DNA of 64,000 nucleotides. It comes from Elusimicrobia bacterium RIFOXYA2_FULL_47_53 (GTDB lineage Bacteria; Elusimicrobiota; Endomicrobiia; Endomicrobiales; XYA2-FULL-47-53). Both the position numbers and the translations under genes were made by a program. Positions 1 to 64,000 of this stretch are shown here, in pieces. Location: the NCBI GenBank assembly GCA_001800315.1, contig MGVE01000003.1:5318-69317 (forward strand), in the 5' to 3' direction. The first letter of the stretch is position 1, and every line of letters starts with the position of its first letter. The notes below the pieces were generated by a model, which had not been told where the DNA came from, ran no database searches, and saw only the letters and a list, made by a program, of their open reading frames with translations.

Positions 1-1
1 T

Positions 2-436
2 AAAACCGATACAGGTTTTGCTTTTGGGATGGAGGTGCTTGAGAAAACAGGCGAAAATACAAAGATTGGCGCCGGGGTTGAGTTTTTGTTTGACAGAATT
101 GAAAAAGAGATTGCTGGTGTAAATGTGGCTTCTTACGAGTCAAAATTTGGTTTTATTCCCGTTTACGGAACGCTTAATTATTTTTTTCCGAAATCTGACA
201 TATTTGCCCGCGCAAACCTTGGATATAACCTGTCATTTTCGGGAAATTCAATGTTTAAGGGTAATTCGTCGTTAAGCGGCGGGTTGTACTGGGCGATAGG
301 GTTTGGCACAAAATTAGCTAATACGGTTAGGCTTGAATTAGTATACGGTACATACAACGGCGTAATGAAAACTCCCTCGGTTTCAGTTGATTTCGCCTAT
401 ACACCGATCTCGGTGCTCTTATCCTTCTCGTTGTAG
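2..436 (+). CDS. Outer-membrane beta-barrel protein, C-terminal part (5' end outside window)
   Basis: The reading frame is open from the first bases of the window, so the gene begins upstream and only about 145 C-terminal residues are seen. An internal ATG at 29 is not a convincing start. The sequence alternates hydrophobic and polar residues with many Gly, Tyr and Phe, as in antiparallel membrane strands, and it ends in a hydrophobic strand (SVLLSFSL) typical of outer-membrane barrels recognised by BamA. The barrel assignment rests on this pattern only. No specific family or function is recognised. A repeat-containing gap separates it from rpsF. Confidence 0.55.
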   Translation, partial: KTDTGFAFGMEVLEKTGENTKIGAGVEFLFDRIEKEIAGVNVASYESKFGFIPVYGTLNYFFPKSDIFARANLGYNLSFSGNSMFKGNSSLSGGLYWAIGFGTKLANTVRLELVYGTYNGVMKTPSVSVDFAYTPISVLLSFSL

Positions 437-514
437 AAAGAGCTTGCAGAAAATATAGTTTTTTTGCGGTGTTGCGGTCTGCATACCTGCTCTCGCGGGC
501 ACGATACTAAGGCA

Positions 515-566
515 GTCGTTGCGAGCGACCCGACGCGTTGTTTCGGATGGGAGCGAAGCAATCTCG
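515..566. repeat. Degenerate copy of a dispersed intergenic repeat
   Basis: The stretch from gtcgttgcgagc to gaagcaatctcg resembles the repeat family seen better preserved at 14474-14509, 23957-23993 and 40872-40908 (a short palindrome followed by agaagcaatc). It lies in the gene-free stretch 437-787 between the barrel gene and rpsF. An open frame at 538-753 crosses this stretch but looks like no protein. Apart from the promoter and hairpin listed separately, nothing else is visible here. Confidence 0.4.
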
Positions 567-669
567 GTGTGTCTTTACCAGCGGGCCAATAAACTATTGG
601 ACGCCTTTGCCTTTTATAACCCGCGGACCCCGGCTTATTGATTTAACCCCGGATGGTTTAAACTTTTCC

Positions 670-698
670 TTGCCAAATAAGAGTTTTTTTGCTAATAT
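670..698 (+). promoter_or_regulatory. Predicted sigma70-type promoter of the rpsF operon
   Basis: TTGCCA (670-675) and TAATAT (693-698) are separated by 17 bases, upstream of rpsF with a leader of roughly 80 bases. It is the only well-spaced pair I see in the gap before the ribosomal protein genes. The match to consensus is moderate. Confidence 0.45.
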
Positions 699-741
699 TT
701 GCCATATTCTTTGCTCTGCTGAAGCCTATGCAGGGCTAAAT

Positions 742-762
742 CCCGGCCGCTAAGCGGCGGGG
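742..762 (+). promoter_or_regulatory. Hairpin in the rpsF leader
   Basis: A GC-rich stem (CCCGGCCGC paired with GCGGCGGGG across a TAA loop, with one G-G mismatch) sits just before the strong Shine-Dalgarno AAAGGAGGT (773-780). In several bacteria the S6:S18 protein complex binds a structured motif in the rpsF leader to repress its own operon. Whether this hairpin serves that purpose is speculation based on its position. Confidence 0.35.
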
Positions 763-787
763 AAAATCCAGAAAGGAGGTGTTTGTA

Positions 788-1177
788 ATGTCAAACTACG
801 AAAGCACATTTATTTGCTCGCCTGAATTGCCAACCGAGAAGTTAGATGAACTCATCGAAAAAGCAAAGAAAATCGTGTCAAACAACGGCGGAAATGTGGT
901 TATCGCCCAGCAGCTCGGAAAAAAGAGGCTGGCCTATCCCATTAAGAAGTTTCGCGAGGGAAACTATGTCTATATGGAACTCACCGGTTCCGGAGATATG
1001 GTTTCGGCTCTTGAGACTTTCTACCATGTCAATGACCCGATAATCCGCTTCCTGAATGTCAAAGTGGAAAAAAAGAAGGCTGTAGTAAAGCCTACGATAG
1101 CCGAGCCGACAGCGCCGGCTCCTGTGGAGGTAAAGTCAAATGAATCAGATAAGCCTCAGACTCCCGGAGCAGAATAG
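788..1177 (+). CDS. rpsF: 30S ribosomal protein S6
   Basis: S6 is a small-subunit ribosomal protein that pairs with S18 on the platform. The protein starts MSNYESTF and carries the S6 core motifs KRLAYPIKKFREGNYV and DPIIRFLNVKVEK, followed by an Ala/Pro/Glu-rich tail of about 25 residues. The ATG at 788 is chosen over an upstream GTG because AAAGGAGGT lies 7 bases before it. It is first in the classical rpsF-ssb-rpsR-rplI-dnaB order. Its last 38 bases overlap the start of ssb, so the extended tail is encoded in the overlap. Confidence 0.95.
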   Translation: MSNYESTFICSPELPTEKLDELIEKAKKIVSNNGGNVVIAQQLGKKRLAYPIKKFREGNYVYMELTGSGDMVSALETFYHVNDPIIRFLNVKVEKKKAVVKPTIAEPTAPAPVEVKSNESDKPQTPGAE

Positions 1178-1580
1178 CGTAACGCTTGTCGGACGCCTTA
1201 CCCGCGACCCCGAAGTGAGATTCACGGGGAAAGGGCAGGCTATGTGCCGTTTTGATATCGCCGTCAACAGGCGCTATAAAGACGCGGCCGGCAGCTGGCA
1301 GGACGATGTTTCCTTTCTTCCCGTAGTGGTTTGGGGAGAGGCAGCCCAGAGATGCGGCGACAGGCTTAAAAAGGGCCTGCCGGTGCATGTTGAAGGCCGT
1401 CTCCAGTCCCGCGCCTGGGAAACTAAGGAAGGCCAGAAAAGGACTTCTATTGAAGTCGTTGCCAGAAGAGTGCAGTTTCTCTCTAAGGTTACCGACGATT
1501 CCGCGGCTTCCGAAGCTTCCGAAGCCCCGGCCGCGGCAGCCTCAGATGCCGCCGGTTCCGACGAAGAGATACCGTTCTAA
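1140..1580 (+). CDS. ssb: Single-stranded DNA-binding protein
   Basis: SSB coats single-stranded DNA in replication, repair and recombination. The OB-fold is seen in the first 110 residues (VTLVGRLTRDPEVRFT, CRFDIAVNRRYKD, VVVWGEAAQRC, VEGRLQSRAWE). A low-complexity Ser/Ala linker follows, and the acidic tip DEEIPF matches the partner-binding tail of bacterial SSBs. The start at 1140 has GGAGGT at 1125-1130. It overlaps rpsF by 38 bases, a longer overlap than usual for this pair, which suggests translational coupling. Confidence 0.95.
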   Translation: MNQISLRLPEQNSVTLVGRLTRDPEVRFTGKGQAMCRFDIAVNRRYKDAAGSWQDDVSFLPVVVWGEAAQRCGDRLKKGLPVHVEGRLQSRAWETKEGQKRTSIEVVARRVQFLSKVTDDSAASEASEAPAAAASDAAGSDEEIPF

Positions 1581-1609
1581 ATAATTAAAGACAGCGTCAA
1601 TAATAGTTT

Positions 1610-1641
1610 GCCCGCCCAATCGGCGGGCTGCCCAAAAGGCA
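1610..1641 (+). promoter_or_regulatory. Two hairpins before rpsR
   Basis: GCCCGCC (1610-1616) pairs with GGCGGGC (1622-1628). Directly after it TGCC-caaaa-GGCA (1629-1641) can form a second small stem that reaches the Shine-Dalgarno AGGAGG of rpsR. The position suggests a role in tuning S18 translation or in mRNA stability. No U-run follows, so a terminator is unlikely. Confidence 0.35.
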
Positions 1642-1651
1642 GGAGGATATA

Positions 1652-1930
1652 ATGCAAGAAAGAAAACCATCACACAGCGCTTCCGCTAATAAAGGACCGA
1701 TGCGCATGCGCCGCCGCGGCGGGCCGCCGAAAAGAAAAGTCTGCCGTTTCTGCGCCGACAAGATAGAGATAGACTACAAGAACCTGAGCCTTTTGCGCAA
1801 CTTCATCACCGAGAGGGGAAAAATCCTTTCCGGCAGAGTGACTGGTACCTGCGCAAAACATCAGCGCGGCGTGAATTCCGCGGTCAAACGCGCCAGAATG
1901 CTTGCGTTTTTGCCGTTCACTGCTGTATAA
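1652..1930 (+). CDS. rpsR: 30S ribosomal protein S18, zinc-binding type
   Basis: S18 sits on the small-subunit platform as a partner of S6. Recognised by the core [11 protein letters not shown] and TGTCAKHQR, with a basic N-terminal arm of about 25 residues. It keeps the cysteine set of the zinc-binding (C+) S18 form: CRFC near residue 31 and CAKH near residue 68. Many bacteria carry a C- form without these. AGGAGG precedes the ATG by 6-7 bases. Confidence 0.95.
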
Positions 1931-1953
1931 GTTAACGACGGAGGTTTATTTAA

Positions 1954-2412
1954 ATGAAAGTGATACTTCGTGCCGATATAACAAGCCTCGGGCAGCTTGG
2001 CGACATCAAAGAGGTCGCCGAAGGCTACGCGAGGAACTACCTTATCCCCAGAAGCCTTGTGCTTGAGGCCACCCCGGGCAATATGAAGCTTTGGGAGAGG
2101 GAAAAAGAAAAGTATGAGAAACACAAAGAAGAGAAAAAGAAGGCCGCTCGCGAGCTCGCCGAAAAATTAGAAAAAATATCCCTTACCGTGCCCGTCAAGG
2201 TCGGAGAGGGGGGCAAAGTTTTCGGTTCGGTCACAAACGCTCACATAGCCAGAGGCCTTGAAGAGAACGGTTTCAAGGTTGAGAAACACGATATTCTGCT
2301 CAGCGAACCCATTAAAGAAATAGGCGCTTTCACCGTTGAAATAAGGCTTCACCCTGAAGTAAACGGCGCGCTCAAAATATGGGTTGTTGAAGAAAAAAGC
2401 GACAAAGAATAA
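1954..2412 (+). CDS. rplI: 50S ribosomal protein L9
   Basis: L9 is the elongated two-domain protein at the base of the L1 stalk. The N-terminal domain motif (LGQLGDIKEVAEGYARNYL) and the connecting basic, Glu/Lys-rich helix (residues about 45-80) are clear. The C-terminal domain contains VFGSVTNAHIA. The length of 152 residues is normal. GGAGGT precedes the start. Confidence 0.95.
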   Translation: MKVILRADITSLGQLGDIKEVAEGYARNYLIPRSLVLEATPGNMKLWEREKEKYEKHKEEKKKAARELAEKLEKISLTVPVKVGEGGKVFGSVTNAHIARGLEENGFKVEKHDILLSEPIKEIGAFTVEIRLHPEVNGALKIWVVEEKSDKE

Positions 2413-2434
2413 GCCTGCTTCTTAAGGAATATTG

Positions 2435-3808
2435 ATGGCTGACTTAATAGACCGCATACCGCCGCAGTCTCTGGACGCCGAGATGGCAGTTCTCGGTTCC
2501 ATGCTTATTGAAAAAGAAGCGATAATCAAAGCGGTGGATATAGTTTCCGACGAAGATTTCTATAAGGAATCTCACCGGCAGATTTTTATTGTCATGCGCG
2601 ACCTCTACCTGGAAAACCAGGCTGTGGACGCCATTACGGTGACCGATGCCCTTAAGAAAAACAAGCTTTTCGCTGACCTGGGCGGCGGCTCTTATATCAC
2701 ATCGCTGATTAACTCGGTCTCCACGGCCGCGAATATTGAGTATTACGCGGCCATTGTGCGGGACAAGTCAATCCTGCGCCAGATGATAAATACCGGCACT
2801 CAGATAGTGGCTTCTTCTTTTAACGAGAAAATGCCCGCCAACGAAATTCTGGACAAGGCCGGCGAAGCGCTTTTTGATATTACCCAGAAAGGCGCGAAAC
2901 GCGGTTTCGTGGATGTTTCAAAGCTTGTACACCCCACCCTGGATTACCTGGAAAAACTCAACAGAGACAAAAAAGATGTTCCGGGCTTAAGAACCGGCTT
3001 TACCATGCTTGACAGCATGACGGCGGGGCTTCAGCCGGCGGAACTTATCATTATTGCGGCAAGGCCTTCCATGGGAAAAACGGCTTTCGCGCTGAACATC
3101 GCCGAGAATGTCGCCCTTCGGGAGAAAAAAGCCGTTGCCATGTTCTCTCTTGAAATGTCCAAGGAAGCCCTTATGCTGCGCCTGCTCTGTTCCGCGGCTC
3201 AGGTGAACTCGCATGAGGTAAGAAAAGGCATTATCGCCACTAAAGACTGGTCTAAGCTTACCACCGTAGCGCAGAAATTTTCCGAGGCCCAGATATTTAT
3301 TGACGACAGCCCGGGAATAAGCGTGCTGGAACTGCGCGCCAGGGCCCGGCGCCTGGCCAACGAACTTAAAATTCAGGGCAAAGAGCTTGCCATGATTCTC
3401 ATAGACTATATCCAGATGATGCGCGGCTCCGCGGGAAGGCCAGAGTCGCGCCAGCAGGAAATGGCCGACATATCCAGGTCCCTCAAGGGCCTGGCCAGGG
3501 ATTTGAACTGCCCCGTGGTAGCGCTTTCCCAGCTTTCAAGAAAACCCGAAGAAAAGGGCAGGGAAGGAAAGCCCCAGCTTTCAGACTTGAGAGAATCGGG
3601 GGCCATTGAGCAGGACGCCGATGTCGTAGGTTTTATATACCGCGAAGGGTACTATAAGAGAGACGATCCGGATCTGGAAAGAAAAGCCACTCTGATTTTA
3701 GCCAAACAGCGCAACGGGCCTACGGGCGAGATCAATCTCACATTCCGCCGCGAATGCACGCGTTTTGAAAACGCCACGGCAATGGAAGCGACCCCGGTCC
3801 ACCAATAA
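2435..3808 (+). CDS. dnaB: Replicative DNA helicase DnaB
   Basis: Hexameric 5'-3' helicase of the replication fork. The N-terminal DnaB domain begins RIPPQSLDAEMAVLGSML. The RecA-like domain has Walker A in ARPSMGKTAFALN near residue 210, Walker B in ILIDYIQMM, and late motifs ALSQLSR and LRESGAIEQDAD. The length of 457 residues is normal and no intein is present. The start is taken as the ATG at 2435, immediately after a TTG, with AAGGA upstream. It closes the rpsF-rplI group. Confidence 0.95.
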   Translation: MADLIDRIPPQSLDAEMAVLGSMLIEKEAIIKAVDIVSDEDFYKESHRQIFIVMRDLYLENQAVDAITVTDALKKNKLFADLGGGSYITSLINSVSTAANIEYYAAIVRDKSILRQMINTGTQIVASSFNEKMPANEILDKAGEALFDITQKGAKRGFVDVSKLVHPTLDYLEKLNRDKKDVPGLRTGFTMLDSMTAGLQPAELIIIAARPSMGKTAFALNIAENVALREKKAVAMFSLEMSKEALMLRLLCSAAQVNSHEVRKGIIATKDWSKLTTVAQKFSEAQIFIDDSPGISVLELRARARRLANELKIQGKELAMILIDYIQMMRGSAGRPESRQQEMADISRSLKGLARDLNCPVVALSQLSRKPEEKGREGKPQLSDLRESGAIEQDADVVGFIYREGYYKRDDPDLERKATLILAKQRNGPTGEINLTFRRECTRFENATAMEATPVHQ

Positions 3809-3813
3809 GGGCA

Positions 3814-5013
3814 ATGAAAAATAAAAAGCAGCTGTTATTCCGCCGCAGCGAAATCGTCTGTCAGGGGAGCGCAGAGCCCTGGAGAGGGCACTCCGACGGC
3901 GGAAGCTTTTACCGGCCTACCTGGGCCGAGATAAATTTACAGAACCTTAAACAAAATATAAAAAGCATCTCCGGGCTGGTCAAGCCCCGCGCTAAAATAC
4001 TCGCTGTCGTCAAAGCCAACGCTTACGGGCACATGGCCCTTCCCTGCGCGAAGGCGGCTTTAGCCGCCGGAGCCTCAGCCCTCGGCGTCTCCTCCATAGA
4101 AGAAGGCATAACTCTAAGGCGCGGCGGCATAAAAGCGCCCATACTTATCCTTGGAAGCATATTCCCGTTCGTTAACCTTTCGCTTGCCGTAAAAAATAAC
4201 CTGACTCCCACAATTTCAAGCCTGCAGGGTTTAGCCGAGCTTGCCCGCATCGGCGCGCGGCTTGGAAAGCGCCTGCCCTTTCACCTGAAAGTGGATACCG
4301 GCATGGGCAGGGTCGGGCTGACGCCGTCCTCCGCGATTTCCGCCATAGAAAAAGCCGCCGCCAGAAAAGAAGTTTCCCTTGAAGGCATATACACCCATTT
4401 TTCATCTTCCTTAGACCGGGAATTTACCGACCTCCAGCTTGAAAAATTCCTTGCCGTTACGAATTTCGCGAAAAAACTTAAACTCAAATTTACGGCGCAC
4501 GCGGCCAACTCGGGCGCGCTTCTTACGAATAAAAAAACCCATCTGGATATGGTGCGCCCCGGTCTTGCCGTCTACGGCCTGCTCCCTTTTGAAACGGAAA
4601 AACAGAAGATAAACCTTTCTCCCGTGCTTTCGTGGAAAACGCGGGTGGTTTTCATGAAAAGAGTGCCCGCCAAGACTCCCATAAGCTACGACCGCACTTT
4701 CGTCACCGGGCGCTCGTCGCTTATCGCCACGCTTCCCGTGGGCTACGCCGACGGCTACTTAAGGAGCCTTTCAAATAAGGCGGAGGCGCTCATTAACGGC
4801 AGGAGATGCCCGGTAGTGGGGCGCGTAACCATGGATATGATAATGGTTGATGTCACGAAAGCCGGCGGGGTTTCCATAGGAGCCGAGGCAGTTTTACTCG
4901 GCGCGCAGGGCTCCGATAATATTTCGGTGGAAGAAATGGCGCGCTGGGCCAATACAATAAATTACGAGATAGCCTGCGGCATAAGCGCCAGGGTCCCGAG
5001 GGTAATAGTTTAA
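3814..5013 (+). CDS. alr: Alanine racemase with a short N-terminal extension
   Basis: PLP enzyme that interconverts L- and D-alanine for peptidoglycan. Family motifs are VVKANAYGH (PLP lysine), MVRPGLAVYG, ISYDRTF (catalytic Tyr region) and LPVGYADGY. The usual start would align with YRPTWAEINL, but here about 32 residues precede it and no alternative start lies between. The DNA of that extension is flanked by an 8-base inverted repeat (3838-3845 and 3897-3904), so a small element may have inserted in frame. Only AAGGG, two bases from the ATG, serves as a ribosome site, so translation may depend on dnaB. Confidence 0.9.
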   Translation: MKNKKQLLFRRSEIVCQGSAEPWRGHSDGGSFYRPTWAEINLQNLKQNIKSISGLVKPRAKILAVVKANAYGHMALPCAKAALAAGASALGVSSIEEGITLRRGGIKAPILILGSIFPFVNLSLAVKNNLTPTISSLQGLAELARIGARLGKRLPFHLKVDTGMGRVGLTPSSAISAIEKAAARKEVSLEGIYTHFSSSLDREFTDLQLEKFLAVTNFAKKLKLKFTAHAANSGALLTNKKTHLDMVRPGLAVYGLLPFETEKQKINLSPVLSWKTRVVFMKRVPAKTPISYDRTFVTGRSSLIATLPVGYADGYLRSLSNKAEALINGRRCPVVGRVTMDMIMVDVTKAGGVSIGAEAVLLGAQGSDNISVEEMARWANTINYEIACGISARVPRVIV

Positions 5014-5014
5014 A

Positions 5015-5812
5015 ATGAAAAGAATAAAGAAAGTCCCGCACTTTATAGGCAACGGGCTTTTAAATACCGCCGAGGGGATCGGCAAGGCCGGATACCTGCT
5101 TTTTCAGACGGTATACTGGATCGGGCGGGGTTTTGTTGACTGGAAAAATACCGTCGCGCAGATGGTTGAGGTCGGCTGGATGTCTTTCCCTGTCATCGCG
5201 CTTACTTCATTTTTTACCGGAATGGTTCTCGCGCTCCAGTCGGGCCAATCTTTTAAAAATGTTTTCAACGAGCCGGTATTTATAGGCACCGTCGTGGGCT
5301 TTTCTCTTGTTAAAGAGCTCGGGCCCGTGCTGACCTCAATAGTTATTTCCGGAAGAGTCGGAGCTTCCATAGCCGCCGAGCTCGGTACGATGAAAGTTAC
5401 CGAACAGCTTGACGCGCTTTATACCCTTGGCACGAATCCGGTAAGGTACCTGGCGGTTCCGCGCTTTATTGCCTGCGTGACTATGGTGCCCATGCTTTCA
5501 ATTATGTCAAACATAATCGGCATCTTCGGAGGCCTGCTGGTAAGCGTTTACAAGTGGGGCATTCCTTCCACAATCTATTGGGATGACATATTTAATTTTA
5601 TGGATGTGGGGGATTTCTTTCACGGGGTAATCAAGTCTTTTATTTTCGCGGCTTTTATAGTTATAACATCCATTCATAAGGGTTTTGAGTGCGAGGGAGG
5701 AGCCGAAGGCGTGGGCAAAGCGACTACGAGCGCCGTCATGATTTCCATGGTCATGATCCTTGTCTCGGATTATTTCCTTACATATCTGCTGGTGCTTCTG
5801 AGGATAGGATGA
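5015..5812 (+). CDS. mlaE: MlaE-family ABC transporter permease (phospholipid transport)
   Basis: Inner-membrane permease of an Mla/MCE lipid transport system that moves phospholipid between the two membranes. The motif KELGPVLTSIVISGRVGASIAAELGTM is the MlaE/YrbE signature (quoted in part: GPVLTSIVISGRVGAS and AELGTM), and five to six hydrophobic segments follow the family pattern. It starts one base after alr ends and overlaps mlaF by four bases (ATGA). The set supports a diderm envelope. Confidence 0.9.
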   Translation: MKRIKKVPHFIGNGLLNTAEGIGKAGYLLFQTVYWIGRGFVDWKNTVAQMVEVGWMSFPVIALTSFFTGMVLALQSGQSFKNVFNEPVFIGTVVGFSLVKELGPVLTSIVISGRVGASIAAELGTMKVTEQLDALYTLGTNPVRYLAVPRFIACVTMVPMLSIMSNIIGIFGGLLVSVYKWGIPSTIYWDDIFNFMDVGDFFHGVIKSFIFAAFIVITSIHKGFECEGGAEGVGKATTSAVMISMVMILVSDYFLTYLLVLLRIG

Positions 5813-6570
5813 TAAAGGTTTCCGGGGTACATAAAAAGTTTAAATCAAAGCAGGTTTTGCGCGGCGTGGATCTGGAAATCCGCGATGCCGAAACCCTGAC
5901 AATTATTGGCGGATCGGGCTGCGGCAAGAGCGTATTGTTAAAAAACATTATCGGCCTGCTAAAACCCGAAGAGGGAGAGATCTTCGTTGACGGCAAGGAG
6001 ACGACCCGGCTTGACGAGAGCGACCTCCTTGAGGTCCAGAAAAAATTCGGCTATCTTTTTCAGGGCGCGGCCCTTTTTGATTCACTGACCGTCGGCGAAA
6101 ATGTGGCTTTTGGGCTTAACAACATGAAAACCATTCCTCCCAACGAGATTGGCAAAAGAGTCCTGGAATGCCTCGCGATGGTGGGGCTTAAAGGCGTGGA
6201 AAATTTAAAGCCGGCTGAACTATCCGGAGGCATGAAAAAAAGAGTCGGGCTTGCCAGAGCGATAGCCCATAAACCGGAATACATAATGTACGACGAGCCG
6301 ACGACCGGCTTAGACCCGATAATGGCCGATGTCATCAACGATTTGATAATCCATCTCCAGAAACAGCTTGGAGTCACTTCCATCGTCGTGACTCACGATA
6401 TGAAATCGGCTTACAAGGTTTCCAACAGGATAGCGATGCTCTACGAAGGCAAAATAATCGGCGCCGGTTCGCCGGATGAAATAAAAAATTCAAAAGACGC
6501 GGTCGTGCACCAGTTTGTGGAGGGCTTAAGCCAGGGCCCGATAACTTTAAACCTGGACAAAAATTTTTAA
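5809..6570 (+). CDS. mlaF: Mla-type ABC transporter ATP-binding protein
   Basis: ATPase of the same transporter. It has Walker A GGSGCGKSVLLKN, the signature LSGGMKKRVGLARA, Walker B YIMYDEPTTGLDP and the H-loop VVTHDM. The ATG at 5809 overlaps the mlaE stop. The open frame extends further upstream, but the residues before MIKVSGVHKKF have no family similarity. Length 253 residues is normal. Confidence 0.93.
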   Translation: MIKVSGVHKKFKSKQVLRGVDLEIRDAETLTIIGGSGCGKSVLLKNIIGLLKPEEGEIFVDGKETTRLDESDLLEVQKKFGYLFQGAALFDSLTVGENVAFGLNNMKTIPPNEIGKRVLECLAMVGLKGVENLKPAELSGGMKKRVGLARAIAHKPEYIMYDEPTTGLDPIMADVINDLIIHLQKQLGVTSIVVTHDMKSAYKVSNRIAMLYEGKIIGAGSPDEIKNSKDAVVHQFVEGLSQGPITLNLDKNF

Positions 6571-6591
6571 TCTATTCGGAAAGGAAAAATT

Positions 6592-7920
6592 ATGACTCGA
6601 GAAACCAAACTTGGACTCTTTCTGCTGGTCGGAGTATTTTGCCTGGCTCTTTCAATATTTTTACTGGGCGATTTTTCCTTTCAGAACAGGTATTTTATAA
6701 ATGTGTTGTTTAATGATGTCACCGGCCTGCCCGATAAAGGGAAGGTAAGGATAGCCGGTGTGGAGGTGGGCGGCGTAAGCGGTGTGGAATTAGAGGACGG
6801 CAAGGCCAAGGTAAGGGTATGGCTTAAGCGGAATATCGTTATTCATGGCGACGCCGAGGCCAGAATCGCCTCAACCGGCATAATCGGTTCAAAGTATCTT
6901 GAGCTCACCATGGGCAGCGCGGCCGCGCCGGTTGTGGAAGACGGCGGAGTTGTGATTGGAACCGATCCGATGTCTTTGGAGAATATGCTCAGCACCGCCA
7001 TGGAGAAACTCGGCAGCGTGGTTGACGCCTTTACCGGTGAAGACAGCAAGAATATGGGCAAAAATCTATCGGCTACGATGGATAATTTAAAAAAGATAAC
7101 CGATACCCTGCGCCTGGCTCTCTACGAGCAGGATAAAAAGATTTCCGAGATTATAGACAATTTCCATTCCTTCTCGGAAGATATGGCGGGTATCACGGCG
7201 GAGAACAAGGAAAACCTTGCGGAAACCATAAAAAACATAAGAGATATCAGCGAAAAGCTTGATAAATTCGTCCAGAAGATTGATAAGGGCGACGGCACCA
7301 TCGGCAAGCTCGTAAGCGATGAGGAGATGGGCAACCAGCTTAAGGAAACCGTGACGGATATCAGGGAGACCTCAAAAGAAGCCCGCCGGGTTCTAAAGAG
7401 GCTTAACTACATAGAAACAAAGTGGGATTACACGCTTCGCTATGACGGGAAATATAAATTTTACCGCTACGATGTCGGCCTGCAGGTTTCTCCCACGCCC
7501 GGCAAATTTTACTATCTCGGCGCCTCAAATGTCGGCGATAAGCCAGACAATGTCTATGATCCGGAGGAACAGACTACCTTTAACTTCCTGCTCGGAAAAA
7601 CCTTCGGAGCGGCCACTGTTTACGGCGGAGCGATCCGCTCCAAAGGCGGTGTCGGCGTGAAGGTTAAACCTCTCTGGAAATGGGACCCTTGGAGAAGGCT
7701 TGAAGTTAAAGCCGAGGCTTATCATTTCTCTCGCAACACGCCGGTTTCCAAGCCGAAAGTTAACATAGGCGGCCAGGTGGAGGTCACGAAATGGGCTTCC
7801 TTCGGAGCCCAGGTGGAGGATGTTTACAGCGAATCAAGCGTCAATACCTATATGAACCTTCAGTTTAAAGACGACGATATCGCCTATGTGCTCGGCATAG
7901 TAGGGCTTGCTAAACCATGA
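6592..7920 (+). CDS. mlaD: MlaD-like MCE-domain protein with an extra C-terminal region
   Basis: Substrate-binding MCE protein anchored in the inner membrane. Transmembrane helix at residues 5-27; MCE domain about 35-115 (VTGLPDKGKVRIAGVEVG, STGIIGSKYLELT); a long helical stretch about 140-275. A beta-rich segment of about 160 residues then ends the protein, unlike the 180-residue MlaD of E. coli. That tail has alternating strands with many Tyr and Gly (KFYYLGASNVGDKP, LEVKAEAYHFSR) and looks barrel-like. It may reach or insert into the outer membrane, which is an inference. AAGGAAA precedes the start. Confidence 0.85.
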   Translation: MTRETKLGLFLLVGVFCLALSIFLLGDFSFQNRYFINVLFNDVTGLPDKGKVRIAGVEVGGVSGVELEDGKAKVRVWLKRNIVIHGDAEARIASTGIIGSKYLELTMGSAAAPVVEDGGVVIGTDPMSLENMLSTAMEKLGSVVDAFTGEDSKNMGKNLSATMDNLKKITDTLRLALYEQDKKISEIIDNFHSFSEDMAGITAENKENLAETIKNIRDISEKLDKFVQKIDKGDGTIGKLVSDEEMGNQLKETVTDIRETSKEARRVLKRLNYIETKWDYTLRYDGKYKFYRYDVGLQVSPTPGKFYYLGASNVGDKPDNVYDPEEQTTFNFLLGKTFGAATVYGGAIRSKGGVGVKVKPLWKWDPWRRLEVKAEAYHFSRNTPVSKPKVNIGGQVEVTKWASFGAQVEDVYSESSVNTYMNLQFKDDDIAYVLGIVGLAKP

Positions 7921-9299
7921 AGCCAGCAAAAATTAAAACAATATTCCGCTGTCAGCAGTGTGGTTATTCCTCGGCCAAGTGGCTGGGCCGCTGTCCCGAC
8001 TGCGGCCAGTGGAACAGTTTCGCGGAAGAAAAAGAAGCAGCGAAAGCAGGCAGCGGAACAGCCCGCCAGCTCACGGGTTTTTCGTCTGAAGTCGTGCCGC
8101 TTGATAAGGTCTCAGTAGAAGAGTTTAACAGGTTTAATACCGGTATAAACGAATTTGACAGGATGCTCGGCGGCGGAGTAGTGCCGGGTTCGCTTATCCT
8201 GCTCGGCGGGCCTCCGGGAATAGGCAAATCAACGCTGATGCTGCAGGTCTCGGCAGCTTTCTCTAATAAGAAAGGCGCCGAAAGGGTCGTGCTTTATGTG
8301 TCGGGAGAAGAATCGCTCTCCCAGGTTAAAGCCCGTGCCGACAGATTATCTATAAAGTCAGACAAACTTTTCCTTGTATCCGAAACCAACCTTGAAAACA
8401 TACTTGCCCACATAGAAACAATAAAACCAAATGTGGTTATTATTGATTCCATTCAGACAACCTACCGCGCGGACCTTGCCGGCGCGCCGGGTTCGGTGGG
8501 CCAGGTGCGTGAATGCGCCGCCGAATTCTTAAGAGCCGCGAAATCAAAAAATATTACCATGTTTTTGCTCGGCCATGTAACCAAAGAAGGCGATATCGCC
8601 GGCCCGAGGATATTAGAACATATCGTTGATACTGTGCTGTATTTTGAAGAGGAAAGACAGCAGGTTTACAGGGTCTTAAGGGCTTACAAGAACCGCTTCG
8701 GCCCGACGAGCGAAATAGGCGTTTTTGAAATGGGCGCCTCCGGCTTGATGGAAGTCCCGAACCCGTCGCTTTTGTTCCTGGGCGAGCGCTCAATGAATTC
8801 AGCCGGCAGTGTGGTAGTAGCGACCATAGAAGGCACAAGGCCTCTGCTCCTGGAAGTTCAGTCGCTCGTCACTCGCACAAATTTCGGATTCCCGAGAAGA
8901 ATGGTAACCGGCTACGACACAAATAAAGTAGTTCTACTGATAGCAGTCCTTGAAAAAAGAATCGGCCTCAACTTGGAAGCGCAGGATATATTCGTAAATG
9001 TCGTGGGCGGCGTAAAAATAAAAGAGACGGGTGTTGACTTAGGTATTGCCTGCGCCATTGCCTCCGGTTTTGGCAATTTCGTCTGCCCGCCCAAAATGAT
9101 AATATTAGGCGAAGTAGGCTTGACCGGCGAAGTCCGCTCCATAGCCCAAATCTCCGAGCGCCTGATGGAAGCCGAAAAGTTGGGTTTTGAAAAAGCCATT
9201 GTCCCCAAAAGCAACCTGAAAGGCATAAAACACAAAGGCAAACTGGAGATATTGGGAGTTGAAAGCGTAGCCCAAGCGATTACAATAATTAAAGGATAG
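7917..9299 (+). CDS. radA: DNA repair protein RadA
   Basis: RecA-related branch-migration ATPase in recombinational repair. Order: four-Cys zinc finger (CQQCGYSS...CPDCGQW, residues 11-28), Walker A GGPPGIGKST near residue 100, the RadA motif KNRFG near 260, and a Lon-like C-terminal domain (GGVKIKETGVDLGIACAIAS). Length 460 is normal. It overlaps mlaD by four bases. The codons of its last 60 residues look more AT-rich than those of the second copy of this segment at 9491-9697, hinting at gene conversion or recombination here. Confidence 0.95.
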   Translation: MKPAKIKTIFRCQQCGYSSAKWLGRCPDCGQWNSFAEEKEAAKAGSGTARQLTGFSSEVVPLDKVSVEEFNRFNTGINEFDRMLGGGVVPGSLILLGGPPGIGKSTLMLQVSAAFSNKKGAERVVLYVSGEESLSQVKARADRLSIKSDKLFLVSETNLENILAHIETIKPNVVIIDSIQTTYRADLAGAPGSVGQVRECAAEFLRAAKSKNITMFLLGHVTKEGDIAGPRILEHIVDTVLYFEEERQQVYRVLRAYKNRFGPTSEIGVFEMGASGLMEVPNPSLLFLGERSMNSAGSVVVATIEGTRPLLLEVQSLVTRTNFGFPRRMVTGYDTNKVVLLIAVLEKRIGLNLEAQDIFVNVVGGVKIKETGVDLGIACAIASGFGNFVCPPKMIILGEVGLTGEVRSIAQISERLMEAEKLGFEKAIVPKSNLKGIKHKGKLEILGVESVAQAITIIKG

Positions 9300-9388
9300 T
9301 GGTAAGCGGTAAGGGGTAGGCGGTAAGTGACAAACCGACAAACGATGCAATTGAAATCCTGTCATCCCCGAGTGCCTCTGTCGGGGAT
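9299..9388. repeat. Heptad-like tandem repeat and palindrome after radA
   Basis: Bases 9299-9328 repeat variants of GGTAAGC/GGTAAGG four times. From 9364, ATCCCCGA pairs with TCGGGGAT (9381-9388) over a nine-base loop, within the common intergenic repeat style tgtcatccccgag. The rest of the gap up to 9462 holds nothing recognisable. A role as the radA terminator is possible, but no U-run follows. Confidence 0.5.
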
Positions 9389-9462
9389 CACAGTAAAGGT
9401 TTGAAGATATTTAATTAATCACTTTGACATCAATGTGGGATATAAGCTGTAAAAAACTTGTT

Positions 9463-9491
9463 AAGAATAAAGAGAACCGTCCCCATTAGTT
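9463..9491 (+). repeat. REP-like repeat, copy 1 (29 bp)
   Basis: A 29-base sequence containing AAAGAGAACCGTCCCCATTA is identical to 11319-11347, and a 20-base inverse form lies at 11647-11666. From memory, GGGGACGGTTCTC-type sequences accompany IS200-like REP-associated transposases (RAYT) in many bacteria. No such transposase gene is in the window. This copy abuts the radA fragment directly. Confidence 0.75.
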
Positions 9492-9697
9492 ATATTGTGC
9501 TTGGCGAAGTCGGCTTGGCGGGCGAGGTGCGTTCCATAGCCCAGGCGCAGGAGAGGCTTCTTGAGGCCGAAAAGCTCGGCTTTGAAAAAGCCATAGTGCC
9601 ATCGAGCAACTTAAAATCGCTTAAATATAAAGGCAAACTTGAAATAACCGGAGTAGACAGCGTCGCGCACGCGATTGAAATTATGAAAAATCAGTGA
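9491..9697 (+). pseudogene. Second, truncated copy of the radA 3' end
   Basis: The frame encodes VLGEVGLAGEVRSIAQ and onward to the stop, matching the last 65 or so residues of RadA with roughly 14-16 substitutions by eye. The N-terminal 390 residues are absent. No start codon belongs to it: the reading frame runs into the REP-like repeat. Differences from radA include many silent changes, so this is not a recent duplication. It may be the original tail left after recombination, or part of a lost paralogue. Confidence 0.8.
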
Positions 9698-9714
9698 TAA
9701 GGTTTGGTTAAGCA

Positions 9715-11292
9715 ATGTATTTAAAGAGTTTTCGAACGATCATGATAAATATTATAAAAAATTTTGTTGTGTTATTGAAACTATTCTCACGGCTAATAAA
9801 AAAAATTATCAAATATTTGGCAAAATTAAATAAATTTCTTGGGATTTGCTTGAAATTCCTTGCATATTGTTTGCTATGCACAGTTTTGGTTTTGTTTGTT
9901 TTCTTTTGCTATGACGAATTAAATAATCAAGTTGAAATTAAAATTCAACCGTTTGTAAAAGAATTTGAGCAGAGTGAGAAAGGATATTCAAGTGAAATGT
10001 TGCGTACGGCGCTATTGAATAACTTAAGAGTAATTGGGGAAATTAAAAATGTTGGTAGGATTGATAGTTCATCTATGGCGGTGAGTATAATTGCAGATCC
10101 TAGAAAACAAACCGTAATATCTACTTTGAGCGAGAGTGTGCCGTTTAAAATTAAAACAGAATATATGAGTATCCCAGTTGATGAATTATTTGCTTATATA
10201 AAGAAATCATCCATTATGGGGTGGCTGCACAGGCATAAAATAGTAAGGAAGAAATATTACTCCGTAAAAGGGTATATTGATTGGTCCAGTAAAGAAAACG
10301 GCTGGATTTTTGAGGGAAATATTGAAGAGTCTGGTAGAGGGAGTCAAACCTTTATTAAGGTTCCGTGGATGAAAAAGGAAAAAGCGATTTTGGAGATTTC
10401 AGAAAATATTATTAGGGTGGTTGATCTTGAGGCATATTGTAATTATTTGGGCGACATTAATAATGGGTGGGCTGGGAATACAAAATTATTAAAAGAATTG
10501 AATAATTTTATATTAATTCATCCTAATAATGCTTTGGCATATTATTATCTCGGATTATGTAATTTGTATGATCGGAAGTATAATGAAAGTATTTTGAATT
10601 TTGAGAAAGCAATACGATATGATAGTAAGCTATTGGATGCATATGTGGTTTTAGGTCAAGTATACTTTGCCCGAGGTGATATTGATAAGGCCGAAAAAAG
10701 TTTAAGGGGGGCATTGAAAATTAATCGACATAATGCTCCCGCGCTTACGGTGCTTGGTAGAATCTATAATAGAGTTGGTAAATTTTCGAAGGCCGAAAAA
10801 TATCTTCTTCGAGCCGCAAGGGTTAATGAAGGTTTGGTGGAAGGTCATGGCAATTTTGGGGATGAATTTGCGGTGCCATATTATCTTTTAGGAATAGTGC
10901 GCAGCAATCAAAAGCAGATAGATAAGTCAATTGAAAGTTTTAAAAAAGCAATAAAGTATGATCCTAAGTTTTCTGATGCGTATAGGGAATTAGGGGCCAT
11001 CTATTATATCCATATTAAGGATACTGATACTGCGATAAGTTATTTGGTTGATGCAATTTCGTCGAATAAGAAAAACATTCGGGCATATAATGACCTTTCT
11101 GTTCTATATTTGGGTGTTGGTGATTTGAAGAAAGCGCGGTTTTATGTAAATCAAGTATTACAGCTTGATCCGAAAGATTTAAGGGCCCATAACATTTTAG
11201 CAGAAGTTAATTCGCAGGAAAATGATCGGAACTCAAAAAAGTATAGCGAAAATATATCAACCGCTACAACAATATGGGACGGAGTTAGATGA
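9715..11292 (+). CDS. Membrane-anchored TPR protein, AT-rich
   Basis: Protein of 525 residues, unrecognised as a named family. A basic, Lys-rich N-terminus (1-45) leads to one strong transmembrane helix (about residues 47-70: FLAYCLLCTVLVLFVFFCY). A 190-residue region without recognised motifs follows. About six tetratricopeptide repeats then run from residue 270 to 510 (for example ALAYYYLGLCNLYDRKYNES and APALTVLGRIYNRVGKFSKA). Base composition is clearly more AT-rich than the neighbours, and it lies between two direct REP-like repeats, so recent acquisition is likely. It probably scaffolds protein contacts on the outer face of the inner membrane. Confidence 0.7.
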   Translation: MYLKSFRTIMINIIKNFVVLLKLFSRLIKKIIKYLAKLNKFLGICLKFLAYCLLCTVLVLFVFFCYDELNNQVEIKIQPFVKEFEQSEKGYSSEMLRTALLNNLRVIGEIKNVGRIDSSSMAVSIIADPRKQTVISTLSESVPFKIKTEYMSIPVDELFAYIKKSSIMGWLHRHKIVRKKYYSVKGYIDWSSKENGWIFEGNIEESGRGSQTFIKVPWMKKEKAILEISENIIRVVDLEAYCNYLGDINNGWAGNTKLLKELNNFILIHPNNALAYYYLGLCNLYDRKYNESILNFEKAIRYDSKLLDAYVVLGQVYFARGDIDKAEKSLRGALKINRHNAPALTVLGRIYNRVGKFSKAEKYLLRAARVNEGLVEGHGNFGDEFAVPYYLLGIVRSNQKQIDKSIESFKKAIKYDPKFSDAYRELGAIYYIHIKDTDTAISYLVDAISSNKKNIRAYNDLSVLYLGVGDLKKARFYVNQVLQLDPKDLRAHNILAEVNSQENDRNSKKYSENISTATTIWDGVR

Positions 11293-11318
11293 TAAGGTAT
11301 TGAAATGGATTAGGTAAA

Positions 11319-11347
11319 AAGAATAAAGAGAACCGTCCCCATTAGTT
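11319..11347 (+). repeat. REP-like repeat, copy 2 (29 bp)
   Basis: Identical over 29 bases to 9463-9491 in direct orientation. Together the two copies enclose the radA fragment and the TPR gene (about 1.86 kb between starts). Confidence 0.75.
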
Positions 11348-11384
11348 CTGAGTATGAGTTAGTTAGTGAAGCCTGAAACGGGAC

Positions 11385-11648
11385 ATGAAAAATTTACAGA
11401 GATTATATTTGTCAGTTTTGTGTTTAGTCATATTGTTCTCACGCAATGTAGATGGAACAATTATAGTTGCTCTTGGGCTAAGGGATGGCATCGTTGTTGC
11501 GGCTGATAGTAGAGTAACTTATTCTGTCACAGGTGGCACATTAACTTACTTTTACGATACTGCTGAAAAACTTATCTTAATTGATGATTGTGTTGTCGCT
11601 CTCTGTGGTTTAATTAGCGTAGAACATGATGATTTGGTAAAAATTTAA
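11385..11648 (+). pseudogene. Truncated proteasome/HslV-like Ntn-hydrolase with signal peptide
   Basis: The first 24 residues are a hydrophobic export signal ending in DG. Then comes TIIVALGLRDGIVVAADSR, the N-terminal strand of proteasome beta/HslV-type peptidases. Counting the Thr after Gly24 as Thr1, Asp17 is in place (AADSR), and a Lys in AEKL could serve as the catalytic lysine. Only about 63 residues follow Thr1, against more than 170 in the family. The frame ends in TAA at 11646-11648, where the inverted REP-like copy begins, so the gene was cut by that repeat. It is probably nonfunctional. Confidence 0.65.
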
Positions 11649-11666
11649 CGGGGACGGTTCTCTTTA
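11647..11666 (-). repeat. REP-like repeat, inverted copy 3
   Basis: AACGGGGACGGTTCTCTTTA is the reverse complement of the core of copies 1 and 2 (16 bases exact, one substitution just outside). With copy 2 it forms an inverted pair around the truncated peptidase gene. The remaining bases up to aroC hold a small GC hairpin (about 11712-11735) and the aroC ribosome site. Confidence 0.75.
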
Positions 11667-11749
11667 ACTAATCGCTGTAGTAAATATATTAAATTTGCCT
11701 GCCAATGAAGTGTTGGCGGGTCCGCCCTGAGGGCGGAAGGGATAAATAC

Positions 11750-12913
11750 ATGTTAAGGTATCTTACGGCAGGTGAAACACACGGAAAACAATTAACGGTT
11801 ATTATTGAAGGGATGCCCGCCGGGCTGAAAATTTCCGCGGAAGACATCAATTCGGACCTTGCCCGCAGACAGCACGGTTTCGGCCGCGGCGAAAGAATGG
11901 CAAAAATTGAAAATGACAAAGTTGAAATAGTTTCCGGTGTGCGCCTCGGCGAAACCATGGGCTCGCCTATTACGCTGGTGATAAAAAATATGGACTGGCA
12001 GAACTGGGGCACGCTTATGGGCGCGGAGTTTCATAAGCTTGACGATAAATATGTTCAGACCCGTCCGAGGCCCGGCCATGCCGATCTTTCCGGTGTGCTT
12101 AAATACAACAGGCGCGACATCCGCGACATCCTTGAACGCGCCTCGGCCAGGGAAACCGCTGCCAGGGTCGCGGCCGGAGCGGTTGCCAAAAAACTTAATT
12201 CCGAGTTCGGTATAACCGTTGTTTCTTTTGTCCGGGAAATCGGAGGCATCAAGGCCGATATCGGCAAGATGTCCGCAAAAGAACTTTACGCTGCGGCTGA
12301 AAAATCTTTTGTCCGCACGCCAGACAAGGAAGCGGAACAAATAATGATAGAGGCTATTATCCTTGCTAAGGAAAGCGGCGACACGCTCGGCGGAGTATTT
12401 AGCGTCGTCGCGGAAGGTGTTCCAGCGGGGCTTGGAAGCCACGCGCAATGGGACAGAAAGCTGGACGCCAAAATCGCCATGGCTCTGATGTCAATTCAGG
12501 CTATAAAGGGCGTGGAGTTCGGCTTGGGGTTTGGTTTCAGCGCGAAACCCGGTTCGGGCTCGCATGACGAAATATTCCATACCAAGGCAGCCGGGTTCTT
12601 CAGAAGAACAAACAACGCGGGCGGCATAGAAGGCGGGATGTCTAACGGCGAAAATATTTTTGTTAACTGCGTCATGAAGCCGATACCGTCGCTTAAAAAG
12701 CCACTGCGCTCGGTGGACATTCATTCAAAGAAAGCCGAGCTTGCCGAAGCTGTCAGAAGCGATGTCTGCGCCGTGCCTGCCGCCGGAGTCGTGGGCGAGG
12801 CGGCTCTGTCATTTGAACTGGCCTGCGCGCTCCAGGAAAAGTTCGGCGGGGATTCTTTAAACGAAATGAAGGTGAATTTTAAGAATTATATCGGACAGAT
12901 AAAGAGATATTAA
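11750..12913 (+). CDS. aroC: Chorismate synthase
   Basis: Last step of the shikimate pathway: converts EPSP to chorismate using reduced FMN. Motifs: LTAGETHGKQL at the N-terminus, RPRPGHADLSG, RASARETAARVAAGA, and late GGIEGGMSNGE. The ATG at 11750 has GGAAGG at 11735-11740. An upstream in-frame ATG at 11705 would add a non-conserved 15-residue leader. Length 387 is normal. aroK follows after three bases. Confidence 0.95.
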   Translation: MLRYLTAGETHGKQLTVIIEGMPAGLKISAEDINSDLARRQHGFGRGERMAKIENDKVEIVSGVRLGETMGSPITLVIKNMDWQNWGTLMGAEFHKLDDKYVQTRPRPGHADLSGVLKYNRRDIRDILERASARETAARVAAGAVAKKLNSEFGITVVSFVREIGGIKADIGKMSAKELYAAAEKSFVRTPDKEAEQIMIEAIILAKESGDTLGGVFSVVAEGVPAGLGSHAQWDRKLDAKIAMALMSIQAIKGVEFGLGFGFSAKPGSGSHDEIFHTKAAGFFRRTNNAGGIEGGMSNGENIFVNCVMKPIPSLKKPLRSVDIHSKKAELAEAVRSDVCAVPAAGVVGEAALSFELACALQEKFGGDSLNEMKVNFKNYIGQIKRY

Positions 12914-12916
12914 GAA

Positions 12917-13420
12917 ATGAATATTGTTTTAACCGGTTTCATGGGAAGCGGCAAAACGGCCGTCGGCAGGATTTTAGCCGACAGGCTCGGCTGGCCTTTT
13001 GTGGATACCGATGAAATAGTTGAGAAAAATGAAGGAATAAAAATTTCCGAAATATTTTCGTCTCTCGGCGAGCCGTATTTCCGGGATGCCGAGGCAAGGG
13101 CAGTCGCTCAGGCCGCCGGTATGGATAAAACCGTTATTTCCTGCGGCGGAGGCGCGGTTTTAAGGGCGGCAAATATTGATGCCCTGGAAAAAACCGGCAG
13201 GGTAGTGTGTCTTATGGCAAGCCCGGAAACTATTTACGCGCGCACCAGGCATAACGACGACAGGCCGCTATTGCGCGTTGAGGATCCGGTAAAAAAAATA
13301 AGAGAACTGCTGGAGTCGCGGCGGGAGCATTACAAAAGGTGCGCCTTTCTGATAAATACGGACGATATTTCGGCTGAAGAGGTCGCTGACAGGATTTTAG
13401 ATAAATTAGGAATGAAATAG
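12917..13420 (+). CDS. aroK: Shikimate kinase
   Basis: Phosphorylates shikimate at the 3-OH with ATP. Walker A GFMGSGKTAVGR at residues 7-18, the shikimate-binding DTDE (residues 31-34), FRDAEARAV, SCGGGAV, and the lid region TRHNDDRPLL. Length 167 residues is normal. It is transcribed with aroC and faces the convergent DUF116 gene, with only 10 bases between the ends. Confidence 0.95.
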   Translation: MNIVLTGFMGSGKTAVGRILADRLGWPFVDTDEIVEKNEGIKISEIFSSLGEPYFRDAEARAVAQAAGMDKTVISCGGGAVLRAANIDALEKTGRVVCLMASPETIYARTRHNDDRPLLRVEDPVKKIRELLESRREHYKRCAFLINTDDISAEEVADRILDKLGMK

Positions 13421-13430
13421 GCAGGTTTGT

Positions 13431-13901
13431 CTATTTTGACATTACTTTAAAGACTTCTTCCAGATCAACATCCGTGGCCACGCAGCCGTCTTTGGTCAGC
13501 GGAACAAACTGAACCGCCATTTTTCTCTTTTCGCTCAACTCCATGCCCTGAACACCCTCAAAAAAACAGGCTACTCCAAGCACCGCCCTGGGTTTTATTT
13601 CCGAAGAAAGTTTCTCCACGGCTTTTCCGCCCTTTAATATATAGACCGCTTTATAGCCCAGTTCCTCCGCCTTTTTTGAAATATCTCCGGCTTTGCAGGC
13701 TCCGCATTTCATGCAGAGGTAATAGCTCCCCATTTCTTTTGCCTTGCACTTCTCTATGTTTCTCATGCAGTGAGGCAGGAAAATAACTCTCTCGGAAAAC
13801 CCGGCCGCGGAGAAGCTTTTGGCGTATTTTTTGTTTTTTTTCTCAACTATTATTTTGTTGAGGTTCTCGGAAGTTTTTACGGGGAATATACAGAGTTTCA
13901 T
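13431..13901 (-). CDS. DUF116 family protein
   Basis: Conserved bacterial and archaeal protein of unknown function. The family pattern is clear: LPHCMRNIEKC, then CMKCGACKAGDI, then ILKGGKAVEK and VLGVACFFEGVQG. The five or more conserved cysteines suggest a metal or Fe-S site. Length 156 is shorter than some members, which carry an N-terminal membrane part missing here. It is the only minus-strand gene among the shikimate genes. It has no Shine-Dalgarno sequence, and a -10-like element lies 6 bases before its ATG. Confidence 0.8.
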   Translation of the reverse strand: MKLCIFPVKTSENLNKIIVEKKNKKYAKSFSAAGFSERVIFLPHCMRNIEKCKAKEMGSYYLCMKCGACKAGDISKKAEELGYKAVYILKGGKAVEKLSSEIKPRAVLGVACFFEGVQGMELSEKRKMAVQFVPLTKDGCVATDVDLEEVFKVMSK

Positions 13902-13907
13902 TAGCCA

Positions 13908-13936
13908 TATTTAGCATAAATTTCGCATAAAATCAA
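13908..13936 (-). promoter_or_regulatory. Predicted promoter of the DUF116 gene
   Basis: On the minus strand TTGATT (13936-13931) is 17 bases from TAAATA (13913-13908), which is preceded by TGC like an extended -10. The -10 ends 6 bases before the ATG, which predicts a leaderless transcript. Confidence 0.4.
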
Positions 13937-14062
13937 TTTTGCCGCGCGGCCTGGCGGCTGTAAAATATTTCAAAGGGGCGTATTTATTTGTGGCATTTAT
14001 TCTTGACTCATATCTCTTTTCGCATATTACAAAGCACCCCAATCCTCCCATATAATAGCGCC

Positions 14063-14192
14063 GTCATTCCGGAGTTGTTCTGTCCCACGGCGAAAAATCA
14101 CCCGTCTTTGGACGGGTGAAGAATGCTTCGCATTCGCCTGGGAGGCCGGCTGATTTTATCCAAAGCATTGGGCCGCCACTCCGGAATCCAGA
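14063..14192. repeat. Intergenic palindromic repeat element
   Basis: ATTCCGGAGT (near 14066-14075) and ACTCCGGAAT (14178-14187) are inverted ends of a roughly 130-base element. Inside are the hairpins CACCCGTC-tttg-GACGGGTG (14100-14119) and GAATGC-ttc-GCATTC (14121-14135). It is part of a gene-free stretch (13902-14664) made almost entirely of repeat elements, with no protein-like frame. Confidence 0.6.
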
Positions 14193-14207
14193 AGTAAACC
14201 TAAAGTC

Positions 14208-14240
14208 TGGATCCCAGACTACTACCTCTGGGATGACGAC
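14208..14240 (+). repeat. 33-bp repeat, perfect inverted match at 41275-41307
   Basis: The 33 bases starting tggatcccagactactac are exactly the reverse complement of 41275-41307, 27 kb away. Within it CCCAGA and TCTGGG form a hairpin. The next bases carry further common elements: tgctgaacgcagtgaagc near 14315 (compare 41249-41266) and a degenerate atccttcgctaacgctcaggat. Confidence 0.8.
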
Positions 14241-14473
14241 ATGGAAAAAGTCTGTCATCCCTGCGAACAGACTATGTCGTAACTGTCATTAACGAGGGCT
14301 TTGAACTGTTGTCATGCTGAACGCAGTGAAGCATCTCGACGGTAAAAATAACTTTGAGATCCTTCGCTAACGCTCAGGATGACATTGTCACACAGTCTGT
14401 CCGCTGGTATGACGGCACAAAAGCGCCACTCGCCGTCATTCCAGAAATGTTCTGTCTGGAATCCACAAAGGCC

Positions 14474-14509
14474 GTCGTTGCGATCTCCCGCAGGGAGAGA
14501 AGAATCTCG
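14474..14509 (+). repeat. Dispersed repeat (CTCCC-gca-GGGAG family)
   Basis: Contains GATCTCCCGCAGGGAGAGAA, shared with 23957-23993 and 40872-40908. A second small palindrome, ATTCCAGA...TCTGGAAT, lies just upstream at about 14437-14462. These are noncoding elements between the DUF116 gene and aroB. Confidence 0.7.
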
Positions 14510-14623
14510 TCGTTGGATGAAAAGCGAGGCCCTTCACTTCGTTCAGTGTGACTTTACCTGTCTGGTGAAATCTTAACCTTTAGGCCCTGGGCGCTATCTG
14601 AGGGTTAGGGAAGTAAAAATCGT

Positions 14624-14652
14624 TTGATTTTAAACGATTTTTTAGCTATAAT
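14624..14652 (+). promoter_or_regulatory. Predicted promoter of the aroB operon
   Basis: TTGATT (14624-14629) and a perfect TATAAT (14647-14652) have a 17-base spacer. The -35 overlaps an inverted repeat AAAATCGTTT/AAACGATTTT (14617-14641), which could be an operator. The ATG of aroB is only 12 bases after the -10 and has no Shine-Dalgarno sequence. Confidence 0.6.
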
Positions 14653-14664
14653 AAATTCAATTTT

Positions 14665-15741
14665 ATGAATAGAATAATTGTAAATCTTGCTGAAAGAAGC
14701 TATCCGATTTATGTCGGCGCCAGGCTTGAGAACCTGGGGCGCGAACTCTCAAGAACGGGCCTCACGGGCCGTGTTTTTGTCGTTACAAACCCGAAAATAA
14801 AGAAACTGTATTACCAGAGGCTTTTACGCGGGCTTAAGGCCCGCGGCCTGGAAGCCGTCTGCGCGGTTATCCCCGACGGAGAAAAATATAAAACGCTTAA
14901 AACCGTTGAGAAATTATACGCTATGGCTCTTAAGGCTGGGCTGGACAGGAAATCCGTTGTTGTCGCTCTCGGCGGCGGAGTGGTTGGCGATATCGCGGGG
15001 TTTTTCGCCGCGACTTACTTAAGGGGCCTTGCTTTTGTTCAGGTTCCAACAACACTGCTTGCGATGGTGGACTCGTCCGTGGGCGGGAAAACAGGGGTTG
15101 ACCTCAAAGAGGGCAAAAACCTTGTCGGCGCTTTTTATCAGCCTAAACTTGTCTGGATAGACGAAACGGTTTTAGGCACTCTTCCCCCAAGGCATATAAG
15201 AAACGGCCTTTCGGAAGTTATCAAATACGGAGTTATAAAAGACGCCGGATTTTTTAGTTACCTTGAGAAATCCGTAGAAAGAGGCCTTAAAGCCGCTGAT
15301 TATGTCAAAATAATATCGGTTTCCTGCAGGATAAAGGCCTCCGTAGTTAAAGAAGACGAATACGAGACCAGGGGAAAAAGAGAAATACTTAATTTCGGGC
15401 ATACCTTCGGTCATGCCGTTGAAACTTTAAGCGGATACAGCGGCTATCTGCACGGGGAAGCGGTCGCCATAGGCATGGCTGTCGCCTCGGATATCGCGGT
15501 AAAGCTTAAAATAATCAGCTGTCCTACAGCGATGAGAATTAAAAACCTTTTAAAGCTCGCCGGCCTTCCGCTGGGTCTGGATAGGCCCAGGCCTTTTAAG
15601 CAAATATTGGAAGTCATGCTGAGGGACAAGAAAACTCTCGGCGGTAAACTGCGGTTCGTCCTTCCCCGCGGCATCGGCAAAGCCGGAGTATATTCCGGCA
15701 TAGATCCGCGGGTAATAAAAGAAGTTTCGGAGGCTTTATAA
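14665..15741 (+). CDS. aroB: 3-dehydroquinate synthase
   Basis: Second step of the shikimate pathway: NAD- and metal-dependent cyclisation of DAHP to 3-dehydroquinate. Motifs: IPDGEKYKT, the NAD-binding [11 protein letters not shown] near residue 105, [20 protein letters not shown], and the metal ligands in [11 protein letters not shown] and [10 protein letters not shown]. Length 358 is normal. It starts the operon aroB-aroQ-pepP-type-efp. The stop overlaps the aroQ start by one base. Confidence 0.95.
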
Positions 15742-16175
15742 TGAAAATACTTGTAATCCACGGCCCAAACCTGAATCTCCTCGGCGAAAGAGAGCCGGCC
15801 GTTTACGGCAAAACCACGCTGGGCGACATTAATTCCGGCATGGAGGCTCTCGCGAAAGAGCTGAAGGTGAGCCTGGAATTCTTCCAGTCCAACCACGAGG
15901 GAGAAATCGTTGAGAAAATAGGTTCGGCCCGCAAAACTTTTGACGCCATAATAATGAACCCGGCCGCCTATACCCATACTTCCGTGGCGATAAGGGATGC
16001 TGTCGCGGCCTGCGGCCTTGATACCATAGAAGTTCACCTTTCAAATATTTACGGCAGGGAAGAGTTCAGGCACAAGTCGCTGATCGCGCCCGTCTGCAAA
16101 GGCCAGATCTCGGGTTTTGGCGCGGAAAGCTATATGCTTGCCCTGAGGGCCTGTCTGACTCTTGGTAAAAAGTAG
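15741..16175 (+). CDS. aroQ: 3-dehydroquinate dehydratase, type II
   Basis: Dehydrates 3-dehydroquinate in the shikimate pathway. It is the small dodecameric type II enzyme: [17 protein letters not shown] with the catalytic Tyr, [29 protein letters not shown] with the catalytic His, and [15 protein letters not shown]. Length 144. Together with aroB, aroC and aroK this gives four shikimate-pathway steps within 5 kb. aroE and aroA are not in the window. Confidence 0.95.
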
Positions 16176-16182
16176 TCTTAAT

Positions 16183-17208
16183 ATGCGTTTAGACAGGCTT
16201 AAAATAGTTCAGAGTATGTTAAAATCCGGCTGCTATCTGGTAAACAGCGCGCCGGATTTGTTTTATATTACCGGTGTAAATTTAGACGGCTACTGGCTCT
16301 GCGTTACAAAGAGCGGTTACGAGATTTTCGCGCCTCCTCTGGCGGCCGAGCACCTTCAGAGGGTTTTGCCGGGCGCCAGGATAAACAACTGCGAAGAGCT
16401 TTTCTTGACTTTCTCGGCCTATCTTAAGAAAAACGGCTTTAAGAAAGTATTTGTTAATCCTTCCCGCGTGAGTCTGGCTCTGGCAAGGAAACTCCGGAAG
16501 TCTGCCGGAGCGGAGCTTTTGGACTGCGATTTCGCTGGTCAGGCGAGGCTGGTAAAGGACAACTCGGAGCTGGAAAACATTAAAAAGGCCTGCAAAATAA
16601 CGCTCAACGCCTTTAAATACGCCAGGCAGTTGGCGAAACCGGGTATAACCGAAACTGAAATAAGCTTCAAAATAGAGGAATATTTCGCAAAAAACCTCGC
16701 CCGTGCCGCTTTTCTGCCTATAGTGGCCTTTGGCCCTAACACGGCCAATCCGCATCACCTTAGCTCAGAGAGAAAATTAGCCGGGAATGACATTGTTTTG
16801 ATAGATATAGGCTGCTCGGTTAACGGCTATTGTTCCGACTTGACAAGAACATTTTTTTTGGGTAAAATTAACGCTCAAAAGAAGCAGGTGTACAATCTGG
16901 TAAAAAATGCCTATTCGCGCGCGGTGAAAAGCGTCAAGCCGGGCGCGTCGGCGTCTCAGGTAGATAAAACTGCCAGGCGGGTAATTTCCCGTAAGGGATA
17001 CGGCCGGCAGTTTATTCATTCTACGGGGCACGGTGTCGGCCTGGAGATTCACGAAGCTCCGCGCCTTTCAAAAAGCGATAAAACCGTGCTTCGTCCGAAC
17101 ATGGTTGTCACGGTTGAGCCCGGCGTGTATTTAAGCGGCGAGTTCGGCGTAAGGATAGAGGACAGCGTGCTTGTCACAAAGAACGGCAGAAAAGTACTGA
17201 CGCAATAA
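16183..17208 (+). CDS. M24 family aminopeptidase (Xaa-Pro dipeptidase-like)
   Basis: Metallopeptidase of the creatinase/prolidase fold. The N-terminal domain (residues 1-125) is creatinase-like. The catalytic domain has all expected metal ligands: [17 protein letters not shown] (two Asp), [13 protein letters not shown] (His), VEPGVYL (Glu) and RIEDSVLV (Glu). The ATG at 16183 is preferred to a TTG at 16162, which lies inside aroQ. The placement upstream of efp is common across bacteria. The exact substrate cannot be told. Confidence 0.9.
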
Positions 17209-17229
17209 AACACAGAGAGGAATACACGG

Positions 17230-17793
17230 ATGATTTCTACAGCGGATTTCAAGAACGGCCTGAATATTATGGTTGACGGAGAACCCTATACCATCGTATG
17301 GTTTCAGCACCACAAGCCGGGCAAGGGCGGCGCGGTTATGCGCACGAAAATGAAGCACCTGCGCACGGGAAGCACAATTGAGCGCTCATTTAAGTCCGGA
17401 GAAAAGTTCGGAGATGTGAGCCTGGAAAGGCACAAAAAACAGTATCTTTACAAGGACGGCGAGGGCTATCACTTCATGGATATGGTAAACTACGAGCAGG
17501 TGAAGTTTGACGGCGAAAAGCTCGGCGATTCCGTGAAATACCTGACCGAGAACCTTGAGGTGGAAGCGATTTACCTTGAAGGCGAATTCGTAGGGATTGA
17601 AATACCGATTTCGGTGGAGCTCACCGTTAAAGAAACCGTGCCCGGCATAAAGGGAGATTCCGTTTCCAATATGATGAAGCCGGCCACGCTTGAGACGGGC
17701 GCGGAAATATCGGTGCCGCTTTTCATCAAGGAAGGGGACAAAATAAGGGTGGACACAAGGTCGGGAGAATATATAGAAAGAGTCAGCGCCTGA
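17230..17793 (+). CDS. efp: Elongation factor P
   Basis: Relieves ribosome stalling at polyproline by binding between the P and E sites. Three beta domains over 187 residues. Domain I carries the loop [12 protein letters not shown] with Lys32 at the tip, equivalent to the E. coli residue that receives beta-lysine. No modification enzyme (EpmA, EpmB or EarP) is seen in the window. The start has GAGAGG 10-15 bases before the ATG. Confidence 0.95.
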
Positions 17794-17828
17794 GCAGGGC
17801 AGTAAAAAATATCTTTTAGAGGTAAAAC

Positions 17829-18260
17829 ATGCAATCAAAAGAATTTGAAAAACTCATCTCGTCACTCAGGGAAACAGACATTACCGAACTCAAGCTTGAG
17901 GCTTCAGGGTCTAAGCTTTCATTTAAAAGAAGCAATGTCGCGGTTATAGCTCCGGCTCCCGCGGCGGTTTCGGCAAAAGCGGAAGCGGCCGCGCCCAAAG
18001 AAGAAAAGAAGCTCGTGGCCGTCAAGTCGCCTATGGTCGGAACCTTCTTTCATTCCGATTCTTCCGACAGGCCCCCGTTTGTCATGGAAGGAAACCATGT
18101 GGTTCCGGGAAGAAAAGTAGGGATAATTGAGACGATGAAAATAATGAAGGATGTTTCCTCCAATGTTAAGGGCAGGATAGTGCAGGTTCTGGTTAAAAAC
18201 GGCCAGCCCGTTGAATACGGGCAGGAACTGTTTCTTGTGGATACCGAAGACGCGAAATAA
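17829..18260 (+). CDS. accB: Acetyl-CoA carboxylase biotin carboxyl carrier protein
   Basis: Carries biotin in the first step of fatty acid synthesis. The C-terminal biotinyl domain contains ETMKIMKD with Lys104 as the biotin site. The family usually has EAMK, so ETMK is a small variation. An Ala/Pro-rich linker (residues 40-60) joins it to the N-terminal part. Length 143 is normal. accC follows after 30 bases. Confidence 0.95.
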   Translation: MQSKEFEKLISSLRETDITELKLEASGSKLSFKRSNVAVIAPAPAAVSAKAEAAAPKEEKKLVAVKSPMVGTFFHSDSSDRPPFVMEGNHVVPGRKVGIIETMKIMKDVSSNVKGRIVQVLVKNGQPVEYGQELFLVDTEDAK

Positions 18261-18290
18261 ATATATCTGAATACCGGGAGAAAAACAGCG

Positions 18291-19643
18291 ATGTTTAAAA
18301 AAATCTTAGTTGCTAACCGAGGGGAAATAGCCTGCAGGGTTATAAAGGCCTGCAAGGAGCTTGGAGTTAAGGTTGTCGCGATCCATTCCGAAATTGATAA
18401 AGACTGCGCGCATGTAAGGCTTGCCGACGAATCCATCTGTGTGGGCCCGGGGCCGGCCTCGGAAAGTTATCTGAATATCCCCAGCATCATATCCGCTGCC
18501 GAGATTTCCGGCGCGGACGCCATTCATCCCGGCTACGGCTTTCTGGCGGAAAACACTTATTTCGCCGAGGTCTGCGAATCCTGCGGCATAAAGTTTATCG
18601 GCCCGAGCAAAGAAGCCATTGACAAAATGGGCGACAAGATAGCGGCCAGAGAGCTTATGATGAAGGCCGGGGTTCCGGTGGTTCCCGGCTCCGACGGCCC
18701 GGTTTCCATTGACGACCCGAATATTTTCAAGCTGGCGAAAAAAATAGGTTACCCTCTCATAGTCAAGGCGTCAGCGGGCGGCGGCGGCAAGGGAATGCGC
18801 GTCGTGGCGACCGAAGAGGCGCTTGAAAACGCGATAGCCATGGCCCAGACGGAAGCGAAAGCGGCTTTCGGAGACGAATCGGTTTACATAGAAAAATATA
18901 TTGAAGAGCCCCGCCATATTGAGTTCCAGATACTGGGCGATTCAAAGGGAAAGGTTGTTTATCTTCCCGAGAGAGATTGTTCAATTCAGCGCCGCCACCA
19001 GAAGCTCGTTGAGGAAAGCCCCTCGCCGTTTATTTCGGCTCATTTAAGAAGAAAAATGGGGCGCGCCGCCAGGCATGCCGCCGAGGCCGTTAAGTATGTG
19101 ACCGTCGGCACGGTTGAGTTCCTTGTGGACAAGAGCGGCCACTATTATTTCATGGAAATGAACACGAGAATTCAGGTGGAGCATCCGGTCACCGAAGTGA
19201 TCACCGGCATAGACCTTGTGAAAGAGCAGATAAGGCTTGCCGCCGGCGAAAGGCTGACCTTTGATTCCGGCGATGTGAAAATATTAGGCCACGCCATAGA
19301 GTGCAGGATAAACGCCGAAGATCCGGACAGGGATTTCATTCCCTCGCCCGGCAAGGTTACTCAGTTCATTCCTCCCGGCGGGCCCGGCATCAGGGTTGAG
19401 ACCCATGTCTACCCGGGGTATACCATTCCGTCGTTCTACGACAGCCTGATCGGCAAAATAATCGCCATGGGTTCAAACAGGGCGGAAGCTATCGCCAGAA
19501 TGCTTCGGGCCTTGGATGAGATGGTGATTGAAGGAATTAAAACGACCGCTCCGCTTCACAAAAAAATAATGCAGCACGATTATTACCATAAGGGCGATGT
19601 CTATACCGACTTCCTGCCCAAACATATTTTCAGGGGCCGCTGA
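18291..19643 (+). CDS. accC: Acetyl-CoA carboxylase biotin carboxylase subunit
   Basis: ATP-grasp enzyme that carboxylates the biotin of AccB. The sequence begins FKKILVANRGEIACRV. It has the glycine-rich ATP loop KASAGGGGKGMRVV, RDCSIQRRHQKLVEESPSP, FMEMNTRIQVEHPVTE and ECRINAEDP. Length 450 is standard for bacterial AccC. The carboxyltransferase genes accA and accD are not in the window. Confidence 0.96.
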   Translation: MFKKILVANRGEIACRVIKACKELGVKVVAIHSEIDKDCAHVRLADESICVGPGPASESYLNIPSIISAAEISGADAIHPGYGFLAENTYFAEVCESCGIKFIGPSKEAIDKMGDKIAARELMMKAGVPVVPGSDGPVSIDDPNIFKLAKKIGYPLIVKASAGGGGKGMRVVATEEALENAIAMAQTEAKAAFGDESVYIEKYIEEPRHIEFQILGDSKGKVVYLPERDCSIQRRHQKLVEESPSPFISAHLRRKMGRAARHAAEAVKYVTVGTVEFLVDKSGHYYFMEMNTRIQVEHPVTEVITGIDLVKEQIRLAAGERLTFDSGDVKILGHAIECRINAEDPDRDFIPSPGKVTQFIPPGGPGIRVETHVYPGYTIPSFYDSLIGKIIAMGSNRAEAIARMLRALDEMVIEGIKTTAPLHKKIMQHDYYHKGDVYTDFLPKHIFRGR

Positions 19644-19646
19644 TTA

Positions 19647-20219
19647 ATGAAAGCGAAAATTGAAAAGCTCATTACCCAGAGCATAGAAACAAAAAAATTG
19701 CTTTTGTCCGGCGAATCTGTTGACGCAATCGGCCGGATAGCTGACGCCCTTGTGGAAGCGTACCGCGCCAGGAAAAAAGTCGTGATTTTCGGCAACGGCG
19801 GCTCGGCTTCCGATGCCCAGCATTTCGCGGCCGAGCTGGTCTGCCGCTTTGAGAAGGACAGAAGGCCGCTTCCGGCGCTGGCGCTCAGCGAAAACAGCGC
19901 CCTGATGACGGCCATAGCCAACGACTACGATTTTAAAGAGCTTTTCTCAAGGCAGGTTGAGGCGTTTGTGGAGCCAGGTGATGTCGCTATCGGAATAACG
20001 ACAAGCGGCAGGTCGCCCAATGTGCTCGCGGCGCTTGAAGCGGCCGGCGCCAAAAGGGCAGTAACGGTGGCCTTTACGGGACTGAAGGGCTCGGCGCTTA
20101 AAACGAAAACGGATATTTCATTTATTGCTCCGTCGGAAACCACGGCGAGGGTTCAGGAATGCCATATTCTTGCCATTCACATAATCTGCTCTATCGTGGA
20201 GGAGAAGCTTTTTGCTTAA
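19647..20219 (+). CDS. gmhA: Sedoheptulose 7-phosphate isomerase
   Basis: First step of ADP-heptose synthesis for lipopolysaccharide core. SIS-domain protein of 190 residues with GNGGSASDAQHFAAEL, ALSENSALMTAIANDY, GITTSGRSPNVL and a C-terminal VQECHILAIHIICSIVE, matching GmhA. The gene overlaps the next (hldE C-terminal type) by 8 bases, so the two heptose enzymes are coupled. Confidence 0.93.
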   Translation: MKAKIEKLITQSIETKKLLLSGESVDAIGRIADALVEAYRARKKVVIFGNGGSASDAQHFAAELVCRFEKDRRPLPALALSENSALMTAIANDYDFKELFSRQVEAFVEPGDVAIGITTSGRSPNVLAALEAAGAKRAVTVAFTGLKGSALKTKTDISFIAPSETTARVQECHILAIHIICSIVEEKLFA

Positions 20220-20700
20220 TAAAAGGCCGCCTAAAATTCAGTCAAGGGCTTCCCTGCGTGGGATACTCGCTTCTTTAAAAAAGAAGAATAAAAAAATAGT
20301 TTTTACCAACGGCTGTTTTGATCTTTTGCATCTGGGCCATGTTGAGCTGTTTCGCTACTCAAAGTTGCTGGGAGATATTCTGGTCGTCGCGATAAACTCC
20401 GACTCTTCGTTGAAAAAACTCAAGGGCCCCAAAAGGCCGCTGGTCGGACAGGCTGACAGGCTTGAGCTCATCTCCGAGCTTGAAAGCGTTGATTTCGTTA
20501 CTGTCTTCTCCGAAGACACACCGTTTGAAATTTTGAGCGAACTGCGCCCTAATATACTGGTTAAGGGCGGAGATTATAAAATAAGCGAGATAGTCGGCAG
20601 GCATTTGGTTGACAAAGTGGCGAGGTTCCCGGTCGTTAAAGGGCGCTCCACTACCGAGCTGATTAAAAAGATAGTCCAGAGATATGGCAGTAAAAAATAA
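20212..20700 (+). CDS. hldE: D-glycero-beta-D-manno-heptose 1-phosphate adenylyltransferase (stand-alone)
   Basis: Transfers AMP from ATP to heptose 1-phosphate. In E. coli this is the C-terminal half of HldE; here it is a separate 162-residue protein (also called RfaE2/HldC). The nucleotidyltransferase motif FTNGCFDLLHLGHVELF and late VKGGDY and GRSTTELIKKI are clear. The TTG start is supported by GGAGGAG about 7 bases upstream and by the overlap with gmhA. The matching kinase half and the GmhB phosphatase are not in the window. Confidence 0.92.
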   Translation: MLNKRPPKIQSRASLRGILASLKKKNKKIVFTNGCFDLLHLGHVELFRYSKLLGDILVVAINSDSSLKKLKGPKRPLVGQADRLELISELESVDFVTVFSEDTPFEILSELRPNILVKGGDYKISEIVGRHLVDKVARFPVVKGRSTTELIKKIVQRYGSKK

Positions 20701-21088
20701 ACGCTTTTTAAGAATTTTTGATGTTAATTTGAACCGCTGCCGCGAAGGACTGCGGGTTATAGAAGACTCGGCGCGCTTTATTTTTGACAAGCCTTCAATA
20801 TACAAAAAAACAAGAGCCTTAAGGCACGCCCTTGACCTCGCGACCAGAGAAATCTATCCGGAGCTTGTTTCCGGAAGAGATTCGCAGAAAGACGCGGGCC
20901 GGGTAATAAAAGAGGGCGGGCGGGAAAGCGTTGCCTCGGTACTCAGCGCGAATTTCAGAAGAGTCCAGGAGTCATTAAGGGTTCTGGAAGAATACTCCAG
21001 GCTTATTTCGCCGGGCATGGGCAGGGCCGTAAAGAAGGCGAGATTCTCGGCTTATTCGCTGGAAAAAAAGTTTCTTGAGGAAATATAA
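20684..21088 (+). CDS. thiD2: ThiD2-type hydroxymethylpyrimidine phosphate kinase
   Basis: The 134-residue protein has the ThiD2 signature FDVNLNRCREGLRVIEDSARF and the late VQESLRVLEEYSRL. ThiD2 is known as a short domain usually fused to the N-terminus of ThiE and shown to phosphorylate HMP-P, replacing the unrelated ThiD. Here it is a free-standing gene directly before thiE and thiC, which supports a thiamin role. It starts inside the 3' end of the heptose adenylyltransferase gene (17-base overlap). Confidence 0.8.
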   Translation: MAVKNKRFLRIFDVNLNRCREGLRVIEDSARFIFDKPSIYKKTRALRHALDLATREIYPELVSGRDSQKDAGRVIKEGGRESVASVLSANFRRVQESLRVLEEYSRLISPGMGRAVKKARFSAYSLEKKFLEEI

Positions 21089-21089
21089 T

Positions 21090-21710
21090 TTGGCTAAGTT
21101 AAAAATATACTGCAGGACCATCAGGCGAGCGGATTTAAGTTATTTTGACCAGGTGCAGTCGGCCTGCGCCGGCGGCGTGGATATGCTTGAATTTTTTGAC
21201 GCCGGCCTTTCCGCGCGCGAGACGCTTCAAACAGGGCAGAAGCTCAAAGAGATATGCGCCCAGCATAACATCCCCTTTATAATAGGCGCGAGGCCCGATA
21301 TCGCGCTCGCGCTTGACGCCGACGGCATAAGCCTGGGGCAGGACGACATACCCTTAAGCTGGGCCAGGCAGATACTCGGCGGCAGAAAACTTGTAGTGTC
21401 GTATGTGGATTCCCTGGGCCAGGCTCTCTCGGCCGCCAAAGAAGGCGCTTCGTATGTAATGGTGGGGCCGCTTTTTTCGGCTCAGGGCAAATCAGGCGAA
21501 CCCAGGGGCGCGGATATAATACGCCTCATAAAGGAACGCGTTAAACTGCCGGTTTTCGCTTACGGCGGAGTTAACGCCTCAAATATTTCGGAAGTAATAA
21601 AAGCCGGCGCGGACGGCGTTTCGGTTTCAAAAGCGCTTTGCGGCTCGGACAGAGTTGAATCTTCCGCCAGGGAACTGCGCGATATAATAAATTCGCTTCA
21701 AAAGGCATAA
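21090..21710 (+). CDS. thiE: Thiamine-phosphate synthase
   Basis: Couples HMP-PP with thiazole phosphate to make thiamin phosphate. TIM-barrel protein of about 206 residues: [42 protein letters not shown] and [28 protein letters not shown] (parts quoted). The TTG at 21090 has GAGG 9 bases upstream. Another TTG at 21075 is possible but lies within thiD2. The usual N-terminal ThiD2 fusion partner is the preceding gene. Confidence 0.88.
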
Positions 21711-21711
21711 G

Positions 21712-22974
21712 ATGACAATTGTTGACAGCGCCAAAAAGAAAATAATAACACCGGAGATGGAACTGATCGCCTCTAAAGAAAAGGTGCCGGTGGATTTCAT
21801 ACTGACGGGCCTCGCGGACGGCACGATAGTTATACCTAAAAACGCGACCCGTTCCCTTAAAAAACTCGCGGCTGTGGGCGCCGGGCTTTGCACGAAAGTC
21901 AATGCCAATATAGGCACTTCTCCTGACCACATTTCCGTGGAGGAGGAAAGGGAAAAGCTCAAAAGCGCCGTTGACGCCGGCGCCGACGCGGTTATGGACC
22001 TTTCAACCGGCGGCGACATAAGAGGCATTAGAAAAATGATTTTGGCGGATTCGCCTATACCCGTGGGAACCGTGCCCATTTATCAGACCGCCTGCGAAAC
22101 CGTCATGGGCGGCAAGGAAATGACGGCTATGGCCCCGGAACACCTTTTCGCGACCATTGAAGAACAGGCGCAGGAAGGCGTGGATTTTATGACGGTTCAC
22201 TGCGGCATAAACCGCGAGACCGTGGGCGTTCTCAACAGGCACAAAAGGCTTGTGGGTGTGGTAAGCCGCGGCGGTTCTTTTTTAGTCAGATGGATAACCG
22301 CGACGGGACGAGAGAACCCGCTTTTTGAAAATTACGACAAACTTCTTGAGATAGCGAAAAAATATGATGTCACCTTGAGCCTCGGCGACGGGTTAAGGCC
22401 GGGTTGTCTTGCCGACGCCTCCGACGCGGCCCAGATAGCCGAGCTCTCCATACTCGGAGAGCTGGTGCTGCGCGCGAGACAGGCGGGCGTGCAGGTTATG
22501 ATAGAGGGGCCCGGCCATGTGCCGCTTAACCAGATTGAGGCAAATGTGCTGCTTGCCAAGCGCCTCGCGCATAACGCGCCGATTTATCTCCTGGGCCCTC
22601 TTGTGACCGATATAGCTGCCGGTTACGACCATATAACGGGTGCCATAGGCGGAGCTATAGCCGCTTCCGCGGGAGCCGATTTTCTCTGTTATGTTACCCC
22701 CGCAGAGCACCTGAGCCTGCCTTCGGTTGACGATGTTTACCAGGGGGTTATAGCAAGCCGCATAGCCGGCCATGCCGCCGATATAGTTAAAAATGTTCCG
22801 GGCGCGAGGGAAAGAGACAACGAATTTTCAAAGTTCAGGAAGAAGCTGGACTGGGACGCCCAGGCCGGTCTGGCCTTAGACCCCGTCAGGTTTAAGGCGG
22901 TGCGCAGCGGCATAAAAACCAATGAAGACGGAGTCTGTACCATGTGCGGCCAGTTTTGCGCCATGAAGGATTAA
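21712..22974 (+). CDS. thiC: Phosphomethylpyrimidine synthase ThiC
   Basis: Radical SAM enzyme that rearranges AIR to HMP-P, the thiamin pyrimidine. Core motifs: [45 protein letters not shown] and [14 protein letters not shown]. The C-terminal Fe-S motif is CTMCGQFC (C-x2-C-x3-C), one residue tighter than the C-x2-C-x4-C of E. coli ThiC; I believe clostridial-type short ThiCs have this form. Length 420. It starts two bases after thiE ends. No TPP riboswitch is visible upstream of the thi genes. Confidence 0.95.
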
Positions 22975-22976
22975 CT

Positions 22977-23918
22977 TTGAATATTAGGCTGCTTAAAAAA
23001 ATAAAAGTTATGGTTCCGGCGACAAGCGCCAATCTGGGCCCGGGTTTTGATGTCCTTGGCGTTTCGCTTAAGCTGTATAACGAAGTCGCCGTGGAATTAT
23101 ATTCAGCGGCGGTGGAAAACAATATTGAAATTTCCGGCGAGGGCGCCGCCACTCTTCCGAGAAACGAAAATAATGTCGTCTGGCGGTCCATGAAGGAAGT
23201 CTTCGCTTCAAGCGGCCCTTCTTTCAGGAATAAATTTACTTTTAAAAATTTTAAGATAAGGCTGATTAACAGGATACCGCTTGCTTCCGGCATGGGTTCA
23301 AGCGCCGCGGCAAGGCTCTGCGGAATACTCGCGGCCAACGAACTGACGGGCGCGAAACTTGACTGCGACGGACTGCTTTCCATCGGCGTTAAACTTGAGG
23401 GCCATCCGGATAATATCGTGCCGGCTCTGCTCGGCGGGCTCTGCGTTTCGGCTATGGACGGCAAAAGAGCGAGGTTTGTAAAACTGCCTGTTCCCGCGAT
23501 GAAAGCGGTGGTCTGCAACCCGGATTTTGAGCTGGCTACCGAAAAGACAAGAAAGGTGCTGCCGCGTAAAGTTTCTCTTGAAACGGCTATATTTAATTCG
23601 TCCCGGCTCGCCCTGCTGCTCTCGGCTTTTCAGCTAAGGCAGTACGGTTTGATTTCCTGCGCCATGCAGGACGCTCTGCATCAGCCTTTCAGAAAACATC
23701 TGATACCCGGCATGATGAGTGTTATTGACAGCGCTCTTTCGGCGGGAGCTTACGGAGCGGCGCTTTCCGGAGCGGGGCCTTCTATAATAGCGCTTGTGCC
23801 GAAAACAAAGGCCGGCGCGATAGGCCTTGCCATGAAGAATAAGTGGAAAAAATATAAAGTATCAAGCAAGTTCTTCGCGCTGGATTTTGAATCGCGCGGG
23901 GCGCTGGTTAAGCGTTGA
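22977..23918 (+). CDS. thrB: Homoserine kinase
   Basis: GHMP kinase that phosphorylates homoserine for threonine synthesis. Motifs: VPATSANLGPGFDVLGV near the N-terminus, RIPLASGMGSSAAARL (ATP loop) and GAYGAALSGAGPSIIALV. The TTG at 22977 (AAGGA about 6 bases upstream) gives 313 residues. The first ATG, at 23010, would remove the first beta strand. It ends the accB-thrB gene run. Confidence 0.93.
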   Translation: MNIRLLKKIKVMVPATSANLGPGFDVLGVSLKLYNEVAVELYSAAVENNIEISGEGAATLPRNENNVVWRSMKEVFASSGPSFRNKFTFKNFKIRLINRIPLASGMGSSAAARLCGILAANELTGAKLDCDGLLSIGVKLEGHPDNIVPALLGGLCVSAMDGKRARFVKLPVPAMKAVVCNPDFELATEKTRKVLPRKVSLETAIFNSSRLALLLSAFQLRQYGLISCAMQDALHQPFRKHLIPGMMSVIDSALSAGAYGAALSGAGPSIIALVPKTKAGAIGLAMKNKWKKYKVSSKFFALDFESRGALVKR

Positions 23919-23928
23919 AAATAAAATA

Positions 23929-24124
23929 GAGTCAATTGAAAAAGCCTAAAAAATGTCCTGTCATTGCGATCTCCCGCAGGGAGAGAAGCAATCCCGTAGT
24001 TTCGTTGATGTCATTACGAGGCTGGTTTTGGTGTATGGCCGAAGCAATCATGATGTTAAGACGAGATTGCCGCGTCGTTTCACTCCTCGCAAAGACAGAT
24101 CAAGAGAGGTTTTTCAACTGGCTC
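23929..24124. mobile_element. MITE-like element (family of 42744-42918) carrying another repeat
   Basis: The left end AGAGTCAATTGAAAAAGCCT and the right end near 24105-24124 (gaggtttttcaactggctc) are imperfect inverted repeats. They match the ends of the element at 42744-42918 and the left end at 40841-40861. The interior differs: it begins with the 37-base repeat 23957-23993 instead of the core found at 42768-42895. It fills most of the gap between thrB and lysC and encodes nothing convincing. Confidence 0.6.
23957..23993 (+). repeat. 37-bp dispersed repeat, identical to 40872-40908
   Basis: The 37 bases from cctgtcattgcg to gaagcaatc are identical to 40872-40908 and similar to 14474-14509. 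The central CTCCC-gca-GGGAG can form a hairpin. In both identical copies it sits about 10 bases inside the same MITE-like left end. Confidence 0.8.
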
Positions 24125-24146
24125 CAATAATGAGAGGGAAAAGAAA

Positions 24147-25379
24147 ATGGCTTTAGTTGTAATGAAGTTTGGCGGCTCTTCGGTCGCCGACGCGGAGAAA
24201 ATAAAACGCGTGGCCGGAAGAGTGATATCAAAGCAGAAAGAAGGCAATAAAGTCGTGGTGGTCGTTTCCGCGCCCGGCGATATGACCGATGACCTTATCA
24301 CTATGGCCGAGGGCGTCACCGACGCTCCCCAGGACAGGGAAATGGATATGCTCCTAGCTACCGGCGAACAGGTTTCAATCGCGCTTCTTGCCATGGCGAT
24401 AAGCCACATGGGCAAAAAGGCCATTTCTCTGACCGGCCCTCAGGCGGGCATTCACGCCGACAGCACTCACACCAAAGCGCGTATAACTAAGATAGTCCCC
24501 ACGAAAGTAAAAAATGAGCTTAAAAGGGGAAATATCGTTATCGTCGCCGGGTTCCAGGGACTTAACCCCATAGCCGATATTACAACGCTGGGCCGCGGAG
24601 GTTCCGACCTTACCGCGGTGGCGCTCGCGGCGGCGCTTAAAGCCGATACCTGCGAAATCTACACCGATGTGGAAGGTGTTTATACGACCGATCCGAGGGT
24701 CGTAAGCGACGCGAGAAAAATTGAAATGATTTCCTACGATGAAATGCTTGAGATGGCCGGTTCGGGAGCTCAGGTGATGCAGGCCAGAAGCATAGAGGTC
24801 GGGAAGAAATACTCGGTGGATATTCATGTCCGTTCAACTTTCTCTCCCAAAGAGGGAACTATAATAACAAGCGAAGAAAAAATACACGCCAGGAGGCCGA
24901 AGATGGAAGATGTGGTCGTTTCAGCCGTGACTTTTGACAGAAATCAGGCAAAACTTTCTATTATTGATGTGGCGGACAAGCCCGGCACCGCGGCGAGGCT
25001 TTTCAAGGAACTGGCCAAGGTCGGAATTAATGTGGACATGATTATTCAGTCCGCGCCCCAGGACAAGGCCAACGATATTTCTATAACCATAAACAAAGCG
25101 GACCTGAAAAAAGCTCTGCACGCCTTAAACAAGGTTAAACACGAGCTCAAGGCCTCGGATATAATCTACGACGACAATGTGGCGAAGGTTTCCGTGGTGG
25201 GCGTGGGGATGCGCAGCCATCCGGGCGTGGCCGCCAGGATGTTCGGCGTGCTTTCGGACGAGAGCATCAACATAGACATGATTTCAACCAGCGAGATAAT
25301 AATTTCCTGCACGATAAAAAACTCGGAAGTTAATAAAGCGGTGGCGGCTTTGCATAAAGAATTCGGGCTTAACAAATAA
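24147..25379 (+). CDS. lysC: Aspartate kinase
   Basis: First step of the aspartate family: ATP-dependent phosphorylation of aspartate. Catalytic domain residues 1-245 (VMKFGGSSVADAEKI, TLGRGGSDLTAVALAAAL, YTDVEGVYTTDPR, SGAQVMQARSIE). Two ACT domains follow (about 265-410: IIDVADKPGTAARLF and GVGMRSHPGVAARMF), which bind lysine and/or threonine in feedback control. Length 410 is standard. GAGAGGG precedes the ATG. It begins the run lysC-cimA-ilvD-ilvB-ilvN-ilvC. Confidence 0.95.
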   Translation: MALVVMKFGGSSVADAEKIKRVAGRVISKQKEGNKVVVVVSAPGDMTDDLITMAEGVTDAPQDREMDMLLATGEQVSIALLAMAISHMGKKAISLTGPQAGIHADSTHTKARITKIVPTKVKNELKRGNIVIVAGFQGLNPIADITTLGRGGSDLTAVALAAALKADTCEIYTDVEGVYTTDPRVVSDARKIEMISYDEMLEMAGSGAQVMQARSIEVGKKYSVDIHVRSTFSPKEGTIITSEEKIHARRPKMEDVVVSAVTFDRNQAKLSIIDVADKPGTAARLFKELAKVGINVDMIIQSAPQDKANDISITINKADLKKALHALNKVKHELKASDIIYDDNVAKVSVVGVGMRSHPGVAARMFGVLSDESINIDMISTSEIIISCTIKNSEVNKAVAALHKEFGLNK

Positions 25380-25396
25380 ACTCATAAGAGAGTAAT

Positions 25397-26983
25397 ATGA
25401 AAAAAGTTAAATTGTTTGACACGACACTCAGGGACGGCTCGCAGGGCGCCGGCATTTCTTTTTCCGTTGACGATATGGTAAAGATAGCCCGCGCGCTTGA
25501 CGACCTCGGCATGCATTATGTGGAGGGCGGATGGCCCGGCTCAAACCCGAAGCACGAGCTTTTTTTCAAGGAAGCCGCGAAAATAAAATTCAAGAACGCT
25601 AAAATCGTGGCCTTCGGTTCCACCAGGCGCAAAGATATCAGGGCCTCGGAAGACCCTAACTTAAAGGCGCTTGTCGCCTCTAAAGTCAAGGTGGCCTGCA
25701 TTTTCGGTAAGAGCTGGGATCTGCATGTGGAGCACGCGCTGAGAACCTCGCTGGACGAAAACCTGAGAATGATCAAAGACAGCGTCGCCTTTTTAAAATC
25801 AAAGGGCATGGAAGTTATTTACGACGCTGAGCATTTCTTTGACGGATATAAGGCGAACCGGGATTACGCTATCGCGACGGTTAAAGCCGCGCGCGAAGCC
25901 GGAGCCGACAATATAACCTTCTGCGAGACAAACGGCGGGATGCTGCCGGGCGATGTCCGCGAAATAGTGGGCGCCGCGGGAAGAGAGCTTGAGGGTATTG
26001 AGTTGGGTATTCACGCTCATAACGATTCCGACTGCGCCGTCGCGAATTCAATAGTGGCCGTCGTGGAAGGTTGTTCTCTGGTGCAGGGAACAATAAACGG
26101 ACTTGGCGAACGCTGCGGAAACGCGAACTTGTGTTCAATAGCTCCTGCGCTTTCGCTTAAGCTCGGTTATGAATGCCTGCCCGCAAAGAAGCTGGTTGAA
26201 CTCACCGAGGTATCAAGATATGTTGATGAGATAGCCAACATAGTGGCCAACGAGAGGCAGCCTTATGTGGGAAGAAACGCCTTCGCCCACAAAGCCGGCG
26301 TGCATGTTTCGGCCCTGGCGCGCCACGCTTCCACCTACGAGCATTTAAATCCAGCCCTGGTCGGCAATGAAAGAAGAATTCTTATCAGCGAGCTTTCCGG
26401 CAGAAGCAATATTTCTTTTAAGTTTAAAGAGCTTTCCCTGGACCTTGAAAAGGATCCCAAGGCGGCCAATAAGATAATAAATGTCATAAAAGAATACGAA
26501 CACAAGGGCTATCAGTTTGAAGATGCCGACGGCTCGTTTACTCTGCTCACGAGCAAGGCTCTTGGAATGTATAAACCTTTTTTTGAGCTCAAGTCTTTCA
26601 GGGTCAGCGTTGAGAAAAACGCCAAGGGAGACATGGTTTCAGAGGCTACCATAAAACTTACCGTCAACGGCAAAGAAGAGCACACGGTCGCGGAGGGTGA
26701 CGGCCCGGTCAACGCGCTGGACAATTCTTTAAGAAAGGCGCTTGAGAAGTTCTATCCCGAAATAAGGGAAATTTCTCTCAGTGACTTTAAGGTCAGAGTT
26801 ATAAATGCCGGCGCAGGAACTGCCGCCAAGGTGCGGGCTTTAATAGAATCAAAAGACAAAAATTCCATCTGGGGAACGATAGGCGTTTCGGAAAATATTA
26901 TTGACGCATCGTGGAAGGCGCTCGTGGACGCGTTTGAATACAAACTGCTTGTCAATGAGATCGGAAAAAGAAAGAAAAATTAA
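25397..26983 (+). CDS. cimA: (R)-citramalate synthase
   Basis: Condenses pyruvate and acetyl-CoA to citramalate, a threonine-independent entry to 2-oxobutanoate and isoleucine. N-terminal HMGL-like barrel (FDTTLRDGSQGAGISFS, YVEGGWPGSNPK, GIHAHNDSDCAVANS, NGLGERCGNANL) and C-terminal LeuA dimer/regulatory domain (after residue 400). The length of 528 and the GGWPGSNPK motif point to CimA rather than 2-isopropylmalate synthase. Its place between lysC and ilvD supports this. leuBCD, needed for the next steps, are not in the window. Confidence 0.92.
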   Translation: MKKVKLFDTTLRDGSQGAGISFSVDDMVKIARALDDLGMHYVEGGWPGSNPKHELFFKEAAKIKFKNAKIVAFGSTRRKDIRASEDPNLKALVASKVKVACIFGKSWDLHVEHALRTSLDENLRMIKDSVAFLKSKGMEVIYDAEHFFDGYKANRDYAIATVKAAREAGADNITFCETNGGMLPGDVREIVGAAGRELEGIELGIHAHNDSDCAVANSIVAVVEGCSLVQGTINGLGERCGNANLCSIAPALSLKLGYECLPAKKLVELTEVSRYVDEIANIVANERQPYVGRNAFAHKAGVHVSALARHASTYEHLNPALVGNERRILISELSGRSNISFKFKELSLDLEKDPKAANKIINVIKEYEHKGYQFEDADGSFTLLTSKALGMYKPFFELKSFRVSVEKNAKGDMVSEATIKLTVNGKEEHTVAEGDGPVNALDNSLRKALEKFYPEIREISLSDFKVRVINAGAGTAAKVRALIESKDKNSIWGTIGVSENIIDASWKALVDAFEYKLLVNEIGKRKKN

Positions 26984-27034
26984 CGGCAGCGCGCCGCGTA
27001 CCGCGGCGTCAGCCAAAAAAAGGCAGGAGGAAAA

Positions 27035-28684
27035 ATGCGCAGCAATGAGATCAAGAAGGGCGCGGTAAGAGCTCCGAATCGTTGTCTTGTTTATGCAACA
27101 GGTGTCAGTTCTCATGATATGGGCAAACCTTTCATAGGTATCGCCTCCTCGTTTACCGATCTTGTGCCCGGACACATAGGCATGCGCGATCTTGAGAGAT
27201 TCGCCGAGCGCGGTATAGCCGCCGGCGGCGGAGTCCCGTTTATTTTTGGGCTTCCGGCCATCTGCGACGGAATATCCATGGGCCACTCCGGAATGCATTT
27301 TTCGCTTCCTTCAAGAGAACTCATAGCCGATTCAATTGAATGCGTCACCAGGGCTCATTGCCTTGACGGCCTTATTCTTCTTACCAACTGCGATAAAATC
27401 ACCCCGGGCATGCTTATGGCCGCGGCCAGGCTCAATATTCCGGCGATAGTAGTCACAGCCGGGCCCATGATGACCGGCACTTATAAAAATAAAAGGCGTT
27501 CGCTGGTCAGGGACAGCTTTGAAGCTGTCGGCCAGTTTGAGGCCGGCAAAATGGACGAAGAAGAGCTGACGGCGCTGGAGATGTCGGCCTGCCCCGGAGC
27601 CGGTTCCTGCCAGGGGCTTTACACAGCCAACACAATGGCCTGTCTGACCGAAGCCATGGGAATGTCGCTGCCGGGCTGCGGAACGGCGCTCGCGGTTTCA
27701 GCGAAAAAACGCCGCATCGCCTACGAGTCCGGAATAAGAGTCGTTGAACTCGTAAAACAGAATATTGTTTCAAGAAGGATAATGACCCCGAACGCTTTCA
27801 GAAACGCGATAGTGGCGGATATGGCGCTCGGCGGTTCCACGAATACCATTCTTCATCTGCCGGCGATAGCCAATGAAGCCGGAATAAAGCTTCCGCTTGA
27901 GTTGTTTGACGAGATATCCAAAATCGTGCCTCATATCGCGTCGCTTGAGCCCGCCGGAGACCACTATATGGAAGATCTGGATCGCGCGGGCGGAGTGCCT
28001 GCCGTGCTTTCGGTACTTCAGAAAAAACTGCAGTCCTCCATGACTGTCAGCGGAAGAAATATTCTTGAGATCGCCAAAGAGAGTGAAGTGCTTGATAAAG
28101 AAGTAATACATTCATCCAAGCCCTATCATGCTGAAGGCGGCATAGCGATATTGAAGGGAAATATCGCGCCGCTCGGCTGCGTGGTCAAACAGGCCGCGGT
28201 AAAAGACAAAATGAAAGTTTTCTCGGGCCCGGCGCGGGTATTTGATTCCGAAGAGGCCGCGATGGAAGCGATTTTAAAGAAGAAGATAAAGAAGGGCGAA
28301 GTCATAGTGATAAGATACGAAGGCCCCAGAGGCGGTCCGGGTATGAGAGAGATGCTTTCTCCTACCAGCGCCCTTCAGGGAATGGGCCTTTCGGATTCGG
28401 TGGCCCTGCTTACCGACGGTAGATTCTCGGGCGGAACGCGCGGGCCCTGCATTGGCCACATTTCCCCGGAAGCGGCCGAAGGCGGGCCGATAGCCGCGCT
28501 TAAAGACGGCGATATTATCATGATTGACATCCCGAAACGCCAGCTGAATGTGCGCCTCACCGAGACGGATATCAATGTCAGGCTCGCGAAGTGGAGCGCC
28601 CCTGCCAATAAGTTCAAATTCGGTTACCTGAGCCGCTATCCGAGGATGGTGGGTTCGGCCAGCACGGGCGCGGTTTTAAAATAA
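27035..28684 (+). CDS. ilvD: Dihydroxy-acid dehydratase
   Basis: Fe-S dehydratase of valine and isoleucine synthesis. Motifs: [63 protein letters not shown]-like segment ([16 protein letters not shown]), [14 protein letters not shown] and [12 protein letters not shown]. Length 549 is normal. GGAGG precedes the ATG. A small hairpin (26992-27008) lies in the 51-base gap after cimA. Confidence 0.95.
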
Positions 28685-28703
28685 GCCGGAGGAAATATTA
28701 AAT

Positions 28704-30431
28704 ATGATTAAAACAGGTTCTGAAATATTTGTTGAATGCCTTCTCAGGGAAAATGTTGATATTCTTTACGGCATTCCCGGGGGACAGCTGATTCCGATTT
28801 TTGACAAAATATACGGTTCTCAGCTTAAGCTCATACTTACCCGCCACGAGCAGGGCGCGGCGCACATGGCCGACGGTTATGCCCGTTCAACGGGAAAAAC
28901 GGGCGTCTGTATCGCCACTTCCGGCCCCGGCGCCACAAACCTTGTCACCGGACTGGCAAACGCCTATCTGGACTCTATCCCCATGGTCGCTTTCACGGGG
29001 CAGGTTCCCACGACCCTTATTGGCAACGATGCTTTCCAGGAAGCAGACATTACGGGTATCACCAGGCCGGTTACGAAACATAACTATCTGGTTAAAGATG
29101 TAAAAGACCTCGCCACCGTCATAAGAGAGGCGTTCTACATTGCTTCAACCGGCAGGCCGGGCCCGGTTCTTGTTGACATCCCCGCCGATGTTCAGAGGGC
29201 CTCAACGGAATTTATATGGCCGGAGAAAGTCAGTATCCGTTCCTACAGGCCAAACTACGAAGGGCACCCGGGGCAGATTAAAAAAGCCGCCGAACTCATA
29301 AATTCAAGCAAAAGGCCGGTGCTTTATGTCGGAGGAGGAGTTATTACTTCCGAGTCGTCCGCGGAAGTAATCGCGCTCGCCAAAAAAGCCGAGATACCGG
29401 TTACTACCACGCTTCTTGCCATAGGCGCCTTTCCGCCGGATTCGGAGCTTTGTCTCGGAATGCCGGGCATGCACGGAACCTATTTTGCCAACCACGCCAT
29501 ACAGAATTCCGACCTTCTTATAGCGGTCGGCTCGCGGTTTGACGACCGCGTCACCGGTAAGGTTTCGGCTTTCGCGCCTCACGCCAGGATAATTCACATT
29601 GACATTGACCCGACCTCAATCTCCAAGAATGTGGTGGTTGATGTCCCGGTCGTGGGAGACGCTAAAAGCATTCTTCTGGAGCTGAATAAGGAAATAAAAA
29701 AATCTTCGCACGGCGAATGGATAAGCCAGATAAATAAATGGAAGAAGGCGCACCCTATAACATATCAGAAAGACGCGAAACTGCGCCCTCAGTATGTTAT
29801 TGAAGCTATTGACGAGCTGACAAAGGGCGAGGCCATAGTCGTAACCGAGGTCGGCCAGCACCAGATGTGGGCCGCGCAGTTCTATAAAGCGAAAAAACCG
29901 AGGACCTTTTTAAGTTCAGGCGGGCTTGGCACCATGGGCTTCGGCCTGCCTGCCGCGATAGGCGCCAAGATGGCCAATCCGGACAAGATCGTCGTTGATA
30001 TTTCGGGCGACGGCTCATTTCAGATGAATGTGCAGGAGCTCGCGACCGCTGTCTTAAATAAGGTTAATATAAAAGTCGCCATACTCAACAACCAGTACCT
30101 GGGCATGGTCAGGCAGTGGCAGGAGATGTTTTACGGCAAGCGCTATTCCGCCACCTGCCTTCACAGGGTGCCTTCGTGCCCGGAGAAATGCTCTAAGCCC
30201 GGCACGAAGTTATGCCCGGCTTACACGCCGGACTTCGTTAAACTTGCCGAGGCCTACGGAGCGGTCGGCATAAGAATATCTACTAAAAAAGATGTGGTTC
30301 CGGCGCTCAAAAAAGCGCTTGCCGTCAACAAGCCGGTCATACTTGAGTTTATGGTTGAACAGGAAGAAAATGTTCTTCCCATGGTTCCGGCAGGCGCGGC
30401 TCTTGACGAAATTATAACTAACCTGGCTTAA
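28704..30431 (+). CDS. ilvB: Acetolactate synthase large subunit with a Cys-rich insert
   Basis: ThDP- and FAD-dependent enzyme for the first common step of valine and isoleucine synthesis. N-terminal YGIPGGQLIPIFD, ATSGPGATNLVTGLANAY, central SRFDDRVTGKV, and the ThDP motif GDGSFQMNVQEL to NNQYLGMVRQW. After YGKRYSAT, near residue 485, about 20 residues with four closely spaced cysteines (CLHRVPSCPEKCSKPGTKLC) precede PDFVKLAEAYG. Most IlvB proteins have a short Cys-free loop there. Length 575. Confidence 0.94.
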   Translation: MIKTGSEIFVECLLRENVDILYGIPGGQLIPIFDKIYGSQLKLILTRHEQGAAHMADGYARSTGKTGVCIATSGPGATNLVTGLANAYLDSIPMVAFTGQVPTTLIGNDAFQEADITGITRPVTKHNYLVKDVKDLATVIREAFYIASTGRPGPVLVDIPADVQRASTEFIWPEKVSIRSYRPNYEGHPGQIKKAAELINSSKRPVLYVGGGVITSESSAEVIALAKKAEIPVTTTLLAIGAFPPDSELCLGMPGMHGTYFANHAIQNSDLLIAVGSRFDDRVTGKVSAFAPHARIIHIDIDPTSISKNVVVDVPVVGDAKSILLELNKEIKKSSHGEWISQINKWKKAHPITYQKDAKLRPQYVIEAIDELTKGEAIVVTEVGQHQMWAAQFYKAKKPRTFLSSGGLGTMGFGLPAAIGAKMANPDKIVVDISGDGSFQMNVQELATAVLNKVNIKVAILNNQYLGMVRQWQEMFYGKRYSATCLHRVPSCPEKCSKPGTKLCPAYTPDFVKLAEAYGAVGIRISTKKDVVPALKKALAVNKPVILEFMVEQEENVLPMVPAGAALDEIITNLA

Positions 30432-30443
30432 CAAAATAATCGT

Positions 30444-30468
30444 CCGCCGCATATTTTCGGCGGGGAGG
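30444..30468 (+). promoter_or_regulatory. Hairpin abutting the ilvN ribosome-binding site
   Basis: CCGCCG (30444-30449) pairs with CGGCGG (30458-30463) over an 8-base loop, and the stem runs directly into GGGAGGT (30463-30468), the ilvN Shine-Dalgarno sequence. It could tune ilvN translation relative to ilvB, but no experimental counterpart is known to me. Confidence 0.35.
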
Positions 30469-30474
30469 TAATTA

Positions 30475-30954
30475 ATGAGGCACACAATTTCGGCGCTTGT
30501 TGAAAATAAGTTTGGAGTTCTTGCCAGAATATCCACGCTTTTCGCGGCGAGAGGTTTTAATATTGATTCTCTTTCGGTGGGCGAGACGGAAGACCCGGAT
30601 GTTTCCCGCATGACGATAGTCGTGCGCGGCGACGACAGGATACTTGAGCAGGTGGAAAAACAGCTCAACAAGCTTGTGGATGTTATAAAGGTAATAGACT
30701 TTAAGGGAACGGCTCATCTTGAGCGCGACCTCGTGCTTGTGAAAGTCAAGGCCGATAAAACAACTCGTTCCGAGATACTTCAGATAGTTGATATCTTCAG
30801 GGCCAAAATAGTGGATGTGGCCGCGGATTCGCTGATTGTGGAAATTACCGGCGATGTAAATAAAATAGAGGCTATTCTTCTTCTGCTTAAGCCTTTTGGA
30901 ATAAAAGAAATGTGCCGCACGGGCATCATAGCCCTGGCGCGCGGTTTGAAATAA
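30475..30954 (+). CDS. ilvN: Acetolactate synthase small (regulatory) subunit
   Basis: Activates IlvB and gives valine feedback. The N-terminal ACT domain begins [35 protein letters not shown]. The C-terminal ALS_ss domain has [18 protein letters not shown] and a late [13 protein letters not shown]. Length 159 is standard (the ilvH/ilvN long type). Confidence 0.95.
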
Positions 30955-31007
30955 AAAGAGTTTCCGTCCGGCTAACCCGGATGAAACAACAAACGGAGGT
31001 AAATACA

Positions 31008-32006
31008 ATGGCTGCGAAGATGTATTACGACAAAGACGCGGATTTGAAAGTGCTTAAGGGTAAAAAGATCGCCGTGATAGGTTACGGAAGCCAGGGCCAT
31101 GCCCAGGCTCAGAACCTCAGGGATTCAGGTCTGACCGTAGCGGTCGCCGAGAAAGAAGGTTCGGACAATTATAAGAAAGCCGTCGCCGACGGATTTAAGC
31201 CTACCACCGCCGCCGAGGCAGTAAAAGGCGCGGACTTCATACAGATGCTTGCTCCGGACGAACTCCAGAAAATGATCTGGGAAAAAGAAATTAAGCCGAA
31301 CATAAAAAAAGGCGCTACGCTCTCGTTTTCTCACGGATTTAACATCCGTTTCAGCCAGATAGAGCCTCAGAAAGATATAAATGTCGTCATGATCGCCCCC
31401 AAGGGCCCCGGACACCTTGTAAGAAGGCAGTACACGGAAGGCAAGGGAGTTCCCAACCTTATAGCCGTTGAGCAGGACGCGACGGGAACAGCGAAAAAGA
31501 TAGCTCTTGCCTATTCCAAAGGCATAGGCGGAACAAGAGCGGGCGTAATTGAAACGACTTTCTCGGAAGAGACCGAAACCGATCTTTTCGGCGAGCAGGT
31601 TGTGCTTTGCGGCGGCCTTGTGGAGCTGGTTAACGCCGGTTTTGAAACTCTTGTGGAAGCCGGTTACCAGCCCGAGATAGCGTATTTTGAATGTCTTCAT
31701 GAGCTCAAGCTCATAATTGACATGATTTACGAAGACGGTATATCCTGGATGAACTATTCCATTTCCGATACCGCCGAATACGGCGAGTATTCAGTCGGGA
31801 AGAGAATAATCAACGGCGAGACCAGAAAAGAGATGAAGAAAGTTCTCTCGGAGATCAAGTCCGGCGAGTTCGCCAGGGAATGGCTGCTTGAGAATCAGCT
31901 CGGCAGGCCGGTTTTCAAACAGGCGAGAAAGGACTGTTCCAACCTTCAGATTGAGCAGGTCGGAAAGAAACTTCGCTCAATGATGTCCTGGCTCAAAAAG
32001 AAATAA
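31008..32006 (+). CDS. ilvC: Ketol-acid reductoisomerase, class I
   Basis: NADPH-dependent isomerisation and reduction of acetolactate. Rossmann motif [19 protein letters not shown], then [23 protein letters not shown], and the C-terminal knotted domain with [12 protein letters not shown] and [15 protein letters not shown]. Length 332 marks the short class I enzyme. The ATG at 31008 has GGAGGT eight bases upstream. A longer frame from 30912 overlaps ilvN and is not conserved. It completes the isoleucine/valine set apart from ilvE. Confidence 0.95.
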
Positions 32007-32025
32007 ACGGGGAAATATAAAATAA

Positions 32026-32973
32026 ATGAAAACTGGCGATAAACTCAAAACCGCGGCCTTGTCGGCCGCGGGGTTGGTTGTTCTCTATTTTCTGTTTAAC
32101 TGGGTGATGTCGGCTGCTATTCACTCAAGGAAGCAGGTTATGGTGCCCGACCTTTTGGGAAAATCTCTCAACGAATCCATAAGCCTGCTGTCATCGGCCA
32201 ATCTGGGGCTTAAGAAAGAAGGAGAGGAATACGACCAGTCGCTTCCGGCGGGAACGGTTATAAGGCAGAACCCGCTTGCCGGCATGCCGGTGCTTGAAGG
32301 CAAAATAGTGCGGGTTGTTTTAAGCCAGGGCGGAGAGATGACCTTCGTCCCCGATCTTTTTGACCAGCCTGTGCGCTCGGCCGAGATAGCTATTCGTTCA
32401 AGCGGGCTCAGCCTCGGCGAAGAATCTTCGCGTTTTTCCGTCGTCGCGGCAAAGGGCAATGTTGTTTCCCAGGATCCGGCGGCGGGAACCATTGCCGAAA
32501 AGGATTCTATTGTCAATCTGGTCATATCGGCCGGCCCGCCCGCGAAAGACATTATACTTGTTCCCAAGTTTGTCGGGAAAGATATTATTCAGGCCGGCAA
32601 ATGGGCAGAGAAGAATTCCGTTGAGGCCGCTGTCACCGAAGATCCTTTAAGCGCGCTGGCGCCCGGGATAGTTATAAGCCAGAGCCCCGAGGCGGACAGC
32701 GACATTTCGGTTTCAAGGAAATTGACGCTGGTGGTTTCCGGGCATGGAGGCAGCGCGCCTGTAGTCGGGAATAAATTTCATTACGAAGTTCCTCAGGGCG
32801 GCGACAACAGGCAGGTTAAGTTCACGCTTATTGACGAGACCGGAGAAAGGGAAATCTTCAACGGTATCAGGCCCCCGGGCAGCAAGCTTGAGGTGCCCTA
32901 TAAACCCACGGGCCGCTCCAAGGTGAGGATTTATATTAACGGCATACTTGTGGAAGAAAAGGAAGTTCAATAG
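32026..32973 (+). CDS. Membrane-anchored PASTA-domain protein
   Basis: One transmembrane helix (residues 11-31), then three PASTA domains (about 37-105, 106-172 and 176-240; for example MVPDLLGKSLNESISLLSSA and VPDLFDQPVRSAEIAI), then a beta-rich C-terminal domain of about 70 residues. PASTA domains bind peptidoglycan or muropeptides, usually in Ser/Thr kinases or PBPs. Neither a kinase nor a transpeptidase domain is present. Its stop is directly followed by the rpe start, so it is co-transcribed. Confidence 0.85.
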   Translation: MKTGDKLKTAALSAAGLVVLYFLFNWVMSAAIHSRKQVMVPDLLGKSLNESISLLSSANLGLKKEGEEYDQSLPAGTVIRQNPLAGMPVLEGKIVRVVLSQGGEMTFVPDLFDQPVRSAEIAIRSSGLSLGEESSRFSVVAAKGNVVSQDPAAGTIAEKDSIVNLVISAGPPAKDIILVPKFVGKDIIQAGKWAEKNSVEAAVTEDPLSALAPGIVISQSPEADSDISVSRKLTLVVSGHGGSAPVVGNKFHYEVPQGGDNRQVKFTLIDETGEREIFNGIRPPGSKLEVPYKPTGRSKVRIYINGILVEEKEVQ

Positions 32974-33669
32974 ATGAATGCCAGGTCCGGCCGCAATAGT
33001 TCAAAAAAAGTTGTCATAGCCCCTTCTATTTTGTCGGCTGATTTTTCCAGGCTTGGCCAGCAGATAGGGCTCGTTGAGAAAGCCGGAGCTCAGTGGCTTC
33101 ATATTGATGTTATGGACGGCCATTTTGTTCCCAATATAACCATAGGTCCGGTTGTCGTAAAAAAAATAAGGCCCTTTTCAAAGCTTTTTTTTGACACGCA
33201 CCTTATGATTGACAGGCCTGACAGGTACTGGAAGGATTTTGTTGCCGCCGGTTCCGATCTGATAACATTCCACGCCGAATCAATGGTAAAAATTAAGAGC
33301 CTTATCAAAAACATCAAGACAAGCGGCGTGAAATGCGGTATTTCCATTAAACCCAAAACCCCCGTGTCGGCCATTATGCCCTACATAGGAATGATTGACC
33401 TTGTCCTGGTTATGACGGTTGAGCCGGGTTTCGGAGGCCAGGCCTTCATGCCTGAAATGGTTTCAAAAATCAATCAATTACGCGGAATAATAGACAGGAA
33501 GAACCCGTCCTGCTGGCTGCAGGTGGACGGCGGCATTAATAATCAGACGGGTAAAATTGTGGTTGATGCCGGAGCGAATGCCGTAGTGGCCGGACAGTCG
33601 GTATTCGGCCAAAAGGACCCGGCCGCGGCAGTAAAGTCGCTTTTTAGGGCGGTTGACAGCAGGCCATAA
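32974..33669 (+). CDS. rpe: Ribulose-phosphate 3-epimerase
   Basis: Interconverts ribulose 5-phosphate and xylulose 5-phosphate in the pentose phosphate pathway. TIM barrel with APSILSADFSRLGQQI, WLHIDVMDGHFVPNITIG, DTHLMIDRPDRY, MTVEPGFGGQ and QVDGGINNQT. Length 231; about 10 non-conserved residues precede the core. The start abuts the upstream stop codon. Confidence 0.95.
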   Translation: MNARSGRNSSKKVVIAPSILSADFSRLGQQIGLVEKAGAQWLHIDVMDGHFVPNITIGPVVVKKIRPFSKLFFDTHLMIDRPDRYWKDFVAAGSDLITFHAESMVKIKSLIKNIKTSGVKCGISIKPKTPVSAIMPYIGMIDLVLVMTVEPGFGGQAFMPEMVSKINQLRGIIDRKNPSCWLQVDGGINNQTGKIVVDAGANAVVAGQSVFGQKDPAAAVKSLFRAVDSRP

Positions 33670-33681
33670 TATAAGTATAAT
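33653..33681 (+). promoter_or_regulatory. Consensus promoter of the rpsP operon
   Basis: TTGACA (33653-33658) and TATAAT (33676-33681) match the sigma70 consensus exactly with a 17-base spacer. The -35 lies inside the last codons of rpe. Transcription would start near 33688, giving a leader of about 44 bases before rpsP. It is the strongest promoter-like sequence in the window. Confidence 0.8.
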
Positions 33682-33731
33682 TAGTACTCTTTTAGATAAC
33701 GGTTAATTACCGCACGGAGGTGAAATAAGTA

Positions 33732-33977
33732 ATGACAGTCAGATTAAGATTACAGAGACTCGGAAAACCCAACAGGCCCTACTACCGCATAGTCGCGATA
33801 GACAGGCGCAAGCAGAGAGACGGAAAGCCTCTTGAAATACTCGGCCATTACGATCCTATCGTCGGCAAAACAAGCGTGGTAGTAAAAACTGACAGGGTTG
33901 AATACTGGGTCAAGCAGGGAGCCGAACTTTCAAGGACGGTTTCTTCACTTTTAAAAACTAACAAAGCCGCAGTATAA
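33732..33977 (+). CDS. rpsP: 30S ribosomal protein S16
   Basis: Small-subunit assembly protein of 81 residues: MTVRLRLQRLGKPNRPYYRI, IDRRKQRDGKPLEILGHYDP and VEYWVKQGAELSRTV. ACGGAGGTG precedes the ATG by about 10 bases. First gene of the conserved order rpsP-khpA-rimM-trmD-rplS. Confidence 0.96.
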   Translation: MTVRLRLQRLGKPNRPYYRIVAIDRRKQRDGKPLEILGHYDPIVGKTSVVVKTDRVEYWVKQGAELSRTVSSLLKTNKAAV

Positions 33978-33992
33978 CCTTGGGGTGAATCA

Positions 33993-34223
33993 ATGAAGGA
34001 ACTTGTGCTATATATCGCCAAAGCCCTGGTTGACAATCCTGACAAAGTTGAAGTAAACGAGGTTTCAGGAGAGAAGTCCGGGGTTGTTGAAGTCAGGGTT
34101 TCAGACAGCGACCGCGGAAAAGTCATCGGCAAAGAAGGCAGGATTATAAAAGCAATCCGTGTCCTGGTTAATGCCGCCTCCGCAAAAAGCGGCAAACGCG
34201 CCACGGTTGAAATAGTGGAATAG
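33993..34223 (+). CDS. khpA: KH-domain RNA-binding protein KhpA
   Basis: Single KH domain of 76 residues with the RNA-gripping loop GKVIGKEGRIIKAIR (GxxG as GKEG). KhpA acts in RNA binding, commonly as a heterodimer with KhpB/Jag, and affects cell division and sRNA function. The position between rpsP and rimM is typical. Confidence 0.93.
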   Translation: MKELVLYIAKALVDNPDKVEVNEVSGEKSGVVEVRVSDSDRGKVIGKEGRIIKAIRVLVNAASAKSGKRATVEIVE

Positions 34224-34234
34224 GCGGTTTTATA

Positions 34235-34489
34235 TTGAAAGAAAGTTCATGGAAAGTTTCTGAGCTGTCGGGTTGCGGAGTGTTTGACAAAGAGGGCAAC
34301 CGTCTGGGTTATCTGGCGGACGCTCTACCGACGAGAAGCAACGATGTATGGGTTGTAAAATCAGAAACGAGAAAAGGCTGGGAAATGCTTGTGCCGGCCA
34401 CCAAAGCGGTGGTTTTGGAAGTTGATGCCGCGGGCAGGAAGATAGTAATTGACCCGCCCCCGGGGTTAAAAGAGCTCTATGAGGGTTGA
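34235..34489 (+). CDS. rimM: RimM-like protein reduced to the PRC-barrel domain
   Basis: RimM helps mature the 30S head around S19. Normal RimM is about 170 residues, an N-terminal beta-barrel plus a C-terminal PRC barrel. This protein has 84 residues and only the PRC part (VFDKEGNRLGYLADAL, VKSETRKGWEMLVPATK, VVLEVDAAGRKIVIDPPPGL). In-frame sequence upstream meets a TGA at 34208, and only 11 bases separate it from khpA, so the N-terminal domain is absent, not mis-started. The TTG start at 34235 has a weak ribosome site. Position before trmD supports the identity. Confidence 0.75.
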   Translation: MKESSWKVSELSGCGVFDKEGNRLGYLADALPTRSNDVWVVKSETRKGWEMLVPATKAVVLEVDAAGRKIVIDPPPGLKELYEG

Positions 34490-35213
34490 CATACTTACTA
34501 TTTTCCCCGGTATGTTTCAGGGGCCCCTCACGGAAAGCCTTATAAACAAAGCCAGAGAAAAAAAACTTTTAGATATAAGAATTACCGATATCCGTTCTTT
34601 CTCAAAAGATAAACACCGCTCGGTGGACGACAGGCCTTTCGGCGGCGGCCCGGGAATGCTGATGAAGCCCGATACGGTTTTTGACGCGCTCTCCAGCGCG
34701 GCCGGGAAGCTAAAAAAGAATCCGCCGCGGTGGCCCTCCGTGAAAAAGCCTTTGGTGATATTTATGTCGCCTCAGGGAAGCGTGCTTGACCACGCTCTTG
34801 TGGAAAAGCTCTCGGAGTACAGGCATCTGGTGCTCCTCTGCGGGCATTACGAGGGTGTGGATGAAAGGGCCCTTAAGTATGTTAACCAGGAAATTTCTAT
34901 CGGTGATTATGTCCTGACCGGCGGTGAACTGCCGGCAATGGTTTTGATAGACGCGGTTTCAAGGTTTGTGCCCGGTGTGGTAAAGGACCCGGCTTCCGTT
35001 CGCGGTGACTCGTTTTTCAACGGACTGCTGGATTACCCTCACTATACCAGGCCGGCAAAATTTAAATCAATGAGTGTTCCCTCCGAGCTTTTATCGGGCG
35101 ACCACAAGCTTGTGGAGCGGTGGCGCCGGGATCAGTCAATAAATAATACGAAGGCAAAAAGGCCGGACCTGTTCAAAAAATATATTAAGAAGCATAAAAA
35201 CAAAGGAGTATAG
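34479..35213 (+). CDS. trmD: tRNA (guanine-N1)-methyltransferase
   Basis: SAM-dependent methylation of G37 in tRNA, preventing frameshifts. Knotted SPOUT protein of 244 residues: [45 protein letters not shown] and [18 protein letters not shown]. The ATG lies inside rimM (11-base overlap). The order with rimM and rplS is classical. Confidence 0.96.
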
Positions 35214-35217
35214 GAAA

Positions 35218-35556
35218 ATGTCAATTATCAGAGATGTAGAAGCGGCGCAGAAGAAAAAGGAAGTCCCGGCGTTCCGTTCGGGCGACCAGGTTAAGGTTTA
35301 TTTCAAGGTTATTGAAGGCGACAACGAAAGAATACAGCCCTTTGAGGGCATTGTGATCCGCCATCGCGGAGCCGGCCTTGGCGAAACATTTACGGTGCGC
35401 AAGATTTCCTACGGCATCGGCATAGAAAGAATATTCCCGATAAACTCGCCCAGAATAGAGAAAATAGAGATAATGCGTAAAGGCGTAGTCCGTCGTTCAA
35501 GGCTGTACTATCTGCGTAATCTTTCAGGAAAAGCCGCCCGCATCGCGGAAGCGTAG
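35218..35556 (+). CDS. rplS: 50S ribosomal protein L19
   Basis: Large-subunit protein at the subunit interface. [45 protein letters not shown] (parts) and [18 protein letters not shown]. Length 112 is normal. It follows trmD after four bases. Confidence 0.96.
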
Positions 35557-35608
35557 ATAACGCTTTAATCTGACTTGACACAACTTACATCTTTATTTAA
35601 GGATAAGG

Positions 35609-36244
35609 ATGAAACTTTTTGATTTTGACGATCGGTACCGCTTGAAAGGCTTTCAGTCCGTCGCCGGCGTTGATGAAGCCGGCAGGGGGCCGTGGGCGGG
35701 CCCGGTTGTCGCCGCGGCAGTAATACTTCCGGCTGAGGCCCGCATTGAGGGCCTCAACGATTCCAAGAAACTCACCGAATTCTCCCGAGAAAAAATATTT
35801 AATCTGATTAACGAGCGCGCCCTGGCCGTCGGCGTTGCCGTGGTGGGCCAGGAGGTTATTGATTCAGTCAATATCCTGCAGGCCACCTATACCGCCATGC
35901 GCCAGGCTCTTGATAAGCTGGCCCTTGTCCCGGATCTTGTGCTTGTGGACGGCTGGCCCCTGCCCGGCATTCGGTTTAAGCAGGAAAATATTATAGGCGG
36001 CGACGCAAAAAGCGCTTCCATAGCCGCCGCCTCGGTTATAGCAAAGGTCACCAGGGACGGGATAATGAGGGATATCTCCCTTAAGTACCCTCAGTATGAT
36101 TTCGCGCGGCATAAAGGTTATGGAACAAAGCGGCACAAAGAGGCGCTTGAAAAATACGGCCCGTGTCCCGTCCACAGAAAGAGTTTTTCGCCGGTCAGGG
36201 AGCTTGTTTCCCGCGGCGCGGAGGGGGAGGCCGTTCTTTTCTGA
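35609..36244 (+). CDS. rnhB: Ribonuclease HII
   Basis: Removes ribonucleotides from DNA and RNA primers. Active-site residues lie in GVDEAGRGPWAGPVVAAAVIL (Asp-Glu), NDSKKLTEFSREKIF and LVDGWPL, with GGDAKSASIAAASVIAKVTRD following. Length 211 is normal. A 52-base gap separates it from rplS; yraN follows directly. Confidence 0.95.
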   Translation: MKLFDFDDRYRLKGFQSVAGVDEAGRGPWAGPVVAAAVILPAEARIEGLNDSKKLTEFSREKIFNLINERALAVGVAVVGQEVIDSVNILQATYTAMRQALDKLALVPDLVLVDGWPLPGIRFKQENIIGGDAKSASIAAASVIAKVTRDGIMRDISLKYPQYDFARHKGYGTKRHKEALEKYGPCPVHRKSFSPVRELVSRGAEGEAVLF

Positions 36245-36246
36245 TT

Positions 36247-36618
36247 ATGCCGGATACCAGGGGGGTGGGCGGATTAGGAGAGAAAATAGCTTCGGACTTT
36301 TTAAAGAAGTCCGGCTACAGGGTTATTGAAAAAAATTTCCGCTCAAGATACGGCGAGATAGACATAATAGCGTTAGACGGGCAGGATATAGTTTTTGTAG
36401 AGGTAAAACTCAGGAACAACCTTAGTTTCGGCAGCGGCCGGGAGGCTGTCTCCCCGGCAAAACAGCTCAGGATAATCAAGTCGGCCGTTGATTACATCAA
36501 AAAGAAATCACTTGAGGGCAGAAATGTCAGGTTTGATGTAATTGAAGTTTGCGGCCGGCGCGATACAGTTGAACACATCAAGTCGGCCTTCGGGTCTTCG
36601 CGACTATATACCTTATAA
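36247..36618 (+). CDS. yraN: YraN family endonuclease-like protein (UPF0102)
   Basis: Small protein of the restriction-endonuclease-like fold often found next to rnhB. LGEKIASDFLKKSGYRVIEKN, RYGEIDIIALDG and VFVEVKLR preserve the E-x-D...E-x-K active-site pattern. The ATG at 36247, two bases after the rnhB stop, gives 123 residues; a longer frame starting inside rnhB is not conserved. The biological role is unsettled. Confidence 0.9.
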   Translation: MPDTRGVGGLGEKIASDFLKKSGYRVIEKNFRSRYGEIDIIALDGQDIVFVEVKLRNNLSFGSGREAVSPAKQLRIIKSAVDYIKKKSLEGRNVRFDVIEVCGRRDTVEHIKSAFGSSRLYTL

Positions 36619-38024
36619 TGATTAAAAATATGTTTTCTCCAATTAAGAAGGGCATCAGCCTCATGCGCCAGGACCGTTATGGCGAGGCTGTGGAATATTT
36701 TCTCCGGATGCTTAAGGCCGGTAAAAATTTAGACGAAGCTCATTTTAACCTGGGCAGGTGTTTTTTTAAGATAGGGCTTTTTAAAGAGTGCAAAGAACAT
36801 CTTCTTGAGACGCTTAAATTCAGGCTTTCCGATGACCGTATCCGCGATATTCTGGAAATAACAAACTGGAGGCAGCTTGTCTCAAACAAGTATTTTAATT
36901 CTTCTCCTTCCTTTTCCCATGACGGCAGCAAGATAGTTTATGTTTCCTCCAGGAGAGATACCAATAATGACGGCAAGATAGACAGCCTTGACTGCGGCGG
37001 GGTGTATGTCTGCGATTTAAGCTCCGGAGAGGAAAGATATATAGTGTCTGACGATTATTATAACTCTCATCCGGTGTTTTCACCCGATGGGAACAGCATA
37101 GCGTACCTTTCAAGCAGGCTTATAACGGCTTCCGCCAATATACCCGAGAGGATGTCAAACCCCGGTTTATATCTGATTAATGTTGAAACCGGCGAAGAAT
37201 CCCTTCTTTTAGACAATTCCTATAGGATAAAAAATGTATCCTTTTCCAGTGACGGCGAGAAACTTATTTTTTCTTCCTGGCGGCCGGGCGACAATTTTTC
37301 CGGCATTTACTCGCTGGAACTAAAAACAAGAAAGTTTGAAGCTCTGGTCAGCGGCATGTTTGACAGCACATTCCCCGTGCTTTCGCCGTCGGGCACGAGG
37401 GTGATGTTTTCTTCGTGGAGAAACGACACCAACGCCGACGGTGTGATAGATATTAAGGATAATTCCGCCATTTACATCAAGAATCTGCTGATCGGTTTTG
37501 AAACTCTGATAGCCCCGGACACTTTTAACAATTCTTTTCCGGCCTTTTCGCGGGACGAGTCTAAAGTCATGTATCTTTCCGTCAGAAGGGATACGAACAG
37601 CGACAATAAAATTGATTCAACGGACAACGCCGGAATCTATGTATATGACATGGAGAAACAGCACGAGAGTTGTGTTGTTGACGACGCTTCGTTCAATAAG
37701 TTCGCGGGTTTTACACCCGACGGCAAGTCAATAGTTTTTATCAGCAGCTGGAGAATAAACCGGCCTCTGGGTATTCATGACGAGTTTTTTGAAAACAAAG
37801 GTATATATGTAATAAATGTGGACGGCAAGAAAATAAGGCAGATTGTTTCCGATAAGTACTACGGCAGCCGTTCCACCGTGGTTTCTCCGAAAGGCGACAG
37901 CGTGGTGTATGTGTCGTGGCGCAGGAATACTTCAAGGGGAATATACCAGGCCTATCTGCGCAAACTGCCTTCCGTTGCCGAGCTTAAAGCCTGGATAGAA
38001 AAAAATATTATACCCGCTTCTTAA
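36618..38024 (+). CDS. TPR plus TolB-like beta-propeller with EF-hand-like loops
   Basis: 468-residue protein. The first 85 residues form one to two TPR-like helices (YGEAVEYFLRMLKAGKNLDEAHFNLGRC). After that come six or so PD40/TolB-type repeats (SPSFSHDGSKIVYVSSR, HPVFSPDGNSIAYLSS, FPVLSPSGTRVMFSSW). Three repeats carry calcium-loop-like inserts: DTNNDGKIDSLD (about 114-125), DTNADGVIDIKD (about 270-281) and DTNSDNKIDSTD (about 326-337). No signal peptide is evident. It overlaps the yraN stop by one base. Function unknown. Confidence 0.75.
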   Translation: MIKNMFSPIKKGISLMRQDRYGEAVEYFLRMLKAGKNLDEAHFNLGRCFFKIGLFKECKEHLLETLKFRLSDDRIRDILEITNWRQLVSNKYFNSSPSFSHDGSKIVYVSSRRDTNNDGKIDSLDCGGVYVCDLSSGEERYIVSDDYYNSHPVFSPDGNSIAYLSSRLITASANIPERMSNPGLYLINVETGEESLLLDNSYRIKNVSFSSDGEKLIFSSWRPGDNFSGIYSLELKTRKFEALVSGMFDSTFPVLSPSGTRVMFSSWRNDTNADGVIDIKDNSAIYIKNLLIGFETLIAPDTFNNSFPAFSRDESKVMYLSVRRDTNSDNKIDSTDNAGIYVYDMEKQHESCVVDDASFNKFAGFTPDGKSIVFISSWRINRPLGIHDEFFENKGIYVINVDGKKIRQIVSDKYYGSRSTVVSPKGDSVVYVSWRRNTSRGIYQAYLRKLPSVAELKAWIEKNIIPAS

Positions 38025-38040
38025 GCGCTGTCGCGGGGTT

Positions 38041-38069
38041 TTGATTTTAGCCAAACAATTTGGTAGAAT
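38041..38069 (+). promoter_or_regulatory. Predicted promoter of the CsgG-domain gene
   Basis: TTGATT (38041-38046) and TAGAAT (38064-38069) with a 17-base spacer. Transcription would start near 38076, 26 bases before the ATG at 38102, which has AGGAG at 38089-38093. Confidence 0.55.
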
Positions 38070-38101
38070 TTCCGTGAAACGATTAAAACAGGAGCCCTAA
38101 A

Positions 38102-39163
38102 ATGAAGAGATTAAAGATGCCGCTGGCCGTGTTATTCGCTTTGCTGTGCGTGTCGGGTGTTTCGTTTTCCGCTGAAAACGCCTCTGAGAAGGAAAAGACA
38201 GAAGCCGTCAAACAGGAGGCGGCTAAGATTAATCTGGCTGTCTCTGATTTTGAAGGCAGAAATGTTGAGGCGGCGGACGCGGCCTCGGTCAGCGATCTGA
38301 TGAGAACCGGTTTTGTTAATACGGGTAAATTTATAGTAGTTAACCGCGGCAACATGCAGCAGATCCTGCAGGAGCAGTCGCTCCAGGCTTCCGGCATAAC
38401 TTCCGAAGAGTACGCCGCGAAAATTGGTAAGCTTTTAAATGTGCAGAAGGTGGTCGTCGGTACGGTCAGCAAACTTGGGCAGAACTATTACATCAACGCG
38501 AGCATGGTTGATGTTGAAACCAGTAAAATAGACACTTCAAAGAAAATTAAAGCCGAATCTCTTGAAAACCTTGCCGAGAAAACCGAAACTCTTGCCGAGA
38601 TATTGGCCGGTATAAGAAAGGGCGAGCTTCCCGAAGAAGACGCGAAGGCCGCCGCGGACAAGAAAACCGCCGAAAAGCAAAAGGCAAAGATAGATCTGGA
38701 TCTGGGCGGCCAGGTGGGCATCTATTATCCTTCCGACTCAAATCTGGCGCAGTATCACAATGTCAACCTGCTTTACGGGTTTCAGGGCAGGCTTTGGGTA
38801 TACAGGATAGGGTTACAGTATGAGTCTGAAACCTACGCCAATACCTACAACGGCAAAGTGGGAACTTTAAACAGCCTGAGCCAGGAGTTGACGCTGACGC
38901 CTCAATGGACTTCGCTTTTAATCAGGGGTAAGTATGTGCCCTACGGCTTTATCGGCTACGGAGTAGGCAGTATGGGAGTTAAAACCGTTACGAAGATGAG
39001 CGGCTCGGGTAATATTACGAGCGATAAAAGCGTTTCCGGATACCAGGTGCTGGTTGGCGCGGGCGGAAAACACGCGAACATAATGTTGAAGTACAGCTCT
39101 TTTGACAAGCTCGCGAATGTTGATTACGGCGGCATTTCGGTGACGCTTGGATTCTATTTCTGA
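38102..39163 (+). CDS. Exported CsgG-like domain protein with C-terminal barrel-like region
   Basis: Signal peptide at residues 1-24 (LPLAVLFALL-like core, cleavage near SFSAEN). Residues 42-170 resemble the CsgG/penicillin-binding activator fold (INLAVSDFEGRNVEAADAAS, GKFIVVNRGNMQQILQEQ, VQKVVVGTVSKLGQNYYINASMVDVET in parts). A charged Ala/Lys linker follows (180-200). The last 155 residues are beta-rich with repeated Tyr and Gly and end in VTLGFYF, like an outer-membrane strand. Such chimeras are probably surface or periplasmic assembly factors; the specific role is unknown. Flanked by its own promoter and terminator. Confidence 0.75.
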   Translation: MKRLKMPLAVLFALLCVSGVSFSAENASEKEKTEAVKQEAAKINLAVSDFEGRNVEAADAASVSDLMRTGFVNTGKFIVVNRGNMQQILQEQSLQASGITSEEYAAKIGKLLNVQKVVVGTVSKLGQNYYINASMVDVETSKIDTSKKIKAESLENLAEKTETLAEILAGIRKGELPEEDAKAAADKKTAEKQKAKIDLDLGGQVGIYYPSDSNLAQYHNVNLLYGFQGRLWVYRIGLQYESETYANTYNGKVGTLNSLSQELTLTPQWTSLLIRGKYVPYGFIGYGVGSMGVKTVTKMSGSGNITSDKSVSGYQVLVGAGGKHANIMLKYSSFDKLANVDYGGISVTLGFYF

Positions 39164-39198
39164 TAACTGACACAGATTAACCGGGGGGTATAAATATT

Positions 39199-39232
39199 AA
39201 AAAAGCAGGCCTTTACCGGACTCTGCTTTTTT
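39199..39232 (+). terminator. Rho-independent terminator after the CsgG-domain gene
   Basis: AAAAAAGCAG (39199-39208) pairs with CTGCTTTTTT (39223-39232) around a 14-base loop, giving a stem with a U-rich 3' arm 36 bases after the stop codon. Confidence 0.65.
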
Positions 39233-39259
39233 ATTTTGTCCGGTAATAGGGGAGGGTAG

Positions 39260-40792
39260 ATGCTGGCAAAGGTGATATCGGCGGCGGTTAACGGAATAGA
39301 CGCTTATGTGGTAACGGTGGAGATTGATATTTCTCCGGGGTTGCCGACATTTTCAATAGTCGGCTTGCCGGACGCGGCGGTCAAAGAATCAAAGGATAAG
39401 GTTGTTTCGGCCATCAGGAACTCCGGCTTTGATTTTCCGGCCAGGCGTGTTACCGTAAATCTTGCTCCGGGCGACATAAAAAAAGAAGGGGTTGCTTTTG
39501 ATCTTCCCATTGCGCTCGGCATATTGACGGCCACCGAACAGCTGAATAAAGAGGCAGTAGACCGCATTTGTTTTGTGGGTGAGCTTTCACTGGACGGTAT
39601 TATCCGTCCCGTCAAAGGAGTTTTGCCCATCTCTATCGGCATAAGAAACAGCGGATTTAAATATTTCGTGGTTCCAAAGCAGAACGCCAGAGAAGCCTCC
39701 GCCGCGCGGGGCGCTGAGATAATACCGTGCGAAAACCTGCGCGGAGTAGTGGATTTTCTCCAGGGCTCGGTTGCCGTAAAACCGGAGGATTTTTTTGAAG
39801 GCATTGAGGAGGAAGTCTGCCTCGGCTCGCTTCAGGAAATAGATTTTGCCGATATCAAGGGTCAGTTTTTCGCCAAAAGGGCGCTGGAAGTGGCGGCCTG
39901 CGGCGAGCACAATGTGATAATGATTGGGCCGCCCGGTTCAGGCAAAACTATGCTTGCCAAGCGGATCGGGAGTATTTTACCTCCCATGAGCGTGGATGAA
40001 TCGCTTGAAACCACAAAAATTCACTCCGTCGCGGGATTTCTTCAGAAAGGCGGCGAGCTTGTCACCCAGAGGGTATTCCGCTCTCCACACCATACGGTTT
40101 CCGACGCCGCCCTTATCGGCGGAGGAACCTACCCAAAGCCCGGCGAGGTAAGCCTCGCGCATAACGGCGTGTTGTTTTTAGACGAACTGCCCGAGTTTCA
40201 CAGGGATGTGCTTGAAGTGCTGCGCCAGCCTCTTGAGGACCACTGCGTCACAATAGCAAGAGCCAAACACACGCTGATCTTTCCTGCCTCTTTCATGCTT
40301 GTCGCCGCCATGAATCCCTGCCCCTGCGGCAGTTACGGACATCCCGAAAAGGAGTGCCTCTGTACGCCCTATCAGATAAAAAAATACCGCTCAAAAATAT
40401 CGGGCCCGCTTATGGACAGGATAGACATTCATCTTGAGGTGCCGGCCCTTAAAATTTCGGAGCTATCGGCCGATGAATGCATAGCCGAAACCTCGGCGAC
40501 CGTAAGGAAAAGAGTGCAGTCGGCCAGAGGCCGCCAGAGAGAAAGGTTTGCCGGCACGGGCATACGCTCCAATTCCAGGATGAACTCAAGGCAGGTTCGG
40601 AAGTTTTGCGCGATAAATAAGGAAAGCAAGGAGCTTATCGCCGGCGCGGTAAAAAAACTCGGCCTGTCCGCCAGAGCCTACGACAAGATATTGAAAGTCA
40701 GCCGCACCATAGCCGATCTTGAGAACTCGGAAAACATTGAAACCGAGCATGTCGCCGAAGCGGTGAACTATCGCTCCATGGACCGTTTTTAA
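39260..40792 (+). CDS. comM: YifB/ComM-like Mg chelatase-related ATPase
   Basis: ComM-type AAA+ helicase that helps integrate transformed DNA by branch migration. N-terminal Lon-like domain (VEIDISPGLPTFSIVGLPDAAVKESKD in parts, VTVNLAPGDIKKEG), Walker A IGPPGSGKTMLAKR near residue 218, Walker B NGVLFLDELPEF and MNPCPCG with a Cys cluster (CPCG...CLC). Length 510 is normal. With dprA at 45 kb it suggests a natural-transformation capacity or its remnant. Confidence 0.93.
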   Translation: MLAKVISAAVNGIDAYVVTVEIDISPGLPTFSIVGLPDAAVKESKDKVVSAIRNSGFDFPARRVTVNLAPGDIKKEGVAFDLPIALGILTATEQLNKEAVDRICFVGELSLDGIIRPVKGVLPISIGIRNSGFKYFVVPKQNAREASAARGAEIIPCENLRGVVDFLQGSVAVKPEDFFEGIEEEVCLGSLQEIDFADIKGQFFAKRALEVAACGEHNVIMIGPPGSGKTMLAKRIGSILPPMSVDESLETTKIHSVAGFLQKGGELVTQRVFRSPHHTVSDAALIGGGTYPKPGEVSLAHNGVLFLDELPEFHRDVLEVLRQPLEDHCVTIARAKHTLIFPASFMLVAAMNPCPCGSYGHPEKECLCTPYQIKKYRSKISGPLMDRIDIHLEVPALKISELSADECIAETSATVRKRVQSARGRQRERFAGTGIRSNSRMNSRQVRKFCAINKESKELIAGAVKKLGLSARAYDKILKVSRTIADLENSENIETEHVAEAVNYRSMDRF

Positions 40793-40840
40793 ACTTGACG
40801 CGCGGAAATATTTTCTGTATGCTCATTTAGGGCTGTTCAA

Positions 40841-40861
40841 ATTGAGTCAGTTGAAAAAGCC
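40841..40861 (+). repeat. Left end of the MITE-like family, solitary
   Basis: ATTGAGTCAGTTGAAAAAGC matches the termini of the elements at 23929-24124 and 42744-42918. It is followed by the 37-base repeat (40872-40908), the same arrangement as at 23929-23993. No matching right end is seen downstream, so the copy was broken, perhaps by the tandem duplication that follows. Confidence 0.6.
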
Positions 40862-40871
40862 ATAAAAATGA

Positions 40872-40908
40872 CCTGTCATTGCGATCTCCCGCAGGGAGAG
40901 AAGCAATC
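40872..40908 (+). repeat. 37-bp dispersed repeat, identical to 23957-23993
   Basis: Exact 37-base copy with the CTCCC-gca-GGGAG palindrome and agaagcaatc. It starts the gene-free, repeat-built stretch between comM and the fragment at 41412. Confidence 0.8.
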
Positions 40909-40922
40909 TCGCTTTCCCGTCG

Positions 40923-41215
40923 GAAACGACGCGTCAGCCCGCCAGAGGTTCAGTGGCGGGGCAGTCCGCCGAAGGTTCAGTGGCGGGAAGCAATCCCAGT
41001 TTTAACTACGAGATTGCCGCGCTTCGCTCGCAACTACGACAAAGGAGCCGTCTTTGCGAGGAGTGAAACGACGCGTCAGCCCGCCAGAGGTTCAGTGGCG
41101 GGGCAGTCCGCCGAAGGTTCAGTGGCGGGAAGCAATTCCGGTTTTAACTACGAGATTGCCGCGCTTCGCTCGCAACGACGACAAAGGAGCCGTCTTTGCG
41201 AGGAGTGAAACGACG
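40923..41215 (+). repeat. 142-bp tandem duplication (two full units and a partial third)
   Basis: Units begin with GAAACGACG at 40923 and 41065, with a partial third at 41207. The two full units differ at only a few positions (for example caatcccag versus caattccgg). Each unit holds two copies of GTTCAGTGGCGGG and the sequence tacgagattgccgcgcttcg. Open frames crossing it are low-complexity and not protein-like. It is not a CRISPR: there are no spacers and the unit is too long. Confidence 0.8.
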
Positions 41216-41274
41216 AAGCAATCTCGCCGTTGTTGTTTCGCCGTCGTTCTGAGCGCAGTGAAGCCTCTCGCTTT

Positions 41275-41307
41275 GTCGTCATCCCAGAGGTAGTAGTCTG
41301 GGATCCA
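41275..41307 (-). repeat. 33-bp repeat, perfect inverted partner of 14208-14240
   Basis: The 33 bases ending in tagtagtctgggatcca are the exact reverse complement of 14208-14240. Just upstream (41249-41266) lies gagcgcagtgaagc, also shared with the other locus, so both loci carry the same composite elements. Confidence 0.8.
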
Positions 41308-41411
41308 CTTCTTTGAGTCATTAACAAAATGCCATTGTTGTGGATGCCGGACAGCACATTCCCGGCATGACAAACTGGTTTTAAATCGCATAGTGCGGTT
41401 TTTGTCTAACC

Positions 41412-41642
41412 GTGCTGTCCAATCCGGAGAACTTCTTTTATCTGGAAGACGAAGCGTCCCAGGAACTGAGCAAGGAAGAAAGGGTAAAAGGATATAAAGT
41501 AAAGGTATGTTATCAGCCGTTGAACCGCACTGAAAAGAAAACAAAGCGCGACATGGTGGCCCAAATTCTTTTCGGTGCTATGAAAAGGATGAAGGGGAAT
41601 GTTGAAAGACTTACTGCGGAAGTATTAGGACGAGAAATATAA
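41412..41642 (+). pseudogene. Short orphan frame, possible C-terminal remnant
   Basis: 76 residues (starts near VLSNPENFFYLED, includes GYKVKVCYQPLNRTEKKTKR and ends VLGREI). It begins at a GTG just after repeat DNA, with an in-frame stop at 41391 and no ribosome site. The charged C-terminus with KRDMVAQILFGAMKRM looks like the tail of a larger protein. I do not recognise the family. It may be the remnant of a gene cut off by the repeats, or a small hypothetical gene. Confidence 0.35.
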
Positions 41643-41679
41643 AAAATGTATACTGAATACAGACTAAAGGTATTTACTA

Positions 41680-42378
41680 ATGGATACCATTTCTAATCAA
41701 ATTAATAAACTATTTTCCGCAGAGCTTCAATTTCGCTTAGCCTCTGCTGTTAGATTGGCAGTAACGGAGGAAGAACAACCGCTTGATTTACCTAAACAGT
41801 GGACTTACGGAAGACACACGGTTAAATATAACGAAGTTGCAATTAGAAAAGATCAAGCGGGTTTTGCTGCTCTGTGTTTACAGCGGTCGGCAACCTACTT
41901 GATGGCCGTAGCAATCAAAGATGCAATTAAAGCCATAATAACAGACCCCAAGAATCATAAAGATTTAAATATCAGGAATTCATACCAGATAGCTAGACTA
42001 ATTCGCAATGCTTTTGCGCATAGCCCTTTTCATCCTATCTGGTCAATCGATGAAGATTGTCGTGACAAGATTTTTGAGGTAAAAGACATTATTATTTTGA
42101 ACACAAAGGGACTTGATAGAACTTCTTTTGATTGGAGACATTATGGCGGACCATTGGCAATTCTCAAACTATGCCAGTTTGTGAGATTTAAAATATTGGA
42201 AGACAAAAATAGAAGACCGGAAGAAAGGGCAATGCCAGAACCAAAAAATAATTATATACAGTTTGGGGATTTAATTCTTAAAAAAATTGATACCATTCCT
42301 AAAGGTGCAAAGCGCATAAAAGTAAAAAAGTCTTCTGATGGAAGCATTGATTTGGGAAGGGGATACTTTATTAGGTAA
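41680..42378 (+). CDS. HEPN-motif protein (putative RNase-like toxin or stress protein)
   Basis: 232-residue protein, more AT-rich than its neighbours. Mostly helical. Residues 103-114 (YQIARLIRNAFAHSPF region) contain R109-N-A-F-A-H114, the R-x4-H motif that forms the active site of HEPN RNases. A flanking helix (FAALCLQRSATYLMAVAIKDAI) fits the four-helix fold. The last 40 residues form a small beta-rich tail. HEPN proteins act in toxin-antitoxin, abortive infection and RNA processing. Here the family assignment rests on this motif and its context. A broken XRE regulator lies downstream on the other strand. Confidence 0.55.
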   Translation: MDTISNQINKLFSAELQFRLASAVRLAVTEEEQPLDLPKQWTYGRHTVKYNEVAIRKDQAGFAALCLQRSATYLMAVAIKDAIKAIITDPKNHKDLNIRNSYQIARLIRNAFAHSPFHPIWSIDEDCRDKIFEVKDIIILNTKGLDRTSFDWRHYGGPLAILKLCQFVRFKILEDKNRRPEERAMPEPKNNYIQFGDLILKKIDTIPKGAKRIKVKKSSDGSIDLGRGYFIR

Positions 42379-42404
42379 AGATCATAAGAAATAGCGATAA
42401 TGTC

Positions 42405-42575
42405 CTAATGCGAGTTTTTTAAATCAATGGAATTGAAAACCCCGTTCAATTTATTTAACAGTATTTTTGAAGGCTTATGTTCGCCCCGTTCCAACTTAGC
42501 AACGGTTGTTTCATCAACCAGAAGCAGTTCATCCAGTTTCTCCTGGCTAAGGCACGGAAAGCTTGTGGTGGAATA
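42405..42575 (-). pseudogene. Broken XRE-family helix-turn-helix regulator
   Basis: Read on the minus strand, the frame between a TGA (42578-42576) and a TAG (42407-42405) gives LSQEKLDELLLVDETTVAKLERGEHKPSK, typical of helices 2-4 of the XRE HTH (quoted in parts: LSQEKLDELL, TTVAKLERGEHKPSK). Helix 1 and the N-terminus are missing, and a stop precedes the frame. An overlapping plus-strand frame (42427-42669) has no protein features. It may be the relic of an antitoxin or regulator belonging to the HEPN gene. Confidence 0.6.
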
Positions 42576-42743
42576 TCAGTTTTTCTCTGAAATCGCTAAA
42601 ATCCGTGCAATAAGGCCGTTTTTAGCCTCATTTTTAGACGAGGTTGACAAAGAGGGAATAATAAATTAGAATTATTGCGTATCGTCGGCCGTTTCGCTGT
42701 CCGTCTCAGAGGATAATTAGCGGACAGCTTGTTTTCGCAAGTC

Positions 42744-42918
42744 AATTTGAGTCAATTGAAAAAGCCTGTTTCAGGAGCGAAATTTTGGGTTTTGTGCCGA
42801 GGCGAGGCGGCTGAAGCGAGCATATGCTCAACGGAGTATCTGTAAGCTGAGGCCAACGAAGCCGCAGGCCAAAGGCCAAAATTGCAGCCCGAAAGAGGTT
42901 TTTCAACTGACTCAATTT
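42744..42918. mobile_element. MITE-like element with 23-bp terminal inverted repeats
   Basis: Ends: 42744-42767 (aatttgagtcaattgaaaaa...) and 42896-42918 (aggtttttcaactgactcaa...), inverted with about three mismatches. The 128-base core carries internal palindromes (GAGCATATGCTC near 42818 and GCCGCAGGCC...GGCC near 42858) and no gene. Related ends occur at 23929-24124 and 40841-40861. The right end lies 12 bases before the ribosome site of the LysM gene, so the element may supply its promoter or leader. Confidence 0.75.
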
Positions 42919-42939
42919 AGTTAAATTCCAGGAGGAAAA

Positions 42940-43818
42940 ATGCGCAAGGTTTTTATCGCTTCCCTGTTGGTTGTTACGGTTCAAATTTTGTGTTTCGCCG
43001 CAGAATCAACTAATTATACCGTGGCCAGCGGAGACACTCTCTGGTCCATCTCGGAAAAATTATACAATAATCCCTTTGAATGGCCGAAAATATGGCAGGC
43101 CAACAAGAGCTTAATAAGCAACCCCGATCTCATCCTTGTAAACCAAAACATTGTTATTCCCGATAAATCAGCGCCGATGCCTCAGGTTCAGGATATCGCT
43201 CCTGCGGCTGTAGTTCCGGCTTCGGAAGAAAAAACAGAGCAGCCGGCAGAGGTGAAAGCCGAGGAAGCGCCTTCAGCTGACGGCGTTTCTGTTACGGAAA
43301 CTGAGGCTGCTCCGGCGCGGGAAGAACAGCCCGCCGAAGAAGCCGCGGCCGAAGAGTCCTCCTCTGAAGTTGAGGAAGAAGCCGGTACCCAGGATATGGT
43401 AGAGGAAGAATCGCCGAAAATGGAAAGTAAGTTCATAGGGTCTAAGGCGGTAACTCAGAAAAACCTTGAAGCTGAAAGTTTCGTGGCTCCGGTGGACTGG
43501 GACGCGGACGGGCATGTTACCGGTGAAAAGGAAAAGAAACTTTTGATTTCAACCGGAGACACGGTTTATCTTAATCTCGGGAGCGATAAAGTCACCGCGG
43601 GAACAAAATGCATGGTTTACCGCAGGCTCGGCCGCGTGAGAGACCAGAGAAACGGAGATGTTCTTGGTGTTGAGATCAGGCGCATAGCTAAAATAGAAGT
43701 GACTGACAATATCGGGGAAACCGCCTGTACGGCCAAGATCGTGACGATGTACGATACCGTTGAGATCGGAGATATAGTTAAAATAATGTCGTCCGGCGCG
43801 CAGGAAAAATCCAGATAA
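42940..43818 (+). CDS. Exported LysM-domain protein
   Basis: Signal peptide (residues 1-21, ending CFAAES). A LysM domain at 25-72 (NYTVASGDTLWSISEKLYN, PEWPKIWQANKSLI-like, LILVNQNIVIP) binds peptidoglycan. An acidic Ala/Glu/Pro-rich linker follows (75-165), then a beta-rich domain to the end (STGDTVYLNLGSDKVTAGTK, YRRLGRVRDQRNGDVLG). No catalytic domain is seen. AGGAGG precedes the start. It heads the LysM-TPR-NlpC gene group, which probably works at the cell wall. Confidence 0.85.
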   Translation: MRKVFIASLLVVTVQILCFAAESTNYTVASGDTLWSISEKLYNNPFEWPKIWQANKSLISNPDLILVNQNIVIPDKSAPMPQVQDIAPAAVVPASEEKTEQPAEVKAEEAPSADGVSVTETEAAPAREEQPAEEAAAEESSSEVEEEAGTQDMVEEESPKMESKFIGSKAVTQKNLEAESFVAPVDWDADGHVTGEKEKKLLISTGDTVYLNLGSDKVTAGTKCMVYRRLGRVRDQRNGDVLGVEIRRIAKIEVTDNIGETACTAKIVTMYDTVEIGDIVKIMSSGAQEKSR

Positions 43819-43823
43819 CGGCG

Positions 43824-44210
43824 ATGAAAGGTATTTTCGCCTTCATTTTCGCTGTTATAATCCTGTTTTTTTCAGCGGTCTGGTTCGCAAAGAGCGGGCA
43901 TTTGCAGGCGTTTCTGGACAGCCATCCCAATACCGTCGTAAATCCACAACTTGAATATTACTGGGCCGTAGGGCTTGAACTCTCCGGAAGAGAGGATTCC
44001 GCGGTGCGCAGGTATGCCCGCGTTTTAGAAAAATATCCCGATTCCGAATACGCTCCGCTCGCGTGGTTCGCCAGTATTGATTATTTTGATTCCATGGGCA
44101 ACAGGCCCATGGTGACCGAAGAAGGCCAGAAGTTTTTGGACAAATATCCGGATCACCCGAAATCCGAGCTTATAAGAAAAAAATTGGAATATATTAAGGG
44201 GACCCTGTAG
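43824..44210 (+). CDS. Small membrane-anchored TPR-like protein
   Basis: 128 residues. N-terminal transmembrane or signal-anchor helix (3-22, IFAFIFAVIILFFSAVWFA), then helix pairs like the outer-membrane BamD/YbgF-type TPR (EYYWAVGLELSGREDSAVRRYARVLEKYPDSEYAPLAW, in parts; KFLDKYPDHPKSELIRKKL). It starts 5 bases after the LysM gene and ends one base before the next start. It probably organises envelope proteins; no specific function can be assigned. Confidence 0.7.
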   Translation: MKGIFAFIFAVIILFFSAVWFAKSGHLQAFLDSHPNTVVNPQLEYYWAVGLELSGREDSAVRRYARVLEKYPDSEYAPLAWFASIDYFDSMGNRPMVTEEGQKFLDKYPDHPKSELIRKKLEYIKGTL

Positions 44211-44211
44211 T

Positions 44212-44994
44212 TTGAGAAATGTATTTTTAATTACCGCCGCGCTGGTCTTAATTGTTTCCGGGGCCGCTCATTCTTCCTACTGCCTGAGCCTCGGGTTTTT
44301 TTCGTCTTCCGAAGCGCAGGATTTGCACCGTCAGCTTGTTTCAAGGGGCTATCCGGCGTACATGCTCTATGGCGATGCCTGCGAGATAAGACTGGGCAAT
44401 TATGAGACACTGGAGCAGGCGAGCCTGGCGGCGGAGAAGCTGAAGAGCGAGGAAAAGGTCGTTGGGCGCGTTATTGAGGAAGAAGAATTTGATCAGTCCC
44501 AGTTTGCCTGGCAGGAAGAGGCAGACGGCGCCGGGAAAGAGGTTTTTGCTGAAACGGCCGGAGAATATTCCGATCCGCGGGCCCAGAAAATCGTTTCGCT
44601 CGGGCTTAATCTTTTCGGCCATCCGTACAAGTACGGAGGCACCAGGATCGGCAAGGGCATAGACTGCTCGTTTTTCGTGCAGACAATATTCAGGGAACTG
44701 GGCATCGCTTTGCCACGGACTTCCGGAGAGCAGTTTAAGGCCGGAAGGCAGGTTGAAAAAACCGATCTGAAAGTCGGCGACCTGCTTTTTTTTAAGAAAA
44801 CTTACTATTCCAGAAAAAATAAATCTAAGGGCGTGACAAGAATAAATCATGTCGGTATTTATATAGGAAACGGAGAGTTCATCCACGCCACAAAAAATGT
44901 GATGAGCGTAACTATTTCAAAGCTCAGCGAGCCGTATTTCGTAAAAAGATACGCGGGTTCAAGAAGGGTGCTGAGCGATCTGGCGAAGGAATAG
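44212..44994 (+). CDS. SPOR- and NlpC/P60-domain cell-wall peptidase
   Basis: Signal peptide (1-24). A SPOR-like region (25-85: SLGFFSSSEAQDLHRQLVSRG, EIRLGNYETLEQA) should bind denuded peptidoglycan at division sites. The C-terminal NlpC/P60 domain (about 125-250) has the catalytic Cys in GIDCSFFVQTIF, the His in INHVGIYIGNGEFIHA, and GDLLFFK. It probably cleaves peptide stems in the wall. The start is a TTG, two bases after the previous stop, with AAGGGGA upstream. The combination with LysM and TPR neighbours suggests a wall-remodelling operon. Confidence 0.85.
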   Translation: MRNVFLITAALVLIVSGAAHSSYCLSLGFFSSSEAQDLHRQLVSRGYPAYMLYGDACEIRLGNYETLEQASLAAEKLKSEEKVVGRVIEEEEFDQSQFAWQEEADGAGKEVFAETAGEYSDPRAQKIVSLGLNLFGHPYKYGGTRIGKGIDCSFFVQTIFRELGIALPRTSGEQFKAGRQVEKTDLKVGDLLFFKKTYYSRKNKSKGVTRINHVGIYIGNGEFIHATKNVMSVTISKLSEPYFVKRYAGSRRVLSDLAKE

Positions 44995-45083
44995 TTTTGC
45001 CGGCTGACAAAGTACCGCTTTGGATCAGTTTTGTTCCTGCCTGAACAGCCGCGGCACAAAAGAGCAATAACCGGGGGGATATC

Positions 45084-46172
45084 GTGCTCAGCGAAGAAAG
45101 CTTCAAAGTTCTTTGTTTAAATCTTGTCGGCGATATCGGGCCGAAGCGTTTTGAAGGCCTTGTAAGCCGTTTTGGTTCGGTTGGCGAAATATTTAAAGCC
45201 GGTTCCGGCGAGATTGGCGCCGTGTGCGGAATTACTCCGCGGGCGGCTTCAGAAATTTTGGATCCCGGGCTTTCGCGGCTTGCCGAGAAAGAAGCCCTGC
45301 TTGCCGAAAAAATGGGTGTTGACATAATTACCTGCCTGGATGCCCGCTTCCCGGCGGGATTGTCTGAAATTCCGGGTAGGCCCCTGCTTGTTTATGTAAA
45401 AGGCGGGCTGGAATGCCTTCAAAAGCCCTGTCTGGCCATTGTCGGCAGCAGGCGGCCCACAACCTACGGTCTTGATGTGGCCGATAATTTTTCGTCGGAT
45501 TTCGCTTCCAGCGGAGTGACCGTTGTTTCAGGGCTGGCGCGGGGCATTGATTCCCAGGCGCACAAAAGCGCGCTCAAGGCCGGCGGAGCCACCGTCGCGG
45601 TGCTCGGAAACGGATTAAATTTTCATTATCCTCCGGAAAACAGAAAGCTTGAAGCGGAAATTCAGCAGGATGGCGCGCTCATAAGCGAGTTCCCGCTTAA
45701 CGCCCGGCCGGATAAAACCAATTTTCCGCGGCGAAACAGGATAATATCGGCGCTTTCGGCCGCGACAGTGGTCGTGGAAGCGGATATTAAGAGCGGAGCG
45801 CTTATCACCGCGAGGTTCGCCGCCGAGCAGGGCAAGGATGTTTTCGCCGTGCCGGGAAATATTTTTTCAAAGTATTCAAAAGGCACGCATTATTTGATAA
45901 AATCCGGTGCCGCTCTCGTGGAGAGCGCCGGCGAGGTTCTGGAAGCTCTAAATATTGAAGCGGCGGAAAGTTCAAAAGCAGTTGAGAGCATGGACGAAAG
46001 CGATAAGGCGGTAGCCGATCTTGTTTCCGCGTCTCCGGCCGCCGTGTCCATAGATTTTATGTCAGGGAAACTCAAGCTTCCCTATTCTAAAATATTTAAA
46101 AGCCTTGTCTTCCTGGAGCTGAAGGGTTTTATACGCTCCCTGCCGGGAAAGTTGTACACAAAAAAGAATTAA
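45084..46172 (+). CDS. dprA: DNA-processing protein DprA
   Basis: Loads RecA on incoming single-stranded DNA in transformation. N-terminal helical region (1-75), Rossmann-like Smf domain (residues about 105-285: AIVGSRRPTTYGLDVA, VSGLARGIDSQAHKSAL, EFPLNARPDKTNFPRRNRIIS in parts, VVEADIKSGALITARFA) and a C-terminal winged-helix-like DprA domain. Length 362. A GTG start with GGGGG upstream. It precedes topA, a common order. Confidence 0.93.
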   Translation: MLSEESFKVLCLNLVGDIGPKRFEGLVSRFGSVGEIFKAGSGEIGAVCGITPRAASEILDPGLSRLAEKEALLAEKMGVDIITCLDARFPAGLSEIPGRPLLVYVKGGLECLQKPCLAIVGSRRPTTYGLDVADNFSSDFASSGVTVVSGLARGIDSQAHKSALKAGGATVAVLGNGLNFHYPPENRKLEAEIQQDGALISEFPLNARPDKTNFPRRNRIISALSAATVVVEADIKSGALITARFAAEQGKDVFAVPGNIFSKYSKGTHYLIKSGAALVESAGEVLEALNIEAAESSKAVESMDESDKAVADLVSASPAAVSIDFMSGKLKLPYSKIFKSLVFLELKGFIRSLPGKLYTKKN

Positions 46173-46182
46173 AGGAAAGTAA

Positions 46183-48201
46183 ATGGCAAAATATCTTGTT
46201 ATCGTTGAGTCTCCGACAAAAGAAAAAACTATATCCAGGTTTCTGGGGCCGGAATACACCGTTAAGAGCTCTTACGGGCACATCCGCGACCTGCCGAAAA
46301 GTAAGATCGGAGTTGATCCGGAGAATAATTTTGAGCCTGAGTATGTGATAATGCCCAAGGCAAAGAAAATTATTCCAGAGCTTAAAAAACTCACCGCGGG
46401 ATCCAAATATGTGTATCTCGCCACTGACTATGACCGCGAGGGAGAAGCCATTGCCTGGCACCTCAAGGAAGCCCTCAAGCTCCCGGCTTCAAAGGTAAAA
46501 AGAATAACCTTTCACGAAATAACCGCGGAAGCCATAAAAGAGGCCGTTGAAAACCCCAGAGATATTGACCCTCACCTTGTTGACGCCCAGCAGGCCAGAA
46601 GAGTCCTTGACAGGCTGGTCGGCTACAAACTCTCTCCTTTGCTTTGGAAAAAAATAAAATACGGGCTTTCGGCCGGCCGCGTTCAGTCCGTCGCCGTAAG
46701 GCTGATCTGCGACAGGGAAAAAGAGATAGACGCTTTTAACCCTGTTGAATATTGGAGCGTTAAGGCAGAGCTAAAAAAATCTCCCGATGAGCCTTTCCTG
46801 GCCTCGCTTATCGCCAAAGACGGCAAAAAAATTGACAAACTGGATATCAGAGACAGCGCCGCGGCCGAGAAAACCGTGGCCGAACTTTCCGGCGCCAAAT
46901 ACCGGGTCGCGTCGGTTGAGTCAAAGGAAAGGCAGCGCGCTCCGTTTGCTCCCTACACAACATCCACGCTTCAGCAGGATGCCTCAAGAAGGCTGCATTT
47001 TTCCGCCGCGAAAACCATGATGATTGCCCAGAAGCTTTACGAGGGTATTGAGCTGGGCGACAAGGGCAACGCCGGTTTGATTACCTACATGAGAACCGAC
47101 TCGCTGAACATTTCCGAGCAGGCAAGAAAAGAGGCTAAAAAGCTTATTGTTTCCAAATACGGCGCGGATTATTATCCCGAGAAACCAAGGATATATAAAA
47201 CAAAATCAAAAGGCGCCCAGGAGGCCCACGAGGCTATCCGACCGGCGTCCTGCAGGCTGGTGCCGCAGGAAATCAAACAGTACCTTTCGCCCGACGAGTT
47301 CAAGCTCTATGATCTCATTTGGAGCCGTTTTATGGCAAGCCAGATGGTAAATGCTGTTTACGATACCCTCAGCGTGGATATTGCCGCGAATAACTATACC
47401 TTCCGCGCCACGGGCAGGACGCTGAAATTCTCGGGGTTCCTGGAAGTGTACTCCGTTGCCGATTCCGAAGACGAACAGGAAGACGGAGAGGGCAGGCTGC
47501 CAAAGATGTCCGTCGGAGATATTCTTGATTTTATAAAGCTTCACTCCGAGCAGCATTTTACCGAGCCGCCGCCGCGCTTCAATGAAGCAAGCCTTATTAA
47601 AGCGCTTGAAGAGCACGGCATAGGCCGCCCCTCCACCTACGCTCCCACCATTCACACAATTATAGACCGCGGCTATGTGAGGCTTGAAACAAGGAAATTC
47701 TTTCCCACGGATATGGGCAAACTTGTCAACGATGTTTTGCAGAAAAACTTTTCGCAGATCGTTGATGTTGAGTTCACCGCCAGGGTTGAGGGAGAGCTTG
47801 ATAAAGTCGCCGAAGGCGAGTCCGTGTGGACGGATGTGGTTTCCAGGTTTTATACGCCATTTAATAAAGATCTCGCGGATGCCGAAAAGAACCTGGCCAG
47901 GCAAAAAGTTGAGCCTCAAAAGTCCGACGAGGTTTGCCCCAAATGCGGCAAGCCGATGGTTATCAGAGAAAGCCGCAGGGGAAGGTTCCTGGCCTGCACG
48001 GGTTTCCCTGAATGCAGGACCACCTTTTCCATAGACAGAAATAATCAGAAAATCATAAAACCCGCCCCGGAACAGACGGGCCTGGTCTGCGAGAAATGCG
48101 GAAAGCCTATGCTCAAAAGGTTCGGAAAGCGCGGAGCTTTCCTTGCCTGCTCAGGTTTTCCGAAGTGCCGGAACACGAAAAAACTTCCGGAGAATGAATG
48201 A
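46183..48201 (+). CDS. topA: DNA topoisomerase I
   Basis: Relaxes negative supercoils. Toprim domain MAKYLVIVESPTKEKTISRFL to ATDYDREGEAIAWHL, the gate domain with catalytic Tyr302 in GLITYMRTDSLN, and RPSTYAPTIHTIIDRGYV. Two C-terminal four-Cys zinc fingers end the protein (CPKCGKPM...CTGFPEC and CEKCGKPM...CSGFPKC). Length 672. AAAGGA precedes the start. It overlaps xerC by four bases. Confidence 0.95.
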   Translation: MAKYLVIVESPTKEKTISRFLGPEYTVKSSYGHIRDLPKSKIGVDPENNFEPEYVIMPKAKKIIPELKKLTAGSKYVYLATDYDREGEAIAWHLKEALKLPASKVKRITFHEITAEAIKEAVENPRDIDPHLVDAQQARRVLDRLVGYKLSPLLWKKIKYGLSAGRVQSVAVRLICDREKEIDAFNPVEYWSVKAELKKSPDEPFLASLIAKDGKKIDKLDIRDSAAAEKTVAELSGAKYRVASVESKERQRAPFAPYTTSTLQQDASRRLHFSAAKTMMIAQKLYEGIELGDKGNAGLITYMRTDSLNISEQARKEAKKLIVSKYGADYYPEKPRIYKTKSKGAQEAHEAIRPASCRLVPQEIKQYLSPDEFKLYDLIWSRFMASQMVNAVYDTLSVDIAANNYTFRATGRTLKFSGFLEVYSVADSEDEQEDGEGRLPKMSVGDILDFIKLHSEQHFTEPPPRFNEASLIKALEEHGIGRPSTYAPTIHTIIDRGYVRLETRKFFPTDMGKLVNDVLQKNFSQIVDVEFTARVEGELDKVAEGESVWTDVVSRFYTPFNKDLADAEKNLARQKVEPQKSDEVCPKCGKPMVIRESRRGRFLACTGFPECRTTFSIDRNNQKIIKPAPEQTGLVCEKCGKPMLKRFGKRGAFLACSGFPKCRNTKKLPENE

Positions 48202-49145
48202 CAATAGGCGGGAGGCCCATGCGGCAGGAAAACGGCGCCCCGGTTGATAAAATATCGCTGATTGACAATAACGCGAGAAACTTTCTTCAGCATCTTCGCG
48301 CGGAGAGAGGCTTTTCCCAGCATACCTGGAAAGCATACAAAACTGACCTTGCCGAGTTCTACGAATTTTTAAGAAAGCATTACCCGGAAAAAAAGCCGGA
48401 GAAGTGCGACCGCCTTATTTTCAGAGATTACTTTTCTTTCCTTTCAAAGCGCGGCCTTTCCAGGGCCTCCGTAATTCGCAAGGTCGCGGCGCTCCGTTCG
48501 TTCTTTAAATTTCTTTCCCGCGAGGGTCTGGTAGAAAAAAATCCGTTTTTGTATATTGCGACGCCCAAACGCGAGAAGAGGATACCGGTTTTTCTGTCGG
48601 AGCAGGAGGTAAGGGAACTTTTTGAGGTGAAGGGTTTAAGCGTCAGGGACCGCGCCATGCTTGAGATGCTTTATTCCGCGGGCATAAGAATAGAAGAACT
48701 GGTAAACCTGAACTCTTCGGATATTGATATACTCGGCGGCATGATACGGGTTTTCGGCAAGGGCAGCAAAGAGAGAATAGTCCCGGTCGGAGACAAAAGC
48801 CTCAAGGCGCTTCACGATTATATGGCTGAGCGCGGGGAAATTCTGAAGAATAAGCCGTCAGCTCTTTCCGGCGCGCTTTTCCTCAACAGAGACGGCGCGA
48901 GGATTTCCGTGCGCGGGGCGAGAAAAACCCTTCATAAATGGTTTTTGCTGGCCGGAATAAATAAAAAGGTCAGCCCGCACACGCTCAGACATTCATTTGC
49001 CACGCATCTGCTGGACAGGGGCTGCGATTTAAGAAGCGTTCAGGAAATGCTCGGCCACAAAAGCCTTTCCACTACGCAGGTGTATACTCATGTAACCCCC
49101 GAAAGCTTGAAAAGAGTTTACGAAAAGGCTCATCCGAGAGCATAA
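48198..49145 (+). CDS. xerC: Tyrosine recombinase XerC/XerD-type
   Basis: Chromosome-dimer resolution recombinase acting at dif. N-terminal SAM-like domain (LQHLRAERGFSQHTWKAYKTDL). The catalytic domain has Arg in SAGIRIEELVNL, a Lys in FGKGSKERIVPVG, HTLRHSFATHLLDRG, LGHKSLSTTQVYTHV (nucleophile Tyr). Length 315 from the ATG at 48198; an in-frame ATG at 48219, just after GGGAGG, is also possible. The neighbours topA and dprA argue for the housekeeping enzyme, not a mobile integrase. Confidence 0.92.
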   Translation: MTIGGRPMRQENGAPVDKISLIDNNARNFLQHLRAERGFSQHTWKAYKTDLAEFYEFLRKHYPEKKPEKCDRLIFRDYFSFLSKRGLSRASVIRKVAALRSFFKFLSREGLVEKNPFLYIATPKREKRIPVFLSEQEVRELFEVKGLSVRDRAMLEMLYSAGIRIEELVNLNSSDIDILGGMIRVFGKGSKERIVPVGDKSLKALHDYMAERGEILKNKPSALSGALFLNRDGARISVRGARKTLHKWFLLAGINKKVSPHTLRHSFATHLLDRGCDLRSVQEMLGHKSLSTTQVYTHVTPESLKRVYEKAHPRA

Positions 49146-49164
49146 TAATGCGAGAGGAATAAAA

Positions 49165-50067
49165 ATGCAGGAAAAAGTAAGGCTTTTAATGGAGGAAACA
49201 GGGTGCGAGCAGGGAGAGGCCGAACTGGCGCTTGAACTTGCCGGAGAGGACCTTGAGAAGGCTATCCATACCATAGAGAGCCTTTTGCGTCATATTTTCG
49301 CCCTGAAAGCCAAATTTTATCTCCCGGAAAAAAACTTTTACGGCCTGCTTATGGCTGTAATTAATACAAAAACCAAAAGCATACTCCGTCTTAGCACTGT
49401 AATTTCATATAATCCCGCGCTTTACGAGAATTCTCCGGAAATGGACTGGTACACGCTGGAGAAGCTTATTTTTTCCTACCGGTTAGACGGCGGCAGTATA
49501 CCCGATTTTACCCAGGACATAGAGAACAGAATTCAGCAGAGTCTCGCGCCCCTTAAAGAACTCCTGGCAAAGGCCGACAAGGAAGCTTTCGGCAGTTTTG
49601 TTACCGGGTTTTTTGCTCCCGAAAAAGTGGTGGCCGTGATTGAGACGGAAGAGCTTAACCTGGCTCAGTTCAGGCGCCTGCCTGACGGTCAGGAAACCCC
49701 GTCGGTAAAGGCAAACGCCGTTGGAAGCGATCCGGGAGCGGTTGTTTTGCAGGTGGGCCTTATTGAGGACAAAAACGGGCGCCCGGCCGGCAGGCTTACG
49801 GAGCAGGATGTAGTCCTTACCACGATTACAGACTCCCGCGACATCGCCCATTACCTCGCGCACCTTATCGGACATAAGAAAGATGACAAAAGCACACCTC
49901 TGCCGGCGGTAATAAAAAAAGTTACCGCCCATAAGGGCGAGTCCGAGATACTTGTGTTTTATGCTCCGGGAATATCGGGTATAACGAGGGTGGAAAACGA
50001 TTTCAAGGTGAAGGTCGGCGAAGAAAACAATCAGCCCTGGTGGAAAAAAATTATTAACTGGAACTAA
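49165..50067 (+). CDS. Unrecognised protein with UBA-like N-terminus
   Basis: 300 residues, apparently cytoplasmic. The first 42 residues (VRLLMEETGCEQGEAELALE, LAGEDLEKAIHTIE) read like a UBA/TS-N three-helix bundle, as in EF-Ts or NAC. The remaining 255 residues match no family I know. They include FGLLMAVINTKTK-like hydrophobic strands and an Asp-rich IEDKNGRPAGRLTEQDVV. The gene has a good GAGAGGA site, lies in the xerC run, and its last 14 bases overlap mazG tail to tail. Confidence 0.6.
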   Translation: MQEKVRLLMEETGCEQGEAELALELAGEDLEKAIHTIESLLRHIFALKAKFYLPEKNFYGLLMAVINTKTKSILRLSTVISYNPALYENSPEMDWYTLEKLIFSYRLDGGSIPDFTQDIENRIQQSLAPLKELLAKADKEAFGSFVTGFFAPEKVVAVIETEELNLAQFRRLPDGQETPSVKANAVGSDPGAVVLQVGLIEDKNGRPAGRLTEQDVVLTTITDSRDIAHYLAHLIGHKKDDKSTPLPAVIKKVTAHKGESEILVFYAPGISGITRVENDFKVKVGEENNQPWWKKIINWN

Positions 50068-50470
50068 CTTTTTTCTGCTTCTCCAGTTTCTTTATCTCTT
50101 CCCACTGTTTTATAACTTCCTTGTGGTTTTTAAGCTTCTTGCCTCCGAAAACATGCGGATGGCGTCTTTTCAGCTTTTTATTCAGTCCGTTTACTACGCC
50201 TGCCAGGTCAAATAAGCCCGCCTCTTCGGCCAGCTGGCTGTGAAATACCACCTGCAACAGTATGTCGCCGAGCTCTTCTTCAAGGTTTTTCCAGTCTTTC
50301 TTTCTGACCGCGAGCCTTACTTCCTCCGCTTCGGAAAAAAGGTAGGGCACCAGCGATTTATGCGTCTGCCGCCTGTCCCAGGGACAGCCCTGGGGGCCCC
50401 TCAATTTTGCCATGATTTCAGCAAGCTTTTTGAAATATCCGGAAGCTTTATTGTATTTTGACTTTTTCAT
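50054..50470 (-). CDS. mazG: MazG-type nucleotide pyrophosphohydrolase
   Basis: Hydrolyses (d)NTPs to monophosphates. The MazG motif LRGPQGCPWDRRQTHKSL leads the domain, and the metal-binding acidic set is in SEAEEVRLAV and LEEELGDILLQVVFHSQ; HPHVFGG follows. With 138 residues it is the single-domain form, half of E. coli MazG. It has no Shine-Dalgarno sequence; the predicted -10 lies 6 bases before the ATG. Confidence 0.9.
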   Translation of the reverse strand: MKKSKYNKASGYFKKLAEIMAKLRGPQGCPWDRRQTHKSLVPYLFSEAEEVRLAVRKKDWKNLEEELGDILLQVVFHSQLAEEAGLFDLAGVVNGLNKKLKRRHPHVFGGKKLKNHKEVIKQWEEIKKLEKQKKVSSS

Positions 50471-50476
50471 TGGTAA

Positions 50477-50505
50477 ATGATATATTATTTACGATAAAAA
50501 AACAA
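50477..50505 (-). promoter_or_regulatory. Predicted leaderless promoter of mazG
   Basis: On the minus strand TTGTTT (50505-50500), a 17-base spacer and TATCAT (50482-50477) are followed 6 bases later by the ATG. An imperfect palindrome GTAAAT...ATTTAC spans 50473-50491 and could be an operator. Confidence 0.4.
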
Positions 50506-50571
50506 ATTTTGTATTTGCCGGTTCCGCGGGCTAAGCGGCGCGCCGTTGATGTGTAATATACGGGAGGAATA

Positions 50572-50937
50572 ATGAGGGTCCTTGCTATTGACGATGACCA
50601 GGAAGTTTTGGATTACCTTAAAGTTTTTTTCACAAAACTCGGGCATGAGATTATTATCGCCAATAATCACAAGGAAGGTTTAAAGCAGCTGGTTTTAAAT
50701 CCTCCCGACCTAATCCTTCTTGATATTATGCTCCCTGAAAAAGACGGCCTTGCTCTGCTCAAAGAAATTAAAGAACTTGATAAGGATGTCGCCGTGGCGA
50801 TGATTACGGCCTACAAGGACGCGGAAAGGGTTATTGAAGCTTTCAGGCTTGGCGCGATTGACTGTCTTTTAAAACCGTTTAATGTTGACTATATAGTTAA
50901 TACGGTTCTTCCAAGAATAAGTGTCCGTTCAAAATAA
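50572..50937 (+). CDS. Single-domain response regulator
   Basis: A 121-residue receiver domain with no output domain. The acidic pocket is in RVLAIDDDQEVLDYL, the phosphoacceptor Asp in LILLDIMLPEKDG, the switch Thr/Ser region in AMITAYKD and the conserved Lys in LLKPFN. It may pass phosphate in a relay or control a partner such as the flagellar switch. No histidine kinase is adjacent. GGGAGGA precedes the ATG. Confidence 0.9.
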   Translation: MRVLAIDDDQEVLDYLKVFFTKLGHEIIIANNHKEGLKQLVLNPPDLILLDIMLPEKDGLALLKEIKELDKDVAVAMITAYKDAERVIEAFRLGAIDCLLKPFNVDYIVNTVLPRISVRSK

Positions 50938-51016
50938 CCGGATTGTCAGACGGGCAAACAGCATTATTTTCTTGCCCATGAGTTTGATTTAAATTGACAG
51001 ATTTTTCTATATTCAT

Positions 51017-51100
51017 GCCGAGGTGGTGGAACTGGCAGACACGCTAGCTTCAGGAGCTAGTGGGCGCAGGCTCATAGGGGTTCAACTCCCCTCCTCGGCA
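51017..51100 (+). tRNA. tRNA-Leu (anticodon CAG)
   Basis: 84 bases. The acceptor GCCGAGG pairs with CCTCGGC, discriminator A. D-arm GTGGTGGAACTGGCAGACAC, anticodon loop TTCAGGA with CAG at 51051-51053, a long variable arm (class II) and T-loop GGGGTTCAACTCCCC. The CCA end is not encoded. The next base begins an inverted-repeat element. Confidence 0.95.
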
Positions 51101-51258
51101 GTTTTCCAAATCAACCCTCTTTTCTACTCGTATAGCATATTTGGGTTACACCTTCGTCATGTTCAGCTCACATAGCGTTGCTATGCATCGCTTCACATTC
51201 CTCGGCTCACTCCAAATATGCGTTACTCGTTACGAAATCGGATTGATTTGGAAAACTG
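51099..51258. mobile_element. Inverted-repeat element directly after tRNA-Leu
   Basis: CAGTTTTCCAAATCAA (51099-51114) and TTGATTTGGAAAACTG (51243-51258) are perfect 16-base inverted repeats. The left copy includes the last two bases of the tRNA gene. Internal palindromes include CATAGCGTTGCTATG (about 51173-51187) and an imperfect pair catatttggg/ctccaaatatg. No gene lies inside. It could be a MITE at a tRNA 3' end or a large folded transcript end. smpB begins 41 bases later. Confidence 0.65.
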
Positions 51259-51299
51259 TCGGATGTCTGCTGTGAGATAATCAATAACTGAGCAACAAT

Positions 51300-51770
51300 A
51301 TGGAAATAAAGACGGCGGCAACAAACAGGAAGGCGTACCACAACTACGAGATTCTGGAAAAATTTGAGGCGGGGCTGGTGCTGTCGGGGTATGAAGTGAA
51401 ATCGCTCAGGGAGAGCCAGGCAAACCTTACGGATGGCTTGGTTCTTTTCAGAAACGGCCAGGCTTACCTTGAGAATATTCATATCTCGCCCTACAAACAG
51501 CAGTCTACCCATGTTCTGGACTACAGCCCTACAAGGCCCCGCAAGCTTCTTATGCACAGAAGCGAGATAAACAGGTTTGACAGCAGGGTTAAGGAAAAAG
51601 GCCTTGCCATGGTGCCTTTGGAACTATATTTTAACGGCAAGGGGCTGGCGAAAGTCCTTCTCGGCCTCGGGCGCGGGAAAAGAACGGCGGATAAAAGGGA
51701 AAGCATAAAAAAACGCGAAACCGAACGCGAAATAAGAAAAGAGTTCGCGGCAAGGCAAAAGGGCCGTTAA
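51300..51770 (+). CDS. smpB: SsrA-binding protein SmpB
   Basis: Partner of tmRNA in ribosome rescue. OB-fold protein of 156 residues: NRKAYHNYEILEKFEAGLVL, GYEVKSLRESQANLTDG, HRSEINRF and the C-terminal basic tail KRESIKKRETEREIRKE, which enters the mRNA channel. The tmRNA gene is not found in the window. No strong ribosome site is seen before the ATG. Confidence 0.95.
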   Translation: MEIKTAATNRKAYHNYEILEKFEAGLVLSGYEVKSLRESQANLTDGLVLFRNGQAYLENIHISPYKQQSTHVLDYSPTRPRKLLMHRSEINRFDSRVKEKGLAMVPLELYFNGKGLAKVLLGLGRGKRTADKRESIKKRETEREIRKEFAARQKGR

Positions 51771-51787
51771 GCGGCAGGAGATAATAT

Positions 51788-52105
51788 ATGAAAACAAAAA
51801 TCATTTTGTTAATCGGCGCGTCGTTCTTCCTTGCGTTTGCCGCCTGCAAAAAGCAGGAAATGGCAATGGATGAATCAAAACTTGAGGCCTCGGCTCCATC
51901 GGTTGCCCCTTCGGGCCCTGTTGAAACCTATATTCCTCCCCAGAGCCAGTATGGAACCGTTACCCAGTGTCCGGTAACTAAAGATAAAGTGGTGGTCAAT
52001 AAGGAAACCGCCGCGGTGCGGTATGCCGGAGAGGCATATTATTTCTGCTGTCCGAGCTGTATAGACGCGTTTAAATCCAATCCGGAAAAATATAAAAATC
52101 AGTGA
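51788..52105 (+). CDS. YHS-domain lipoprotein
   Basis: 105 residues. Lipoprotein signal with lipobox FAAC (lipidated Cys near residue 20). A linker rich in Pro and Ser follows. A YHS domain lies at residues about 60-105: CPVTKDKVVVNKETAAVRYAGEAYYFCCPSCIDAFKSNPEKY (in parts CPVTKDK, YYFCCPSCIDAF). YHS domains often bind heavy metals through such cysteines. It is probably a periplasmic metal-binding lipoprotein. Its TGA overlaps the ATG of the next gene. Confidence 0.85.
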   Translation: MKTKIILLIGASFFLAFAACKKQEMAMDESKLEASAPSVAPSGPVETYIPPQSQYGTVTQCPVTKDKVVVNKETAAVRYAGEAYYFCCPSCIDAFKSNPEKYKNQ

Positions 52106-53661
52106 TGCCTTTTTTGCATAAACACGAAACAAAAAATATAGTCCTGCTTACGCTGCTTGTTTTAAGCTCAATCCTCCCGTTTGTAAATAAACCCTTTAAT
52201 GTTGATGACCCTTTTTATTTAATGATGGCGGAGCAGATTAAAACCGATCCGTACCATCCTTACAGTTTTTCAATTAACTGGAGCGGCGAAAGCCGTGATG
52301 TGTGGGAAAAAGTGGAGGCTACCTTTCCGCCGCTCATTCCTTTTTTTATTGCCGCGGCCGGCGGCGTTTTTGGCGAGAGCGAAGCGGTTTTGCACCTGCT
52401 TTTTTTGATTTTCCCGGTTGCCGCCGTAATTGCTTTTTATTTTCTGGCAAAAAAATTCACAGAGCATCCGTTTTACGCCGCGGCTGTTTTTGCCGCGGCT
52501 CCGGCATTTCTTGTGTCGTCCACGGCTATAATGCTTGATATTCCGCTACTGGCGTTTATGCTTTCCGCGCTAACGCTTTTTATTTACGGCTCGGATTCAG
52601 ACAACAGGGTTTTGCTCGTCCTAAGCGGACTTTTGGGCGGCTGCGCCGTCATGACTAAATATGTGGGCCTGCTGATAGTGCCGCTCATGTGCCTTTATAT
52701 ATATAAAAATGGCAGGATTAAGCATCTTAAATTCGCGGCGATACCTTTAATAATCTTCGGGCTTTGGTGCTATAATAACTATGTCAACTACAAAGGCGTG
52801 CATTTTGTAAGGTCGTTTTTGCATGTCGGGAAGAAGTTTTCAACACACAAGCTTATCGCGAGCCTGGCCTTCTTTTCGGCCAGCCTCGGATTCCCGTTTT
52901 TCTCGGTGTTGTTTCTGGATAAAAAACCCAAGCTCTACGGATTGGCGCTTCTCTCGGTTCTAACGATATTATTCGCTTTGCTGCTGGGGTTCGGCTGGCT
53001 GCCGCTGGCCATGGCGTTATGCATTACCGCCTCGCTAATTTTTATCTATGCCGCATTCAGAAACGGAATTAATAGCGGAGCTTTTATAATTATCTGGTTT
53101 CTGCTGTCGCTCGCGGCTATTTTCAGCCTGGAACCGTGGTCCGCGGCAAGATATATGCTGGTGATACTGCCTCCCGCTGTTATCATCTTTGCATCGCGTA
53201 TAAAAAGATTTTCTGTTATGTTTTACGCGGTTCCCGCGCTCCTGATAATATTGTCGGGTGCCCTGAATATCGCGGACTATGTATGGGCTTCATCGTACAG
53301 AGACATTCCGCGCAGGCTCATGGAGGCGGGATATTCAAAAGGATATTTTGCGGGGCATTTCGGATTTCAATACTATATGGAGAAAGCGGGATTTAAGGCG
53401 CTTGAAAACGACAGCGTGCTTGAGAAAGGCGATTATGTAGTGATCGCCAAGACCGCCGATCCGCAGAAGCCTTCGGAAAATATTCTTGAGAGGCTTGAGC
53501 TTAAGGAAGTAATAAAAAGCGAAAGCGGTTTTCCTCTGCGGGTTATGAATTTCGGCGCCAGGGCCGGGTTTTACTCAAGTTTCTGGGGGATTCTGCCCTA
53601 TTCGTTTTCAAATTCTCCGGTTGAGGAGTTTGCCGTTTACAGCGTAAAAAACGCGGAATAA
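52105..53661 (+). CDS. Membrane glycosyltransferase, GT-C (PMT/ArnT-like)
   Basis: 518 residues with about 10-12 hydrophobic segments. The first luminal loop carries the Asp pair in PFNVDDPFYLMMAEQI, as in dolichyl- or undecaprenyl-phosphate-sugar-dependent GT39/ArnT enzymes. The loop with FPPLIPFFIAAAGGVFGESE resembles the PMT family. A soluble C-terminal part of about 100 residues follows. It probably transfers a sugar to a lipid or protein on the outer face of the inner membrane. The start is the ATG at 52105 (TGATG overlap). Substrate unknown. Confidence 0.75.
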   Translation: MPFLHKHETKNIVLLTLLVLSSILPFVNKPFNVDDPFYLMMAEQIKTDPYHPYSFSINWSGESRDVWEKVEATFPPLIPFFIAAAGGVFGESEAVLHLLFLIFPVAAVIAFYFLAKKFTEHPFYAAAVFAAAPAFLVSSTAIMLDIPLLAFMLSALTLFIYGSDSDNRVLLVLSGLLGGCAVMTKYVGLLIVPLMCLYIYKNGRIKHLKFAAIPLIIFGLWCYNNYVNYKGVHFVRSFLHVGKKFSTHKLIASLAFFSASLGFPFFSVLFLDKKPKLYGLALLSVLTILFALLLGFGWLPLAMALCITASLIFIYAAFRNGINSGAFIIIWFLLSLAAIFSLEPWSAARYMLVILPPAVIIFASRIKRFSVMFYAVPALLIILSGALNIADYVWASSYRDIPRRLMEAGYSKGYFAGHFGFQYYMEKAGFKALENDSVLEKGDYVVIAKTADPQKPSENILERLELKEVIKSESGFPLRVMNFGARAGFYSSFWGILPYSFSNSPVEEFAVYSVKNAE

Positions 53662-53671
53662 ATACAGAAAA

Positions 53672-56600
53672 ATGAAAAAAATAATATTATTATCTTTTGC
53701 CGTCGTCGCTTTGAGTTTTAATTCAGTCGTGGGCATAACCTCGCCTGATTTTGCGTCCATGCCGGATGACGATATTTTGAACACTATTGAGAGGGCCGCT
53801 TTTGACTATTTTTGGAACGGCATAAACAATGATATTTACGGCGATAGTTCAACGGTAAAGAATAAGTGGAATAATTATGTTATTGATTATCCTCAAAGTT
53901 ACAGCCCGACCGATACGGGATTTGCTCTTGTGGCGGCCTGTATCGGACATAAAAGAGGCTGGATATCCGAGGCCGAGGCTATTGATAGAATCAATGTCAT
54001 TCTCACCAAATATCAGCAGGCTCCGGAAAGCGCCGCGGCCTCCCATAACGAACTGGTTCATCATAATGGTTTTTTCTACCGCACAACGACTTCTACCGGC
54101 ACCAGGTACGATACCTCCACCGAGCTCGCAACGATAGACACCACCTTTTTAGCCGCGGGGGTGCTTTTTGCCGGCAAATACTGCGTGGACAATAATCTGA
54201 CTAATGGTACGACAATATGGAATAATGCTGATTACATATACAATAGAATAAACTGGAATTGGATGAGGCGCGACAGCACTAATGATTTCATAAACTGGAG
54301 CTGGACGCCGGAGAGCGGTTTTGATTTGACATCAAATATCGGCGGATTCAGCGAGGGAGTGCTGTCTTATGTGCTTGCGATGGGTTCTACGAATTACTCG
54401 CTCAACAACTTGAGCGGGACGCTGCCTTTGGGCTGGAAAAACCTCGGCAGGGCGACAACTTCATATCAAAATATTACTTATGTGCCCGACGGATGGGGCG
54501 CTCTGTTCTGTCACCAGTATCCGGATTTATTTGTGGATTTTACAGGCAAGCGCGACGGCTACCAATGCTATGCCGCTGATACTTATAAAGCCACAATTTC
54601 TCACCATAGATACGCTTATAATAACTCTTCAAGATACGCGACCTACGGAAAGAACAGCTGGGGGCTGGGCGAAGCCTATAATCCTTCTGCCATAAATGGT
54701 GGATACTACCATTTCGGTATTAACGCAGGCCGGATTGAGGACGGCACGGTGGCTTTGAGCAACTTGATTTGTGCCATAAATCAGCAGCCCAGGCAGGTAA
54801 TTGATTCCATTAAATATCTGATAGGAAAATACCCAAATACCACAGGCAACACTAATCATTTCTGGGGGCTTTACGGTTTCCCGGATTCGTATAATATTGA
54901 CACGACAGGATCTTTTAATGAGCCTGACTTGTGGCGCGGAGACGATGTCGTAGGCGTTCACCAGGGCGCCATATTGGTTGCCATTGAAAACTATAGGTCC
55001 GGACTTGTGAAAAATACTTTTTCAAATATTTCTTATATTCAAAAGGCATTGATAACCGGTGCGGCTAATCTCGGTTTTACCGCGGACACCACGGCGCCCG
55101 GTAAAATTACGGTTTCCAAAATAGCAAATTTATCCGCCGATAAATCCAAAGTTGGGAGAATTGCTCTTAACTGGGCCGCGCCCGGCGATAACGACTATAC
55201 GCTTAATCTTTCAAGCGGAATGTTTGAGGTCCGTTTTGCCACCATTGCAAGCGATACCTGGGACAGCGCTCCGCCGAATTATCTGTATTACAATACTGTT
55301 TTTGACACGCAGGCCGTTGCGGGTAGCGCCCAGAGCTGGGTAGTCACCGGCCTTGCGGACGCTCCGTACTATTATTTCTGGGTAAGGGCCACAGACGACA
55401 GTTTTAACTGGAGCGCGGTTTCCGATAAACTGACTGTGTCAATGTCTAACGCTCTGGCGGCCTCGCCGTCGTCGGGCTACAACACCTATTCTCCGGGAAC
55501 CGTCACGCTGACGGGTTTTGAGTTTGGAGCCGGAACGACGGTAAAACTCGTAAAGTCCGGAGAGAGCGACATAGCCGCATCCTCCGTGAGTATAACCGAC
55601 GGCAATACCCTGACCTGCGTCTTTGATACGGCTGGCAAGGCATCCGGTAACTGGGATATTGTAGTCACAACGGGAGGAGCCAACTCCTCTTTTACTTATT
55701 CCGCGGGTTTTACGGTAAAAACAATGGCAATGACTTCCGCAGCGCCGGCCTCGGCAGTTTCCAACAGCGGCGTTGTTACGGTTGAGCTGACCGGCGAGGG
55801 TTTCGTCGCTGGTTCAACCGTCAAACTTGTAAAGGCAGGGCAGGCTGAGGTCACGGCCGCGAATGTCACTGTGACAAGCTCAAACAAAATAAGCTTTTCG
55901 GTTGACACCTCCGGAATGGCCGCGGGCGCCTGGGATATAGTGGTGAGCACTACCATAGGAACAAGCGCCGTAACCATGACCTTCGCCTCGGCATTTGAGA
56001 TATCCGGTTATCCCACATCTTCAAAGAACCTTGTTGAAAAGGCGAAAAATGTCACCGTCGTGCTAAAAGCCGAAAAAGGCGATATTACAATTGATGTTCC
56101 CGCGGGAAGTTTCTCGCAGGATGTGTATCTTACGGTTATTGTTTCTACGGTGCCGGTCTCGTTAAGAGATACCTTTGTGCTGACGGAGCTGGGTATAGAA
56201 CTCCTGCTGGACAAGAATATTCAGCCGGAAAAAGAAATTATCATTACTGTTAAATACCGCGATGCCGACGCCAGGGGTTTTGACGAATCCCAATTCGTTA
56301 TAGCGCGCTACGACGAAGGCCGTCTTTGCTGGCTTCCGCTGGTTTCAACGGCATATCCGTCAGAAAACAAGGTTGAGGGAAAAACAAACCATTTCTCGCG
56401 GTTCGCGATCCTTCAGTTTGTTCCCGCGTCGGATGTGTCCGGCGTGAAAGTATTTCCAAATCCTTTCAACCCTCTGCTGGAGGCCCAGGGCCTTACATTC
56501 ACGGATTTACCTTCGCAAGCGGATATTAAAATATACAATGTCGCGGGCGAGCTTGTGCGCGAGATAGATTACCTGACGGGAAACGGCCGGGCGCGGTGGG

Positions 56601-56704
56601 ACGGCAAAAACTATTCGGGTAAAGCGGCCGCCAGCGGCGTATATGTCGCGGTTGTTACCTGCACAGGCGGCAGTAAAAAAGTGTCTATAGCGGTTATAAA
56701 ATGA
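53672..56704 (+). CDS. Secreted glucoamylase-like glycosidase with FlgD-type C-terminal tail
   Basis: 1010 residues. Signal peptide 1-22. Residues about 30-465 match the glycoamylase-like (alpha/alpha)6 domain (ERAAFDYFWNGIN, PTDTGFALVAACIGHKRGWI, GWGALFCHQYPDLFVDF, FNEPDLWRGDDVVGVHQGAI in parts), related to GH144/GH162 beta-1,2-glucanases. Then a fibronectin III-like module (about 470-595), two IPT/TIG-like modules (about 598-780), a ZU5-like module (about 790-900) and a FlgD-like tail (VFPNPFNPLLE...KIYNVAGELVREI, WDGKNYSGKAAASGVYV). The tail suggests type IX-like secretion or surface attachment. Substrate unproven. Confidence 0.75.
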   Translation: MKKIILLSFAVVALSFNSVVGITSPDFASMPDDDILNTIERAAFDYFWNGINNDIYGDSSTVKNKWNNYVIDYPQSYSPTDTGFALVAACIGHKRGWISEAEAIDRINVILTKYQQAPESAAASHNELVHHNGFFYRTTTSTGTRYDTSTELATIDTTFLAAGVLFAGKYCVDNNLTNGTTIWNNADYIYNRINWNWMRRDSTNDFINWSWTPESGFDLTSNIGGFSEGVLSYVLAMGSTNYSLNNLSGTLPLGWKNLGRATTSYQNITYVPDGWGALFCHQYPDLFVDFTGKRDGYQCYAADTYKATISHHRYAYNNSSRYATYGKNSWGLGEAYNPSAINGGYYHFGINAGRIEDGTVALSNLICAINQQPRQVIDSIKYLIGKYPNTTGNTNHFWGLYGFPDSYNIDTTGSFNEPDLWRGDDVVGVHQGAILVAIENYRSGLVKNTFSNISYIQKALITGAANLGFTADTTAPGKITVSKIANLSADKSKVGRIALNWAAPGDNDYTLNLSSGMFEVRFATIASDTWDSAPPNYLYYNTVFDTQAVAGSAQSWVVTGLADAPYYYFWVRATDDSFNWSAVSDKLTVSMSNALAASPSSGYNTYSPGTVTLTGFEFGAGTTVKLVKSGESDIAASSVSITDGNTLTCVFDTAGKASGNWDIVVTTGGANSSFTYSAGFTVKTMAMTSAAPASAVSNSGVVTVELTGEGFVAGSTVKLVKAGQAEVTAANVTVTSSNKISFSVDTSGMAAGAWDIVVSTTIGTSAVTMTFASAFEISGYPTSSKNLVEKAKNVTVVLKAEKGDITIDVPAGSFSQDVYLTVIVSTVPVSLRDTFVLTELGIELLLDKNIQPEKEIIITVKYRDADARGFDESQFVIARYDEGRLCWLPLVSTAYPSENKVEGKTNHFSRFAILQFVPASDVSGVKVFPNPFNPLLEAQGLTFTDLPSQADIKIYNVAGELVREIDYLTGNGRARWDGKNYSGKAAASGVYVAVVTCTGGSKKVSIAVIK

Positions 56705-56832
56705 AAAAAGCAAAGGGTAAAAAAACGCGCCGCGCCAAGCCTTCAAAAACAATCAAGGAGATTAAAAGGGTCAGGTGCGAGAACTGCTGCGGTTGCGGCG
56801 GGTGCCGCGGCCTGCTGCTAAAAAAGTATTAG
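56701..56832 (+). CDS. 43-residue basic, Cys-rich peptide
   Basis: The ATG overlaps the stop of the glycosidase gene (ATGA). The first 30 residues are strongly basic (MKKAKGKKTRRAKPSKTIKE), then come six cysteines in RCENCCGCGGCRGLLL and the end LKKY. The pattern suggests a metal-binding or disulfide-rich miniprotein, but no family is recognised. The ribosome site would lie inside the upstream gene. A 26-base gap separates it from the zinc-ribbon gene. Confidence 0.5.
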   Translation: MKKAKGKKTRRAKPSKTIKEIKRVRCENCCGCGGCRGLLLKKY

Positions 56833-56858
56833 ATAATTATTTAAACGGAGGTAGCGCT

Positions 56859-57065
56859 ATGCCAGCAAGAAACGGACAGAACCCGATAAGGGCGGTCAGA
56901 AACTTTGAGCACGGAGTCAGTAAGGGAAGCGATACTATGAGCGTTCACGGCAAGACGGTAAATCATATTTGCCCGGCCTGTAAAACCGAGGTTCCGCCGA
57001 AGCCGGGATTCCGTCTTTCTTCTATTAAGTGTCCGAAATGCGGAGCATCAATGGGCGGCAAGTAG
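56859..57065 (+). CDS. Small zinc-ribbon protein
   Basis: 68 residues from the ATG at 56859, which has GGAGGT six bases upstream. A longer frame from 56775 runs through the Cys-rich peptide in another phase. C-terminal zinc ribbon: CPACKTEVPPKPGFRLSSIKC in parts (CPAC and CPKCGASMGGK). The N-terminal half is polar, with PARNGQNPIRAVRNFEHGVS. Similar tiny proteins are conserved hypotheticals. A hairpin GCCTC...GAGGC near 57135-57165 may end this transcript. Confidence 0.65.
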   Translation: MPARNGQNPIRAVRNFEHGVSKGSDTMSVHGKTVNHICPACKTEVPPKPGFRLSSIKCPKCGASMGGK

Positions 57066-57178
57066 GGTTTCAGTTGTTGACGGCTGCGACGGGAGAACGG
57101 TCTTGTAATAAATCCAAGATTGTTGCACTTTTAGGCCTCGCAATTAAAGCGCACAGAGGCTGGGTCTTACTGTTTTGT

Positions 57179-57207
57179 TTGTAATATTATAATAAAATCC
57201 GTATAAT
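57179..57207 (+). promoter_or_regulatory. Predicted promoter of the tRNA-Ser region
   Basis: TTGTAA (57179-57184), a 17-base spacer and a perfect TATAAT (57202-57207). Transcription would begin near 57213, right before the first tRNA-Ser-like fragment at 57218, about 310 bases upstream of tRNA-Ser(CGA). Confidence 0.5.
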
Positions 57208-57217
57208 ATTGTTTTAT

Positions 57218-57235
57218 GGATAGGTGGCCGAGTGG
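57218..57235 (+). repeat. tRNA-Ser 5' fragment, copy 1
   Basis: GGATAGGTGGCCGAGTGG matches the first 18 bases of tRNA-Ser(CGA) with one difference. After it the sequence diverges from any tRNA, but it can fold: GTTGC...GCAAC (about 57244-57266) and GGATGT...ACATCC (about 57292-57313). No 3' tRNA half follows. Confidence 0.65.
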
Positions 57236-57341
57236 GCGAATGTTGCGACAAACCGGAGCAACGCGTCATGAGCGGACACCAGAGCGGAGCGAGGATGTCC
57301 GGGCAAGCACATCCTGGCCAGCCGTAATGAACGAAGTGAAT

Positions 57342-57359
57342 GGAGAGGTGGCCGAGTGG
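57342..57359 (+). repeat. tRNA-Ser 5' fragment, copy 2
   Basis: GGAGAGGTGGCCGAGTGG is identical to the first 18 bases of tRNA-Ser(CGA) at 57522. The next bases can form GCTGCAG...CTGCAGC (about 57359-57397) and GGTGC...GCACC (about 57399-57442), with no 3' tRNA half. The leading bases agtgaat recur before tRNA-Ser(GGA) at 63820-63826. Confidence 0.7.
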
Positions 57360-57521
57360 GCTGCAGTCCGAGGAATAACGAGGACGAGCCTGCAGCGGGT
57401 GCGAGAGAACAAGGTTAGTGATAAAACAAGCTGGTGAGCACCCGGGGTGAAGGCGCAATGGCGCCGCCAAAAGCAGTCAATCTAACGCAATTTAAGAAAT
57501 ATATTAGCTACGAAAACAATT

Positions 57522-57608
57522 GGAGAGGTGGCCGAGTGGTTGAAGGCGCCGGTCTCGAAAACCGGTATACCAGCAATGGTATCGCGAGTTCAAATCTCGC
57601 CCTCTCCG
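57522..57608 (+). tRNA. tRNA-Ser (anticodon CGA)
   Basis: 87 bases. Acceptor GGAGAGG with CCTCTCC, discriminator G. D-arm region GGCCGAGTGGTTGAAGGC, anticodon stem CCGGT/ACCGG with CGA at 57556-57558, a long variable arm and T-loop region GCGAGTTCAAATCTCGC. CCA is not encoded. Confidence 0.95.
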
Positions 57609-57765
57609 TTTTTTATGTTGCATTAACAGGTAAAATTTAGTACTACATAGGCTGTTCCTTGGTTTTAGCTTGTAAACACTGCGAAATTCATTAATGGACA
57701 GAAATTCTTTTGTTTTGTTCAAGTGACGCGTGTGTTTTGTCAAATACTTCAAAAGGAGGTGTGAA

Positions 57766-57966
57766 ATGGGGCAGTTATACGAGATAGCGCTAAAAGTTAA
57801 CAAGGCTATAGAAGACAGTAAGCTTGATAAGTTTCAGACAAGAGGCAAGATATCTTTAAAAACAGGGTTTATGCTTGGTTTGATAAATGCGAATACTCCT
57901 GATGATAATGATAAAATTGAAAAGGTTAAGGCGGCTGTCAAAGAAATATTAGGCATTTCCTTGTGA
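57766..57966 (+). CDS. Small unrecognised protein (66 residues)
   Basis: The ATG at 57766 follows the strong site AAAAGGAGGTG (57751-57761). Sequence MGQLYEIALKVNKAIEDSK, then SLKTGFMLGLINANTPDD and an amphipathic C-terminal helix EKVKAAVKEILGIS. No family recognised, no membrane segment. The gene ends 14 bases before the Cache-HAMP receptor gene, so the two are likely co-translated. It may be an accessory or adaptor of that receptor. Somewhat more AT-rich than the core genes. Confidence 0.6.
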   Translation: MGQLYEIALKVNKAIEDSKLDKFQTRGKISLKTGFMLGLINANTPDDNDKIEKVKAAVKEILGISL

Positions 57967-57979
57967 TCGGAGGATTATT

Positions 57980-59158
57980 GTGAAAATTAAATCGCTCAAA
58001 GCCAAGTTGATAATAGTTGTAATAGCCTGTCTTTCGGCAGCAACTGCCATAAATGCGTGGCTGTTAATCAACGCGTTCCAGCAGAATATTAATACTGTTT
58101 CGCGTGAAGCCCTTCGCAGCGCCAAAGACACATATGTTAATCTGGAAGAAGACAGCACCAGAGTCCTGTCGTCGACGCTCGTCGCGCTTTTAGACAATGA
58201 CGGTATCAAGGCGCGATACATGGAAAAAGATCGCAACAAGCTTTATCAGCTGGCAGCCCCCACATTTTCCGTTCTAAAAAGCAAATTTAATATTACTCAT
58301 TGGTACTTTATTAATCCCGAGAACGGTTCGGAAGATGTAGCGCAGAAATGTTTCCTGCGAGTCCATAAACCCGAGCAATATGGGGATGTTATTAAGCGTT
58401 TTACTTATCTGAATGCGGTTAAGGACAAGACATTTTCCGTCGGTAAGGAACTTGGGTTGACAGCGTTTGCCTTGCGCGTGGTTCATCCTTATTATAAAAA
58501 TAATAAACTTATAGGCTATATGGAATTAGGGCAGGAAATTGATAATTTTATATCTATAATGAAGAAACAAACAGGGGATGATTACGCGCTCCTTATTGAA
58601 AAGAAATATTTAAATGAGGCAAGCTGGGCATCTGTTCGTACAAGTCATGGCCTTCCTAACAACTGGAACGCAATGAAAGAAATGCTTGTTGTTGATAACA
58701 CGACCGATTCCGAGAGTATTCTGCAGTTTGACGGCAGCATAGAACAGATACCGGATGAAGGCAAAACCTTGGAGAGAGTCAGTCAGGGTTCATCGGTATA
58801 TATTCGCAGTATATTCCCGATTTACGACGCAGGTAACAGAAAAGTCGGAGGTATCTTTGTTCTGCATAATGTTACGGCGATGTATAATAACATGAACTCA
58901 ACTTTGCACAGGGTTATTGCGCTGTCAGTCACTCTTATGCTTGTTTTAACATTCTTGTTGATATTTTTCCTTGACCGGTTGATTATCAAGCGCCTGAATG
59001 TCATTATAAATACAGCCACTAATGTTGTGGGCGGGGATTTTAACGCTGAAATCGTGCGTTCCTCTGACGATGAAATTGGCAGGTTTGAGGAATTGTTTGA
59101 GCAGTTCAGGAAAATTCTTGTAGATATGGTTAAGAATGTTGAAGAAAAAGGCAAGTAA
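57980..59158 (+). CDS. Cache-HAMP membrane receptor without output domain
   Basis: 392 residues. Transmembrane helix 1 at about 8-30. Periplasmic double-Cache-like sensor at about 31-305 (LRSAKDTYVNLEEDSTRVLSS, HWYFINPENGSE, LRVHKPEQYGDVIKRFT, GYMELGQEIDNF, IFPIYDAGNRKVGGIFVLHN). Transmembrane helix 2 about 312-332, HAMP about 333-385 (RLNVIINTATNVVGGDFNAE, SDDEIGRFEELFEQF). It ends right after HAMP, with no kinase, methyl-accepting or cyclase domain. GTG start with GGAGG upstream. A strong terminator follows, so it is not an obvious truncation by rearrangement. Confidence 0.75.
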   Translation: MKIKSLKAKLIIVVIACLSAATAINAWLLINAFQQNINTVSREALRSAKDTYVNLEEDSTRVLSSTLVALLDNDGIKARYMEKDRNKLYQLAAPTFSVLKSKFNITHWYFINPENGSEDVAQKCFLRVHKPEQYGDVIKRFTYLNAVKDKTFSVGKELGLTAFALRVVHPYYKNNKLIGYMELGQEIDNFISIMKKQTGDDYALLIEKKYLNEASWASVRTSHGLPNNWNAMKEMLVVDNTTDSESILQFDGSIEQIPDEGKTLERVSQGSSVYIRSIFPIYDAGNRKVGGIFVLHNVTAMYNNMNSTLHRVIALSVTLMLVLTFLLIFFLDRLIIKRLNVIINTATNVVGGDFNAEIVRSSDDEIGRFEELFEQFRKILVDMVKNVEEKGK

Positions 59159-59235
59159 GCCTAAATTTTCAGCCGGCAATATTTACGATTTGAATTACGG
59201 TTTACATATCATAGTTCAGAATAATTGAATGAATA

Positions 59236-59282
59236 TATCCCAGGTTTGGCTGTAAAGGCCAAGCCTGGGATAGTTAATTTTA
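59236..59282 (+). terminator. Rho-independent terminator after the Cache-HAMP gene
   Basis: TATCCCAGGTTTGGC (59236-59250) and GCCAAGCCTGGGATA (59258-59272) form a 15-base-pair stem with one G-U pair, followed by gttaatttta. It closes the tRNA-Ser/small protein/receptor unit. Confidence 0.75.
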
Positions 59283-59312
59283 TTGGAAATCTTGCGAACA
59301 ATTTGCTAAAAT
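59283..59312 (+). promoter_or_regulatory. Predicted promoter of the FlgD-tail/PorV operon
   Basis: TTGGAA (59283-59288), an 18-base spacer and TAAAAT (59307-59312). The ATG at 59323 is 10 bases after the -10, with no Shine-Dalgarno sequence, which suggests leaderless translation. Confidence 0.45.
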
Positions 59313-59322
59313 CAGATAAATT

Positions 59323-60054
59323 ATGAAAAAGATACTTATCACCTGCGCATTACTTATTATCTCCCAAAGCCTTTTTGCCGCCGCGAAGTTTAAAACCGGC
59401 ACTCTGCCTCTGGTGGACGGGGTTTATAACTCCACCCAGGCCGTGATTACCGGTAGAAATCCTGTATTCTCCTGGGAATACAGCAGTGTCACGAGTTCAT
59501 ATACGATTGTTGTAAGCTCGGATCCGGCTACATTTCTTTCCGACGGAGAGATTTGGAATTTTGTTGGCGCTACGACCTCGGTAAATACTATTAACTTTGT
59601 CACAAGAAATGCCTACAACAGCAACGGTACGGCCGGAACGCTTTCCGCCGGAGTTGTATATTACTGGCGTGTGACAATTTACGAGGATGGCACCAGCGCC
59701 TTTGCTGACGGCCAGTTTACTGCCGCGGCTTCCGTTGCTTCTCTTCAAAGAGAAAAATTTGATCTCGCCGTTGACTGGAACAATCCATTTAATCCTTCTA
59801 AGGGGCAGTATACTATTTTCAGATACGGTTCCAGGGACAGGGACCGCAGGGTAAAATTAAGGGTATACAGCCTTTCGGGCGATCTGGTTCAGGAATGGCC
59901 GGAGCAGACGGTTCTTAAAGACGCCTGGTACTCGCAGTCATGGGACGGAAAAAACATCCTGGGCGAAACTGTGGCGCGGGGAATGTATTTTGTGAATCTC
60001 GTGGATGTCGGAGATTATCAGGGTATAACAAGAAGAATAGCGGTAATAAAATGA
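59323..60054 (+). CDS. Exported protein with fibronectin-like domain and FlgD-type tail
   Basis: 243 residues. Signal peptide 1-20 (ending LFAAAK). A fibronectin III-like domain spans about 25-140 (NPVFSWEYSSVTSSYTIVVS, SAGVVYYWRVTIY). A FlgD-like C-terminal domain follows (150-243: NNPFNPSKGQYTIFRY, KLRVYSLSGDLVQEW, SWDGKNILGETVARGMYFVNL). The tail matches that of the glycosidase at 53672 in type. It is coupled (ATGA) to the PorV-OmpA gene, so it may be cargo or a partner of that outer-membrane protein. Confidence 0.75.
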   Translation: MKKILITCALLIISQSLFAAAKFKTGTLPLVDGVYNSTQAVITGRNPVFSWEYSSVTSSYTIVVSSDPATFLSDGEIWNFVGATTSVNTINFVTRNAYNSNGTAGTLSAGVVYYWRVTIYEDGTSAFADGQFTAAASVASLQREKFDLAVDWNNPFNPSKGQYTIFRYGSRDRDRRVKLRVYSLSGDLVQEWPEQTVLKDAWYSQSWDGKNILGETVARGMYFVNLVDVGDYQGITRRIAVIK

Positions 60055-62114
60055 CGGCAAAGAAAAATATAGCAAAGAGTTTAATATTGTCCGGCCTGTT
60101 GGTTTTCGCGGGTTATCCTGTTTTTGCCGCCGGCACAGGCACGAAGGCTGCTGATTTTCTTAAGGTCAGCGCGGGCGCGCGCCCCGAAGGGCTTGGCGAG
60201 GCCTTTGTGGCCGTGGCCGATGAAACCAGCGGAATGTTCTATAACCCCGCCGGGCCGGCATACATCATTTCCCCGGAAATTCAGGCAACTCACGGGCTCT
60301 GGCTCGGAGACATGACATACAGTTACGCCGGTTATACCATGCCGACGGTTAAGGGAGCTTTTGTTTTTGCGGGGCAGTATTTTTCAGCGCCCGGAACGCC
60401 GAAGATTGTTAACGGAGTAAAATACAGCGATTTTCAGTATTACGACGCTCTCGCCGCTTTGGGATATTCATTCAAGATGAGCGAAGGCTCATCCCTGGGA
60501 ATTAACCTTAAAAATATTTCCAGCCAGATAGATACCAGCCAGGAATCGGCGCTGACCGGCGATTTAGGCTTATTGTTCCGCACGCCGCAGGAAGGATTTT
60601 CTTTCGGAATAGCGGGAAGCAATCTTTTCGGGCAGATGGGGGGCGACAACCTTCCCATGACGGCGCGCGCCGGTATGGCTTTCAAGGCCAGCCTGCCTGA
60701 ACATTACTCGGATATTCTGTTTTCAGTGGAAGGCGGGCAGACCAGCGGCGAGCCGGCATATCTTACAGCGGGTCTTGAGCACTGGGGCGCGAAGACCCTT
60801 GGACTGCGCGTGGGATATAAATATTTTCTTGACGACAGGCTTAACAAAAATATGTACACGCTCCCGCCGGTGCGAGGGGGAATAAGTTTAAGAATAGGAA
60901 GCATGGCCGTAGACTACGCTTATCAACCTTTTGCCGCGCTCGGCGAGACGCACCGCCTTTCCATCACCTGGAGATTATTCGGGTGGGGAGTGCAGTGGAT
61001 AAAAGTCGGTGCGAAAATAAAGGCCGAACCGGCCATTTTCTCTCCCAATAGTGACGGTTCCAGGGACAGCGTGTTTTTTGTTCCGCAATCCGTTGATATA
61101 AAAGATATCAAGACCTGGCAGCTCAGCATTCTGGACTCCAACCGCAGCCTTATACGCGCGTATTCCGGCAAGGATGTTCTTCCCAAGATAATAACCTGGG
61201 AGGGCCAGATGGATGGCGGCAAGCAGGCGTCGGAAGGGAAATATTATTATTTCTTCGGCGCCGAAGGTGACGGCAGAAAACGCGCCCGTTCCGTGACCGG
61301 TGAAATAGTCATAGACCTCACCGCGCCCGACGCGTCCATAACACTGTCAAATCCGGTGCTTGCCCTTGCTCCCGACGGACTCGTAAACCCCGTCACATTC
61401 TACGCGGTGGTCGGAGATTCATATACCGTGGAGCAGTGGCAGCTGAGTATTATTAATGACAAGGGAAGGGCTATAAAGGTGTTCAAGTCAACCTATTCCT
61501 GGAATTCGGAGATACCCTGGGACGGCGTGGACGACTATTACGGCGCCGTGGTGCCCAACGGAGACTATGATGTGAAACTTTCTGTATGGGATATGGCCGG
61601 AAATAAAACAGTGAAGTTTGAAAAAATAAAGGTTTATACCGCTCCGAAGGTTGAAATAAAGGAAGTGGTCAAAGAGGTTCAGGTTAAAGAGGAAAGCAGA
61701 GGCTTGGTGGTAAATCTCGCGAGCCAGGTATTATTTGATGTTGGTAAATCCGTGCTTAAGCCGGCAGCCTCAAAAGCAATGGAAGAAGTGGTAAAACTTT
61801 TAAAGAGCTATCCCGAGAACGATGTTATGATTGAAGGGTTTACTGATTCCACGGGCAGCCGGAGCAAAAATATTGACCTTTCCAGCGCGCGGGCCTGGGC
61901 CATATACAGCCATATTGTAAAAAGCGGCGTCGCTCCCGCGAGGCTCAAAGTCAAAGGTTACGGCCCTGATAAACCCGTTGCCTCAAACAAAACAGCCGCG
62001 GGACGCGCGAAAAACCGCAGAGTTGAGATAATAATACTTAAAAAAGAGCCTGTGCCGGCCCAGCCCGGCACGGAGCAGCAGCCGACCGAAAGCCCTGCTA
62101 TAACAATCCAGTAA
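60051..62114 (+). CDS. PorV/PorQ-like barrel fused to Ig-like repeats and an OmpA domain
   Basis: 687 residues. Signal peptide to about residue 28 (PVFAAG). A PorV/UPF0164-type outer-membrane barrel spans about 30-325 (AADFLKVSAGARPEGLGEAF, VADETSGMFYNPAG). Two FlgD/gliding-type Ig-like repeats follow (about 328-440: FSPNSDGSRDSVFFVPQ; 441-545: AMDNKGRA-like, WDGVDDYYGAVVPNGDYDV). The OmpA C-terminal domain (about 555-665) has VLFDVGKSVLKPAA, IEGFTDSTGS and GRAKNRRVEI, binding peptidoglycan. PorV alone is a shuttle of type IX secretion. This fusion would anchor it to the wall. Confidence 0.85.
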   Translation: MTAKKNIAKSLILSGLLVFAGYPVFAAGTGTKAADFLKVSAGARPEGLGEAFVAVADETSGMFYNPAGPAYIISPEIQATHGLWLGDMTYSYAGYTMPTVKGAFVFAGQYFSAPGTPKIVNGVKYSDFQYYDALAALGYSFKMSEGSSLGINLKNISSQIDTSQESALTGDLGLLFRTPQEGFSFGIAGSNLFGQMGGDNLPMTARAGMAFKASLPEHYSDILFSVEGGQTSGEPAYLTAGLEHWGAKTLGLRVGYKYFLDDRLNKNMYTLPPVRGGISLRIGSMAVDYAYQPFAALGETHRLSITWRLFGWGVQWIKVGAKIKAEPAIFSPNSDGSRDSVFFVPQSVDIKDIKTWQLSILDSNRSLIRAYSGKDVLPKIITWEGQMDGGKQASEGKYYYFFGAEGDGRKRARSVTGEIVIDLTAPDASITLSNPVLALAPDGLVNPVTFYAVVGDSYTVEQWQLSIINDKGRAIKVFKSTYSWNSEIPWDGVDDYYGAVVPNGDYDVKLSVWDMAGNKTVKFEKIKVYTAPKVEIKEVVKEVQVKEESRGLVVNLASQVLFDVGKSVLKPAASKAMEEVVKLLKSYPENDVMIEGFTDSTGSRSKNIDLSSARAWAIYSHIVKSGVAPARLKVKGYGPDKPVASNKTAAGRAKNRRVEIIILKKEPVPAQPGTEQQPTESPAITIQ

Positions 62115-62119
62115 ACCAG

Positions 62120-63025
62120 ATGCTGATTAAACTTTTAAGAATAGCGCTTATCGCTTTTACAATAGTCTGCCTGATGTTTTTAGGAGTAATAGGTATCGCC
62201 GGATTGGTTGTGGGTTCGGAACGCGTGCAGAAATCCATCGCCGTGGGCCTCAGAGGATACTTAAACAGAGAAGTAAGCTTTTCAAAAATTGTATTTAATC
62301 CATTTTCCGGCGCGGCATTCAACGGTTTCAGGATTTCAGAAAATCCGGATTTTCGTTCCGGAGAGTTTTTTAGCGCGCAAGCCGTAAAGTTTTCGTTTGG
62401 CTGGCCTATTTTCAGGGAAGAACGCTCCAGCTTCGGCAGGCTGGAGCTATTGTCCCCGGTGCTGACTCTTAAGAATCTTGAAACAGGCAAGCTTAACGCC
62501 CTGGATTTCGTTTCCTCCGTGAGGCGGGGCAAAAGCTCCATGTCAAAATATTACGGAGCTCCGGCGGCGGTGCTGGCCGACAGTTTTGCTGTTTCAGACG
62601 GGAAGATATATTTTCCGGACGGCATGGTTTTAGAAAACATACAAATCAGCGCCCGGTCCTTTTCCGTTAAGAGAAAGTTTGATTTTAATTTAGACGCTCA
62701 GCTTGTAAGCCCGGGGGATACAATTTTTCTAAATGCGTCGGGAACGGCGGATTTTCCGGGCGGCGCCCTGACCTCTCTTGCCATAAACGCCTTGGCCGGC
62801 GATGAGCCGTTGAGCCTGTCCGGTTCTGTCAGCAGGTCCGATGGGAAAGCTTATTCCTACGATTTCCTTCTCTCCGGCAAAAGAGAAGCGGTAAATAAAA
62901 TATTGGCTATTCTTTCTCCGCGGGCCGCTCTTCCGGAACTTGGCGGACCGGACGATGTCAATGTAAAACTGACAGGCAAACAGGGCTCGTTTAAAGCGTT
63001 TCGCGTAAAAAAAGTGGAAAAATAG
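62120..63025 (+). CDS. AsmA-like protein, short
   Basis: 301 residues. N-terminal transmembrane helix (6-30). The AsmA/DUF748-type N-terminal pattern follows: GYLNREVSFSKIVFNPFSGAAFNGFRIS, FSAQAVKFSFGW, LELLSPVLTLKNLETGKLN (in parts). AsmA-family proteins bridge the inner and outer membranes in phospholipid transport and are usually above 600 residues. Here only the first third is present, ending in a basic tail (FRVKKVEK). It may be a naturally short member or a truncated gene. It starts five bases after the PorV-OmpA gene. Confidence 0.65.
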   Translation: MLIKLLRIALIAFTIVCLMFLGVIGIAGLVVGSERVQKSIAVGLRGYLNREVSFSKIVFNPFSGAAFNGFRISENPDFRSGEFFSAQAVKFSFGWPIFREERSSFGRLELLSPVLTLKNLETGKLNALDFVSSVRRGKSSMSKYYGAPAAVLADSFAVSDGKIYFPDGMVLENIQISARSFSVKRKFDFNLDAQLVSPGDTIFLNASGTADFPGGALTSLAINALAGDEPLSLSGSVSRSDGKAYSYDFLLSGKREAVNKILAILSPRAALPELGGPDDVNVKLTGKQGSFKAFRVKKVEK

Positions 63026-63087
63026 CTATAAAAAATGTAAAATAGTCGCTCATTCGGACAGGCGCGGCTTTTGCGGGCGAACCAAAC

Positions 63088-63429
63088 ATGAAAATTATCT
63101 CAGATGAAATCAGGCTTGAAGAGTTAAAGCAAATTGCTTCCGGGCTTTTTGGTAATATGTTAAAAGCTGTGGTTGATGTAAAGCACGAGTTAATCGCTGT
63201 AGATGCCGAGCTGCATTCAGATCTTGAGGCATTTTTGCTTAAAGAGGGTTCACTTCAGGAAGATGTATGGGGGATAAATATATATCCAGAGTTGCCAGGA
63301 GTGGATTTTGTTGAATTTGATTCCCTGATAAATATTCGCCCGTCTCAAGGCAATAAAATCCGCGGTATTGAAGACGAAAGAATCAAACTAAAAATCCTTG
63401 GCATAGTCAGTAAGCGGATAGTAAAATGA
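63088..63429 (+). CDS. DUF5674 family protein
   Basis: 113 residues matching, from memory, DUF5674: FGNMLKAVVDVKHELIAVDAELHSD, EEGSLQEDVWGINIYPELPG-like (EGSLQEDVWGINIYP), FDSLINIRPSQGNKIRGIED. The function is unknown; I recall members mainly in uncultured lineages. The stop overlaps the start of the next gene by four bases (ATGA), so the pair is translated together. Confidence 0.75.
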   Translation: MKIISDEIRLEELKQIASGLFGNMLKAVVDVKHELIAVDAELHSDLEAFLLKEGSLQEDVWGINIYPELPGVDFVEFDSLINIRPSQGNKIRGIEDERIKLKILGIVSKRIVK

Positions 63430-63758
63430 GTGTTCAGCATAAGGTTCTCTCCGAGGGCGGGTGGGCCGCTATGCCTTTTGTGGAGCAAATGGCCAACATA
63501 GGCAGTGAGGTTGAACGGGCGTTGAGATGGCGAGCGAAAACAAATTTTGAATACTCACGACAGGCCTTTGAGCGCGCTTTGGAATTGATTGATTTTACAA
63601 TGGGCGATTCAAGAAACCTTTCCCGCCTTAAGGAAATAGCCCGTGCCAGGGAAGTTCTGGTGGATTTCTTTTTCGGTGATAACAGGTTTTCCTCAACCCC
63701 TGAGTCGTGGTCAAAATATTTCATGTATTTTGCTTATGCCGCGAGAAAAAATCGTTAG
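63426..63758 (+). CDS. Conserved hypothetical protein paired with DUF5674
   Basis: 110 residues, predicted all-helical: MPFVEQMANIGSEVERALRW, FERALELIDFTMGDSRNLSRLKEI, REVLVDFFFGDN, WSKYFMYFAYAAR. I recall similar proteins beside DUF5674 or nucleotidyltransferase-like genes in MAGs of candidate phyla, which suggests a two-gene module. There is no catalytic motif I can name. The helical bundle recalls HEPN/MNT-type partners, but the R-x4-6-H motif is not evident. Confidence 0.6.
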   Translation: MSVQHKVLSEGGWAAMPFVEQMANIGSEVERALRWRAKTNFEYSRQAFERALELIDFTMGDSRNLSRLKEIARAREVLVDFFFGDNRFSSTPESWSKYFMYFAYAARKNR

Positions 63759-63826
63759 GAAATAGATATTAAGTCGCATTGTATGCGCCGCGACGGAGTT
63801 GGGTGTCGCGAATATACGGAGTGAAT

Positions 63827-63911
63827 GGAGAGGTGCTGGAGCGGTTTAACAGGCACGCCTGGAAAGCGTGTATACCGCAAGGTATCGAGGGTTCGAATCC
63901 CTCCCTCTCCG
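63827..63911 (+). tRNA. tRNA-Ser (anticodon GGA)
   Basis: 85 bases. Acceptor GGAGAGG with CCTCTCC, discriminator G. Anticodon stem CACGC/GCGTG with loop CTGGAAA (GGA at 63861-63863), long variable arm, T-loop region GAGGGTTCGAATCCCTC. CCA is not encoded. A CGCGAC...GTCGCG hairpin (63789-63810) precedes it. Confidence 0.95.
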
Positions 63912-63948
63912 TTTGTTTTTTTTAGGGCATAAGCCCTGAAAAAAACAA
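63912..63948 (+). terminator. Bidirectional terminator after tRNA-Ser(GGA)
   Basis: An A/T-flanked palindrome: TTTTTTTAGGGC-ataa-GCCCTGAAAAAAA. It gives a GC stem with a T-run before and an A-run after, so it reads as a terminator best on the minus strand and as a long A/T-rich hairpin on the plus strand. The last 50 bases of the window hold another CG-rich inverted repeat and no gene. Confidence 0.55.
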
Positions 63949-64000
63949 CAGATAGCAGGGATGAGAACCCCGCGGCGCGAAGCGGCGCAGGGTCGCGACC

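Follow-up and report, generated by a model that had tools for sequence, protein, structure and literature searches.

Reviews confine type IX secretion to the Bacteroidota and their kin, and a 2024 structural paper describes its genes as absent outside the FCB phyla (PMC11285876). The type A route of Porphyromonas and Flavobacterium combines the translocon SprA/Sov with CTD cargo and one general PorV (PMC12618676). Type B cargo has dedicated PorP/SprF carriers (PMC12618676), as in the SprB/SprF and PG1035/PorP pairs, in which the carrier gene lies directly downstream of the cargo gene; many such pairs occur per genome, and the carrier is expected to stay as an anchor (PMC12618676, PMC9143113, PMC12635249). 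In the PorE-PorP-PG1035 complex, a peptidoglycan-binding OmpA domain is linked to the cargo-holding barrel (PMC9143113, PMC7192894), which provides a precedent for anchoring cargo to the wall through PorE and PorP (PMC9143113). For the Elusimicrobia, we found no description of type IX genes or of PorV in the openly licensed literature.

The locus that we have studied belongs to Elusimicrobia bacterium RIFOXYA2_FULL_47_53, an uncultured member of the Elusimicrobiota, a phylum outside the FCB phyla. The window, that is, the whole stretch of DNA analysed, comprises 64,000 nucleotides of contig MGVE01000003.1 (assembly GCA_001800315.1); beyond it, the analysis covered searches of the genome and selected stretches of it. 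Like the type A route, this genome has an SprA-like gene, PorV-family barrels and terminal Ig-like tails related to the CTDs of PorU, PorZ and those bound to PorV, but its PorV-type barrels number about 31, for the most part one for each cargo gene. It shares with the PorP/SprF systems the position of the carrier gene and the large number of pairs, although the barrel in the window scores as a PorV-family protein and is not assigned to PorP/SprF. In common with the PorE-PorP-PG1035 complex, it links an OmpA domain to a barrel predicted to hold cargo, but here PorV-type barrel, spacers and OmpA form a single polypeptide. The pairing of tails and barrels, together with SprA, points to a type IX-like system in a phylum other than Bacteroidota, with one carrier per cargo.

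The tailed proteins and the barrel gene of the window

The relevant features, all on the forward strand, are the following:

53672..56704, +: exported GH-like enzyme with a type IX-like tail at its end (ORF of 1010 aa)
56432..56704, +: C-terminal tail of 53672, from the alignment (NPFNP at 56459, aa 930; WDGKN; SIAVIK directly before the stop codon)
59323..60054, +: exported 243-aa protein (59323) with signal peptide, Ig/Fn3-like domain and tail, which the barrel is predicted to carry
59782..60054, +: tail at the C-terminus of 59323, type IX/FlgD-like (NPFNP at 59782, aa 154; WDGKN; RRIAVIK directly before the stop codon)
60051..60054, +: ATGA overlap between the stop of 59323 and the start of the barrel gene, read from the sequence
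60051..62114, +: 687-aa protein with PorV-type barrel, two Ig-like domains and OmpA domain (NF033709; structural model)
60150..60974, +: PorV/FadL-type barrel domain, aa 34-308 (structural matches to PorV and FadL)
60999..61640, +: two Ig-like domains of CHU_C/FlgD_ig type, aa 317-432 and 436-530 (PF13585, PF13860; strands seen in the model)
61668..62045, +: OmpA-like peptidoglycan-binding domain, aa 540-665 (PF00691; structural match; motifs)
62120..63025, +: short AsmA/DUF748-like membrane protein (DUF748 40.8 bits, below the cut-off of 50)

An initial sequence-only reading had attributed FlgD-like tails to 53672 and 59323, and both indeed carry them. The former, which contains a Putative glucoamylase domain (PF10091, E 1.9e-37) and Ig-like repeats, exceeds the cut-offs of FlgD_ig (30 bits, cut-off 27) and of TIGR04183, the NCBI model for type A sorting domains of type IX secretion (24.2 bits, cut-off 23), and also matches the tail-family profile (at G000:C3:61776-62018). 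By contrast, 59323 owes its type IX tail status solely to the profile of the genome's tail family (E 1.5e-21, with 59323 itself included in the profile), its match to Por_Secre_tail being weak (E 0.014). Its Ig/Fn3-like domain is Rha78A-N-like (PF25788, E 0.0008).

The coupling of 59323 to a PorV-Ig-OmpA gene, claimed in the same reading, was likewise confirmed at the level of gene arrangement: the ATG of the barrel gene at 60051 overlaps the TGA of 59323 (aaaATGAcgg, 4 bp), suggesting translational coupling. A mechanical ORF start at 59940 was rejected in favour of this one. The pair formed by a tailed protein and a PorV-Ig-Ig-OmpA barrel recurs in four other genomes, i.e. in five Elusimicrobiota including the source, so it is not due to chance. 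The 59323 protein is kept in loci L010, L011 and L013 and in a shorter form in L153. The AsmA/DUF748-like gene occupies the same place downstream of the barrel gene in L010, L011 and L012, with weaker DUF748 matches in the first two and none in the third.

The 60051 product belongs to the PorV family (NF033709, 116.6 bits, cut-off 90). While exceeding the PorV_fam cut-off, it has no TIGR03519 (PorP/SprF) hit among the 25 matches listed for it; other barrels of the genome match that profile weakly (L069, 46.8 bits against a cut-off of 90.55). In its AlphaFold model (mf23bbf784980, pLDDT 82.3), residues 28-315 are closest to PorV (8gl6_F, Z 33.5 over 280 residues; 6h3i_F, Z 33.1), and residues 533-666 match OmpA domains with Z up to 20.2. 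The OmpA domain (PF00691, E 1.1e-22) retains the conserved D and R motifs (GFTDSTG, aa 596; LSSARAW, aa 610); it would tie the protein to peptidoglycan. The Ig-like domains match PF13585 (E 1.3e-5) and PF13860 (FlgD_ig, E 1.4e-4); they are internal copies of the domain class that elsewhere serves as tails.

An SprA-like translocon and its distribution

The lack of a canonical Por/Spr set nearby, noted in the sequence-only reading, holds for the window but is misleading for the genome, since the latter encodes an SprA-like protein. That reading had also proposed to search the genome for SprA and to count the tails, which brought up an SprA-like gene and 36 tails. The SprA/Sov-like protein, encoded on another contig (C1), has 1768 aa and matches TIGR04189 in three collinear stretches (E 6.6e-49; 166 bits, below the curated cut-off of 200). 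As a single sequence it retrieved only noise from the PDB; a profile built from 13 SprA-like relatives had SprA as its sole PDB match (E 5.8e-32). Among 149 Elusimicrobiota genomes, 129 possess SprA-like genes and 139 PorV-family genes; the ten PorV-less genomes all lack SprA as well, and this joint loss is restricted to one family with small genomes. MotA/FliG was not adopted as an obligatory export motor, as five genomes keep SprA and PorV without any MotA relative.

The phylum-wide occurrence of SprA and PorV would also fit a type IX system that is canonical and complete, but whose PorU, PorL-N and other components are too divergent for the models used, whose cargo is cleaved and then released or lipid-linked, and whose barrels are ordinary PorV paralogues. 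An M6-family zinc protease with HExGH and the same tail, encoded near SprA in six genomes, could stand in for PorU. Nevertheless, neither the PorU protease domain (Peptidase_C25, PF01364) nor GldM (TIGR03517) had a match in this genome, listed as 100% complete, in searches run without a positive control, and NF033707 (PorU) reaches only the tail region. In addition, the one-carrier-per-cargo pairing departs from the PorV arrangement described so far (PMC12618676), and we deem a canonical system unlikely. A complete canonical machinery elsewhere with an ordinary PorV, the case that the sequence-only reading named as refuting it, is not what the genome shows: it does encode SprA, but with 31 PorV-type barrels and, in the searches run without a positive control, no match for the PorU protease domain or GldM.

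Tails and barrels as paired families

All 36 tails retrieved with the family profile lie at the extreme C-terminus, a terminal basic residue being common to 29 of 29 aligned tails. Of the 31 PorV-family barrels, 26 adjoin a tail gene, where about one would be expected for about 2200 genes (an assumed gene count); the paired barrels are either bare or equipped with TPR, LysM or OmpA modules. For 17 of the 21 tail-then-barrel pairs measured, the genes overlap or are separated by ≤30 nt. The divergence of the tails correlates with that of their cognate barrels (Mantel r 0.40, p 0.0002, 26 pairs), a correlation that could reflect co-duplication of adjacent genes instead of contact. Several tailed proteins have no adjoining barrel, 53672 among them.

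Viewed separately, the OmpA fusion might be a structural tether between outer membrane and wall, with the small Ig protein as a periplasmic or surface partner, unrelated to SprA-dependent export. Its D and R motifs, its Ig spacers and the AsmA-like gene downstream would all suit such a role, and several barrel partners consist of the tail only (129-145 aa), implying that the tail may be a subunit and not an address. Yet bare PorV barrels are paired with large enzymes and adhesin-like proteins that bear tails of the same family, in a genome that encodes SprA, which makes this explanation quite improbable.

The tails share fold and sequence with the FlgD hook-cap Ig domain, but differ from it in the terminal K-x-AVI-K/R/H motif at the stop codon and in their pairing with barrels; flagellar FlhA was not found in the genome. 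In the PDB, the tail-family profile matches FlgD, PorZ, PorU and PorV-bound CTDs, FlgD (E 7e-7) scoring slightly above the type IX CTDs; the latter are covered to their last residues (positions 85-88), and the better-scoring FlgD matches mostly end at 73-77. A tail model (pLDDT 70) matches the PorU CTD (Z 10.9) and PorZ (Z 9.6), a comparison that does not discriminate, as complement macroglobulin domains reach Z 10.8, level with PorU. With FlgD as the best profile match and FadL entries structurally close to the barrel model (Z about 27-30, below PorV), the tails might be no more than Ig-type adhesion modules, and the barrels transporters of the FadL type, adjacent without functional meaning. 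Plain adhesion modules are unlikely, however, because the tails are always C-terminal, share their terminal basic residue and have a genetic link to PorV barrels; the barrel family, for its part, scores many orders of magnitude better with PorV than with FadL-type channels (profile against PDB: PorV, E 3e-39; next TodX, E 1.8e-7). We regard this explanation as a whole as very improbable. Finally, although coupled to a tailed protein, the PorV-OmpA barrel could hardly be itself the exit pore that the sequence-only reading had allowed for, because the SprA/Sov-like translocon is a better candidate and barrels of the PorV type, small next to SprA, serve as carriers in the systems studied (PMC12618676, PMC12635249).

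A putative route for export and anchoring

We favour, with a probability of about two in three, a type IX-like system built on SprA, in which PorV-type barrels are dedicated carriers or anchors and of which the window would contain one unit. The role of a wall-anchored PorV-type barrel as receptor, suggested from the start, gains support from gene coupling, conservation, genome-wide pairing and family assignment. The 59323 protein, which has a signal peptide, would be exported by Sec, use the SprA/Sov-like translocon to traverse the outer membrane and be collected by its terminal Ig-like tail on the barrel encoded by the overlapping gene. Since no PorU sortase is recognisable, the cargo probably stays on the barrel as a surface anchor, by analogy with type B cargo on the PorP/SprF barrels of Bacteroidota. 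The Ig spacers and OmpA domain would reach into the periplasm and tether the barrel to peptidoglycan, such that one chain would do the jobs of carrier and PorE. This scheme would be repeated about 26 times in the genome, and barrel-less enzymes such as 53672 might be exported via a shared or unpaired barrel. Much more speculative, and in our opinion doubtful, is a second branch of the type IX system in Elusimicrobiota with private permanent PorV-type anchors, some bolted to the wall, an M6 metalloprotease replacing PorU, and some cargo-barrel units moved by a flagellum-derived rotary motor (FliF-FliG fusion rotor with MotA and two MotB genes), which would be a previously undescribed machine for gliding or surface dynamics.

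The frequency of SprA-like and PorV genes across the Elusimicrobiota implies a greater age or a greater mobility of type IX secretion than had been assumed. The surface biology of these bacteria becomes readable from the tail, with 36 predicted surface proteins in the source genome, and the use of one carrier per cargo with PorV barrels opens carrier specificity to direct test. The PorV-OmpA fusion, in turn, suggests how a surface protein could be physically connected, across the outer membrane, with the wall.

A tailed-protein gene overlapping a PorV-OmpA fusion gene

The sequence-only reading had described two exported proteins ending in FlgD-like tails, one of them coupled to a gene fusing a PorV-type outer-membrane barrel with Ig-like and OmpA domains, and the open reading frames bear this out:

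53672-56704, exported protein of 1010 aa; putative glucoamylase domain (PF10091, E 1.9e-37), with a FlgD_ig/type IX-like domain at the C-terminus
59323-60054, protein of 243 aa; Ig-like domain followed by a C-terminal tail
60051-62114, PorV-family barrel (NF033709, 116.6 bits, cut-off 90) fused to a pair of CHU_C/FlgD-type Ig domains and to OmpA

Against TIGR04183, NCBI's model of the type A sorting domain, the first protein scores above cut-off. The stop of the 59323 gene overlaps the start of the barrel gene by 4 nt (aaaATGAcgg, 60051-60054). The top structural match of the barrel protein model (pLDDT 82) is PorV from the Flavobacterium translocon complex (Z 33.5 and 33.1; ~280 residues aligned, 21% identity), followed by FadL-type channels (Z about 27-30), and residues 533-666 resemble OmpA domains. 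A dCache_3-HAMP membrane sensor lacking an output domain (57980-59158) lies close 5' of the 59323 gene. On the 3' side of the fusion gene, a short AsmA/DUF748-like protein (62120-63025), kept in relatives, is a possible envelope-spanning partner.

The PorV-Ig-Ig-OmpA protein also occurs in four other Elusimicrobiota genomes (G001, G004, G005 and G007; 51-58% identity, the G001 copy being partial). In each, a tailed protein lies immediately 5' (full-length in three, tail-only in G004), with a 4-bp or 1-bp overlap or a 6-11 bp gap; wherever the contig extends far enough, a short membrane protein follows 3', with weak DUF748/AsmA matches except in G004. Scanning 84,980 species genomes recovered four close relatives, every one bearing the name Elusimicrobia or Endomicrobiales; these names and the kinship lists indicate that the source organism belongs to the Elusimicrobiota. 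Nine more distant relatives include Eisenbacteria and Krumholzibacteriota, and at least three of the nine (loci L155, L160 and L163) have a tailed protein directly 5'. At L160:719-8804, the gene order is a tailed protein, a PorV-like protein bearing a FlgD_ig domain, a protein of TPR type and a MotA/ExbB-type gene, a hint that other phyla may have energised tail systems.

Tails and barrels across the genome

The genome-wide count of tails that the sequence-only reading had proposed, made with a profile built from 29 of them, gave 36 in this 2.41-Mb genome (20 contigs, listed completeness 100%), every one C-terminal in its open frame; the last residue is K, R or H in 29/29 aligned tails. Against the PDB, the profile matched FlgD (E 7e-7), PorZ (3e-5), PorU (4e-5), PorV-bound cargo tails (6e-4 and 1e-3) and, weakly, gingipain CTDs. 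FlgD alignments mostly end at positions 73-77 and those of PorZ, PorU and cargo CTDs reach 85-88, the profile end; by sequence, therefore, the tail is kin to both FlgD and type IX CTDs, with a terminal segment present in the latter. Structural comparison of a tail model by itself does not discriminate. One tail (G000:C6:90173-90442, minus strand) closes an open frame that runs for 17,343 codons between stops and would encode a giant surface protein; tailed frames of 4660 and 5969 codons are also present.

A barrel profile identified 31 distinct barrel genes (after merging two rows that belong to a single protein and omitting a TPR fragment and a weak match). Where neighbourhoods were read, a tail gene adjoins 26 of the 31, against a chance expectation of about 1 (assuming about 2200 genes). 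The barrel lies downstream in 23, with a response-regulator gene intervening in one, and upstream in three; the gap is <=30 nt in 17 of the 21 tail-then-barrel pairs measured, ORF starts being mechanical. Tail distances correlate with partner-barrel distances (Mantel r 0.40, p 0.0002). Coevolution of the partners would produce such a correlation, and so would joint duplication. The C-terminal modules on barrels vary (none, TPR, LysM in two, OmpA in two). LysM fusions at L062:2726-4792 and L149:6153-7613 (both minus strand) carry a second type of wall-binding module besides OmpA, and a further OmpA-fused barrel lies at L064:7347-8825. One unpaired PorV-type barrel sits within an exopolysaccharide/PEP-CTERM-like gene cluster (L068:3118-14303, minus strand).

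Some proteins of 129-145 aa consist of a signal peptide and a tail, without passenger, and mostly adjoin TPR- or LysM-bearing barrels:

L054:5182-5580, tail-only protein
L058:3340-3729, minus strand, tail-only protein
L065:16400-16789, tail-only protein
L147:218-655, minus strand, tail-only protein
L127:14582-15010, minus strand, tail-only protein
L153:3606-4010, tail-only protein

In these, a sorting tag is left without anything to sort, and the tail may itself serve as a subunit.

Candidate translocon, protease and motor genes

The proposed genome search for the type IX translocon SprA, the sortase PorU and the motor yielded a SprA-like candidate for the first. On contig C1, a protein of 1768 aa (L050:6173-11479, minus strand) matches TIGR04189 in three collinear stretches, under the cut-off (E 6.6e-49; 166 bits against 200), and a search of all PDB chains with a profile of 13 Elusimicrobiota relatives matched SprA and nothing else (E 5.8e-32). 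Peptidase_C25 and GldM gave no match in the genome; no positive-control genome matched either, and both absences are provisional. PorU's own model matches tails only. Of 149 Elusimicrobiota genomes, 129 have a SprA-like match and 139 a PorV_fam match. All 10 genomes without PorV fall among the 20 without SprA (hypergeometric 2e-10), a count that overstates the number of independent losses, since this joint absence is confined to one family, mostly of small genomes. Type IX genes have been stated to be absent outside the FCB phyla (PMC11285876), and our search of openly licensed papers found no account of them in Elusimicrobiota; as far as that literature shows, the type IX-like genes predicted here would be previously undescribed.

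Near SprA, six genomes encode an M6-family zinc metalloprotease with the same tail and HExGH intact in 6/6, a candidate replacement for PorU:

L050:13992-15635, minus strand, M6-family protease (other members in L133, L134, L140, L142 and, assigned from alignment alone, L139)

Its surroundings include LptF/LptG-like genes and usually an adjoining PorV/DUF5723/TraF-type barrel gene.

In several genomes, a FliF_C-TM-FliG_M-FliG_C fusion is accompanied by MotA and, in most cases, two MotB genes, and tail and PorV-type genes often adjoin:

L054:7271-10828 (G000:C8:204271-207828), FliF-FliG fusion (also in L117, L118, L119, L120, L121, L124, L126, L127 and L132)

FlhA is missing in 148 of the 149 genomes searched (positive controls matched), and the cluster is possibly a flagellum-derived rotary motor without a flagellum. 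Five genomes retain SprA and PorV yet have no MotA relative, so this motor is not an obligatory component for export.

Proposed export and anchoring

Starting from the observed genes, domains, pairing, conservation and co-occurrence, with the transport steps drawn from sequence and models, we propose that Sec would export the tailed cargo, which would pass through the SprA-like translocon; the partner barrel would capture its tail and the cargo would be retained at the surface, the OmpA domain attaching to peptidoglycan. Each step singly has published precedent. The predicted enzyme 53672, which lacks a partner, may use an unpaired barrel (C17:30.5k, C12:12k, C13:27k or C8:43k). In known systems, PorV collects type A cargo, and type B cargo is served by a PorP/SprF carrier of its own, whose gene lies immediately downstream (PMC12618676); the cargo remains on this carrier, which acts as the anchor (PMC12635249); PorP and its cargo are linked to the wall by PorE (PMC9143113; PMC7192894). 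In the window unit, a single polypeptide containing a PorV-type barrel would unite these features.
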